Source: Branchiostoma floridae (taxonomy: Eukaryota; Chordata; Leptocardii; Amphioxiformes; Branchiostomatidae). Taken from it: a stretch of DNA of 64,000 nucleotides. How positions within the stretch are numbered: the stretch's first letter is position 1; the number at the start of each line of letters is the position of its first letter. Made by a program: the position numbers and the translations under genes. Under the pieces are notes generated by a model. The model was not told the DNA's origin, searched no databases, and worked only from the letters and a program-made list of their open reading frames with translations. The stretch is from assembly GCF_000003815.2 (NCBI RefSeq), contig NC_049987.1, positions 8,759,100 through 8,823,099 of the forward strand, written 5' to 3'. Positions 1 through 64,000 of the stretch are shown here, one piece after another.

Positions 1-600
1 GTGGGTTAAACGGTATGTCTATCTCAAGTTAAAATCAACACCTCGATTCAAGTATGGGATTTATTTCTGTCACTGGCTTTTTTTCCAAATCAAAATGCCA
101 CATTAACAGTTGCATTTTATTTGCCTCAGTCATGTGGTGCTGTCACAAGAGTGAGGAGAGTGACAAGAGTGACAAGCCTTTCGTAAGTAATGGCTCTGTC
201 AGTGAATAAGTGAAACAATGTGTTTAGCAAAAAAACGCACTCTATTTAGATTTGTACATGAACTTGTGGAAATGACGATATCAGCTAGCCTGAGTTTGCC
301 ATGTTTTGCATTGTCTGCAATTTCAATAAATCTAAATCTAAATGCTTTGTTTTCGTGGAATCTAACATGAACCAGTTCAATGCCACCAGAGTTTGCAACA
401 CCCCCTCCTCACACACATGCTCTGGCCAAGCATGGAATACTAGTATGTCGTATAATCGTAACATACTGTTCCCTAAGCACTTGTAAGAAATAGAGCGTCA
501 TGATGTTTTTTCTAGGTTCCCCATACAAACAACGTCATTAGGAGGTCCTTGTAGTTCCACGCAGAGTTGCCATTAAAGGGGCCAAAACCTACAAAACATA
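1..600. other. No gene recognised
   Basis: AT-rich sequence with short stray frames only; no domain, splice-bounded exon or RNA gene seen. Confidence 0.5.
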
Positions 601-883
601 ACCTTCGCCTTGTTAAGGTGGTATCTCACCTCACTTGGGGCACCGGTGTGGCACTGCGGGGTTCGTTCACTGCGGCACATTTGTCTCATTTTTGCCGATT
701 TTTTTAATAATTTAGATATTGCATAATACGTAAAAAGTATAAGTTAGAAGACAACAAAATACACAAAACCTATGAAAATTCGTTCCGAGTGATCTCTAAA
801 ATTTAATAGTTGAGTAATCTTTCGAACCCCATAGTGCCACGCCGGTGCCCCAAGTGCAGTGGGATACCACCTTTAGCGAAGGT
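601..883. mobile_element. MITE, 283 bp, long terminal inverted repeats
   Basis: The left arm beginning ACCTTCGCC and GGTGGTATC...TTGGGGCACCGG is mirrored by the right arm ending GATACCACC...GCGAAGGT (ends 883). The arms are about 60 bp with a few mismatches. No coding capacity. Confidence 0.7.
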
Positions 884-3600
884 AAATAAATCAATATTTC
901 ACATAACAACGTAGGGAATTCAATAAACACTGGGTGGAGACGACCGAGGACGTCTTTGATTTGGGATGACCAATAAAAGTGGCACGGTGTCCTTGCCCGG
1001 GGGAATCTTTGGGACAACACCTAACGCTAAGTTCCAAGTAGCCGTCCATGTAGCTTAACCTTGTCTGTATGTGAGCTTACAACTAATCTCCAAGGCTTCT
1101 GGTTGCAAATCGCCTACCAACAGTACTGTGTCCATGCTTGTGAATACAGTCTCGGCCGGCAGGTACGATCTTTGCTACCGATACGTTAGTCTACAGCTGC
1201 TAGGTTAGATTTAACACTCCTCCAGTATGCCCTGAGATGCCCCTGCATAAAACATCGAACTCAGCTTAACTGCCGCTACTGAACGTCATACCTATAAATC
1301 ATGTCTTACCTCGCTGCTACTCTGCACCGTCGTCTAATTAACTCCACGAAACAGTCACGTACACACACATACCTAGTCTAGACTAACGGGACTTTGCCAA
1401 TGATTATCACTGTGATATTTGGCATTTTTAATCGTATCTTATGACTTGGCATGTGTGAAACAAAAACCGGTTCTGTATTTCACAGTGTTCCAACACCAAA
1501 GCTTGCCAGCTGGCATGGTTCTGTGGTCTGTTGACCTGCCACTTACCCTCAAGACACAATAAATGCGTAATGTTTCACAAATTGCCCAGTGTTCCAGCTG
1601 ACGAAACGGCCTTCATGCAATAACAATCTCGGTAATGAAATTTGTGCGGAAACATGCTTGTACCGGCTTTAAAACATCCTCCCGTTTATGTTATTTCTGT
1701 CTATTATATTCGTTCATGGCATTTCCCCCCATAGGTTGATTCAAGGGGACCAGCCATTTCCAACATATGATGATGTTTCCTTTACGAGTCTTACAGCCGG
1801 CAGTGATGTCAACTTGATTGCTTGCTTATTACATATTGATTGACCGGAGTAGCCCATAAAACAGTTGTCCATCTGGCCCTGGGAGCAGGGACCTGTAATT
1901 AGAGCCATAACATAGCCTGAGGTGAAGGCCGCTGGAGTTCATCCACGAGTTTGCCCATCAGTCTTGCTGGTTGCTTGGTTTTGGATCATTATATTTTTCG
2001 CCTGGCGAAAATGATTTTATGTTTCCCTCTCAGTGACATTATGTCTACCATAAAGTATAACACAGTATCAGCCAAAAAGATGGTGAATTGGCGGAAATAT
2101 CAGAAATTTTAATGTAATTGACAAAAACTCGGCAGCTTGCCTGTCACAACTAGATAATCTTGATAAACCTCCTTAGTTATAAGTACAGTGAATCAGAATC
2201 GTTCGACATGATCAGTAACACACTTAAATAACAGCAAGTGTGAACATTCTGAGAAATTCTTCTAGAAAATTCAGGCTATTTTTCATACATTGTAGTTGAC
2301 TTGAGGTCGTTCACTTCCATTATCCCTATTAACAATAGTGACAGTTACAATTAATGACCACTCATACGTAGAAAAGAATTCTTCCCTTGAATGAATATTA
2401 TCATATTTTGTAGTTATGTATGTAGTTGTTTCTTGTTTTTGTTTTTGGTTCGCTTGTTTACTTTATTTCTATTTCCGCGTGTTAGAGGATACGGCCTTGT
2501 AGAGGAAATCTATATTCCTGTTGCCGGATCCTCTCAGAACATTTCTGTAAATCCGAATAAATAAACACATAAATAGATAGATATTTGATTTCCTATTTGG
2601 TTTTACAAACATGATAGATGATGGGGCAACAACCTTGACAACTGGTAATGCCAGGATGTGTTCAAATGACCTCTCCATTTTTAATCTCCTGGTTTATGGT
2701 GCTTCCCAAGAGAAGAACGTTAATACGGAGTTTTTGTTGCGAATTTTGCCTGATATTCAGCCAATGTGTGCGTGGCTTGCCGCATGACCTGGGGTAAACT
2801 CGGGCCATTGTTTGCGAGACTGTGTGTGCGTGTTGCTATGGCTCTATCTATTTATCACAATGTACGGACGGATAAAAGAACTTGTGAAGTAGAGAATGTA
2901 TTATAATATAGTAGCAGCTCACTGTGCCGAACAATACGGCATGCTGAAGTCGCCTTGTTGTCCCACATCACAATGATCCTAAATCCACCCTACTAATCAC
3001 TTCACTATGTCGTGTAACGTTAGTCATGTGTAGTATGGAGTAGTGTTGAATCATAATGCCCTCCTGACATGCGATCTCCGCAATCCTCAAAGTCTATTCT
3101 TATAGCCACGTAATCAACACTACACCTAAGGTAACAACTAGCCGGTATTGCCTCTAACCAAGCCTGTAATTATATGTGCACAGTAGACAATGTACAATTG
3201 TACCTCTTACCGGCCGATATTTCTGTACAAATACCTATCTATTCGGTCTGAATAGGCGTTGAATTAGACTAATAATTTTGTCACAAGTTCTCACAGTTTT
3301 AACACGTTCCTATAATACATACCGCACTCTTTTTTTCCTATCTTCAAAACAATTACCTTCTACCATTGAATATTCGATAGTGAAGCTGCGAACTCTCCTA
3401 CTGTAATGGTATTGAATATATAATCCCCACTTCTACTTTTCCTTGTAGTCTTGTCACTCCACCCTTCCACCCCTCGATATGCAATAGTTTCTCCTTTGTC
3501 GAAGACATCCAATCGAAGTATCTGAAGGCCCGCCCCCTTACATTGTCTTTTTTCCTGGAACTATAACGTGAAATACACATGTGCCGATCTCACCGCACCT
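884..3600. other. Intergenic, no gene recognised
   Basis: Upstream flank of the Sec deiodinase. Only short frames without family resemblance. No convincing TATA box next to 3625. Confidence 0.5.
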
Positions 3601-3624
3601 GACTCTACAGAGTGGCAGTAAGAC

Positions 3625-4464
3625 ATGGGCTGTGGTCATCATTCTAGTCTTTCCCCGCACAGCGTTGAGCGACCGAATGCCGGTATGTTGTGCGAGGCAG
3701 TCAGGCCTCTTAAGGCTCTAGCCGCCCCGATCTTGTTTGTTGTACTGTGTTTTGCCTTCTTCCTGCTTAAGACAGCGAGCATAGTGCTAACTTTTGTGGC
3801 ACCGGCCAAGAAAGAAGACCTCCTCGCGAAACTCCTGGGTCGAGAAGAACAGGAGCAAACGTCTAGCTTTCAGTACGACATCGACGAGTTTCTAACTTGG
3901 AATTCTCTGAAGGGGCTGGTGTACTCCCAGATGGTGGGCATCATGAAGCGCGCGCGCCATGGCAAGCCTGCCCCGGACCCCACCCTGGTCCTCCTCGACA
4001 GCGTCACCGAGAAGACCCTGCTGAGCTTTGCCGTGGCCGACCGACCACTCTTCGTCAACTTCGGCAGCTACACCTGACCACCGTTCGTACCGGACTTGGC
4101 CGTCTTCGACGAGATCGTTGCCGAGTTCGGCGAGAGAGTCGATTTTCTCTTGGTCTACATCGAGGAGGCGCATCCGACGGACGGGTGGTCTTTCCGCGCC
4201 GGGCCTGACATCACCAGCCACCAGTCTATTGGTCAGCGGTGTACGGCAGCACGAGCCATGCTGGCCAACAGGACAGTACTGTACAACGTAGCTGTGGACT
4301 CCATGACGAACAGTGCGAACTATCAGTACGGTGCCTTCCCGGACAGGGTCTACATCATACGGCATGGACAAGTCGTCTACGAAGGCGGCAAGGGTCCTTT
4401 CAAATACAGCTTGCAGGAGGCAAGAACCTGGCTACAGGAGAATATTGGACAGCAGAAAAACTAA
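3625..4464 (+). CDS. Iodothyronine deiodinase, selenocysteine form
   Basis: Single-exon reading frame of 280 codons if the TGA at 4075-4077 is read as selenocysteine (residue 151). The frame stays coding on both sides of the TGA and ends at TAA 4462-4464. A hydrophobic anchor lies at about residues 29-60, followed by a charged linker. The catalytic motif is NFGSYT-U-PPF, and the conserved EEAHPTDGW follows with His183, 32 residues after Sec. The C-terminal block YGAFPDRVYII...YEGGKGPF is typical of the family. Deiodinases are thioredoxin-fold membrane enzymes that remove iodine from iodothyronines by a selenenyl-iodide mechanism. Start 3625 is the first ATG; Met21 (3685), just before the anchor, is an alternative. 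The substrate and ring specificity cannot be read from sequence. A SECIS-like hairpin lies about 340 bases past the stop. Automatic annotation would probably break this gene at the TGA. An intronless structure is also seen in vertebrate DIO3. Confidence 0.93.
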
Positions 4465-4795
4465 CCATGGACATTACTTCAGGTTATGTATGAAATGATA
4501 CATACTTTTAAAATATGTCGGACGCTTCAATGCACTGTAAGCAATTAGGACGTTTTTTGTGTGCACTTTTCATCGTTATTTTCGATAAAATGTCTCCGTA
4601 CAAGGAATTGCCACATGACGGTCATGTTTAGACGATGTGACTACGAATCAACAAACAACAAGACACAAACATTCGTGGTGTTTGTTAAATGTTATAAACT
4701 TTTAGATATCCGTTAGATATTCGAGACGTTATGCGGTAATATTTATGTCGAGACAATGTTTTAATAGCAGATGTGATCGACCGAAAGCTCTCGAG

Positions 4796-4880
4796 TTCCA
4801 GCTTTGTTGAAATGACGACCATTGTTATAAAACCTTTCTTTGGTGGCCGTGGTCTGATGTCGGTTTAAAACCACCTTGCT
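4796..4880 (+). promoter_or_regulatory. SECIS element candidate (selenocysteine insertion)
   Basis: Located in the 3' UTR of the Sec deiodinase. The core ATGA at 4812-4815 is opposed by TGAT at 4855-4858, giving the non-Watson-Crick GA/GA quartet. GACCA (4816-4820) pairs with TGGTC (4850-4854). A further weak GU-rich stem leads to AAAA at 4829-4832 in the apical loop, about 13 nt after the quartet as expected for eukaryotic SECIS. The pairing was worked out by hand; no folding program was run. Confidence 0.75.
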
Positions 4881-5052
4881 GCAACAAACGAGTAACTTTC
4901 AGACAAGTTACCATAATAACAAGCATTACGTTCATCGTTGTACAATTTGTAAAGAAATGTATCGGCTTTACTGAATTTTCTTATGGTTTGAAATATACAG
5001 TGTTTTAGTGACAGTGACTCTTGGTTTTAATCATACATCGCGGCGATATACG

Positions 5053-5118
5053 GATCTGTGTGTGCGCCTGTGTGTGTGTTTGTGTGGATGTGTGTGTGCA
5101 TGTGAATGTGTATGTGCG
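5053..5118. repeat. Imperfect (TG)n microsatellite
   Basis: Run of TG dinucleotides broken by C, A and G, about 65 bases. Confidence 0.85.
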
Positions 5119-5270
5119 CGGTAAACTAACCAAACTACTCAGGCTAGTACCATAATGCACTTGAATATTACAAATATAATCTTGCTAGGCGCAAAATGGT
5201 CGAAAGCAATATGAGTATGTGTGTTATTTGAACGAGTACTTGCACCAACTCTTATAACCTAAACTCATTG

Positions 5271-5405
5271 CAAAGTTGAATTGTTTACCACAACGTTTAT
5301 TTTGATATTCAGATTGAAGACAAAGTTGAATTGTTTACCACAACGTTTAATTTGATATTCAGATTGAAGACAAAATTGAATTGTTTACCACAATGTTAAA
5401 TTTGA
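5271..5405. repeat. 50-bp tandem repeat, 2.7 copies
   Basis: Unit starts at 5271, 5321 and 5371, beginning CAAAGTTGAATTG (third copy CAAAATTGAATTG). Copies 1 and 2 differ at one position; copy 3 is truncated and more diverged. Confidence 0.9.
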
Positions 5406-7267
5406 TTACAGAAAAGAACAAAAATGGCTAGGGAGAGATTTGGGTTACAGCCGAAGTCCACGAATATTAATTGTAAATGGCAACATGCACGTTACATATA
5501 CCAGGAAAGCTATTAGACATATTTCGGCCGTCGATAGAAATAACTAGTCTCCACCAGGCCTTCCTACGGGGGTACGGGGATCGCAGAATTCGGCACAAAA
5601 ATCGGTAAATGGGCCAGGGGGCTCGGTTCACGCTAAGGTTTATGTTTCCCTTCGGTCAGCCAACTCTTCTGGTAGCAAAACTCCCCTGGAAAATTATTCT
5701 CCCTGTAATAGCCAGCGTTGTCAGTCTGGTAGAGACTAAGAAATAACAGCTCCAGTGTAACAGTTCAGTGAGGTAATAAGAGAATGGCTACATTTGTCTA
5801 CAAAAGGTGCTCGTCGGGGGTACTGCAGCTGGTGACCACCAGGTCGATGTCCAGACTTTCAGGTCGTTGTCCAAAATATATTTCGGACAGAGCTACCGAC
5901 CTAGAAATAGGTCGCCATGGACACGTTTTGGGGAGGAGTCGAAAAACAGGTAACTATTCAGGGACAGATCAGGAATAATGATGAGAATGCGCAAAGAATA
6001 ATGCCCGCTTTTCCTATTTTTAACTGTATTTTTCTATCAGCTACCTGTTAAGAACATGATGATGATTGTATGTTAAGAGAAAAATCGCTATGTAGTTTAA
6101 TTTCCATCCCTTGTTATTTTAACCAATTCTTGCTGATCAAAGTTCATAACACCTGCCAGTAAATTGTCAGACAAAACAAAACGACCTCACCTTCTGGTCT
6201 CACCAATCAGACATCAGATAAACATAGCATGTCGATCTGGTAACTCTGTAAACGCCAACTTTTCTTCCATAAATCTTGAAACCGGACTGCGAACCTAAGT
6301 AGGCAGGAACTTCGTGTTTTTGTTTGTATTGTTTGTTTGATTTGCACTTCCAGGAAACCGCCTCGTGGCGTAACCCACCAGAATTGTAGTGAAGAGTACA
6401 TGCAGTATATTCGGAGGTTGGTTGATCCATTCACACCAGGAAGGACCCCTATTCTTTTCGATAACTGCGTTGGGTTCTTTTTCGTTTTCAAGGTTCGGCT
6501 ATCGTAAAACACATGACCCCATTCAACGCCCTATTTGAAGGACGGCCCTATGTACACCTTTTGACATGAGTCGAGTCAGGAAATAGATTTTAAGTGTCTT
6601 TCCTTAGGGCACACCAGCGGAGCTGTCAGGGATTCGACCTCAGTACGAACCTCCAGGTTCGGAGTCTACAACCCTGACCAGGTAGACCTGAAAGGAATCT
6701 AAGGTCGTTCTGGTATCCAGGTAAGTTCAAACGGAGGTCATGGAGCATGAACTGATGGATGCACTGAGAGTCGACGTCCGGACCTTCACCTTAGCACGGT
6801 GCACAGTCGCGGTTTCAGTCTACCGTATAATACCGTACAATTAAACATTTAGGACAGTGTTCAAAAATAGCTCTCGACACAATGGAGAAGATATTTGTAC
6901 GCTTTGAGGGGACACGTGGTAATTATTATGTCCCGAGTTTCAGTTCGTGAACTGGTCACTACCTGAAAGACCAGTCCCTAAAATGAAACCAAAGATGGCG
7001 GCTGGCTGTAAGTGTAATCCTTATGAAATTAAATGTAATCTTTATCGACACAACAAAAGTACTGCGACCTCCCTAAGGTCTTCTACATCTATAAATACAT
7101 ACACGTGGATACAATTGGAGTTACAAACAGGTACATGGACATATAAACATGTTGAGTTGAACGTAACGTTTACACTATTGGTTCTAAAGTCTAAAAATTT
7201 GTTGTTAGTTGGCCAGCTTGGTATTCTTTTAATGTTTGTCTCCCAGAATTTCCCAAGCAGAAGGTGT

Positions 7268-7291
7268 AGTCTCTCCGTCTCTCTGTGTCTG

Positions 7292-7325
<34 letters not shown>

Positions 7326-7371
7326 CCTCTCTCCCTCTCTCTCCCTCTCTCTCTCTCTCCCTCTCACTCAT
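7268..7371. repeat. (CT)n low-complexity tract
   Basis: Pyrimidine tract of CT repeats interrupted by CCCT. Reading frames crossing it on either strand are spurious. Confidence 0.9.
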
Positions 7372-7842
7372 TTTGACTTACTTAGAATGAATAAACAAGC
7401 TTCAACAAGTTGATTCATATATCATATATTATTATGTGGTATAATCACTGCCTTTCAGTAGGACTCACAAATGAATAACACAGCGTGTTACACTTACAGT
7501 TATATAGCACATACAAATCATGATAAATATTAATGATAAAATTTAGCACATCTGTATGAGAATTGCCGTTAGACCCATGCGGTCATATTTGTCGCACGAT
7601 TTTGAAGTCGTAGGATTTTCTAGCAGGCTGTGACAGAAGCCACTACCGACAGGGATGTCACAGTATTTTGTTATACATTAGGCGCGATTCGAACTGAAGC
7701 AGAAGATTGAGAGATAGATGACGTGAAGAAGATAGTTAAGCGAAACTCTCCCTTAAGAAGCATCGCATAGTCAACCCCCTGATGAGATCCCGAAAGAAAA
7801 CATATAGAGGCGTGAGAGGAACTTTTATAACAGGCAGAAAAC

Positions 7843-7942
7843 NNNNNNNNNNNNNNNNNNNNNNNNNNNNNNNNNNNNNNNNNNNNNNNNNNNNNNNNNN
7901 NNNNNNNNNNNNNNNNNNNNNNNNNNNNNNNNNNNNNNNNNN
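7843..7942. other. Assembly gap (100 N)
   Basis: Exactly 100 undetermined bases. The round length suggests a placeholder for a gap of unknown size. The right edge abuts a MITE, a likely cause of the break. Confidence 0.99.
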
Positions 7943-8073
7943 GGAGGCATGTCCCTGATCCCGACGAAGAAATGCCAGAGTTCCCCCTTCCGTCAGGGTC
8001 ATGCCTCCTCGTAATTTAGAGCTCGCAGACTCGTCGTCCGATCGATCGCCGCCTAATGTGAGGGGGGTATTAA
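7943..8073. mobile_element. MITE fragment at gap edge
   Basis: Shares GGAGGCATG...CCGACGAAGAAATG and GTCGTCCGATCGAT and the end GGGGGTATTA with the complete element at 32274-32455. The left end is lost in the N gap. Confidence 0.75.
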
Positions 8074-9572
8074 CAAGACAGCTGAAGTTTGCACGACATA
8101 CGCACGACTATCCCATGAGTGCCCTCAGCTTGCAACTATATGGCACATATGAACGCGCCATAACACATTAAATCCACCCACACATACGTGACTTGTCATG
8201 ACTGTCGGGCACTTTGACTTTCCGTTCACAGCCGACTGAGAACATAATACCCCTGCCGAACATCACACATTGATATATTACTACTGAGTGCCATTGAGTT
8301 CCATTCATAAGATTGCGGTATCGAATCCACGCGCCCTGTGGGATAGACAGCACGTTAGAAAAACTGCAGCAATGGCTTCATGACGTCACTTTCCGTTCGC
8401 GCCCGCCGTTACTCTCTCTATCTCACCTCCAGTAATATCCGATCAAGTCCCCCACCTGTCCTTACCCGTCAATCATTCACACGGTTGGATGGCTATGACG
8501 TCATGCCGTATTGATTTTGAACCTGGCGCAGGCGAAAACGAGTAAATGTCTTCCGGTTCTTTTGATTGAACAAGTCGTAGGTATCTCCGGTCACCACATT
8601 GCTCGATACGGTATGACGTACGCGTATGGTCACACACCGACGGAAACATGAATGAACCGGTGGATCTATATATAAATGAATGAAGACCTTTATTGTACAT
8701 TCATACCCACTGGGTTTAGTACAGGTCACAACAAATGATACAACATGATATAATGATACAATGAATCTACACTACTCAAGGATAGTATTCTACTGCGTAC
8801 ATTCGGCTTCTTCTCGTTTCTTTGTGATATTGAAAATGTAAGAACAGATATGCTTTATAAGTAAAGGTTTGTCTAGATTCATAAGGAATATAAATTTGTC
8901 TATATTAGACATGAGTGCGAGACGGATAAACTAGACGTAGTATTTGGTTGGTCAGCTCTAACGTGATCAAGTAAGATGTTTGAATGGCCCTGTACCGGAA
9001 GTCAAACGCCCCCGGTGCGTTTTGCATGTAATGTGTACGATGTGACGTAGGCTTCAGTTTGATGGCATGATCGCTAATGGAGTGTGGGTTTATGAGTTGG
9101 TAATATACAACATGAACGATATAGTGTATCGAACATGTAGATGACTTTCCATCCGCCGGGATTTAGTGTCACCGTTGGGAGAAAATGAGTGTTAGCTGTT
9201 GTTTTTAGTTTGCTGTTGAAACAAGGTAGTAGGTGGGCAGAAGACAGAACTATTATTTTCCCGGTTATCTTAAGTTCGTGATGAAGATGTTATAGCTAGC
9301 GAGAATCGCAAATGTTAAACCACTGCGAAATTTTCAACATTCTACACACAAATCCTGGGCTAGACTTATGGTGCATTTTGGGTCATTTGCCCTAATGTAT
9401 GCTATAACCTGACATCTACTTTATATGCCATAAGCTGAATGGAGATTTTCTAGTGAAAAACATTCGTACCAGTGTTAATAGCATAACTCTAATGAAACAA
9501 AGAAAAGAAGATTGATTATCAATGTATGGTTATGTGGATACATGTTACATGTACGTACGTCTGTAAAACCAC

Positions 9573-9639
9573 GGGTATGACCGTTTTACCAAGGAGCTTT
9601 TATCACTGATAAAAGCTCCTTGGTAAAACGGTCATACCC
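9573..9639. repeat. Perfect 33-bp palindrome with 1-nt loop
   Basis: Arm 9573-9605 (GGGTATGACCGTTTTACC...) and its exact reverse complement at 9607-9639 flank a single C. The core CCAAGGAG resembles the CCAAGGAGG of the foldback at 12173-12281. Confidence 0.95.
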
Positions 9640-11290
9640 TTTGAATTCAACCAGACTCCTAAGGAAATTCTAAAACAAGACAATCGGTGTAGTTTCCGAA
9701 AACATCGATATTCTTAACTGTCCCTTTTCTGGTTATCTTCATGCATGGAAACTTCACAACTTTTGTGCACAAATGTCCACGAATAGGCTCAGCCTGTCCC
9801 CATTTTCTTCATGTCCTATAATAGATCAAGATTTCTCTTGGCATACATGTAGTCGATGCCACCATTGCCTTGTGTTAACAGATAGCTGCTCTTTTTACAA
9901 ATATTCAAGAAAATATTTTTGACTGGTATCAATAAGGGACAAGGAATGTTTCAATGGGATTACAAACAATTAAACAATTAGGCCAAGGCTCCGTGATGGA
10001 CAGTGGAAGACAAAAACGTGAAATGTGGACAAGGTCTGTCCCCAAAATAGAGACGTTTAATGGTTTGATCCGGAGGCCTCTGTAGTCTTTTTTATGAGGT
10101 AAGGCATCCGAGGACAAGGTCTATTTGCCTAGATTTATAGCCCCATCTGCCTTCCTGGCATTTATCTGGATTTAGTCAAATGATAGTCACCTTGTCAGAT
10201 GAGCGGGCGACTTGTCTTTAGGTACAGAAGGCGGCCGGCAGACATACATGCATGGACGACTTTAGCCAGAAACAAGGATTGAATACTGTGCTTTGTATTG
10301 AACACTTGGTCATCGGTTAAGTCGGGCTCCACATTTCAGACACTCAGCAAGAAATACCAATATTGAACCCGTTTATAGATATGACTTTGCAAAAGTTTGC
10401 CTACGTTTAGATATGTGATGTACGCTCCATGACATTTCGAGGTGTTTTTTTACGACAGATAAGTTTGTTCTGAAAATGCTTGGGGCAAATATCATACACA
10501 AACCACAGTAGGCTTTTTTTTCTTACAACCCATGCGGAACTCATCCAAATTAGACATATGAGTTTCCTTGCTGTGCTTTGAAGCTCCTTTCATAAACATA
10601 TTGTTTAATTCGTGGTCCATTTTTCAGACCTGATTATGAAATAGACTGACTATGATGGCGGGTAACTGTGTTACAAATGTAAGTCGCCAGTGTAGAGGAG
10701 CTATGTAATAATAATGTAGATTTTGGAATGGTATATATTGAGTTATGAACAAAGATTGAAGTTAAAGTGTGACATATCTGTTATATAACCTGTTATATAA
10801 CGCATACCCGGGGAAAAGCTGGAATAACATGATGGCTTACGTAATAAGGTATCCACATTCCTTTGTTCAAGGACGTTATATGGCGTCCTTGCTTTGTTCG
10901 AGTACACAATCTGAAGACTCGATACCACGATCAGATTTTACTATATCTTTAGATTCGACAGCTCCCTCGAAGCAAAAGTATGTTAATTCAATATTCATGT
11001 TAGAAAAGGTACTGACATATTTAGCCCCACCTGATCGTACGTGTATCAAGATATTGGAGACTCACGTATTCTATCCTACGCTTCTATAAGTAGAATGTTG
11101 ATGCCTATTTTGTATTTCTATTTTGTTGTTGACCATTCGAAAATCACTGTACTTTTTGCTGTGTCAATGAACTTTGTGTTGTCATGTTTCTTTATGCTAC
11201 TACCCCCCCCCCCCCCCAATAAAGCGGTTGTCCAACACAGTTGAAGATCTGACTATACATCGATATCAAAATGTAAGGCGTATTTTCATT
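9640..11290. other. Intergenic between the two deiodinases, middle part
   Basis: No gene recognised. A poly-C run followed by AATAAA lies at about 11203-11224. Confidence 0.45.
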
Positions 11291-11294
11291 TACT

Positions 11295-11565
11295 TAAGCT
11301 AAGGGCACAACCCGCCGTACGTGCAATTTGTCCGTATGTTTTTTGGGAGACCACTTTCCCACGTATTTCTGAAAACGTTTAGGCCAGGGCAGGCGCGTCG
11401 CCCGTACTGGCACGTACGGGGGGCGAATCCGCAGCCCGATTGCACACAAAGTTTTGCCTGCACATTAAGTTCTACGGTTTGTCTGTGAGCTCCTAAATCC
11501 ATCGGTTTCCCTTCGAGTTCGTACGGAGACGGTAAGTACCACTTACGGATCCCTACAGATTGCCT
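11295..11565. mobile_element. Truncated copy of the AAGCTAAGGG MITE
   Basis: About 270 bp similar in the same orientation to the complete element at 53934-54272 (for example GCGAATCCGCAGCCCGAT and ACAAAGTTTTGCCTGCAC in both). The right end, after CTTACGGATCCC, is missing. Confidence 0.8.
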
Positions 11566-12152
11566 AATCTCCAAGCAGATCCTACGGTAGCATAAGATAG
11601 TAATAGTATCAAAAGCTGGTAGAGGAGTGAAGCCGGCTTAGGAGTGTGTTTCAATAAGGCCTCGTATTCCCACTCATGTGAAATGTTTATAAATGTACAT
11701 CACGTACTATCCGGGAAAAACGTAGCCCCGAGCTGATGTGATAGCTGCTTTGTTACGAATCAAATTGACGCAAGTTTCCGACTGTACACGCATGTACATG
11801 TACCCTGACATTTCCCTTCCTGTGCCTTTAGGGTGCTGGCGCGACCTAACAGAGGTAATTGCCTATTTGTCCGACCATCCTAACGTAATGGATTTACACA
11901 AAACATGTCGGTAAAAAATTGTCCACGTTACGTTACACGTCATATAGTACACACTGGAGACTCGGAAACTGTCTGGTGTAATCTCCATGCAGATCCTACG
12001 GTGCCAAAACATAGTGTCAAAGCTGGCAAAGGAGTAGAGCCGGTCAAAGGGAGTCAGACGGGCCCCGGTAGCATACACACTCCTAGGCCGGCTTCACTCC
12101 TCTGTCAGCTTTTGATACTATCCTATGCTACCGTAGGGTCTGCTTGGAGATT
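11566..12152. repeat. Cluster of three related repeat arms
   Basis: A unit beginning AATCTCCAAGCAGATCCTA occurs at 11566-11651, a diverged direct copy at 11980-12050, and an inverted copy at 12073-12152. The outer copies form roughly 80-bp terminal inverted repeats, and the inner pair forms a compact foldback. Confidence 0.7.
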
Positions 12153-12172
12153 CGCCTTATGTGCTCTGTTAT

Positions 12173-12281
12173 ACCAAGGAGGTTATATCAACATCACTGA
12201 AAGAAGGCCAATAGTGTCCAATCTCCAATAGTGTCCAATCTCCAATAGTGTCCAATCTCCTTCTGATATAACCTCCTTGGT
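12173..12281. mobile_element. Foldback element with internal 17-bp tandem repeat
   Basis: Perfect 18-bp inverted repeats (ACCAAGGAGGTTATATCA, 12173-12190; complement 12264-12281) enclose three exact copies of a 17-bp unit CCAATAGTGTCCAATCT (12208-12258). Confidence 0.85.
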
Positions 12282-12878
12282 TACACCCAGGTGAATGTCG
12301 ACACCTTAAGCTTACGTTATAGGGCAAATGACGAGCTACAGCGGTCACTGGATAATTTGAATGTCACTACTATTCCCCGGGTCAAATAGCTAATAACAGT
12401 GTCCTCAACCCACACAGACACAAAATCAGTTTCCACACTCCTTGTTATGACACTACCGGGACAAAATGCCCGGAGAATTTATTATATGATTGCCTCTCAT
12501 ATTTCGCAGGGTGCTTGGAATTGCAAATACGAGTGTGATATTAATCTGTACATCAACAGTATGATACATGCACCTCATAACATTTACAGTTTTAAAATGG
12601 ATATTTACATGTCATTTCTATGCAATGAATTGATCATAGATGGAGCTGACGAGTGTCACTTTTCTAACATAAGTTCGGTACCGTCGGACCATCCTGAATG
12701 GTAGTAGTAGACTGTACATTGAACTCGAGTCAACAAAGCTACATATAGGTTAGGAGAGAGTTTGGCAATCACACTCACTTTCACTTGTGTACACGAGAAA
12801 AGGAACACGTCTATAGTAACGGTCGGTTCAGTTTACGGTAACGTTAATAAAACAGACAACATTTTGTCTCGGATTGAC
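12282..12878. other. 3' flank of the Cys deiodinase
   Basis: No exon recognised. It would contain the 3' UTR of the minus-strand deiodinase. An AATAAA in the minus direction was not identified with confidence. Confidence 0.4.
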
Positions 12879-13679
12879 TCACTTCCGGTCGTTGGTGTTA
12901 TTGTTTTTGTCCAGTCCGTTCAAATGTTCGTTCAGCCATTCACGAACCTCGGTGGGATTGAAGAGAAAGGGGCCCTTCCCTCCTTCATGTGCAACCACGC
13001 CGTTCTGTATGACGTAGAGCCTATCCGGGAAGGCTCCGTACGTGTGGTTGGCGGCGTTGCCCATCGTGTCCACGGCGACGTCGAACTGGACACCCCGGTC
13101 GCGAAGCATGGCCCTGGCGGCGTCGCAGCGCTGTTCCACCGTCCGGTGTTGCTGAATCTGCGGGCCACTGTTGAAGCGCCAGCCGTCCGACGGGTGGGCT
13201 TCTTCTATGTACACAAGGAGGAAGTTGGCAACATTCTGATAGTCTTGTGCCAGCACGGCAAAGTCCGAGAGGGCGTCGCGGAACGGCGGGCAGGTGTAGC
13301 TCCCGAAGCAGACCACCAACGGTCGGGTCCCGGAGGTGTAGCTTAGCAGCGTGGTCTCGGTCTGTCCGTCCAGCTGAACCAGAGCGGAGTCCTCCGCAGG
13401 TCGACCCTTCCGTACCACCTTGAAGATCCCGACAGCTTGGGAATACAACAGAGCCTTGTAAGACTTCAACGTCAGAAATTCTTCGATCTGAAATGTGTCC
13501 CCCTTCGGACACATCGATTTGGCATTTGCCAGAACGCGCTGAAAAAGTCGGTCCTTCGCGTCTGGCGAAAAAATGTCCAGGAAAGCCAACGTGATCTTGG
13601 CGACGACGAAAGCTGTGCTGAGCGCCAGGTATATAGCCAGAAATTTCACAAGTCTTACGGTGACCAAAGGCAGAGCCAT
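12879..13679 (-). CDS. Iodothyronine deiodinase paralogue, cysteine form
   Basis: Intronless 266-residue protein on the minus strand, ATG at 13679-13677. The N-terminal hydrophobic anchor is at about residues 8-36 and the thioredoxin-like region starts near residue 65. The active-site motif is CFGSYT-C-PPF with Cys130 (codon 13290-13292) exactly where the neighbour has Sec. EEAHPSDGW follows with His162, the same 32-residue spacing as in the Sec paralogue. The block YGAFPDRLYVI...HEGGKGPF is also shared. By family knowledge Cys in place of Sec lowers or changes deiodination; to my knowledge a non-selenoprotein deiodinase acting on an acetic-acid iodothyronine has been reported from amphioxus, so this may be that gene. 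The tail is polar and Asn-rich (NNNTNDRK). The upstream region carries a TATA-like sequence and an inverted CCAAT box. Confidence 0.93.
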   Translation of the reverse strand: MALPLVTVRLVKFLAIYLALSTAFVVAKITLAFLDIFSPDAKDRLFQRVLANAKSMCPKGDTFQIEEFLTLKSYKALLYSQAVGIFKVVRKGRPAEDSALVQLDGQTETTLLSYTSGTRPLVVCFGSYTCPPFRDALSDFAVLAQDYQNVANFLLVYIEEAHPSDGWRFNSGPQIQQHRTVEQRCDAARAMLRDRGVQFDVAVDTMGNAANHTYGAFPDRLYVIQNGVVAHEGGKGPFLFNPTEVREWLNEHLNGLDKNNNTNDRK

Positions 13680-13848
13680 TTTGCGCTGTACCTTCTGCCG
13701 ACTCTAACCAGGTTATGCACGATCTGAATGTGCGTGTAATGTTACGAAACCGACCACTTCTGGAAACATCCAGTCTGTTTCTGGAGGGGCGTCTCCTTTG
13801 GTTGTGATTGGCATGTGACACCTCCCCGTATCACCGCACGCAAATGCC

Positions 13849-13898
13849 CTTTATAAAGTCGCGCCAGCCGTAGGCACGTGTTATGGCCGTCAGCCAAT
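13849..13898 (-). promoter_or_regulatory. Probable promoter of the Cys deiodinase
   Basis: Reading on the minus strand, an ATTGG box (CCAAT on + at 13894-13898) is followed by CTTTATAAAGGG (about 13846-13857), a TATA-like site about 170 bases upstream of the ATG. This order and spacing fit a TATA promoter with a 5' UTR of roughly 140 nt. Inference from motifs only. Confidence 0.45.
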
Positions 13899-13899
13899 C

Positions 13900-16520
13900 G
13901 CAAAACCACTTCATGACCAATACCTACGTCGTCATCAAAAAGGGTCATATCAGGACACGGGTTTTCACGTACACAGCGTACATTGCGAGTGCTCCACGCA
14001 CGTAGGCTCCAAGCGTCCATTTTTCCTGTGTGCATTCGTCCAGTTTTCTAAAAATAAACCTAATCGCCTCAAACTTATTTGCCATTTCCGTACAGGATTA
14101 CGCCGGTTTACTTTGTAACAAAAATACACACAAAGGTCATTCCCGGTCATGTGGATAAAGATAACAGAGTTCATAGATTATTTAATTATTTTCTATCGAA
14201 GACGTCTACCGTGCCGATAGACAACCGGTAAGGGTTACCCTCTAGACCTACACCAACAACTTGTAGAGGTGACTAGTCACCTGATTTGTCTCACCCTCCA
14301 ATTTGTTATGGAAAGTCCAATAAAGAAATAAACGAATCAATTAGCTATGAACATGTAAGGACGGTCATGTACAGCGTTAAATATACTTAGTTATATCAAA
14401 CAAATATCCAATATTAAATGTATATCGGTTCGTGTGTGTATTTTGATTCGTTTTGTTATATTCAATGAAATATGTTAAAAATTCCAGCCTTCATGACTGG
14501 AAAGGCCATTCCTACGTCACAGAAATTCTGAGAAAATGACCTTGTCCTGATGGAGACTCCAATGGGGGGGATGACGTCACTCACAGGAAATGGTTGGATG
14601 GAAGCGTGAATGGGTGGAATGATAAATGAGTGAGATAAAGAATTAGCCGTGAACGAATGAGAGACGATGAACAAAGAGGTGTTTTGCCGGTTGATTGCGG
14701 GCTACAGAGCTTTCACTCTTCGATGACGTTTGCCCCATCGGACAACACCGGGGCACCAACCTATGAAAACGTCATCAAACACGTCAATAAGAAATTAATG
14801 AGCCCTTAGTGTGTGTGCATTACATCTGGACAACTGGTGTGAATGGCAATATCTGGCAACAAGCAAGGGTTCGGCTCCGGCTGTTTTTTTATGTGTATTT
14901 ACTTTTTTTAGGCGATTTTATCAAGCTATTTTGTTTCGCTTTCCTTGTGTCTCGCGGACAAAACACAGCCAGAGCCGAAGCTTTGTTTGAAATTGGACTC
15001 CGTTGGAGAGTAGAACAAGTTGAGTATGAAGTAGACATAATTAACTTGAAGAACATTTCTGGTCGTTCGACAATGGCATATGACAAAGTCGTACGTCTTT
15101 GGCATACGGTGCGTTTTGCCGACGCCTGGTGTGAATCCATCCGTCGTGCGTGCCGGGCGACAGCTATTTTATAACCAGTCGCACGTCAACTCCTGATGTA
15201 GTGTGAACGTACGACCGCGCTCTCGGCCGCCCAGTGGGAGGTCTGAGACACTTTCTGGGCTCCGGCTTTCCGGCTAGGAGGTATCTGAATACGATTTGGC
15301 GCAATGTATCTCTTTTGGGCCAATGAATTATCGTGGTAAAGGGTCTCCAAATGTGATCACATTGTAAAAAGACGTCTTGTCCCCAAACGACGATTTTTTT
15401 TCATAAGATATGTATATATTGTAGAAAATGACAGGTGTGAGATTATCCCAATACCAGGCAACCGACGCCAGAAAGTTCCAATCGGCATTTTGATAGCCAG
15501 TAAGCTGCAACGTCACAGCTCAACGTCAATCGCTATTTAAAACGGAGCAGTCTACTTATAGGTAACAGTCAGAAATAACCAGCGTCGGGTTCAACTGGGG
15601 ACGCCCACTAGTGGCAGAGACGAGAATAGCAGTAGTTCTAATAGCAACATGTGAACTGTTTATCACTGATCGGTTGATCGAATATAAGTTGAAGGGGGTT
15701 ACATAGCTGGTCGATGTCTAACGTCATATGAATAGTGAACCATGCAAAAAAAAGGCTCTTCAGATTTCAGCCTTTTAGCCAGATTTTTAGCCAGATTTCA
15801 GCAAGAAAAAACAGAGCTGTCCACAATTCCTTATCGAATATATTAGATAGTCTAGATCTTGTATTAGGATTAAGGCAAATTATTGCGTATCTACTGCATA
15901 GTATACTACAAGAACATATATATGCATTTAATCATTTTGCTTACTGGAGTCAATGACCGCATCTGACCCCATAGCGTAGACTCTACTGCGCACCGGCTTG
16001 CGTCCGCTTTAAGAATGCTTGGCGCAAATGGCGTAGTCCGGTTAGATAGCCGTTCTACCAAGATTCAAAGAGATATCAAGTATAACAGTGTGTGTGTGTC
16101 AATGTTTACTTTAAAAAGAACGCAATACAACAGGGTTTGTGTGTCAATGTTTACTTAAAAAGAAAACGCCTGATAGAAATGTTCATAGCGAATCATGGTG
16201 TACTCAAGCACTAAGCCTCTGTGTCTTCCAGACACACGCACATATTTTCGCTGGTAAAAACAAAATGTTTTCGTCAAAATGCCAAAAGGTTGACCCTGGT
16301 GCTATTAGTGGTCAGTTGAAAGGCCAATGTGGCTGAAAACAATGTCCGCAAAGTCTATTGTAAGATGGTCTCGCCTGAAGCGAGGACATAGACATCAATC
16401 AATCAGCCTGTTTTTAAATGCCAAAGGACAATGACCTCTAACAGATGTCAATGACCTCATATGGATCATGATCGGACTCAGCCTAGGTGCGCCGACTGAC
16501 TATAGCTTCTACCAGGCTCC
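13900..16520. other. Intergenic, no gene recognised
   Basis: The longest open frame (14809-15174) has no family resemblance and no splice-bounded structure. AATAAA occurs at about 14321. Short direct repeats GTGTGTCAATGTTTACTT occur at about 16094 and 16139. Confidence 0.45.
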
Positions 16521-16523
16521 GCG

Positions 16524-16787
16524 GATCGCTGGTCAAATAGTAGAAATTGGACTAATAGAGGGAATAGTATGCTAGTCGGTCGGCCATAAGAGTCCTATGG
16601 TCGGCCGACTCCCCTAGCATACTATTCCCTCTGTTTGTCCAATTTCTACTCTTTGACTATTTTGAGAGTGAGTCGTGGAGATTTAGTAGTGGTCGGGATC
16701 TTTTCTACCGGCTCGCTCCGGTAAAAATCCCGATTACTATCTCCGCAGCTCAACCTCTGCTTGGAGAATGCTATTTGACCAGCGATC
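16524..16787. mobile_element. Complex nested-hairpin MITE, 264 bp
   Basis: Perfect 17-bp ends (GATCGCTGGTCAAATAG, 16524-16540; complement 16771-16787). An inner hairpin pairs about 16541-16588 with 16595-16650, and a third hairpin lies at about 16695-16731 around CCGGCTCGCTCCGG. Confidence 0.8.
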
Positions 16788-18300
16788 TAACTCCCCTGGC
16801 ATGTTTTCTGTTTTATTTTGTCAACGTTTTTACTATTTTCCAGTGGTGCCTGATGGAGGCTACTGAAAGCCTGTGTAGAGTGGAAATTACACCAATTAAA
16901 GGAATTGATCAAGCACTATGCTCATTCGGTGTGGCAAAACACTTTTCAAACTCTATTCTATAAATAAGCGCTATGAACCGGTTTCAACAGTAGTTTGTTA
17001 AAACCTTGGCCTGAAAATTTAGGTTACGAATTCGTTTACGGACAAAAACAACGGATTAAGTCTTAAAACCTTGTGCGATACTTCCCAAGCTGGCGTCTTC
17101 GCTCCACCTGTGTTGCCATAGACACGCAGAGCTCTCCATCAATCTAAAAAGCTCTCGGTATGGATTTCCTGTTTGATCCTAGTTTATGGCCTGTGACATG
17201 TTCGCGTGTATGGCAGGCGATGTCCAAGAATAGCCCCGCCTAAAGGTACTGACATCGCTCCAAGGCAATACCTCGTTTCACAACCAAAGGGGAATGTCCT
17301 CCCGTCGGGTCATTCACCTTTACATTTTCATAGTCGTATATCATACAGTATACGTAACGTTATATAGACACATTGTTCTATGTTCTCTGTCACTGTTAAT
17401 GTTAAGTTCCATACTGGACTGGTGTCAGTGTTAATGTTTCCATTGTAACATAGTTGCATACAGGACTGTTGTTTATTTTAAGTAAAGATATACCATACTG
17501 GTACTGTACCGTACTGGTGTACTGTGTTAATATAAGTACAATAAAAAAAGTTTACTGTCAAGCATCTGTTCGAACTTAGCTTCCTGACACTGTCATAACA
17601 AGCCAAAGATTCATCCGGACCAAACTCAGGTTCTGCTTTATACAAATGTATCTGATGTATTAGTCATTCGAGTAACCCCCGTTTATGAATACGTGGTTAT
17701 TTAGTACAAGTGGTGTATACTACTCTCTACCTTGACACACCCTTTTCATCAAGGTCTTATTTTGTGTCATATCTAATTTGTCCATAAACAACAAGGTATG
17801 TGAAGTGCAATTCTCCATCGAGGCTGAAAATGGGCATTTAGGTTCGTTACATTACGAATATCTAATGCGGCATGGACGCGTTTCCAAGCTCCGCATCGCA
17901 CGTGTGGTTCAGCTGAGGTCCGCTGAAGTTGTCTCGGACGTTTGTGGGATGACCTCGATTATGGGACACTATCTGGACTGAACATTATTAAAGAATCACA
18001 ACGTGAGCATATTGGGTCCATGGTTGGTGATCCCAAGAAGACGTCGAAGGGGGAGATCCTTCTTCTGAATGACGCACTTTCTGACCGCTATCCCCTTCAA
18101 AGTTTACTGTTATTCACATGAATATTAGACAGATCGTCTTTAGCAGCAATAGAACGAGTGCGTTACTTTAAGTTATTTAGCAAAAAGAATCAAAGAAAGA
18201 TTACATCGGTAAGTTACTAACGTTTCGATCTAATTTCTTAACTTAGCGTTGGATTGACAAACGATTGAGGAGGTTGTTTCATGACACCTGTCGCAGGCAT
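16788..18300. other. Intergenic, no gene recognised
   Basis: AT-rich flank upstream of D2HGDH with a TACTGG-rich patch near 17,490-17,530; nothing further supported. Confidence 0.45.
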
Positions 18301-18302
18301 CG

Positions 18303-18363
18303 TCTCGCGAGAATCTGCGAGAGTGATAGTCCGCGCATGCGAAACAGCTGTGCAGACTGCAGG
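18303..18363 (+). promoter_or_regulatory. CpG-type promoter and first noncoding exon of D2HGDH (candidate)
   Basis: Contains the palindrome TCTCGCGAGA (18303-18312) and GCGCATGCG (18333-18341, NRF-1-like). Both are known core-promoter elements of broadly expressed animal genes, and NRF-1 is typical of nuclear genes for mitochondrial proteins. A GTAAAA donor at 18364 could end a short 5' UTR exon that joins the acceptor at 18906, just before the coding exon. Confidence 0.5.
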
Positions 18364-18918
18364 GTAAAAGTTCAAAGTCCACCGATGTTTCACCTGTACC
18401 TGCTGTCCTTGCGTACGTCTGTGGGCAGACTTCAAACTTAAGGGCTGGGGGACCGGAGGGCTTACACTTGATTCACGTTTCTTCATATCTACGCCAATCT
18501 GAACTGTAGGTATAGTAGCTGCCGTCAAGATAAAACTTTATGTTGGGGGTGGGGGGCAGTAGGTATACAGTACTTCCGCATGTTCCGGTATAAGTTAAGC
18601 GTAATAGTAATATTATATTGGACTGACGTGGTTTGAAGTGCCCTACAACAATACTAGTGAACCCTATTAACTTCAAAAGATTCACACCAACATATGTTAC
18701 ATTACACATTGACCACCACTCAAAGTCGATTCTATATTAGCGGCATAACTACAGTAATTTTAGTATTAAAAAGACAAAACTTTCTGGATTACTCAAGGAG
18801 GTTAAACCTCATATAACCGCCTTGGGATTGCTTGACTTAACACAGTTAACGTTATGTATAACATGTTGGCATGCAACTTATCTTCTTCTTTACTCCTACG
18901 TTACAGCTGAGCACCACA

Positions 18919-20550
18919 ATGGCACCACTACGGCTACCAGTTTCACTGGGCCATCTCCGACAGTACCTCACTCTCACCAACAATGGGTGTCTGCACAGAA
19001 CTGTAGCATCTTACTCCAGGGTACATGCAAAACACCCAATTGCTTACCAGCCGTCCTTGGTGCAGAGCAGAAGGTTTTGTCTTCAGTCCAGATCCCTGCA
19101 GAAGGAAGAACTAGAGCTGACCAGTGTACGGTACAATGTACAGAGGGGAAACTTTGCAAGAATAAGCAGCGAAGATGTGGCCATGTTTGAGAAGCTCTTG
19201 CCTGGCAGGGTGATTGCGGATCCTGAGGAGTTGGTGGGATACAACACAGACTGGCTCCGCATGTGTCGTGGCAACAGCAGGCTGCTTCTCAGGCCCAAGA
19301 CAACAGAAGAGGTATCAGAGATCATGAAATACTGCAGCTCCCGTAACCTTGCAGTGATGCCACAGGGAGGGAACACGGGCCTTGTCGGTGGCAGTGTGCC
19401 GGTGTTTGACGAGATCATCATCTCCACGTCTCTTATGAACAAAATCATCAGTGTGGATGAGATATCTGGTACGCTGGTGTGCCAGGCAGGCTGTGTTCTA
19501 GAGGCACTCAGCACACACCTGTCTGATGTCGGACTGATGATGCCTCTGGACCTGGGAGCCAAGGGAAGCTGCCAGATTGGTGGGAATGTCTCCACCAACG
19601 CAGGGGGTCTGAGGCTGATGCGGTACGGCTCGCTCCACGGAAGTGTGCTCGGGCTGGAGGTGGTCCAAGCAGACGGTACTATCCTGGACTGTCTGTCTAC
19701 CCTTAGAAAGGACAACACTGGTTATGATCTGAAGCAGTTATTCATAGGGTCGGAGGGCACCCTTGGTATTGTCACAGCTGTCTCAATCCTGTGTCCCAGG
19801 AAGCCACAGTCTATTAACCTGGCTATTCTCGGTGTCAGCAATTTTCAAAATTGCTTGAGGTCGCTGAAGGAGGCCAAAGGAATGCTAGGAGAAATCCTGT
19901 CAGCATTTGAGTTCATGGACAGCTCTTGTATGGACTTGGCTAGAAGTAACTTGAACCTAACCAACCCTATCAGTGACAAGCCATTCTATGTACTGATTGA
20001 GACAGCTGGATCCAACGGTACCCATGATGAAGAGAAGCTGAACCTTTTCTTAGAGAAGGTTCTGGGAGAAGGTATTGTGGAGGATGGCACTGTAGCAACA
20101 GACAGCACAAAAATTCAGTCCATCTGGTCTATCCGTGAGCGGCTAGCAGAGGCATTACTCCACGACGGTTATGTGTACAAGTACGACATCTCTCTCCCCC
20201 TGGCTAACTTCTATGATCTTGTAGTGGACATGAGGGAGAGAGTGGATGACCTGGCCACCAGAGTGGTAGGGTATGGTCATCTCGGTGATGGGAACTTGCA
20301 CCTGAACGTCACAAGCCCTACATACGATCATGAACTTCTTGACAAGATTGAGCCGTTCATTTACGAATGGACATCGCGGTACAATGGTAGTATCAGTGCA
20401 GAGCATGGACTGGGATTCAAGAAGAAAGACTTCATCCATTTCAGTAAGACCCAGAAGGCTGTAGAGCTCATGCAGCAGATCAAGGACTTAATGGATCCGA
20501 AGGGCATCCTAAACCCATACAAAATGCTGCCTGATAAGTATGGGGACTGA
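18919..20550 (+). CDS. D2HGDH: D-2-hydroxyglutarate dehydrogenase, mitochondrial
   Basis: FAD flavoprotein that oxidises D-2-hydroxyglutarate to 2-oxoglutarate in the mitochondrion, passing electrons to ETF. The 543-residue reading frame has an N-terminal presequence-like region (about 1-45, rich in Arg/Ser/Leu). The PCMH-type FAD domain contains [11 protein letters not shown] (near residue 147) and [10 protein letters not shown]. The C-terminal substrate domain has [14 protein letters not shown] with metal-ligand candidates His454 and His461, then SAEHGLG with Glu495/His496. Length is close to vertebrate orthologues (about 520). The frame is open back to 18871, but the ATG at 18919 is preferred because it follows a pyrimidine tract and TTACAG acceptor (to 18906) and sits in context CACAATGG. 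The coding region has no intron, unusual beside its intron-rich neighbours; a retrogene origin is possible. It is convergent with CRYZL1. Confidence 0.95.
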
Positions 20551-20859
20551 AATTGTTTCTTGTGATTAGACTTTTCCTGAACAGTTGCTGTCAAGCAGTG
20601 GAATAACTTTATAACTGGTTTATGACTGGAATTCAGGAAGTAGAGAGCATAGGGTTGCACAGTTGAAAATAAACATTTTCAATGTATCTTTTTTTTCTCT
20701 AAATTGTTTTTGAAGTACATTATTGAAAATCAAATGTATATTATTAAAAATTAAACATCATTGGAATGTATTCAGAATTTCTAATCTATATACATGCACT
20801 ATTTTCAGCTCATAAAATTGTAAAACTACAAGCTTCTTGGGATTGAAAATTTGACAAGT

Positions 20860-20989
20860 AATAAAGAATGTAAACATACTATATTTATATCAAATGAAGG
20901 CAATTTTTTTGTTAATAATGGTAATGGATATTCAAAAACAATATATTTTGTATATTTTGATATATGTTTGTAGAGCAAAAACAAATAAA
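20860..20989 (+). terminator. Polyadenylation signals of D2HGDH
   Basis: AATAAA occurs at 20860-20865 and again at 20984-20989, 310 and 434 bases past the stop. The second would place cleavage near 21,000, where the opposing CRYZL1 signal also points. Confidence 0.5.
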
Positions 20990-21016
20990 ACACTAATACA
21001 CAGGCAGTTGTACAAT

Positions 21017-21022
21017 TTTATT
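21017..21022 (-). terminator. Polyadenylation signal of CRYZL1 (candidate)
   Basis: AATAAA on the minus strand, about 590 bases past the CRYZL1 stop. It suggests a tail-to-tail arrangement in which both 3' ends meet around 21,000. Confidence 0.4.
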
Positions 21023-21612
21023 GTTTGGAACTGTAAACATATTGAATGATAAGGCTACTAGTAATACAGTATTGTAATTGTCACTGATGTTACCAGCATT
21101 GGAATGTGTCATTATTGCTGTAACTACAGGAATGCATGATAAAAATGGTCCAATGAAAAACAGTTCTCTTTTTTGTAAATGTACTCTGATGAAGTTGTCA
21201 TTACATTTACAGGTAATTCTCATGCACTGCTGTAGCTCCTCAAATTGGATTCAAAAGACACAGATTTCTGTTTAAATGTATTGCAGTGTGGCTACTTCTG
21301 TAAAAGAAATTCTGACATGGTTGTAAAGTTCTATCCACATCCAAGTAAGATTTGCAATACATGCTATTTTGAATTCTGAATAAAGCTAATACAGTCATAT
21401 GTCACATAGTCTTGTGTTTTCTCAATGACATATTTTGAAAGCAATGAGAAATAGATTTAGATAAATTTAACAGATCATAACCTCTAGGTACTGACAGTGC
21501 ATCAAAGTCCATCAATTCTCAATGACATTGTGTATCTCTGATTGAATGACAATATGGACCGTGACATAGGGTGCATTGAATGCCTTGGAAGTCTCAACTT
21601 GCACTAAGATGT

Positions 21613-23878
21613 CTATATCTGCATGACATTTCTGCCCCTGTGAACTGTAGTCTGTCTGTAGGCTTCTGGCACATTTTCCAAGGATAGTGGCTGCTCAAAA
21701 CAGGGCCTGTGGGTGAAAGGACATGCTCACTTTTAGTTCAACACCAATATGTATTATGTCATATTATGTCACAAACAACATATCCCCTACACACATTTCT
21801 ATACTAGAAATTGTCTTATCATCCAACATCTTTGTTGGAGCAATACTAAGAATTCTCAAATGAATTATAAGCATTTGGTGATAATTCAAGAGCCTACAAT
21901 CACATCATTTCTTATAAAATTGCAAGGAAACCCTCACCTGACAGTTTTGTTTGCTACCTTCTCCATCACATCCTTTAAAATGTCTGGTTCAGAAGTCAAG
22001 GCTTAAATAAAATCATGGTTCATGCCATATCATGTATCAAGTAAATAAGACACATAATATCATGGCCAGGTCATGATGCAACCTACATCTGGCCATCTTC
22101 ATTTCATTTTAGAAGGAAAAAAGAAAGATTCTGCATGTCTCCAACAAACATTTATAGCTTTAGCCTACTACTCAGCACTAAATAGCAGAGTCATTGAGTA
22201 ACATGGAAGGATACGTAGGAAACGCCCTTGCTGTGATGAGGCCAATGTCCACACATCTGTGAAGAGAAAGCTAAGGCTGGCTCCTTTTAGATACAGCAGG
22301 GATGAATCTGGTGGGTCCAGCTGTAGAAATATAAAAGAAACAGAAATACAATTCAGTAATGCTATGTATGTATGTATGTATGTATGTTTAGGTTTATCTA
22401 TAGTGGCAAATGTTAGCATGCACACGTGTGGACATTGGCACACCAAATTAGAGGCTAGGCAGTATGAAAGAAGAAGAAGAATCCTTGTGTGTTTTTGGCA
22501 CACTATTGATAGATTAGCCCAAGAGGCTCTGTGGGCATCACTTCACCATCAGGAAAATTTGTCTAAAGTTCTTTTCCATATATAGAGTACAACACGGGGG
22601 CACGGTGAGTATCGAACCTAGGACCTCTAGTTTACACCTCCATGTGTGGTGTAAATCTACCAGTTACACATAATGCATCAGTAATGCTACAGAGAACACA
22701 GAAATATATGTAACAAAGAGAAGAAAGCTGATGGAAACAAAATGTCTGTGACCTACCTGTAGGTCAGGTTGGCAGGTCACCCATCGTCCCCCCATCCCCA
22801 GACAGGACAGCAGCTCGTGTTTGTGTGGTTGGTACTGGGACGTCACGGCCAGGGCCAGGATCTGGTCCTCCTCTGACTCAAACTGGCTCACTGTTATATC
22901 AGCAAAGAGCAAGACATTTCAAACATTGAAATTTAAAGGACATTGAGTATATGAATCTATGATGCTGTTATTTCAACAATGAGAAAAAGAAGGACAGCAT
23001 CCATGTTGAATAACAAATATTACAAGAAAAAACAACTTAGTATGGAAACTCATCTGTGTTGGTAGCAATCGTAGTTCAATGCTGAAATTTCTTTTAACAC
23101 CAAGTTGTACACAGATCAAATTTTCAATGACCGCTGTTGCCTTCTTCATGATCAATATTGATGATCAATCACTTTAGAACGTAAACTCCGGATAGTTACA
23201 GACACCTGATCTTACTAACACCGTCACATGATCTTGCAGAAACCTCACGTCAGCAATTGGTCAAACGTGCTAAGAAGAAACGACATTTTATGTAAATACT
23301 ATGTTAATAATTAGAGACCACCTAATCACACAAAACAATCTCACACTGTACCTCCATTGTCTATGATATAGTCCACTCCAAGGCCCCCTGTCTCCTCCAG
23401 ACAACTCTTCACCAGGCTGCTGGCCTTCTCACCAACCACAATCACCTTGGCTGTTGATACAAAACTAAGACATGTGACATTTTTTAACAACAAAAATGAT
23501 GATTGATATTGAGCAGTATATATTATTGTGCAACTATCCTGACTCAGCTAAAACCTTTCCAATCATGTGCCACAACTTAAACAACTAGCTCTACACTAAC
23601 AGAAATGTAAGTCCTTGAAATTGCACACTATTACATGTAATCATATCAAATTGCATGCAAAGTACAAAATGCGTAATTTTACTGAAGCAAGCACAAAAAC
23701 TGCATTACCAGGAGTAGCATACAGGTGGCCATGCTACTGCATCACAATATACATGTAGATGTATGCCTATTTCAAAAGCACATGATGGACCATTTCCATG
23801 TTTAGAGATGTGCCTAGCATTATGATCTGCAAAATTTCAGTAATGAGTTCACCTAACATTTTGAATTTTTTACAACTA

Positions 23879-23910
<32 letters not shown>

Positions 23911-26434
23911 CATGCATGGATCTTACATGGAGAGGGTCTAAGTCCTTCCAGGTATGTTCTCTCCTCTTCATTGCTGGCAGTTGTCAAGACCTTTAGATTG
24001 TGGGGGGAAATGAAAACCACATTCGTATCAATGATACGCTAGGCTATCAACCAGGTTTTAAACATATCTCACACCTGAAAGGGGTTATTTCCTGACGTAA
24101 AGAATACCACAAAATGTAGATGGCGTATACATTGTATATCTCACCTTAGCACCCCAGTGTAAGGCAAGCTGGATCATCACTGTTCCTGTGGCCTAAAAAA
24201 AGGAAAAATAACAACACACATTTTAACAAGTTCAAGTTCTTTCTTAGTAACAGTTCTTGAGACGCACACAGTATAGCCATAGTAGGTAAATAAGGTTGTG
24301 ACTTAAACAATGAATGACTGTGTGACTTACGTCTGCACCATTGATGATTAGAACGATTTCCCCTGCACATATTCTGGCCAGGTAGTGCAGAGCTGTGTAG
24401 GCTTTTACACCATCTGACACAGCACAGGCTGCCTCCGTAAAACTGACTTTCTCTGGCTTCAGGACTGTGGAGTGGATGGTCAAAGAGATAAAACCATAAG
24501 ATAATCCCAAACCTCACCAGTCAGAACTCACCAATTAGAATGTAAGATAATAATATAGATATTTGGCTAATCGGTCTTCTTCGTTGGTTGGGCAATATGT
24601 TCCTTTTTACAAGTTGCAACCTTAAAATGATAGCAATAAAGTTAACAAGCTATCTTGGCAACATATTGAGTCAAATGGTCTCTTACCAATGTTGTGTTCC
24701 TCAAGAACACAGATGTCAGCGCATCCTGAGCATGGTGCATCCAATGGAACCACCCCTGTGCAGTTGCCAAAATTTAAAGTCAAGACCTAAGTCAACACTC
24801 ATTTCATCTATTATAAAATGGATAAAGAAATCAACAATCTGTGGAGCCTGGGTTTAAAAACAAAGAATTTAAAACATGTTTTGTACAAATAGAGGAAATC
24901 TGCAATTATGGTATATGTAAAACAAAGGGCCAGTCCTGAAAGGAGGCATTTCAATAGCACATACCCACAATCTCATCACCCTCTTTGCAACTGGTCACTG
25001 CAGAGCCCACTGGAAAAAAGGAAACAAAGAAAAATTGTCTCAATCCCCGAGCCACTAGATAACATGACAGCAACACTACTATTACTATAAAATCAAACTT
25101 GAAAGGTTTACAATTACGACGAGGGACACTTTTGGATTTCTTATCTTTCATTTTCTATATCAAATGCTTCTTCATCGTCACTTTCATCTTCTTCCTATCT
25201 TTTTTAGAAACCTTACCTTGTGTAACAATCCCAGCCACTTCCCTGCCTACAGGGAGCCTGCTGTGTGACAAGCCAACATCCTGTAGAATCTTTGGAAAAA
25301 TTTTGATAAACATAACATGTTACAATTAATCAATATTTGTTACAAATAATGGTGGTATTCAGTAAATGCAATCATTGTACAGATTGCATAGTACATCCAT
25401 TTTGATTTAAAGTGCAGCATTACATGAAGTGTAATAAGATAAATAGGTAGGACATTGCACTATTGTTATAACGTATAATACCAGGAGGAGTGACGGACAG
25501 AGAATTTGAATATACATCATTAAAGTTGTGAAGGCGAGAAGAAAATTATGCTTTTCTGTCTATCACATTTCTTTTGATTTTTTAAATGCTTAGTTTGCAA
25601 ACTACAGTACTAAACAGATCAAAGTGTTACCTGTGTGTGTACGTAGGGTGACAGTGCACATGCTCGAACCTGGATCATCACACTGTGCTCTGTCATTGGT
25701 GGAAGGTCAACCTGAGAAAATTGGAAGAAGAAATAATCCAACTTTTAACATTTCTAAACATAATGCAAGGTACAAGAATAGAATACATCATTATCAGGTA
25801 AATTGTGCACTTGCCATTGTTTAATTGTCCAACAGTTGCAATTCTGAATTCTTTAAAGTCTGCAGAGGTAGTCTGTATAACACAAACTCTGTTGTCCAGG
25901 GCTGTAACTGGCCCCTCCCTGCAGGAAGCCGATGGATGTTGGTCGGGCTGCTATAAGTGAGATTTAATCAGGCTACAGAGTCTGACTTTCTTGCATGCTA
26001 GAAGTATAAGAGTGACCACCAAGTCCTCTGATCTTGAATTCCTTTGTCAACACTACCCCTCTTTAAAATAACTGTCTTTTCACTTTTACTACAATTTGAC
26101 AAACACCCCCTTTCCAAATAAAATATTAGGGTTCTTCGGCTTTGTGATAGTTTGGGGAACTGCTGCATAGCAATAAATTATTAATGCAAGAATCAAATAT
26201 TAAAACAAATGTAGCCTGTGCTAAGAGAAAGTAATGTTGACAAGCATATAAGCGAACTTGACAAAAGAAAATCCCCATCCCATTTTAGAGCCCTTAAAAT
26301 TTTCATTGATAGGTGCCCTGGCCTGGCCTGTAGCACCTTAGGGGCGTGGCATCAAAATACAACCCACTCACATTCTCCTCGATTTGGTACTTGAGGGCCC
26401 CATCTTCGTCAATCACAGCATAGACAGACCTCAT
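21613..26434 (-). CDS. CRYZL1: Quinone oxidoreductase-like protein 1 (crystallin zeta-like 1)
   Basis: Zinc-less medium-chain dehydrogenase/reductase family. I resolved 13 coding exons on the minus strand, all GT-AG and phase-consistent, giving 1047 nt and 348 residues (human protein 349): 26434-26372, 25711-25631, 25280-25217, 25009-24965, 24755-24687, 24464-24331, 24192-24145, 23990-23927, 23450-23352, 22890-22757, 22320-22215, 21983-21938, 21706-21613. The GroES-like half contains [12 protein letters not shown]. The conserved middle reads [10 protein letters not shown]...AYTALHYLA. The Rossmann segment is [21 protein letters not shown]-like and split across exons 6/7. The C-terminal half has LGMGGRWVT and [18 protein letters not shown], both close to human CRYZL1. 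The last two exons (46 and 94 nt) end in RGRNVMQI. The substrate is not established for this family member. Its 5' end faces intersectin across a short promoter region; introns 9 and 10 hold repeats. Confidence 0.94.
22590..22680 (-). mobile_element. tRNA-derived SINE-like fragment
   Basis: On the minus strand, a TAACTGGTAG-type A-box-like segment precedes GGTCCTAGGTTCGATACTC, which matches a RNA polymerase III B box (GGTTCGANNCC) apart from its last positions. The tRNA-like body ends in a cloverleaf-incompatible tail. It lies inside intron 10 of CRYZL1, in the same orientation as the gene. Confidence 0.45.
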
Positions 26435-26534
26435 CGTGGCCTCAAGCAATTCTCTATGAGAACTCTACTAGCAATTGTTCTTTAACTTAGTGTGCAACTC
26501 TTAAGTCCGATTTTGAAATCCACAGAAAAGCAAA

Positions 26535-26620
26535 ACCGGAAGTTCTAGACCGGAAGTAAGGTGCACTGACCCATAATACAATGCGAGTTTCTGCAGTTTT
26601 ACATGAAGAACGCTGATTGG
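26535..26620. promoter_or_regulatory. Divergent CRYZL1 / intersectin promoter
   Basis: Lies about 100-190 bases upstream of the CRYZL1 ATG (26434, minus) and before the probable 5' exons of intersectin (plus). Two identical ETS-type sites ACCGGAAGT (26535-26543 and 26549-26557) lie 14 bases apart, and an inverted CCAAT box (ATTGG, 26616-26620) follows. No TATA box is evident. Twin ETS sites plus NF-Y are typical of bidirectional promoters. Confidence 0.65.
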
Positions 26621-26799
26621 CCATCGTTCGATGTGTCCTGTGTAGCTAATTCCAAAAGAAAGTTAAAGTCTCTGATTAGGACAAGATTCAAAACTTGTGA
26701 TTTGTTTTAATTTCTTTCTTGCACGTGGATAACATTGCCGTGGGGTAATCTGTTGCATTTATTCTGGTGTGTACCGTAACTTTCCACAATTTAGGTTGA

Positions 26800-27013
26800 A
26801 AATGTCTCCACCAATCACGAAAAGGAATACATGTATGCTAATAAGCTCTCCCAGCAGTGTGTAATCGTTGAATGTGACAGAATTTCCGTGCAGGTTTACC
26901 TCCATTTTGGGCCGATTTTCGAGTTTAAGCAATCAGACCGGCACAGAATTCATACATCGCTACAAGAGGAGGAACCTGGGATCCTTCTGGATCTACGAAG
27001 AGAGGCGATAAAG
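26800..27013 (+). other. Possible first noncoding exon of intersectin
   Basis: The region 3' of the divergent promoter ends in GATAAAG followed by GTGTGG, a usable donor (exon end 27013). It would precede the noncoding exon at 27321-27450. The transcription start is not determined; support is positional only. Confidence 0.3.
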
Positions 27014-27320
27014 GTGTGGCTTCGCTGTTTTTCTGCGTGACCGTGCGGCCGCTGTCGGACTCCGGTGGTGGGAGGTGGCACAGCCGGATGGGTTGGGGGA
27101 GGGGGGCGTTTGCTTTGTTACCAAAAATCGAAATTCTGTGTGTAGTTTTACTGTTGCCTCTTTAAGTGATAACGTTTTTTTAATGAAAATATAAAGAGAA
27201 ACTATTCTTGTCCTTTTGTACTTTTAAAAATTTCTTTAAGCTTCGATTGGGAAAGTCGAAACATCTTTCGTTGTCAACTTCACTTCTCTGTTGTAAAATC
27301 ATATGTGATATCATTTTCAG

Positions 27321-27450
27321 ACTGTCGGATGTGGAGACCGCCCAGAAGGCTGGAACTGTGAAAGTATTGATGTTTTACTGACGACATCGTGCCACAGAAC
27401 AGCTGCTTCTACCTGACAACATCTGCAGTTGGAATCAAGGTGAAACCAAG
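27321..27450 (+). other. Noncoding 5' exon candidate of intersectin
   Basis: Bounded by a strong acceptor (TATCATTTTCAG) and a consensus donor (CCAAG then GTAAAC). It carries short upstream reading frames starting at 27329 and just beyond, none leading into intersectin. It lies between the divergent promoter and the ATG exon, so splicing would skip a 6.2-kb intron to 33692. Confidence 0.5.
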
Positions 27451-28542
27451 GTAAACAAGGGTGCTGTTTTCAAAACATCCATTTGATTCCCATTCTAATG
27501 TGGTACATGTGCATACATGTGAGATTGCATGTCCAGATGAACATTACAGAAGAAGTAGTGTGCAAGCTAGATAAAAAAATGCAAAAATACAGGCAATCTA
27601 AAATGAAATTAGTTGTGCAGTGAAAATTTCCTCAGTTGAATAGTTCTGTCAGAGACTCAAACTGACACTGAGGAAGTAATACATACACCAATGAAGGTTA
27701 TATAGATATCGTAAGATGCAATATATGCAAGGTAACATCTACTGGATGCTGTCTGAATTTATACACTTGCCTGAGGAACTGTCATCTTGCATGACCAAAT
27801 ACAGCAATTTACGTGCGTATGTAATTATAGTCTTTGAAGTTGATATTTGCAAGTATGATGATGAACTTAATAGCTGAAGGGTGCCAGTACATAGTGTGCA
27901 TAATCATACTAAACTAACATAATAGTTAAGGTAGCTGTCGTACAGTCTTTATCATTTATCCTCTTTTCAGTCTTTGTCCCTGTGTGTCATTATTAACAAC
28001 CATCAATGGAGTGCTAGTTTGCCATTAAATTGGCTCCTCACTTGTCTATGTTGTATTAGCGTATGAAAGTGCATGTAATCCCATGAAAATTGCCATTATG
28101 GAAATTTGATGCATTTGTAGGAGTTTAGGAATTTAGACTTAAAGGATTGCTTCAGGGTTACTGGTTATCTGTGTACGGTGATAAGCATCGAATTCACTCA
28201 ACTTGACTGTTGGGTCCACAACAGGGTTTAAATTCCTGCAGAAAAAAGAATTTCTAATGCGACTACACAAATGTAGGTGATAAAATGCAGGGTGTTTGAG
28301 AAGGTTGATTTGTCTCTGATTCTTATATTACAAGTTTCAGGTCTGCATAATTCAATATTGAACTTCGAAGCTTGTTTTCTTCCTAATTCATGGTTTAGTC
28401 CTTCATGTTTTGACAAGGGAAAATTGTTCAAGTTTGATGAATTATTTCACCTTAAAAGATTGTTTGGACATGATACAATGATTGTGCATAAAGTAGGTCA
28501 CAACATATTTTTAAATGCTACATATAATGTTTTCTACAGTTA

Positions 28543-28852
28543 GGGCTCGAAATACCACCTGCATATGCAGGTTAGTGCAGGTAAAATTGGAGCTGTGCAG
28601 GTATTACTGGTGTCTACCTACACCTAACCTGCACTGGTCCATGTACTGGGTTTTATACTTAAATGTCATATGATGTAGGTGTGTATGGATTGTTAGTAGC
28701 TGCATTGATTGAAAAAATAGCAATGCATGCCAAGTTTAGTATGATTCATAAGTCGTAGGTTTAGTGTGGTGCAGGTAAAATTTGTCTGGTGCAGGTAATT
28801 TTCAAAGTTACCTGCACCAGTGCAGGTATGCAGAAAAAAGGATTTCGAGCCC
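28543..28852. mobile_element. Dispersed TGCAGGTA-rich repeat, copy 1
   Basis: Begins GGGCTCGAAATACC and ends GGATTTCGAGCCC (inverted ends), with many TGCAGGTA motifs. Copy 2 lies inverted at 42989-43319. It sits in the large 5' intron region of intersectin. Confidence 0.8.
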
Positions 28853-31800
28853 ATTTTGAGTGCATGAAATTGATTTTCCAAAACTGGCCTATAAGTATAT
28901 TCTTGATTGTAGTCTTGGTTAGGCAAGCCACCTTATGTATAACATTACAATTTCCATAACTAGCGAGCCTGAACTAGCCCCCTTACTTATAGTATTTATA
29001 CTAGAGCCAGTTTATGCCCCCAGGGAACTTGATAGGTGTGTGCTGATTTTGTTATCATTATCAATGATCAGTGAATCACATCATGTGATTCCAGTTTCCA
29101 CTTGGTCCCTGACATTTGGGAGAGACCACTCAAGTTTTAACTTGGCAGGGACTCCATGCTGTAAATGAGCACTAGTATAACCACATGATTGAATCAATCA
29201 AGCCATTGAAATATTACTAAAACCTTTAAAGTATAGTAAAGTAAAGTAAAGTAAAGGTTAAATTGAAGTCAATTCGGAATTTAAGTATATGCACGTGTAC
29301 ATACCACATAGCTTACTACTGTAGTATTCTGTGAAGGCCTTACATGTAATAACTGAAGCAATTCATAGTGTCTGTGGTGACTCGAAGTGCATTTGTTATA
29401 AAATATGTGGCACTTTCATAAAATTTCAAATGTCATACATTTTCAATCTATCCTATTGGCACATAATGTAATGTTCTGTACAACTTTGCTACTAACTAAT
29501 TAAGATGATCTATTTCTTGCATACCTGCCTTGGCATGTACATATGTTAATAAAGGCAAGGATAGAGGAGGGGCTAGGATTTAGGTATTTGGTATTTTACA
29601 TCAAAATCTGTCCCAGCTGAGATCTTGCATATTATATGAGACCTTAGCAATAACTTTGATCTCAGTCTAAGCTGTTACATGTGTAGATAATGCTGATCAA
29701 GTGAGAAGACAGATTACCCTGATATCCTTTATACTTGAATGACCTTTGTAAGGTCACAAATAATTATAATGTAGATCTCCTCTCACTCAGTCTGAGCAGT
29801 AATTTACATGATGTAGTTGTAGTACCATGATTGTACAGCACTTGAAGTGGAATGGTTCTACAGTCAAGATCAGACTCTACTAATGTAGCGGAAAATGGAA
29901 GAGCAATTTTGACCTTTAGAACTGATTGTTGTTCTTCCCTTGGACCAGTCAACTATGTACTGCATAGTGTATTTACGAGATGTCAGATATATATATCTCA
30001 GTGAAAAAGAAAGAAATAGATTAATTATCCACCCTGCTTGCAATGTGCATCAAGATACCCCTAAGAATTCCCTGTTGGTATTGGATTTACCAGAGACATG
30101 TAGAAGAAAGGGCAGGTGGAATTTTCCCGGGAGGGGGGGGGGGGGGTCAAGGACAACTAGAGGTCACCAGCAAGGTTGTTTCCACATCTGTTTCTAAAAA
30201 TCTTGTAACAGGGAACATTGGATGATGCATACCTTGTGCATGAAAGTGTAGCGACCAGATTTACTTGTAATTGAAATTTGATCACCATTTCACATTGTGA
30301 ATGCAATTTGATACTTTTTGCAGTACACACATACACATAGTCATATGACTGGAGTAGTGATTTCATTGTCAGAATGCTATAATTATTCAAAATATTCATT
30401 GAGGCCAATAATTGAATTCTATATTTACTGCATTGTACCAACTGTATTCATGTGAATATTCTAATCAATAGTCTTAGTGTAATATATGGCACAAGTCAGA
30501 GGAAACAAGGTCATCAGTGTGACCCTCATCACATACTAGTAATATTGATTGTTTTGCCAACACATTTCACTTCCGTTATTATTGTACCTGCAAAACATGG
30601 TGGCCAATCAATCACATCATACAGGAATTTTCCACTGAATCATTCATGACTGAAATGAAGGTAGCTTCACCAGATGGGACTTCTGTCCGCAAGATTCAGG
30701 GTCGAAGGACTGTACCACTTTATAATCTCAAGGGGAGGTATCAGCAGCATTCTTGTACACTTGATCCCCTTCCATATGCACTCATACTTTTCCATGCATC
30801 ATAAATTCTGTATACTATAAATCTTCAACATTAACTTCTATCAGAAATTGTCAAATGGCACCCCAGATCTTTTGATTGGCATATATAGTCTATGCCCAGT
30901 TTTGCCACATGCTACGACATGCAATGTATCCTTGTGAATTGATTTTGCAACTTCCGTACATAGTTAGGCCATGTTGACTTGATTTAAATTTGTATGCAAA
31001 CTTCAAAACTCATGTGAGTGTGCAGAAAAAAAAAGATTTGGCCTCAAAAAAGTTGCCAGTTCAGCATGAAATTTAAGTGGTTCAGGAAGGTTGAACAAAT
31101 ACTGAAATAGCTTACTATGTTACATGTAGATTTTGATTATGATTTTTTTACACACCTTTGACTACAGAATTTACTTTGGCAATTTATTTCTATGACGTTA
31201 GTTCCGTTTCCAAAATTTCAATTTACGGATTTAAATTACATCTTATAAGTATGGTTAAAAACTTTTGGATGTCATCCATGTAATCAAATCAATTTGGCCT
31301 TGACTTGGATTACTATTTTCCACTCTCACAGTCACATGACAAAAGAGTTACTACTAGTTAACAGCTTGTGTGATGTAACAGATGTGAAAATGACAACAGC
31401 TTTGTACGTCATGCTATATTGTTTCAGTCCCAGCAACAGTATCCTACAGCTTGTAGTTGCTGGTCGATGGAAGACAATGTTTTCATTTTATGTTCTTAAG
31501 GTCTTCGTACCTCTTGCATCCATCCCTGTGGGAATCATTGTGTCGTATCAAAACCCTTAGTACCCAGGCAGACTGACCATCATTTTCTTTACACCTACCC
31601 GCCTTAGTAGAATGACAGTCCATTCACAACTGTTAATATTCTGTCTACAAAAACCACACACAAACACACTGGCATACTGCACCAAAAACAGAATCTTCTT
31701 CATGAAGGTAATTGTCAGCTCGGATAATTTTCTAGGTCAGGTTTTGTATTAGGCCTAGGAAAAAATGTTGTGCTGCCCACCCAAAAAAGTCTAGGATCGG

Positions 31801-32066
31801 CAGGTTGTAGACGAGAGGTTGTAGGCTCGCCGATATCGGGAAAAACTGTGTGTAGATCGTGCCTTAGTAAACCTGTAGTAGTAGTTAGGACAGATCTGAC
31901 ATCTGGATCCTATTTACCTTACTTATCCCCAACCCACTGCTGTTGACAGGGCAGCATGTTTCCTTCAACCTTTGACCTTAGAATTCCTTTCTACACTTGA
32001 AGCAAAGGGTAAAGTGGTGATTCCACCTCAGTGAGCATTGGTGCCATTTTAGTAAGTTTCCTGGCA

Positions 32067-33289
32067 CACTGGCGGATCCAGGGGGAGGCGCGCCATGCGC
32101 GCGCCCCCCCCTTCGGCCCGCAAAAAAAAAAAAAAATGACCAAAAAAAAAATGACAAATCAATTTACAAACACAGTGCCACCGGAGGTCTACGCGGATGA
32201 CACAAACAAATCGATAACAACGTAACAAAACCGCGCTCATTTCAAAAGAGATTTCATTTTTAACTTGTATCCTTAATACCCCCGTCACATGTAGCTAAAA
32301 TAGATCGGACGACAAGTCTTCGAGCTCTAAATTACGAGGAGGCATGACCGTGATGCCGACGAAGAAATGGCAGAGTTCCCCTCTTCCCGTCAGGGTCATT
32401 CCTCTTCGCAGGCTGGTCGTCCGATCGATTTTAGCTACATGTGACGGGGGTATTAGTAAATTCAAACTTCAGTAACGTGCGCTGTCGGACGCAACGTACC
32501 GACGAACATTCTGGGAGGCGATAACCCTCACTGTGTACAAGTAGGCAAATATTTCCACAAATGCTTATACCATAGAACCAATAGTGTAAATGACATGCTA
32601 GACCCTATATGTTGACTTATTCATACCTGTAGATATCCATATGTGTTTAGTTGTACTGTAAGTAGTTGTTTACATGTGTTAGACCTTACAAAAGTCGACT
32701 CGCTGTACTTTTGTCGTGTCAATAAATATTTCTGATGAATGGAACGTCCACTAGGCGCGCCCGCGATCAAAGCACAAAAAAGCAAAAATGACATACGGGA
32801 AAGTTGTAGGGTATGGGATGACGTCGTCAGCTACACACTGTTGGTTAGATCTTGGTTACATTTCTGATTCTCGTGTTTGAGATCAGGTGCCGGTTTTCTA
32901 AACGATACTGTTGGCGCGTTCAGAATAGCACGCCCTTCCCCATGATCGCACACAAACGAATTTTAACACACATGAAAATGAAGCAATGCGGTTGCTTGCG
33001 GTCATATTTACTGGGAAAATCCCTAAAATCCACAAGACAGAAACAAAATATCAGGAAAATCAGTGTGAGTTCGTTGCTCAAATTTGCTCAGAAATGACTC
33101 TAAAATGCACCAGACAGCTTCTAGATTTTAAAAAGTTCCTGGGGGAGGCCCCCCAGACCCCCCCTACGAGAGGGGGGTTCCCCCCCTCTCGTGCTCTCCC
33201 CCCGCGCAGCTTCCGCTGCGCGTACGTGGCCTTCGGCCACGTCATAAGAACGCGCCCCCCCCTTGACAGATTCCTGGATCCGCCAGTGT
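32067..33289. mobile_element. Non-autonomous DNA transposon, about 1.2 kb, CACTGGCGG ends
   Basis: Terminal inverted repeats CACTGGCGGATCCAG (from 32067) and CTGGATCCGCCAGTG (to about 33289), flanked by TGGCA on both sides (possible 5-bp target duplication). The interior ends are GC-rich with runs of C/G. No transposase frame is seen, and a second element is nested inside. Superfamily not assigned. Confidence 0.75.
32274..32455. mobile_element. Nested MITE, 182 bp
   Basis: Near-perfect inverted ends TAATACCCCCGTCACATGTA and the complement, about 38 bp each side. It lies inside the 32067-33289 element and is related to the fragment at 7943-8073. Confidence 0.85.
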
Positions 33290-33719
33290 GGCACTTCCAG
33301 AAAATGTGGCATCTGAATTTTTTGCTTGTCCGACTAAGAGCATCTGCTCCCCCCTGACCCAGTATAAAGGGGTGCATGGTTAGGACAAGGGGGCAATGCT
33401 CTGTCAGATTATCATTAGAGAATTCTAGAATGTTTTCTCACCCTGCACGCACTGAAAAAAATGTTATAATTTAGAGTTAACATTAATCTTCAGACCAGAT
33501 AATTAATAACCTCTAAAGAAGAAATACTTTTGACTGAATGACTCAATGAGGAATAATCTGGTTGGCAAGACCAAGCTTTCTTGACATAATTTATTCCCCA
33601 GACATTGTAAGTTGATTATCATGTGACACATAGACACTTTCATATATCAGTGAGTGGCATTTATTCACTTTGTACTTGTCTGTGCCTGCAGGCTTGTGAT
33701 GCTGTGACGAGCAACAAAA

Positions 33720-36700
33720 ATGGCGCAAGTGGGAGGAGGATTCGGAGGTAGGAACCCCTCATAAGACTCATATTGTTTAGGTAGAAACCCCTAATTTACA
33801 GGTAGGAACCACTTATAATTTTGTAACCCATTATAGCTATGATCTAGTATTATTTTATCGGTCTGCTGAGTGGAGTGATTATGTAAACTCATGAGTCCCA
33901 TCATATCAACAGGGGCTCTTAAGGCTAGTCTTTGCTAGCATGATCTCTTGGAAATCAATTCAAATTATGTTGGTATCCTTGCTCTCTATTTAATACATGT
34001 AATAGATTTCAATTAAGTCTGATAGGCCGTTATGTAATAGGCAAGTGACTGTTGGTACCATAGACAATTTTGTACAAAAATTACTTCCATTGATGTGCTG
34101 ATTGCCATTTGTTTGACATTTGTTTCTCACCCAGGCCAAGGCCAGTGGGCCATCACAGTGGAGGAGAGGGCCAAGCATGATGCACAGTTCTATGGGCTCA
34201 AACCTGTCAATGGTTTCATCACAGGTCTGTTTTCTGTCTGTTTTACTCTCTGTACATCTTCTCTCTGTAGCATAAAAGTAAGGTGCAGTTTCAATGTAAT
34301 ATAGTGTAATTCACTTTGTCTTCTCGATACCAAACTTTCACGGTCTGAGAAAATTTAACTTGTTTTTAGAACTAAATGTTCACGGTGGCAGCAGATGGGA
34401 GTAAAAAAATTCAGTGCTAATATTTTTATTGATCATGATAAGTTCAAGTTGCAGTCATCACCGTGGAAACCATGAACATTGAAAAAATCAGGAATTACAG
34501 TATGCATGTTCAGCAGTGTGTGAATTGATGATTTTATGCCACAGTTTCAAGGGGTAATGGCATTCACACAGTCTTAATAGGGTGTCTCCTATTTATCTAT
34601 TATTAGATTGTATTTTGTGAGCTACTAAAGTGTGGTTGATAACTTTTCATTGCACAGGTGGTCAAGCCAAGGATTTCTTCTTGCAGTCCCAGCTTCCACC
34701 ACCGGTGTTGGCCCAGATATGGTCAGTCTTTTTTTTTTGTTCCATCAGCTTCCTCTTAAGGCCTAGGTCACATTTATAAACCGGGCCCCGGCCGGGATGT
34801 TTGCGGAAACGAAAAAGAAAAGTGTTTATCAAGGAATATACACAAATTATGCTTATGAATATTTTCTTTACGTTCTGTGTCTTTCGCTGCCTTTTATATG
34901 ATATTTTTCGTTTCCGAAGGCTACCCGGGCGGGCCCCGAGAAGGGAATTGTGACCTAAGCCTAAGCAACATCATTGAGTTTCTGTAGTAGTAGCTGCAAA
35001 AAGTACAACCCAATTTTTTTCACTCCTCCTATATACCTAACATTTTTGTAATCATAATCTTTGTGATTTCTAATTCTCAGGAGCCTAGCAGATATGAACC
35101 AGGATGGCCGGATGGACAAGCACGAATTCTCCATTGCCATGAAACTCATCCAGATGAAGTTGAAAGGTTTTGAACTCCCCAAAGTTCTCCCCGCCAGCTT
35201 GAAAGGACCCCCCACCCCAGTCATGGGATCTTTCCCATCCCCAGGTAGGAGACAATGTTTCTTTGAACAAAAAGAGGACTATCAAGTATCATTGATGGTA
35301 TTTTCTCTACCCACATTCTTTGGGCATTGCCTTAGTGATGACATCTTTTTCTGTTTGTTTTATGTCATATTTGTTTTCAGGCACAATAGATATTGCCAGA
35401 TGTTCCAGACTTCTCTAAAACCTTCAGTTTTTCTGTTGTTTTTTTTTAAATATTTCTGAGCATGTATTTCATCAGGTATTATTTCCCTATCTATTTTGTG
35501 TGTGTGGTCCAGCCATGAGCATACCCAGCTCTCAGCCAGTGATTGCCTCAGTCTCCCAGGGCATGGTGGGATATGGCACGCTGCCACCCCCTGTGGCCAA
35601 TGGTGGCATGGGCATGATGAGGTCAATGACCCCTGGTCCAACCATGAGTAAGTCTTTTATTTTCTGTTCTGAAGACACTTTTGCTTTTTTCTGACTTTTT
35701 GTTCTTGACTGTTACTCTTTCTTAAAGGCTATCTTACAATATCAAAGGATGGCCCAGGTCATTATCCATATATTGTATTATAATGAACTGTATTATGATA
35801 TAACATTCAGATGTTACCATTTATGATATAAGATACTTGCGTCTTTCAGAATAAAATGTATGTCTACCAACATTCTATTGATAATTAGAAATAGTGTTCT
35901 TTACTAGATTACTGTTTGAAACTACCTGCAGGCTTTAAAATTCATTTTTTGGGCAATGGTGCACCTAACCTTAAAGTTAGGTGCACATCATAAATTAAAG
36001 TGGAATGTCAACATAATTAAAAACATAACCGCCTCCTTTCAAAGCTTCAATGTAAATCTACAGCTAATTTAAAAATCTTAAACAAGGACATATTATAGAG
36101 GATATATATTTGTCATGTTTTGAAATGTCAACAATATGCTGTATATTGTGAATAGGACTTTTACATAGATTATGTATTGTAGCACTACACAAATATTTTT
36201 TGTATACCAGTGCTACAAGAGTTATCAATCATCTCCAGATTTAGGTGCATGTACACCCAGTATTTCAAAGCCTGTACCTGATACACCCTATAACCTGCCC
36301 AAGAAGACCACTCAGCGGACCAATACAATCTGGCCTATGTGGACAGGTGGTCACCATAGACAGGGTTCTTTAAAGTTGATGCTTGTGTAAAGATTATCGG
36401 AGGAACCACCAGAAAGTGGTCACATTGGCCAGGTGGTCCTTGTGCAGGGATGGTCACTTGAAAAGGTTTGACTGCACATTTCAGAAACAAGTTTCTTACT
36501 TATCATGGAATCTCATCTGTGTTGGTAGCAATCATAGTACAATACTAAACTTTCTTTCTTCCAACACAAAAGTACGCACGGATCAAACGTTCTGAAGTGA
36601 TTGGTCATCAGTATTGATGAAGAAGGCGACAGTGGTCGTTGACAATTTGATCCGTGTGAACTTTTGTTTTGGAAGAAAGTTAAGCATTGTACTAAGTTTC

Positions 36701-39700
36701 TTACTCTCTGTTAATGTTTAATCAGGTGGAAGCCAGACTCTTCCCAAGTCAGCTATGCCTCTCCAGCGCTCTTCATCGTTTGGCTCGCAGGAGTTATCCA
36801 CGTCGCCAACCCGCGCACGGGCTGGATCTCTCACTGCGGACTGGGCCATACCGACCCAGTCCAAACTCAAGTACAACCAATTCTTCAACAGCCACGACAG
36901 GTCTAGAACAGGCTTTATAACAGGTACCACATTGTGTGTGATAGACTCATGCTGAACATACATGTACTGTAACAGTTGTACTTGGACAAAAACTTGTCTC
37001 AACTTCAGCCAGGGTTAAGCATTGAAATTCAGTAATTTATATTGTGTAGTTTGGATGTTTCATACCTTTTTACTCTGTTCCGTTCTTATTCTAGGTGCAC
37101 AGGCCAAGAATATACTTCTACAGACTGGTCTACCACAGGGAGCACTAGCACAAATTTGGTAAGGATTTTCACATGTTTTGATGGATTGTCTTGCCTCCTC
37201 GAAGTATTTTTCTTGTGTTCATTTTCTAATATTAAACAAATTCTTGGAATCTTGTGCAGGCAATTATCAGATGTTGACAACGATGGAAAGCTGACACAGG
37301 AAGAGTTTGTCCTGGCCATGCACCTGACAGATGTCGCAAAGGCTGGCCCTCTGCCGGGAACACTGCCGCAGGAGCTCGTGCCCCCGTCGTACCGCCGCGT
37401 GCGCTCAGGAAGCCAGACAGGTAGGAAGGGTAGGTGACACAATGTTTCCTACAAACATTGTGGTGGCGAGGGAGAAGGGTATACTATCAGGGCATACTAG
37501 GAGTAGTGTTTCACTGTTGTAAGTGTTGTGGGTTGGTGGCTCAATAGACTGTAAGTCTCTCTGATACTGTTTCTCCTGTAATCCACAGAAAACATATGTA
37601 TCATATCAATGTAACATTGTATCTATCAGCATTTCTTTGACAAAAGCAAGTTGGTGGCTTGTGAATGTGAGAGAAAGTCTAGTTGGAAAAGTTTGAAACT
37701 TTCAGTTTTTTGTTAAAGTAAAACCAACTCCTGTATTTGTGTAAAGCATTGAATTTTTATCTGGTTGGTTGTAGATAATAACCATCAAAACAGTGCTGTT
37801 GATAGGTGAAAGTTGATAAGTTTCAATAGAAGCACAATCAGCAGATCTCATTCATACCATGGTTGTCGTTCTATTTCACTGCTCGTAGACGCCCAGTTTG
37901 CCTCGCTTGTGTCCCCGCGTGGGTGGGGTAGCCTGCGGTCCCCAGGTATGTGGGTGTGGCAGGGACACCCTGTAGGCATGCAGGTGGTGGAGGTAATAGG
38001 GTTGTGTGGCTTAAGGCAGATTAACTCTCATTACATACCCTGGAGTGTCTACGCAGGGATCATCTCAAAAATGTGAAGATATTTGCTTTTTTGATGATGA
38101 ACAGGGCTAGCTATCCCCAGGACCTATCCTTCTGTCCCAGGACAGAAATACTAGTATGCTTGTTGGGATTAATAGAAATCCTGACCTTCTTGACATTAGA
38201 TTAATCAAATTATATTTTTGTAAACTTAAAATAGCATATTCAACAAAGAAATAAAACTGAAGACAGCCCTCAGTTTAGATAAGAAACAGTAGATAACATT
38301 GATTGGGTAATATATAGATTATATATAGCAATGAATGCACTTGGATCCAAAATTATGCAAAGTATCCTTTCCTACTTATTTTCATCATTCCTGTTGCCTG
38401 GTAAATTTTGTTGCTGACATTTTGTTTCCCAATCCAAAATTTATCCAGTTGGCTCAAGCTTTAGCTTTTGAGATGGTCCTAATACAAGACAAACTTTTAA
38501 CTCTGTTGGTTTCCAGCATGACTTCTTTCTTACCATGGTATAACACAGCAATGTACCATCTGGAAGATATAACAATTACTCAAGGAACTGGACAGAATTG
38601 TAAAGAGTTTCTTGAGTAACTGTTATCTTGTATATCTTACCACTTGGATGTCTAACCTTCATCAACACAATGTACTGGCTGATTCTCTGTCCTATGCTTT
38701 GGTTGGTTCTGAAGAAAGTTGTGGGTACAAGGTGAATCAACACATCCACAGCCATGTCATCGTGTCCTAAGAAATGATGTTTAAGAAGAATTTACGTTTC
38801 TCCTCCTGTAGGTCCCACAGGAATGATGCAGCCCCCTGTGGGTATAGGTGTGGCCCAGCTCATCACACAGCCCAGTCTGGACGGGCAGTCAGGGGCAGGC
38901 AGTGAAGATGAAGCAGACAAGAAACAGATCCCTCCTGGTGAGCCAACTTCTCTATAGACATACCTTGAAAGTCCACCTGTGTTAGTAGAAATCATTTTGA
39001 AGGAATGTAGAAGTGTTATTAAAAACAGCATAATTGGACAAATTTTGGACTAAACAACTACAGTCTTTGTTAAGGAATTAGCAACCCATTGATTTAATGA
39101 CGGCATATTGCGCAATACGTGACTCAATGAGCAGTGGATCATGAGTTGTAGAAAGTTTATCCCCCCCCCTTTAGTTAAGGGATAGTTGTAACACCTTGAT
39201 GTAAATGGTTTCTCTCCAAATATTTGTAATGAAGGATCACAAAAGGTCCAACCCATGAAAAGTTAGTCCACTTACAGTTGAAACTTGGTATCAAGTACAG
39301 TTGATTCAGAGTAGGGCAGCTGTTGAATTGTGATGTGCATTCTGAATATTTATTCCTTTTTCTTTTTCTTTAAATGCACATTTACATGTATCTGGCAAAA
39401 TTTATCACAGGAAATATAAATATTGGTTTAACACAGGAGAGGGATAACAGTTGTGTGTTCTTGTTTTAGTGTCATATGAGGATAAGAAAAGAGAGAACTT
39501 TGAACTGGGCCAACAGATTTTGGAACAGAAAAGACAAGCACTCCTGGAGCAAGAAAGGAAGGAAAAGGTAAACATAAAGTAATCTGAATTATTGAACTTT
39601 TACAAGGGGCATCATGACACTTGCAATCACCATGAACTTACCTGGCGCTTTTTCATTAACAGGAAAGAAGAGTTGCAGAAGAAAGAGCAGAACACGAAAG

Positions 39701-42700
39701 AAGAGAGAGAGAAAGGTAAGGCAGGAAGGATACAATCAATCAAATCAATCAATCAACTAACTTTATTAATAATGAAAGCCCTTTGGAATTTTGCCACCTC
39801 TAAGATAGAAAAACCCTGGGTTTTCTAAGAGTGGTGCAAAATTGTATGATTATGGTCTGAGGATTGAGATTAGAGTAATCATTAGAGATTATAGATTTTG
39901 ATAGTTACAAAAACTTCAATGTACTTTTGCAGTGTCATTTGTGGGACAATGGAAAGTTGTTATGTCTGTCGTTGTGCAGAAGAGCCTCCTAGTGACCAGT
40001 GAGTTAATAGCAGCTTGTATACATAATTGAATCCTAACTGGAGAGTTAGATCTCTAACAGAAAGTCAATTTTTGTGCAGACTGGAGCAAGAGCGCAGAAG
40101 ACAGATGGAGATAGAAAAACAGCTGGCTAAGCAGAGAGAGATAGAGATGGAAAGAGAAGAGCAAAGGAGGAAAGCTGAAGAACAAAGAGAGGTCAGTAGG
40201 TGGCACTGTGACACTTGTCACATTGACACATGTCCTTGCCATCATACCAGCACATCTTGTGAATGTTAATTTTATGTATAAAACTTTCCCGTCTTTATGT
40301 ATGGGACTGCTACAGACTTGATAAGAGGAATATGAAATCCAATTCTAAAGAGAGTGATGCGTTTTCTGTTGTTAGATTAGAGCAGTTAGATTTCTCATTG
40401 TTAGACAAAGATGAGAGGATGTCTTCACTTAGTGCTAAGAAGATTTACCCATTTTGCAGGCGGCCAAACGTGAACTAGAGCGTCAGCGTCAGTTAGAGTT
40501 GGAGCGTCAGAAGAAGCAAGCTCTGGAGAACCAGCGGGTCAAGTTACAGGAGGAAGTGTGTAAGATCAAGGCACACAAGAACAAAGTGGTGTACGAGTGG
40601 CAGACTGTGGTTAGTATCTGCTTTCTAACCTGTCTGTTTTTACCTTTGCTGAGTACTGTGTTTATGGTAGAATTTGAATATATGTATGTATGTGTATATT
40701 TTTAGTTAAGCAGCATAAGTCAAGAAACTATGGATAGAACTTTTGTATTTGGTTGGGTCTCATCCTATTAAGGAATTGATTAGATTTGGGGCCCCTTTGC
40801 AGCTTTCCTTGGGACTACAGCAAAACTGCCGTTTTTGTATATCTTATGTTGAGTCTTGACAAGCCATGACCATGATATTTAGGTGGTAATAGGGATTGTA
40901 ACTCTTTTGATATTGTTTCAATGTCATCTTACTGATTGTGCTGCTTTACATTTAGCACAAATTGTGCATTCTTATTGCAATTTCTATGCACAGTGTATAC
41001 ATTAGATGTTTTCCATGTCAACAAAGGCTTAAGATATTTTTGCACACAGACTGAAAAGAGAGACAGACTACAAAAGACTCTGGAGGAATCTAACCGAGGC
41101 ATCTCCGAGCACAAGGATGCCATCATGCAACTTAGCCAGACCCTCATCTCACGGACATCTAAGGTGGAAACAATGCAGCATGAACTGGAGGTCAGTCGTA
41201 TGTTTCTTACCCTTCATTTCTACATGTAAAGTCACAAAAAGATAGTATTACGTCAAAGCAAGATTACTGGCATTGTAAAGAGGTGCTGTTTTGCAACTGT
41301 AGCTGAAAATTCAATTTGTTTAAGTACAACTGAGGATTCAAAGGATGGATTGTATGGCAAAATTTTTGATGTTGATTTACTTTGGAAAATATGCCAGGTG
41401 TGTCTAAGAGACAATGAAATGTATTGATAAAGAAATGAATGTTCATTTTTCTCCCCAGGAATACAAGCAAAGACTAGAAGCCCTGAAGAGAGAAAAGGAA
41501 GACTTGAATAATAAATTGAGTGGGACCAAAGCGGGAACATCAAACATACGTGGGTCCATCATTACTTTTCTTCTTAAAATCATAGAGACTGATATTTGAA
41601 TTTGAGAGCCTGAGAAATCTTTGGCTTAAATGATTTGTGTTTGAAGCATTTGAAGAGTCCACAGTATTCATATTTATCACATAGTCAAGCCACTCATTGT
41701 GTCAAGTCCACAATATTTTCTTTCATAATTTCCTCCTATGACAAGTTGTTTATTTATTTTATTTGTTTGCTTGTTTAGTGGACTCCCAGGCCCAGGTGAG
41801 GTTCAGCTACAACAACAAGCAGGTGCTGCTACAGAAAGAACGTACAGAATGGGATAAACTGGAAGCTGAGCTTACGGAAAAGACGAAAGAACTGGAACAG
41901 ACTCAAGGACTTCTTAAGGTAAATTCTGATTGTGACTGCTAACAGAAATGTTTAAAAAAACTTAATTATATTTTTCTGTTCAAGTTAAAGTTAACACTCA
42001 AGTGGTGCCAAACTTGTGAGAGTGCCAAAACATTTGTCACAAGTTTCATGTAACCTGAATGAAATAGACTTATTGTTTTTTTCTTTCTGTGTGTGTTTCC
42101 TGATATTTTTGTGGCCAGCGTAACTTCAGAAAGTATTATGATGAAATTAGGTGTTGCGAACACAAAGTTAAAGGTCAAGTTTGGGCCCCCTGGTGTGTGA
42201 TTGTGGTGTTTTTGCACCATCAGCCTAGTATGTGTATGTGCATTCCCACACAGCTAGTACATGTACATGTATGATTGTTTAAATGCCACTATCAAGCTGT
42301 TTTGTACAGTTGTGCTATGAAACTGTATTATACATTATTTTAGTTACTGTATCAATCATCTACAACACTCAAGTGGTGCCAAACTTGTGAGAGTGCCAAA
42401 ACATTTGTCACAAGTTTCATGTAACCTGAATGAAATAGACTTATTGTTTTTTCTTTCTGTGTGTGTTTCCTGATATTTTTGTGGCCAGCGTAACTTCAGA
42501 AAGTATTATGATGAAATTAGGTGTTGCGAACACAAAGTTAAAGGTCAAGTTTGGGCCCCCTAGTGTGTGATTGTGGTGTTTTCGCACCATCAGCCTAGTA
42601 TGTGTATGTGCATTCCCACACAGCTAGTACATGTACATGTATGATTGTTTAAATGCCGCTATCAAACTGTTTTGTACAGTTGTGATATGAAACTATATTA

Positions 42701-45700
42701 TACATTATTTTAGTTACTGTATCAATCATCTACAATACAAGGTCATACAAGTTCCAATGCTTTTTTCCCAGCAATTAAAAGACGGAATGGGAACAACAAA
42801 TCGAGAGATCCAGAGACTGCAGATGAAGGGTCAGCAGTACAACGTGGAGGCGGCAGCACGAGCACACCGGGAGGAGGAGGAGAAGAAGAAGATGGAGGAG
42901 GTAGAACGGGCAAAACGTGCCGCAGAGGAGATCCAGAGACTACGGGACCAAGAATCCAAGACGTATGTATATTTTTTAACTTAGAAGCAGGGCTTGACAT
43001 ACTTTTTTCTGCATACCTGCACTGGTGCAGGTAACATTGAAAATTACCTGCACCAGAAAAATTTTACTTGCACCACTCTGAATTTAGGAGGTATGCATCA
43101 TGCTAAAATTGTTCAGGAACCAATTTGCTATTTTTTTAAATACTGTATATTAGGTAGTTAATAACAGCTGATAACAATCTATATACACCTACATTATAGA
43201 ACATTTATGTACAAAACCCAGTGCAGATTAGATGCAGGTACATGTAGACATCAGAAATACCTGCACAGCTCCAATGTTACCTGAACTAATCTGCATATGC
43301 AGGAGGTATTTCGAGCCCTGAGCAGGATAATGTGATGTCATGTACATGTAAGCAGGTTCATGGTTTAGATTGTGCCTGTTTAGCAAGATGCTGTGGTAGT
43401 ATGTCAAAGGTGAAGGCCCTTAAGTCGTAAAACACCTCCTGTCTTGACCACCCTATGTCCCGACTTGTTTGTTTATGTCTCAAGGGCCTCCACCATTACA
43501 CATTACCAACATTGCACCTTCCTGTGCATACTTTTGTTTGGCTCTGTTCTTGTGATATTCCAAAACATCTCCAGCTCACAACTTGTGATGTTTAAACTAA
43601 ATATAACAGTTTACATCAACAGTTTAATGTTCTAAGTAAGGGAAAACCATTTCCATATCTTAACTTTACAATTATGAAACTACTTGAAAACATTTATGAT
43701 AGACGTCGATGTAGGTTAGACATCCAGGTAATAAGATACGCCAAAAATAGTTACTCAAGCAACTGGATATGGTTTTGAAACGGTCAGACGTTTCAGAACC
43801 ATATCCAGTTGCTTGAGTAACTATTTTTGGCGTGCCATTTATGATAGAGCTGTAGACAGCCACAATCATGCTCCAGTTTAGCCATTTGTGCAGTCTATGC
43901 AAAGTTGTGATCCTTGAATTCAACTGTCAGACTTTCACATGGAATGTCACCATTTCATTTGTCTTATCTAATTCTATCCCCAGGAAAACTCCGCCTCCCC
44001 GGCCTGCTGCGCCACCCAAACCAGCCGCCCCCGCGGCCCCGCCAAAGAGACCACCTGCTCCAAAAATCGAGACAGAGTGGCCCGCTGACCACGACCCTTT
44101 CGCCAACATGGCTGACCAGACTGACCCATTCGCCAACGGTATTTTGAACTTTCAGTTACTGTATTCAGTTACAGTATTTAGGAGATACGTTTCAAGTCTT
44201 ACCATCTTTGGTCAACCTTGGCTTGTTTACAAAACCCTGCACAGGCCTATCCTAAACATGAACCCATGGCTACACAGCTGACTCTCTTCCAGGTTCAAAC
44301 CATCCTCTAAGCTGAATGATACCTTACCCGTTACCCAGCTCTTAAACCACCACATCCTATCCCTAACCTCTCCTTTCTTTTACATGTAGTCAACATTGAT
44401 TTTGATTTGCGTAGCTGATAGTGTAGAGTATGATTATCTCAGTCAGAGGAAATAGCCTTATTTACAAGTCATTCTTATAATTCTATTTGAGCATGCCAGC
44501 AGTCTTCAGTATAATCAGTTCTCTCAGTAGAGAAGGTTTTCAGAACTTTTTCCTTAGTACTTATACAGTCAAACCTGCCCAAGACGACCACTTGGGGGAC
44601 CGGGCAAAAGCGGTCGATTTGGACAGGTTGTCGGTTAGAAGAGTATCGACTCAAAACATGCCCGATGCATAGTTTAAATGGTTTCCGTTGTGTTTAATGG
44701 CAAATAGCAAGCACACCCACATTCATCCGCCGCCATCTTTATTTTGAACATAACATCGTAATGGTAGTCAAATCCGACACATACTAGCCGAATTTGGCAC
44801 CAAATCAATGACACCTCAAGATTTGAAAATAACGCGGTCGTTATGGGCAGGGATTTGGTTCCAATTTTTGGCGGTCGCCGTCACGTTGGCCAGGTGGTCT
44901 TTGTGAAGAAGTCATTTAATGCTTACGTGAATGGGGAAAATTTTCGGGAGCGAGAAAAAGCGGTCGTAATGGCCAGGTGATCGCTAAGAAGAGTTGGTCG
45001 CTTGGGCAGGTTTGACTGTACATGGAACTTGTTTTGCATGACCTATAATGTAAGAGAATGAGTTGTCTTGCTTTTGTTTAACTCATCTAAAATCAATTTA
45101 GACTGAAAGTGAATTTAGTACAGTGTATAATGCATGCAGGCTAGCCATAGCTGTTATTTGTAGTGTAGTTGTGTATTCTTGTGTTGTCTCTTCCCCCAGA
45201 TAAAGATGCCTTTGCCGAAGACCCATTCAAAAATACAGAAGACCCTTTCAAAACTGCCGAAGACCCTTTTCAAAGTACCACAACTCCAGAGGATCCGTTT
45301 AAAACGTCTGAGGCAGATGATCCATTCAAAACAGCCGAAGCAGATGATCCGTTTAAATCCACCCAGGCGCCAGTAGAAAGTAATAACCGTTCTCCACTAA
45401 TCCTCATCAGAGTCTGAATGCTAACAGGAGACAGGACAGAGGAAGTAATATCAAAAGGAGGCTTTTCCTGTCACTGATTGACAAGAAATTTTCTCAGGGA
45501 TTTAAGTCAGCAGCATTTGAAATTAGAAAGAACCTTATGATTGCTCAGTAGTAGTTTACAAGGATATTGCAATGTATTTGCAAGTTCACAGCACATGTAT
45601 AGGCCTTAATGATATGAATTTCAAGGCATTCTTTATCTTAGCTTGTGCTTCATACACATGCCTGTCAGGTTTGAAGTGCACGGTTTAAAAATAAGGTTGC

Positions 45701-48700
45701 TCATTTTTACTTAGCTTTGCTCTGTAAGCTGTGCTTCGCAAGAAATAACACCACCAAGAAAATGGTGTGTTTTACTTACAATTTTGCTGATAGAGTACTT
45801 TTGACTGAACTTCCTCTGTCCATCTAAGACTTCATCTTAATATTCAACTTATACATCTAATTTTCTGCAGATTCTGAGCATTAAGTCTTTGCGGCAGTTT
45901 TCAATTGGCAATCATAGCCTGAGATTTTCAGTTAATTGTCATTAGCATTTGAGCATGATTTTGCGTTGCATGTTGTCAGTATTAACTGCCTTAGTGCATG
46001 TGATTTGCCTATGATAGTGATTGCATTGCATTTACAGATGGTGATGACTTCTTTGCGCAAGCATTCAAATCCCAAATGAATGCTTTTCAATCAGCGGCAA
46101 GCTTGCAGAAGAAACCAGTAGAAAGTAATCTTATTTTCCTTTGCATTTTGTTGACTTGTCTTTTTGGTTGCATGGAACTGAGTTTGTTTGCATGATTGTT
46201 TTTGTTTTTAGATTTATTTTCTATATATGTATACAGTATTGCAATGAGTAAGGCACAAATGCGCTCAATATAACAAAAGGTGGTTTCGATTTGGCCACCT
46301 TCAAATTTATACAAAAAATGTACAACTAACAGTGCACACACATTGTATCATCATGTTCATCTACTCATAATTATGTAGAAGCCTAACTAATACTGTGATG
46401 TTGTACATGTAAGTGAATGTACATGTATAGTGTATACTTTACTGGAATTTTGATTAGGTTTAGATGTGTGCATATACAGGCCTGTCCAAAAAGCACAATT
46501 AACCAATGACAAGAATATTCAATTTTACATGGCTTAGTCCTCATTGAAAATAGTTAAAAGCATCATTGACTTTAAAAAGGCCTTACACCAGTTGGTTCAT
46601 TCCTTGCATGGGTACTCACTCTTTCATGTAAAATATGTATCCTTGCTTGTTGAATTTGCTAATAGTAAAGGGTATGAAAGCAATGTATTGGGAATGATTT
46701 GGGTTTTTAAAAAAAGCTTTCATTAACAAATGTGACATGAAATGATATTGCTTGACAGTTTTCTTTACAAGCGTGAACATGGTGATACCCATTCGTAACA
46801 CACTAACTCCTGCATGGTACCTCTCTTTCAGAAAATTCAGATTTCTTTGCCACTGATGCTTTTGCAGGTGGCTTTGATGCTTTCCAACCAACAAGTATTA
46901 CCCCAGAGCCTGCTGCCAAAAGTAAATATCTTACTTCTCTTTATATAACACTAATTATCTACTGTGTGATAAGTAATACATACCCTACTTATACTGTGTA
47001 GTTAATCATACTTCAGGTTTACTATATGGCTCTTTGATTGAAAGAATAACATGTTACAAATACATGCATTACAAATACATGCATCTAGTTCAAATGTATC
47101 AATAGCATAGATTTGGAATACTATGGCATCATTATTCATTATGATACTACATGTGTATTGGGAAGAATATGTCCTTGAGCATACAATTGAAAATGTGTGA
47201 AAAAAATATAACTGTTGTTATGTATCTCCACATTGAGAGCCAATAAGTGATGTTTATTGTACCCATTGTAATTATAATGTTTGTACTTTTCAGTTTCCCA
47301 AGTTTTATGTTCCTCTGACTTTTGTTCCTATCTTGTTCTCCCTGTGTTTTGTAGCAGACAACGAGGAGTTGTCTATGGAGCCTTTGAGAATAGTGGAACC
47401 AATAGACAATATTCCCTCTTCAGTAGAGCAGCCTCCAGAAAGTAATTTCCCTTTTCTTTTATCACATAAATCTTTGCCTACTTGTACAATGTCTTGTCTT
47501 CTTTCCTTTTTTCCTTCACTTGTTTGAAATTTCATCACGAGTCTAACTTTTCCAGGGTATAAGGTTTAGATGGTTGAAGGTGACCATATCCCAGTGTTTA
47601 TGTATGCAATGCTTACATTGTTTTTTCTTCACAGTGCCATAAAGCTTGCCCAAGCTTACAATTTAGTTCATTCTCTATTCTTGCTGCTTTTAAATTTTAC
47701 AATCATTATGATAGGACATTAACAGGGTAGTTTCTTAAGACCTTGGCCTGTTTTTAAGGGTCTATTGAAAAAATCTCTACGATTAATAAGGTACATTTTT
47801 GTTTATAGAAAACTTGCATATGAAGAGGCTTGTTAAAATTACCAAAATGGTTAAAACCTGTCACTGATTTGTAAAACTTTTATAAACCACTTTTTTATTC
47901 TAAATGACAAAGTTGTAGTGACTTCTTTTCTAAATTCAGCAAATAATAGAAACTTTGACTTCTGCTTGTATTTTTCTCTACATCAGAAAATGGCAGGGTT
48001 TCCAAATCATTGATAGTCGAATTCTGTAAAAACCTGCAAGAAAAAAGAGCATTTCATATTCAAGAAATAGCAGATTAAAAACATCCTAAAGGCTAAGAAG
48101 AATTTTTTTAAGCAGCAGCAAGAAGAAGGGTAAATTGATAACCTGGTGTATTTACTGTTTCACTCACAGTGGGTCTGGAAATGGAATCAGTCACTCATCC
48201 TGCTCTGAACTTTGGAGGTGTGGGGCCTTGTACTTCTCTTGGGCTGGCTGACTGGCCCCAGAAATGGGGCCTTTTGAGCCCCTTTGCATGGCTTGATTAA
48301 CCACGCACAATTCTACCTCTGCTCTGTGCAAACCATGATTTTCTGAGTTTAATACTGGTGATAGCACTAATTCATGAATGAGTGGTGATGATCTGACAAT
48401 CTTTTGCTCCCAGGACCCTTCTTTGTGTTGTCCTTTTGATTCATCTTGCTAACACACTTAGACCTGCTTGGTGATGCATTCAATCTAATTGATAACTTTT
48501 GAAATACAGTAGAGTAAAACAAAAGATGCTTGTCGAATATGAAATACAATTTGGAACAAAATAGTAGGACATTATAGTTTGTCCAAATGGCATGGTGTGG
48601 CAGCTAACCAGAAGCAATGATGTAATGATTCCACTTTAACCTTCATATACCCCACTAATCTGTGCTGCAGTGGTGAATGATTAAGGCTTGTACCTTGAGA

Positions 48701-51700
48701 CGCAACTTTTGGATGACTGTGAGTCTGATGGTGTCGTCCTCAATCTTTTCCAGGTCCATTGTCGCCAAAGGAGGGGGGCGGGAAGCTGTTGCGGTACCAG
48801 GCTATCTATAACTTTGAGGCGAGGAATGATGATGAGATGTCACTACAACGTGGAGACATTGTCTTGGTAGTATATTTATCAATACTTGATACAATGAGGG
48901 AGGAGGGGGAGGAACTTTGAAGGTAGCTGACTGCCTACCATTGCATCTGTCACACAGCATGAAAATTGATTGACTGAGGAGTTTTGAGCTCTAAGTGACA
49001 TTTTAAGCATTGATAAACCTGGTGTTCTCGATCATCATGCAATTTTTAGGGGTTCACCAATGTTTCCAGATCACTGAGTGCTGTCAAATATGACAGGATA
49101 GATTTTTGGCAAAAAAAAATTTTCTGCCATGTTTGACATAGCTGTATGAAGGGAAATGTTGTCAGCATTATTGGATGAAGCAAACAGAATGTGTGATTTC
49201 CCGTTTCAGATCCCAGAAGTCCAGGAGGACGCAGAGCCCGGCTGGTTAGGTGGTGAGTGCAAAGGGCGGACTGGCTGGTTCCCAGCTAACTATGTGGAAA
49301 GACTCCCCTCTGAGGATGGTGATGTGGAGAGGCCACTCAGGTACTCTTATCAATGTATCCTTTCTTATCTTCTTCCATTCATATAAAAGAACACTCACTC
49401 TATACTCACTGTAATAACTTCAAGTTACATTTAGTTGTTTCAATTATTGTATTAGGCTAAGCTGCCTTTCTTATTTTGTAATTATATGATAAACTATTGC
49501 AATGGTAGTACACTAAAGTTTCATCACGGTAGGCCTTTTGTTTCTCTGTTTTGTATAGCTTCTTCAGTCAGTTGAAGACTAGAATGGTGGAAGGAGTGCT
49601 TTTGTATGGTATAGTGTGGGGTGTTCAGAAGTTTGTGTCATCTTAATTTTGAGCTATGAGCTAACACCTTTAGTACAGTAGCATCACTGTTGTCTTTGTG
49701 TGTGTCACAGCCGCATCTCTGAAGATGTGGCCGAAGTGGAACCAGAAGACACCTCCAACCAGATGACGAGTCTTGGTGTGTCCCAGCCTGAGGCAGAGGC
49801 ACCCTCACCAACCCCTGGGCAGGTAAGAGATCTTGAACTGCTCATTCGGAGTTGCTAACTGGTTACTGCAACCTACTGTTCAATCAAAATGTATACCAGT
49901 GTATTCATATCACAAAAAGGTTGATACAAACCTGATATCAGATTTTTTGGATTTTTCTGGGATGTGTCATCCTGTAATGCCCTTCCATTTTGTTATCACA
50001 CTCTTACATGTACATATCATGGATGAACTTGCTCTCACTTGCGCATCGGATAATTTTGCTGTTGGATTCTGCCTTAGAGGAGCTGTTTCCTTTACCCTGG
50101 CCTTTGTACTATTGTAGTTTGATTCATGCAGGTCCTGAGACAGAGGAATATTAGTTTTCATTAATTTTATGTGTCCATTGTCCAGAAGATCACTGAGCAG
50201 AAAAAGTTTTGAGGTTTTGAGATTACATGATGTTATTCTCATGCTCACAACACCCAAGTCAAGATGCCCTTGATCATATATGTACAACTCCTTACAGGGA
50301 CAGGCTGCACCTGAGGGACTGCAGGCACAAGCCCTGTACCCCTGGAGAGCCAAGAAGGATAATCACCTCAGCTTCAACAAGAACGACATCATTACAATCA
50401 AGGAGCAAGCAGAAATGTGGTGGTCAGGAGAGCTGGATGGCAAGGTACACATGTGACATCATCGTTCAAGAAAAAAAAAGTATAAATCCAAGTTCTACAA
50501 CCATTTATGACAACCAAACTAGTCATTGCGGCGTCTTTTCTACCCCCTAGCATGTTTCTTTTCTATATGTCAGCACTTACGTTGCTATTACTACATGCAA
50601 ATGAATGAGATTTAAAAAAGATTGAAACCTTTAACCCACATTCTTTGCATGAAGTGCTTGCATTAATATAGACTTTGCAGCTCATTGTATAGACGACTCA
50701 TTGAAACAAGTAGCAACTAGTTATAGTTACACAGTACATTATTTTGTAACTATAAGTAAGTTTGTATCATGTCTCAGTACCTTTTGTTGTATTTCATGAC
50801 TTAAATGTATGTTTCAGGTGGGCTGGTTCCCAAAGTCCTATGTCAAGCTCATCTCTGCCCCTGCAAAGAAAGCTAGGTAAGATCATGATATTGTAGACTT
50901 CGATATTTGCATGTTTTATAAGAGCTCTAAAGAAGAGACCCCTACCACTTGTCATTATTACTGCAAGCTCCTTTCTGTAGTTGCTTGAAAGAGTAAAGTG
51001 TTGCATAAAAGTCGTATAGTCTCTGGTGTTTTTCTTTTTGGTAAGGAATTCCATCTTCACATCATTGATCTTTGCGGTAACTTTTAATCAGGCAGCTGAT
51101 GTTACTTTAAATGTCTTTTTTTCTGTATGAATAGCCCTGGTTCACAAGCATCCACCCCGCTGGGACAGGCCCCGACCCCTCCGCCGCAGGAGGCCAAACC
51201 TACAGCACAACCAGCAGGAACAGGTGGGGACAATTAACAACTTAACTGTCGCAGACATTGAACTGTCTCAGACATTGAAAAGTCCCACAAGTGTAATATG
51301 CCAACCAGTAAGGCTGCTGTTTGTATCAGCACATTTACAATTTGTAATCACAGTCATTATAGGTAATAGTACGATTTTTATGCAGTAAAATTTTCAAGCA
51401 GACCAACCGCTGACAAGGATCTAAGACAGCATTTTCCTTAAGAAGACAGCTGATTTTTGCAGGACATGATATGAACAACAGTACTACAATGTATCCTATC
51501 AAATGCTGTCAGTTTCTGATAGTATGACAATGGCAAAGTGGACTTGTATAGTGAATGTACTGTAAGTAATAAAATGATTTTGGTCTTGCCTTCCTAGAAT
51601 GTGTTGCGTTGTACACATACACATCAGCGGAGCCTGGAGACCTGACCTTCATGGTGGGTGAAGTCATCCTGGTCACCAAGCAGGAGGGAGACTGGTGGGA

Positions 51701-54700
51701 GGGGAGCGTAGGGGACCGGTCAGGCATCTTTCCTGCAAACTATGTTAGGTTGAAGGAGGAGCAAGACATACCTACAATCACGGTAGGTTTCTGACGGAGT
51801 TCCTGTATTGGCCAACATGCAGAGGCCATGTGTAGTGCATAGTTGGAAAAAAATGCAAAGGGAACTCATTGTGATATTGGTTTCAGTCCCTTGCAGGGCT
51901 CTCTATATTTTAGTTATAACAATTATCTTCCAGGTCACATATCTGCCACCCTGGAAAAAATAACATATTTAAAGAGATCCTCATTGCAGTTAATGTCCCC
52001 AACTCCAGCATGTCTAATCTGTACAATAGTACCTGGGGAGTGTTTCACTAGAGATTTCCCTAACACACCTTTTTTTCAGATACATGTATGAGTAGCTCGA
52101 ATAAATGTTAATCAAAAGTACATTTTGTATATTATTCAAAGTGCTGTCATCTTCTACAACACTTTGAATTTTGCAGAGTTTTTGGAAAAATGTTTTTCTT
52201 CATTTTACATTCTTGTGGTTCCTCACAGATAACCCTCGCACTGACAGATGAGGTATATAATTATATTGCTGGTATTCCCACTCTGATTATGATAAAACTT
52301 ACAAACAAGACAGAGGTGCAATCATCATGAAGGAATCATCTCCACAGTATGATAATTTAGTTGGCACTGAACAATGAGGAATCTGAAAATTTGAAGTGGT
52401 GCTCAATCAATGTTGTTTTTGGTGCAAGTTGTAGGACTGGAAGGAGTTTTTCTGAGTTTCTCAAATGTGAATTATCTTTGTTTTATTCATATACATGCCA
52501 TGTAGTTTTAGTTTGAGTTTCTTTCACTTATTTACCTTACACATCATTACACAGAAGTTACCGTTACAGTCAACTTTGTTAGTACTACACATTGTGAAAT
52601 AATATCTACTCTAATTTGTCTGTGAATTAAACAGCCTTCAGGGTGCTTAAGAGGTGAACTTTGTCATTGATAACGACTCTTTCTAACCCTTTCCCTATCC
52701 ATGAATACATGTACATATAGTGTAGAATTGTTATAACTTGAACTTTGTTTTAGACTAGCTGTGCTTGGTGTCAATGTTGTTTCAAGATGTAACAACTCTC
52801 TAGACATCTCTCTGGTGTTTGTTAACCCCTCTACTTCCCTTTCCACTGCTTGTTCTCAGACTTCTGGTGATGGGCAAAAGGACTTAGCCCAGGACATAGC
52901 ACAGGACATAGCACTGGACACAATGGCTACTGAGGTTCGCTACTTTCCCTGCTTTTTCTACCTACTAACATAAACAAATTTATTCTGCAACTTATCAATG
53001 AAAACATTTCAGCCTTGCAAACAGTCAGCTGTAGAGCTGAATTTGAAATCAAACATTTCAATGCAGCAACATGGTTTTAGATGGTAACAAAAATGGAAAA
53101 AAGGTCTGAAGACAATTTTTGTTTGTATTATAAAAAAAGGCCTAAGTATTAGCAGCTGCATGTATCTACATCATTCTAGATTTGAGTTAGGAAAAGGAAG
53201 GAAATTTGGTAGTCATGAAAACCAGTGATTCATGATTGTTACTGAACCTGTACACCAGAAACATAATACAATGATGTCATCTTTACGTTTGCTCCTGGTC
53301 ATTTTCAGGATGAATGGGAGAAATTGAGAGAAATGGAGGAGATGGGTGTACCTTTCGAGGTACATATTGTCAAAAATTGGTTGTAACAAATTTAACTTGG
53401 ATAAAATCTCACCACTATTGTCAGTAGTCTTTCACTTTCTTTGTAGAATGTAGTGTTCTAACACCTATTTGCAATGTATGATAGGGGCATTGAGTACTAA
53501 CTATACATTTTGTACATTAGTAGTACTTAGAGTCAACAGATAATTGTCTTCCATAAGTATTCTGCTTGGAATCTATCTTGTTAAAATCTGTATATAACAT
53601 GTATGAGAACAACTAAGCTCTTACTAATAGGAATCCGATGTAGAATCTTGGTGATTTACTTTTCCTGAAGCTGTGCTTTATTACAGTCTTCTCTGAGCTT
53701 TTAGGATGTAGAATCATGGTGATCTAATTTTCGAATTTCCTAAAGGTGTGCTTTATTTAACCCCAGACTTCCCTTCCAGCTCATTAACATGGTTATGTGT
53801 TGTTTCTCTTCTTCCATGTGTATGTATCAACTTAGGAGGTGACTCAGCAGCAGCCTCCACCAAAGCAACCCATGGAAGACAATGTAACCATTCATCCTCT
53901 TTCTTAGACTGTGTCTCTTTCTTAGACTGTGTCTAAAGCTAAGGGCACAAGCCGCCGTACGTGGAATTTGTCCGTACGTTTTTTTGGGAGAGGCCACGTC
54001 CGCCACGTATTTCTGAAAATGTTCAGGCTGTACAGGGCAGGCACGTCGCCCGTACTGGCACATACGAGGGGCGAATCCGCAGCCCGATGGCACACAAAGT
54101 TTTGCCTGCACGTAAAGTTCTATGGTGTGTCTGCGTGCTCCCAAATCCGTCGGATTCCCTACGAGTTTGTACAAAGGTGGTACTTACCACTTACGGATCC
54201 CAAAAGATTTCCCACGTTTTGGCACGTAGACAGCAGTATTTGTACGTACGGCGGGTTGTTCCCTTAGCTTTAGGGGTTGTGTACCTACATAATAAGCTGT
54301 GAAATCTATACAGTCACTTAAATTACATCTCTGGAGCAAAAGAGGAAATATCAAATTCATGTGTATCACAAGTTTATATTTTGCAAGAAGAGATTTTGCA
54401 CACAATTTGACAAATCTGTATTAGGTACACCACCACTTAACAGTCAAGTTATATAGCATTAGAACTCTAGATCTTAGCATCTTTCCTTTTATTTGTAACA
54501 TAGTGCAGTATCATCAGAAATAATGGCTTCACACATTCTATTCATTTCACTTCACTTCACTCCATTGTCTAAGCACCTCATCTTATGCATACTGCTGTAC
54601 TATCTTTTGTCATATTTTAAGTAAGTATATATATATTTTACCGCAACTAATAAAATTTGACTTACTAAGAGAAGAATAATTATACCATCAAGGTAATAAG

Positions 54701-57700
54701 AATTGTCAGCCATTTTCATAGTAACTTGCAGCTGTTTTCAACCTTACTTACAACTAAAAGTCTGCCACATTTCCTGCTTGAAATCCTCGTTTAGATTAAG
54801 GTATTCTGTCACTGTGATAGAATTCAACACCTACATGAATAGGAACAGGACAAGCCTTTTCTAACTACAACAGCCTCATCAGGACATAATTGGTCTGTCT
54901 AGTCTACTTACAGACCAGATGTGTTTCACTTTGTTCAGTAAAAACACTGTAAGCAGTAATCCTTCAAAACTGTCCCTTCAAAGCAGTGCCACTGATTAAA
55001 TGTCACTGGATTTGTGCCAGAACAAGCAAACATGCACCCCTGCCAGGGAACACTGAGTCTCTTTGTTACATTGTTAATAGGAATGTTGGAGAAGTCACCA
55101 ATATTTAAGATGCTGTTGTGACTGTTGCATTGATAAGGACAAAATGTTGATAGAAAACAAATAGACAATCAGTGCCACTGTTGCACATGTAAAATCTCAC
55201 CTTTAAATCATTCCTATTTCATTTCAGACTTGTCAAAACTTGACTGTACTTTGATACATTGTATCTAATGTGCTTAGATTCATTCTGAAGACAACATTAA
55301 GAGTAATCTTTAAAGATACCATTACCATACTGCACTGTTGAAGTGAAATTTATGATAACATAGGTTTTTGGATACAAGTTTTGTGTAAGAATTCTGACCA
55401 ATTTGCTGACACATTTGTGTTGACTCACATTGTAGACATATTTGCCATGTCTCTCTGACAACCCCTTTACACCTCTCACTCCAAGATTTATACTTGAATG
55501 TGCCTACCCTGCTCAACTTCCTGTTAGCATTCCAGAGATAAACCCAGAATACAGATTGCAGTGAAGTTTCCCCAAGGCGTAATCTGAGCAATGCCAGACT
55601 TTGTAATCATAGTTTGTCTTTCAGTGTTTGCATTCAAAACTTCTTGTAATCCAACACATTAGCTTGATAGGCTTTTTTTCTTAACAACTAGCAGCCTAAA
55701 CTCAAATTATTATTACATCCCTCAGAATAGTATAAATAGCAACTCAGCAAAAAAGAGAGAAAAACGTATATTCTGACTCTCATGTTGTGAATAGAGTACT
55801 TTTGGGAACTGTTTTTGAGTGTTGAGATGCTCCCTGCAAGACCCCTAAGGTTAGGCATGATGAGATTGTGCTCTTAGCTCTAGGGCTCTAGAGCAAGTAG
55901 AGCAAGTATGAGCCTCGGTAAGAAGGCTGTGGCGTCCCGTCTGCCCAAAGTTTTCCAGGTAACTTACAGGAATGGCAGATATCACCTACTTAGAGTGATG
56001 ATTGAAATATTGTTTTTGATGAGTTCTGGTAAACTAACAGAATATGTTATTGCTTTCCTAGATTACCTCCACAAGATCAACAAAGAGACCAGGTATGTAC
56101 ACGTTGTCCAACTTAAGGCCAATCCCAAATGTCAGACGGGCATACTCTTGTATGTTATGTGATGCTTTTCATTTTGTTTAGTTTTGATTGGATTGGAATA
56201 GTTTTGATTGTGTTTTAGTACATTTTCTGTACATGACTTATGTATTGTAGTGTGTCTAGTCCACTGTCAGTAGGTATGTATGTTTTTTCATGTAAGCCAA
56301 GGCATTTCAGCAAAGCCCAAGCTAAAATTAGCTGTGTTTATAATGGCCTAACATGTTAAGACCAGTGACAGGATGATGTTGTTGTGTGTTTAATTACAGA
56401 GATAGCCCAGGTTATAGCTGCGTACCAGGCACAGGGAGACGAACAACTGTCCCTGTCCCCGGGGCAGTTCATCAAGGTGAAGAAGAAGAACGGCTCTGGA
56501 TGGTGGGAGGGTGAACTACAGGTACGAATTAGAAATTCGTCATCTTCTTTTACTTTTATACATTCAATCATATGTTCCATTCGTTCAACATTTTAAGTCC
56601 TAAAACTAGACAAGTCCGGGCAAAAACAAGTCTGCTACAGAATGGTTTCTGCCAACACAGATGAACTTTTACCCTTAGACAAGTATGTATATTATACTTT
56701 TTCTCAAAGCCTCTACCAATGTTTCACTCCTTTGAACTTCAGTATAAATAAACAGTGGCACTGGTCTGACAATGTCAATGGTGTGTCTTGCTAGAGAAAA
56801 CACAGATGAAAAGTTCTGAAGTTATTGTAATGGCCAGAAGTTTGTTATTGGATGTTCCAGCAGTCTGTTCAAGCTGACTTATAAATATTGTTTTAAAGTG
56901 ACCATTAAGTGCAAAGATGGCCCGGATCCAAAAATACTTGTCTAGCTCAGAGCTATTCCAAGATGTTTTGGTGGATGATGCCAAATTGTAGATTCAATAA
57001 AGTATAGAAACATGTCTTACATGTCCCAAGCAAATTTGCTGCCTAAAAAAAGGACTTTCGGAGAAAAGTTACCATCTTGTCAAGTATTAGAAACAGCTCA
57101 CAATTACACATACAGACCTCTGTCAAAACTTTTCTATTCGTTTAACGGGTCAGCCTATTGCTGCCACTGAGTTGAATCAAGTCAAAGTCTTTATATAGTT
57201 TTGATGGCTTGTATCTTCCAGAAAGAGCCCTGATGAAGATACAGTGCAACAATTGATCCCACATTAGTGTCCAATTTGGTCTTACCTTTCTTCACAATCA
57301 CAGAAAACTCAGCATGGAAATGGTGAATCAGCTTAATAGTATGTACTAAATGTATTTTGTAACCAAGTGTTACATGGCAGTTAAGTATAACAGGTTTTGT
57401 TTGAAATGTTCCATCTGCAGGCTCGAGGACAGAAGCGGCAGGTCGGCTGGTTCCCTGCCAACTATGTCAAGCTGCTGGGTGCAGGTGGAAGTGGGAAGTC
57501 CACCCCCACAGATTCCATCAAGTCTGCGTCCCCCCTCACCGTGTCAACTACCCCCACCATGTCTGCTGTGGTGAGTATGGCACTACTGATGATGATGCTT
57601 ATGAATTATATCTTAGGTGTTTTCTTGATCACCTTTAGTTTTAGCTTTCAATATACAAATATATGTTAAGTTTGCCTCATTGTGCTTTGTATTCAAAAGT

Positions 57701-59353
57701 ACTTTTATCAGAAATAGAACATAAGTGAGACTATCAGGTTGTTGTTGCTAGAAGAGGAAAAGATGGAAGTCTATTGGAAGTTCTTTAAAAAATACAACAA
57801 ATTATTTATAATCTTTCTTCCTTTATTTTTGTTGTAATTGTTCATGTTTAGTCATTGCTAATATCTGTCTTGATTTTTTGTCTATTTCAGCAAGAGGAAA
57901 GTGTACCAATTGCTACAACCTCAGCATCACCTGCACCAGCAGCAGCTACAAGTAAGTGCACTATGGTATCAGGGGGTATTTGTCACAGAAAGGTTTTTGA
58001 TAATGTTGTACAATATACTAATATCTAGATTTTGTAAGGTCTTAAGTTATTGACAAAGGGTAACTTAACATCTATCTGCCTACTCTTTGAAAGAGTTTGA
58101 GAATACACAAAGTTCAGAGGCCAGTATGCCTTGTCATACATTGTGTTGATCGGGTCTTTCCACATAAGCATGTTTCAGTCTCAACCAGTTTCTCAAGCAA
58201 TGTATGGCATACCTACATGTACTTTCTTTTAGCGTCAGGAGTCCATACATGTAGAAGATATTTTCCTGCTGCTTCATAAAAGGAAAAGGTAATATTTTGC
58301 CTGATGAAGTGAAAGATCATCTAAAGATTGATATGTTTTCCCTCCAGGTTTTGATGTGACAGCCATGTACGACTACAATGCAGGCCAAGACGACGAACTC
58401 TCCTTCAAGGCAGGCCAGACAATAACTGTCATAGCAAAGGAGGATGCTGATTGGTGGAAAGGCACAGTGGAGGGCCGAACTGGGCTGTTTCCATCCAATT
58501 ACGTCCGTCCTCTCTCTGACAGCAGTCAGCAATGTGAGTACACACATTTGAATTTGATTAGTTGTTAAGTATAGATTTTCTTTCAACATGTATCTTTCAC
58601 ATACACCACATCAGGCAAATTGTATTTTTAGGTTAGAATCCAAAGAGTGCCGAAGTAGTAATGTTAGATTAACTCATGACAACATATATTTTGTTTGCTT
58701 TCGGATGACAAGCTTGAAAACGAAGGGACATTGAAGGATGAGGACATGACTCTTACCCAATACATTTTCATTTCCTGCTGAAAGAACCATCAGATTTTTT
58801 TGGTTTGTTCATCATTATTTTGCATAACCATTTCATACCCAGTTCATTTAGCATTTTCTACACACTGTATGTCATCACCTAAACAATTATATTGGTTGTC
58901 AGTGAAAGAGTTAGAACTGAAGAAGATGTTTTCATAAAGTAATGCTATGTTCCATTTCTGACATTCTGGAAATTGATAGTATATTGGGGATATTTTCAAA
59001 ACTAATAAGAACAGTGTTGGAATCTTGCTGTTCCTAGAAACGATAGAAGAGGGAGAGAATTGTTTTGTAATTTCAACCATAGACACGTGATTGCAGTTGA
59101 AGGTGAGACAATGGTGGCAGTGTTTAGAATATGATTCGGAATTTTCCTTCAAAAATTGTGAGAGTGTCTACACTGATGTACCAATACTAAATGACACCTG
59201 TTTGGCTTAAACCAACTTGAAGGTTATACACTTTGTACAAGCCATGTCAGTGATAATTATATCAGGGCCATGTTTCTTACACAGAAAACATTAAGTCTTC
59301 CACACTGTTCATCCCTTCATGTCTCTCTCTTTCTCTCCTCCCCCTCTGTAGGA
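33720..59353 (+). CDS. ITSN1: Intersectin, short isoform (EH-EH-coiled coil-5xSH3 endocytic scaffold)
   Basis: Scaffold of clathrin-mediated endocytosis. 40 exons, all phase-consistent, about 1421 aa: 33720-33747, 34135-34224, 34658-34721, 35081-35244, 35513-35647, 36726-36923, 37095-37158, 37260-37420, 38812-38937, 39470-39567, 39663-39715, 40080-40191, 40460-40609, 41050-41190, 41459-41549, 41779-41918, 42772-42962, 43984-44138, 45200-45379, 46038-46124, 46832-46921, 47355-47441, 48754-48866, 49210-49340, 49711-49822, 50298-50444, 50818-50876, 51135-51223, 51598-51782, 52229-52252, 52860-52934, 53309-53359, 53836-53883, 55884-55958, 56062-56092, 56400-56521, 57421-57570, 57891-57951, 58348-58533, 59352-. 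EH1 (about 10-115) and EH2 (195-300) carry AQIW and EF loops [13 protein letters not shown] and [15 protein letters not shown] domains bind NPF. Coiled coil spans about 344-670 (Glu/Lys/Gln/Arg-rich). A proline stretch and eight DPF motifs fill 670-868. SH3A about 880-945, B 997-1050, C 1086-1140, D 1250-1308, E 1361-1412, with ALYPW, DWW and GWFPxNYV-type signatures; partners are expected to be dynamin/synaptojanin-type proline-rich proteins. The symbol follows the vertebrate pair ITSN1/ITSN2; a pre-duplication gene is co-orthologous to both. Confidence 0.95.
34758..34967. mobile_element. MITE in intersectin intron 3
   Basis: Ends GGCCTAGGTCACA and TGTGACCTAAGCC, with internal GC-rich arms (CCGGGCCCCGGCCGGG and CCCGGGCGGGCCCCG) around an AT-rich centre. 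About 210 bp, noncoding. Confidence 0.7.
36490..36705. mobile_element. Foldback element in intersectin intron 5, with a relative at 23025-23165
   Basis: AGTACAATACTAAACTTTC...GGATCAAAC is mirrored by GTTTGATCC-like TTTGATCCGTG...GAAAGTTAAGCATTGTACT. The segment CTCATCTGTGTTGGTAGCAA also occurs in CRYZL1 intron 9 (about 23048). Just upstream, 36285-36480 resembles the CAGTCAAACCTGCCC family at 44566. Confidence 0.6.
37889..37945 (+). other. Possible cassette exon of intersectin (19 codons)
   Basis: Bounded by GCTCGTAG and GTATGT. It is 57 nt, starts and ends in phase 1 exactly like the junction between exons 8 (37420) and 9 (38812), and stays open: it would insert [19 protein letters not shown] after EH2. 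It was not included in the 1421-residue count. Confidence 0.45.
38545..38650. repeat. Imperfect foldback with ACTCAAG core
   Basis: AGATATAACAATTACTCAAG is mirrored by CTTGAGTAACTGTTATCTTG. It shares the core ACTCAAGNAACTGGA with the hairpin at 43739-43832; both are in intersectin introns. Confidence 0.55.
41993..42736. repeat. 371-bp tandem duplication in intersectin intron 16
   Basis: 41993-42363 is repeated at 42364-42736 with very few substitutions and one T-tract length change. Both copies start AACACTCAAGTGGTGCC. The unit is noncoding and does not include an exon. Confidence 0.92.
42989..43319. mobile_element. Dispersed TGCAGGTA-rich repeat, copy 2 (inverted)
   Basis: Ends AGGGCTTGACATAC and GTATTTCGAGCCCT. 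It matches 28543-28852 in reverse orientation. It begins 27 bases after the donor of exon 17. Confidence 0.8.
43739..43832. repeat. 43-bp inverted repeat, one mismatch
   Basis: Arms 43739-43781 and 43790-43832 differ at one position, with an 8-nt loop. The 12-mer CATTTATGATAG occurs near both sides (about 43690 and 43836), compatible with a duplicated target. Intersectin intron 17. Confidence 0.92.
43984..47441 (+). other. Proline- and DPF-rich linker exons of intersectin
   Basis: Exon 18 has a [15 protein letters not shown] stretch then two DPF tripeptides (HDPFAN, TDPFAN). Exon 19 (180 nt) has six more (EDPFKN, EDPFKT, EDPFQS, EDPFKT, DDPFKT, DDPFKS). Exons 20 and 21 have Phe-rich acidic segments ([24 protein letters not shown]). 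DPF and related Phe motifs bind the AP-2 alpha appendage in Eps15 and epsin (family knowledge). Exons 19-22 (180, 87, 90, 87 nt) all begin and end in phase 1, so any can be skipped without a frameshift. Exon 22 has a tandem acceptor (TAGCAG, start 47355 or 47358). Confidence 0.85.
44566..45018. mobile_element. pogo-like MITE, 453 bp
   Basis: Perfect inverted ends CAGTCAAACCTGCCCAAG and complement, flanked by TA on both sides (44564-44565, 45019-45020). CAGT ends with TA duplication are typical of pogo/Tigger-type DNA transposons. No transposase. Intersectin intron 18. Confidence 0.75.
52229..53883 (+). other. Mini-exon series between SH3C and SH3D of intersectin
   Basis: Four short exons of 24, 75, 51 and 48 nt (52229-52252, 52860-52934, 53309-53359, 53836-53883), all phase 0 at both ends. 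They encode ITLALTDE, an acidic [13 protein letters not shown] repeat-like segment, [17 protein letters not shown], and a Gln/Pro segment. A further 75-nt phase-0 exon follows at 55884-55958 (SLGKK core conserved with human). Each could be skipped in frame. Support is splice-site consensus plus open frame; the 24-nt exon is the least certain. Confidence 0.65.
53934..54272. mobile_element. Complete AAGCTAAGGG MITE, 339 bp
   Basis: Inverted ends TAAAGCTAAGGG...GCCGCCGTACG and CGTACGGCGGG...CCCTTAGCTTTA, about 28 bp with two mismatches, bounded by TA. It lies 50 bases after the donor of exon 33 of intersectin. Open frames across it on both strands are noncoding. Confidence 0.85.
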
Positions 59354-60240
59354 GTGTTGGGGTGCCCTTGCTCAAAGAGACCCACTACTCTATTGCCAGC
59401 TTTGGGGAGCTGCTTCTACCTTGAATGCACCAAGACAGTGTAATTGCATAAATCTGAGGCCAGCTTTCAGATGGAGATATTGTTGAAATTGTAGCTCTAA
59501 ACTTGATGACTGTTGGAAGACCAGATAGGATAAACCAAACTGAATGTCTCATCCATCATCATCATACAAGCAAGGGGTCCATAAAAATTGTTTGTTCTGT
59601 TTTTCTTTGGACATCCAGAAAATATCACATCCCAAATTCAGATTCTGAATACACATGGAAAAGCAATCCTTGCTTGCTTGGGATGTTGGCATTCACATTT
59701 GGAACCCCTAAGTTCTTCCAACAGATGCTACTTAGTGATTCATTTCCAACTGCTGTTGTAATGTCCAGCTAATGTGGATGTGATGTTGATTCACAAATTG
59801 TGTAAACTGCATGCTGCACCCAAAGTGTACCATAAAGTAGTGGGTCTTTTTTCTGAGGGTTTGTCATGTTTAGCGCCATGTGTTTTTTTTTCTACCCCTG
59901 TCATTTGCATGTGTAACAATGGTTGTGATGGTATAATTCTCTCTGAGACGCCACCGGAAAGAGTCTCCTCCGAAGAAAGACCCACCTTACTGTTAAGCTT
60001 TGATTTTGAAATCTTCGGCAGTGCACAGACAGACATGATGTTTTCTGCCACAGCAAATGTGCTAAGAACTACAGGTACAACGCTACATGCTGTAGTGCTG
60101 TACTTGATGATTGTGGGAGGGTTGAAGGTAGATGTGCAAATTTTCTGCCTTGATAAAAAAGTTGCAAACAGGTCATGAAGATCTACTTCTAGCACAAAGC
60201 TTCCATGTACATTTTCACCATCTTCTCATTATATTTCAGC
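59352..60240 (+). other. Short-isoform terminal exon and 3' UTR of intersectin
   Basis: SH3E ends in the codons for SSQQ plus a single T (58533). The acceptor at 59351 adds GA, making TGA across the junction. Human short intersectin also ends at the same QQ residues, and the long form continues from this same split codon. Reading through the donor would instead add about ten residues before TAA. No AATAAA is evident within the next 900 bases, so the 3' end is not fixed. Confidence 0.7.
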
Positions 60241-60277
60241 CATACATAGTATGGTGAAATATATTGTATTCGTAATG

Positions 60278-61060
60278 TTTCTTTCTTTCTTTCTTTCTTT
60301 CTCCTGTCAAATCTTCAAAGTGATTCATCTCCGCCGTTCCTGGACCGAATGACCTGAAATTCGGCACAGGGGTAGAGTGGGCCAATACCTTGATGCTTTT
60401 TTCCCATTTTTTTCATATCTGCCTCTAAAATGATTTTATTGAGATTTTTTGGTCAATTTTAGACCAAAACTGTATATTTTGGCCCCTGTACCCTGGTATT
60501 ACAACCAAATGAGCTGAAATCTGACAGAGATGTGCCTTGATAATGCCCCCATATAAATTCGATAACACTTTTGGTGTACAGTACAACAAAATGCTTATTT
60601 TTGCGATTTTTTTACCAATTTTTGACCAAAAAAGGACACTTTTGGCCCCTGTACCCTGGTATTACAACCAAATGAGCTGAAATTTGACAGAGATGTGCCT
60701 TGATAATGCCCTCATATCAATTCAATAACACTTTTGGTGTACAGTACAACAAAATGCTTATTTTTGCGATTTTTTGCCAATTTTTGACCAAAAAAGGACA
60801 CTTTTGGCTCCTGTACCTTGGTATTGCAACCGAATGAGCTGAAATTTAACACAGATGTGCCTTGATGATCCTTTCATATAAATTCAATAACACTTTTGGT
60901 GTACAGTGCAACAAAATGCTTATTTTTGCGATTTTTGGCCAATTTTTGACCAAAAAAGGACACTTTTGGCTCCTGTACCCTGGTATTACAATTAAATGAC
61001 CTGAAATTTGGTATAGATAGGCATTAGATACTTGGTAACAAGATTCAAGTAAAATTTTTG
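60278..61060. repeat. (CTTT)n and 162-163-bp tandem repeat
   Basis: A CTTT run (60278-60301) is followed by units whose marker GGC(C/T)CCTGTACC(C/T)(T)GG starts at 60481, 60644, 60806 and 60968, giving periods of 163, 162 and 162. Each unit carries AATGAGCTGAAAT and TTTTGACCAAAA. The outer copies are diverged. Confidence 0.88.
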
Positions 61061-61207
61061 ACATAAACAACTTTAAAATGATTAATTTTGGCACTTTTCT
61101 GAGGGGAAATTTGTTTTCTTTTGGCCTCCTGACGTGACCTTCCGTGACCCCGCACAGAGCCACACCTGTGCGCGTCAGCCGGAGAGTTAATTGAATCAAA
61201 GACCTAG

Positions 61208-61276
61208 CCAATCAGCGAAGAGGAGGCCAAAGGCTAATTAATATTCATAAACGGGGCCTCATGATCCCGTATATAG
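61208..61276 (+). promoter_or_regulatory. Possible promoter
   Basis: CCAAT at 61208-61212 and TATATAG at 61270-61276 in a GC-richer island, followed by CCCGCCAGGGGGAGCG (CTCF-like, about 61287). No downstream coding exon is seen within the window, so the target gene is unknown. Confidence 0.3.
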
Positions 61277-61329
61277 CGGTGTTCCCGCCAGGGGGAGCGA
61301 AGCCCGCCTAAGGCTCTCGCATTTTAGAC

Positions 61330-64000
61330 TATTCAGAAGGCTTTATATTGTATCAGTTCTTAGGGGCATATCTATGATAATCGCAGCAGTCACTTAACTT
61401 CTCTTCAGGAGTTAGCTAGTATCTTCGCTGCGCCGTTAGCCGCCGTGCGACTTTTGTTCACGGTCTGATATCCCTACGTCGCCGCCTCGCTGATATTCCC
61501 ACGGACATGTTTCAAGAAAAATACCCAGCAGAAAACGATGTTCTGCGTCAAATTCTATTCTATAAAACATGTGGGACTCAGTGTTACAGTCTAAATATTT
61601 TGTAGAAGCACCGCTGTAGGAAAGAAGGTCCAAGCAATGTAAAACATCACGTAGCATGAAGTTCGCTGTCAACTGGCACACAGCACATGACTGTTTGAAA
61701 CTCTAAGTCTAATCAACAGCCGTGTTTGATTGATAGCCGGCGGTCCTTTGATGAAGTCGGCGAAAGGTGCGTTAGTTAGAAAATCTGCGTTTAGTTTTGA
61801 TACGTAATTATAAGTTAGACAGTGGCGAGAATGATTATTTTCTCATCAATATTTCTCTTCAGAATTATTTGAACTTAATTGTACATCTAAACAATTGGCT
61901 TACCTGTGCAATGTTTATATGATTAATGATCAGTGTACTGAAATCATGTGTAACGTATGGCTCCTAGTCAATAGATCAGCATTTTCTCTATAGTGACCAC
62001 CTGTCTGTAGTGGCCACATTTCTATCACTGGACTGGAACTTGAGAAAACTGCTGTATTTTCTCCAGAGCAATGTGTTCCTAGTGCTGTTGTTGTTTGACA
62101 TAAACTTTGAACATTTAAATTGTAACTAACTTTAAACTGCCAGAGTTTCAGCCCAATAAAACACTCTCAGCGCCAGGGTATGAACAGACTGACCAGACAG
62201 ACGAAAATAAATCCTCGAACAAGGTTCAATCGTATCTTCCGGGTCTGGCAGGAAGTTGTTAAACTAAAATAAGAATAGGCTCGATGGCTGATTGCATACA
62301 TTTAGTAAAACAGTTTAACAGTTTTACAGCTTGAAGAAAACAAACGCTCCTACAGTACCTGCACCTGCTTGATAATTATTAAATCGTATGCCCTACTTGA
62401 ATAAAAAAGTTCACTGCAATAATAAATGTACCCACATTACAAGGAGCTTATACTTTTTTAAACTTACACCTAGTTATCGTACTGAAAATTGTTAATGACA
62501 TTACATGAAGTCACTCAACAATTTTCAGTCATGATGAAAATTTTCTGAATGGAAGGTGTGATTATTGTCATCTTCTGAAAAATAGAAGCAAGCTCTGTTT
62601 TTACCTGGAATCAATTCACAATAACAGTCCACTTTGGGGGATAATGTACTGTTAAGAGGATGTTCCATTTTTGCGCAGGGGTGATTTGGAACAGTCCAAT
62701 GTTGCGTGGGAAGGGGTATGGCTGAAATATGCTGTATTTGCTCTTAAGCAAATGTCGGCCTTTCTAGTTTTTTATGCTTTCATTTTGGATCTCATCAGAA
62801 AAGCACAGATAAACTACAGATGTATTTTTGAAATGTAATCTCACCTATTTAAAATACACATGCACAAGGATTGGTGACCATTCTGCAAATTGTACATGAA
62901 ATCAAGAAGGCAGAAAAGTTGTAACTCACATCGCAACCTCCCATGCCGTACTGTAATTTGTTAAAGGGATCAAACTCACCAGTACTGTGTAGTCCTGCTA
63001 CAACCAATAGAATGCCATACTTTTTTTTTGTTCTGACCTAGATTTAGTACATGTACTAGGAAACTCAATGTCCACAGCATAAGTTTACATTGTAGTAAGA
63101 CATTTCATTATAATACATGAAAGTGTAATGTCAAGTCCTATGAACATTTTGGGTTATGATGTCACTGACGCATAAAGACAAACAGTGCTCAACACTCAGA
63201 TACTACAACAATTTCCATTTTCTTAACAAGAAGGTTTTTCCGGTTTCTCTGAATATCCAAATTTTTACAGGCTTTTTGCAGATATGTAACAATGTCTTGG
63301 AAGAAAGAACACATTTCAGTACAAATTGCTGAAAGAAAGAGATATGTTAAAAGAGTTTCTCACATATTTAGAGCCTTGATCTGGCTGAAACAATGTAGGA
63401 GATAGTCACAGTAAGTGCTAGAAAAGTTGAGAAATTTGCAAATATGTCAGGTGATCATTATGCAAGGGGACCCCCTTCCTCTCTCTAGCTACACAGATGT
63501 TGCTGTAAGTGATCGCATATCAACAGGTCTTGGTACGTACAGCACTAAATGTCATTCTAACTTGTAGCTATGCGGAGAACCGGCATCATATCAGTTAGCT
63601 TGTCCATGATACTAAGGACCTTTCACTGCTGTAGCAGGGGGTATCAGTAGTTAGATAGTTTGGTGCTTGGCCAGTGCTAATGTGGCGAAAGTAGCAGCAT
63701 AGATTGTCCTGTTACCAGATGTAGGTGGAAATAAACAGTGAGTGTGAAACTCGAGGTGAATCTCGGAAGCAGGGATTGGAAATGTCTGATGCCTGTAGGT
63801 ACCGCAAAAATGTAGCACCGTGCTGTGGCTTATAGAGGATGGTAGGTAGACAAATGCTGAGCACCCCTACAGTAGGAGTGGAATAGTCTAAATAGGTTGC
63901 ACAGAACAGAATGGTAGAATGTGAGAGTGGGAACTTTTTTTGACAGGATGTGTTTATGTGGAAACAAAGGTGTGTAGTATAGTGTTTAGTGCACCATTAG
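61330..64000. other. No gene recognised
   Basis: AT-rich sequence with AATAAA at about 62155. No exon resembling DH, PH or C2 domains of long intersectin was found. Confidence 0.4.

Follow-up and report, generated by a model that had tools for sequence, protein, structure and literature searches.

Does an intersectin of the lancelet Branchiostoma floridae carry a DPF docking array of the Eps15 type? Intersectin and Eps15 are partner scaffolds in the FCHo-Eps15-intersectin complex, which initiates coated pits. An Eps15-style array in intersectin itself would imply that the two used to resemble each other more closely and that spacing confined the muHD code to Eps15. The question was raised by an initial annotation of a 64,000-nt stretch of the genome (the window), which described DPF tripeptides and further Phe-rich motifs between the coiled coil and the first SH3 domain (SH3A) of an intersectin gene.

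Within the window, 28 GT-AG exons on the forward strand share one open frame, and the resulting model of 1136 residues, which starts after the first coding exon, comprises two EH domains, a coiled coil, and SH3A to SH3C. Exon numbers are those of the initial annotation, such that exon 18 is the 17th and exon 21 the 20th of the 28 modelled exons. The EH1 and EH2 exons (34135..37420; limits 34135-34224, 34658-34721, 35081-35244, 35513-35647, 36726-36923, 37095-37158, and 37260-37420) have GT-AG borders and an open frame and encode two EH stretches (6.7e-40). A PDB search with this region matched Intersectin-1 chains best (4.4e-40), with EPS15 at 1.6e-20, and the two domains are nearest to EH1 and EH2 of ITSN1. 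Exons rich in K/E/R/Q, with an open frame and fitting phases, were assigned by composition to the coiled coil (39470..42962). SH3 domains follow in one frame: SH3A in two exons (48754..49340), which match the Intersectin-1 chain 6h5t at 4.2e-22, and SH3B and SH3C (50298..51782), whose PDB matches were Intersectin-1 4iim (1.5e-28, also the top match for the whole SH3 region) and Intersectin 2 1uhf (7.7e-22). The first five of the 31 chains listed for the SH3 region were all Intersectin-1 or -2. Further downstream, a pattern scan showed fragments of SH3D near 56.4 and 57.4 kb and SH3E at 58.3 kb; the DH, PH, and C2 domains of the long form had no match within 57-64 kb, and the gene may extend past the window end. 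Judged by its domains and their order, the gene carrying the DPF array is an intersectin. We rejected a fusion artefact of neighbouring Eps15 and intersectin genes, as one GT-AG open frame spans the EH domains, coiled coil, array, and SH3 domains; mis-joining with Eps15 is also ruled out, given that Eps15 sits on a different contig.

The eight DPF tripeptides lie in this single frame between the coiled coil and SH3A (at 44093, 44123, 45220, 45241, 45262, 45292, 45319, and 45346), two in exon 18 and six in exon 19, the two exons to which the annotation assigned eight DPF. Exon 18 (43984..44138), for which the model frame scored best of three, encodes a Pro-rich block and then DPF 1-2, and exon 19 (45200..45379; 180 nt, phase 1-1) encodes DPF 3-8 in 21-nt and 27-nt tandem units. 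The Phe-rich motifs placed in the next two exons were also recovered by motif scan: exon 20 (46038..46124; 87 nt, phase 1-1) reads DDFFAQAF...NAF, and exon 21 (46832..46921; 90 nt, phase 1-1), which resembles it, holds a DFF/FDAF-type stretch, with DFF at 46046 and 46840, respectively, and a total of five [NDSQ]AF motifs across exons 19-21. Exon 22 (47358..47441; 84 nt, phase 1-1) is a Phe-free spacer preceding SH3A. The annotated limits of the feature, 43984 and 46921, coincide to the base with the start of exon 18 and the end of exon 21. Translation of the window in six frames gave 12 DPF, eight of them in the array. When the 205-residue linker was shuffled 100,000 times, each shuffled version contained 0-4 DPF vs. 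the eight observed. This stretch contains 17% Pro and no Tyr, a composition from which it is probably disordered; multiple DPF or DPW in a disordered stretch are the mark of alpha-appendage ligands, and eight DPF are present here, with disorder read from composition. A PDB search with the array returned a single chance-level match, Conglutin-7 (E 0.3).

Expansion within exon 19 is visible from its tandem arrays (21 nt x 2.7 and 27 nt x 2.6), and the array could in principle have grown neutrally, as tandem repeats within a disordered linker, with a functionless DPF count. Exons 20 and 21 likewise look like mutual copies: 16 of 5000 shuffles reached their similarity score, the lowest of the ten pairs tested among exons 18-22 and the only one to stand out. 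GC3 is also low in exons 19-22 (0.34, 0.39, 0.24, and 0.44; z -3.0, -2.4, -3.1, and -1.5), falling below z -2 in two of the 24 remaining exons. Codon-based coding scores were weak for exons 20 (0.02) and 21 (-0.15); the model frame was the best of three in both, by a margin of merely 0.01 in exon 21. Against neutral growth, however, the repeat copies diverge mainly at silent sites. Six copies compared over seven codons gave pS 0.84 and pN 0.16, a contrast biased by the choice of copies that hold DPF and reduced to pS 0.60 and pN 0.28 when the DPF codons were left out, and two neighbouring 9-codon units showed five silent differences over 5.7 silent sites and one change over 21.3 other sites. 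Given how strongly silent changes outweigh the others among the copies, the DPF motif looks old and kept. Moreover, two of the DPF lie in exon 18, beyond the tandem units, and the order of Pro-rich block, DPF, and DFF matches that of Eps15. We consider neutral growth quite unlikely.

For direct comparison, the B. floridae Eps15 gene (contig C4) encodes three EH domains and 15 DPF. As in Eps15/Eps15R, the intersectin array lies downstream of the EH domains and past the coiled coil, and Eps15 of the same genome shows an equal order of Pro-rich block, DPF array, and DFFA, which justifies the annotation's label of "Eps15-like". The excess in likeness was modest with prolines and DPF held fixed, and for the DFF elements alone the similarity between the two proteins did not exceed chance (1071, 2397, and 1822 of 5000 shuffles). 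Intersectin differs in having two EH stretches rather than three, eight DPF rather than 15, and no X2-X3 triple. Its array is internal, partly split over small 1-1 exons, and succeeded by SH3 domains. C-terminal UIMs are a feature of Eps15; a Pfam search of the B. floridae Eps15 tail gave none at E up to 1, and a UIM-like stretch was recognized there by eye. Alternatively, exon shuffling might recently have brought a DPF exon of Eps15 into intersectin: an Eps15 exon at C4:9497911-9497952, which reads DYNDPFKAEDPFKT, has phase 1-1 like intersectin exon 19, and the 5' junctions of both are AAY G|AT. Yet eight of the 28 modelled intersectin exons are 1-1, so that shared phase says little, and at the DNA level the exons are no more alike than synonymous recodings would be: 1355 of 3000 recodings score as high, as do 591 and 987 of 1000 in comparisons with the large Eps15 exon. 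Recent DNA transfer from Eps15 is thus unsupported, and we regard exon shuffling as highly improbable.

The predicted partner, as for Eps15, is the AP-2 alpha appendage. The B. floridae alpha-adaptin platform matched 1b9k, presumably of mouse origin, at 3.6e-69 (103 of 170 residues identical), and all six residues that we take, in this numbering, to form the DPF pocket of the appendage are kept (F837, W840, R905, E907, R916, and R920). Because these residues are kept and DPF is a ligand of the alpha-appendage platform (PMC5694535), we infer with good support that the array docks AP-2, and it probably tethers intersectin to this clathrin adaptor. The reading that we favor, and consider likely, is that exons 18-21 encode a disordered, acidic, multivalent docking tail for the AP-2 alpha appendage, in which DPFs would be read singly and DFF/FDAF elements would be accessory. 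The tail sits past the coiled coil and ahead of SH3A. In the disorder, binding, avidity, and cellular role that we infer, each DPF would be a weak ligand of the appendage platform, and eight in series, multiplied by coiled-coil oligomers, would supply the avidity to hold intersectin on AP-2 clusters early in coated-pit formation, with the DFF/FDAF exons adding accessory Phe sites.

The same genome contains a muHD gene (C15, 7.3e-12), and the array might instead be chiefly a ligand of FCHo/SGIP muHDs, like the proximal DPF block of Eps15. One study reports that the human FCHO1 muHD binds intersectin 1 and that deleting the EPS15 stretch TNLDFFQSDPF, which joins DFF and DPF, weakens muHD binding (PMC4921775); DFF occurs in exons 20-21 here, and DPF-X4-DPF-X4-DPF in exon 19 comes close to the permitted range. 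The spacing nonetheless speaks for AP-2. FCHo/SGIP muHDs require DPF-X2-DPF-X3-DPF, with linkers of 2-3 residues in strong ligands and a 5-residue linker weak (PMC4921775 and PMC4731787), whereas the successive intersectin linkers are 7, 9, 4, 4, 7, 6, and 6 residues, with no X2/X3 triple; B. floridae Eps15 retains such a triple, with linkers of 2 and 3 side by side. Linkers of 4-9 residues therefore favor the single-DPF (AP-2) reading over the triple-DPF reading of muHDs, and we judge a chief role in muHD binding to be unlikely.

AP-2 motifs in the SH3A-SH3B linker of human ITSN1 are of the Trp/Phe type named in the initial annotation. The lancelet linker (49210..50324; end of 49210-49340, 49711-49822, and start of 50298-50444) contains no DP[FW], FxDxF, WVxF, FxFx[FL], or WxxF/W by motif scan, in agreement with the annotated absence of AP-2 motifs from exons 24-25, and the tested motifs were absent from the 1136 modelled residues, ending at SH3C, outside the exon 18-21 region. 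A hidden AP-2 cassette in the linker was also rejected, as a scan of its two introns with crude splice rules gave two and zero frame-keeping candidates, none with a tested AP-2 motif. As in human intersectin 1, the AP-2 docking stretch (here predicted) adjoins SH3A; unlike it, the lancelet motifs are DPF and precede SH3A, and motifs of the tested kinds are absent from the SH3A-SH3B linker. By sequence, then, the docking motifs are of the Eps15 type and in another place than the human intersectin docking site. The annotation's placement of the human site holds, as human ITSN1 engages AP-2 through the SH3A-SH3B linker according to two reports (PMC3645719 and PMC8044098); in the former, AP-2 bound next to SH3A hinders the binding of synaptojanin 1. 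A predicted AP-2 site on the opposite side of SH3A makes AP-2/synaptojanin coupling testable.

Drosophila Dap160 and C. elegans ITSN-1 are invertebrate intersectins with EH domains, a coiled coil, and SH3 domains. The available text on C. elegans gives EH and SH3 domains for ITSN-1 and names DPFs for EHS-1 (Eps15) only (PMC3570524), and none of the literature matches listed, mostly without full texts or supplements, describes DPF arrays in intersectins. A search for stray animal intersectins via SH3B gave 14 pattern matches in viral_contigs and 89 in genome_contigs, none of them confirmed. AP-2 docking may have been moved or enlarged in the lancelet lineage, as the annotation proposed. As a tentative alternative scenario, the Pro-rich/DPF/DFF tail may predate the Eps15-intersectin split, having arisen in an EH-coiled-coil ancestor and been kept in place here; vertebrate intersectins might then have lost the tail and regained AP-2 docking across SH3A, with only Eps15 keeping the muHD spacing. 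Separately, exons 19-22 are frame-neutral (1-1) and hence could be skipped.

The 205-residue segment between the coiled coil and SH3A of this intersectin is composed of 17.1% Pro, 9.8% Asp, 8.8% Glu and 8.8% Phe, with no Tyr, and contains eight DPF tripeptides. The initial annotation had described such an array, and our count bears it out: exon 18 (43984–44138) encodes a Pro-rich block plus two DPF, and exon 19 (45200–45379; 180 nt) encodes the other six, with linkers of 7, 9, 4, 4, 7, 6, and 6 residues. The eight copies are not a product of chance, as 100,000 shuffles of the segment gave at most four. Exon 20 (46038–46124; 87 nt) follows with DDFFAQAF...NAF, exon 21 (46832–46921; 90 nt) with a 16-residue stretch after that of exon 20, and exon 22 (47358–47441; 84 nt) with a spacer lacking Phe. 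Exons 19–22 are all phase 1-1, with lengths divisible by three.

These exons belong to a hand-built model on the + strand of the window (C9:8759100–8823099; 28 exons, 34135 to 51782), which lacks the first coding exon; the numbering of the initial annotation was kept, its exon 18 being the 17th of the model. All 28 exons are flanked by AG (5′) and GT (3′), and together they read as an uninterrupted frame of 1136 residues, comprising two EH domains, a long coiled coil (assigned by composition), SH3A, SH3B, and SH3C, with SH3D and SH3E situated downstream of the modelled exons. The best matches of the EH region were Intersectin-1 chains, and the top five chains matching the SH3 region were Intersectin-1 or -2. 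Before SH3A, a possible 48-nt frame-neutral exon with a weak donor was seen by eye at 48170–48217; a stricter exon scan did not find it.

DPF and DPW are described as low-affinity ligands of the AP-2 alpha-appendage platform (PMC5694535), and Eps15 as gaining strength through avidity, with spacing free (PMC4921775). Applying that logic to eight DPF on a coiled-coil protein, we would expect intersectin to be held on AP-2 clusters, with binding, timing and effect all predicted by analogy. In human ITSN1 the AP-2 site lies in the SH3A–SH3B linker, where AP-2 binding is reported to inhibit that of synaptojanin 1 (PMC3645719). Whereas the human site follows SH3A, the putative site here precedes it; a scan of the modelled protein (1136 residues) for DP[FW], FxDxF, WVxF, FxFx[FL], NPF, and WxxF/W found none outside the array, in agreement with the earlier claim that the SH3A–SH3B linker is free of AP-2 motifs. 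In Drosophila Dap160, Trp-rich and DPY stretches occupy the region from the coiled coil to SH3A; this would favour an old site at that place. The position of the array may reflect gain, relocation, expansion or a loss in vertebrates.

Exon 19 contains two internal tandem arrays (21 nt × 2.7 and 27 nt × 2.6), and over seven codons its six repeat copies show a per-site divergence much higher at silent positions (pS 0.84) than at the remaining ones (pN 0.16). Because the copies were chosen for DPF, which makes DPF invariant, the fair pair is that with DPF codons left out (pS 0.60 vs. pN 0.28). Exons 20 and 21 are alike, with a similarity score reached by 16 of 5000 protein shuffles and 7 of 2000 DNA shuffles, the lowest shuffle count among 10 exon pairs tested. 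The model frame had the best codon use of the three frames in all five of exons 18–22; scores for exons 20 and 21 were near zero, and in exon 21 it led by only 0.01. GC3 of exons 19–22 is below that of most other intersectin exons. This is consistent with their having been acquired later, with alternative use, or with weaker selection on codons.

An EH-domain search of the same genome led to a locus on contig C4, where we modelled Eps15 in two halves, leaving out the stretch between. The model has three EH stretches (8.5e-63), a coiled coil and 15 DPF; its end is UIM-like by eye, and Pfam returned no UIM there at E up to 1. Since Eps15 is present, the intersectin array is no substitute for a lost Eps15.

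The 432-nt DPF exon of Eps15 and the intersectin segment share the order Pro-rich, DPF array, DFFA, and align with a score of 190, reached by none of 3000 shuffles with DPF positions fixed. With prolines also fixed it was reached by 7 of 3000 (4 of 3000 when intersectin was shuffled); without the Pro-rich block the score was 133, reached by 5 to 58 of 3000, and against the three smaller Eps15 DPF exons it fell to 92, a value that 88 to 164 of 3000 shuffles attained. Relatedness of the two regions is thus suggested rather than proven by these alignments; the same picture would arise had both converged on a shared endocytic grammar, Eps15 being the one DPF-rich protein compared. A 42-nt Eps15 exon (DYNDPFKAEDPFKT) resembles intersectin exon 19 in being phase 1-1 with an AAY G|AT junction, which is weak evidence because this phase occurs in 8 of the 28 intersectin exons. 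DNA similarity was not above that of synonymous recodings, and there is therefore no sign of recent copying from Eps15 into intersectin. A survey derives both proteins from EH-EH-coiled-coil proteins and describes AP-2 motif counts in sorting-protein tails; the term "DPF" is absent from its main text (PMC4824007).

The Eps15 DPF linkers measure 3, 19, 3, 16, 2, 3, 48, 10, 10, 10, 5, 6, 13, and 4 residues. The genome also encodes alpha-adaptin, with all six of the residues that we take to form the DPF pocket, and, on contig C15, a gene for a muHD, the FCHo/SGIP domain that reads closely spaced DPF. muHDs are reported to bind triples of the DPF-X2-DPF-X3-DPF kind (PMC4921775, PMC4731787), and such a triple (DPFGDDPFSGKDPF) occurs in Eps15 only, with no counterpart in intersectin. 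With both readers encoded, the code therefore seems split between partners, Eps15 addressing muHD and AP-2, and intersectin AP-2.

Between its coiled coil and first DPF, Eps15 carries SSSWDTG (C4:9497129–9497257). Dap160 presumably has a similar stretch at the same place, possibly a further trace of a tail common to Eps15 and intersectin. A third EH-type locus (C9:19110001–19120000, on the contig of the window), possibly REPS, has an SDPFAGAPP stretch in a Pro/Gln-rich frame.

Several other features were noted in the window. The intron 5′ of exon 19 holds a small DNA-transposon-like element (44564–45020), with 20-nt perfect inverted ends (TACAGTCAAACCTGCCCAAG) and 417 nt between them. Directly 5′ of exon 18, the intron contains a near-perfect hairpin (43738–43833) of two 45-nt arms, 98% complementary, around a 6-nt gap. 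A coiled-coil intron carries a recent-looking tandem duplication of ∼370 nt (41993–42738; copies 98–100% alike). Finally, an open frame at 18862–19551 encodes an FAD_binding_4 domain (2.4e-20) and is presumably a D-2-hydroxyglutarate dehydrogenase.
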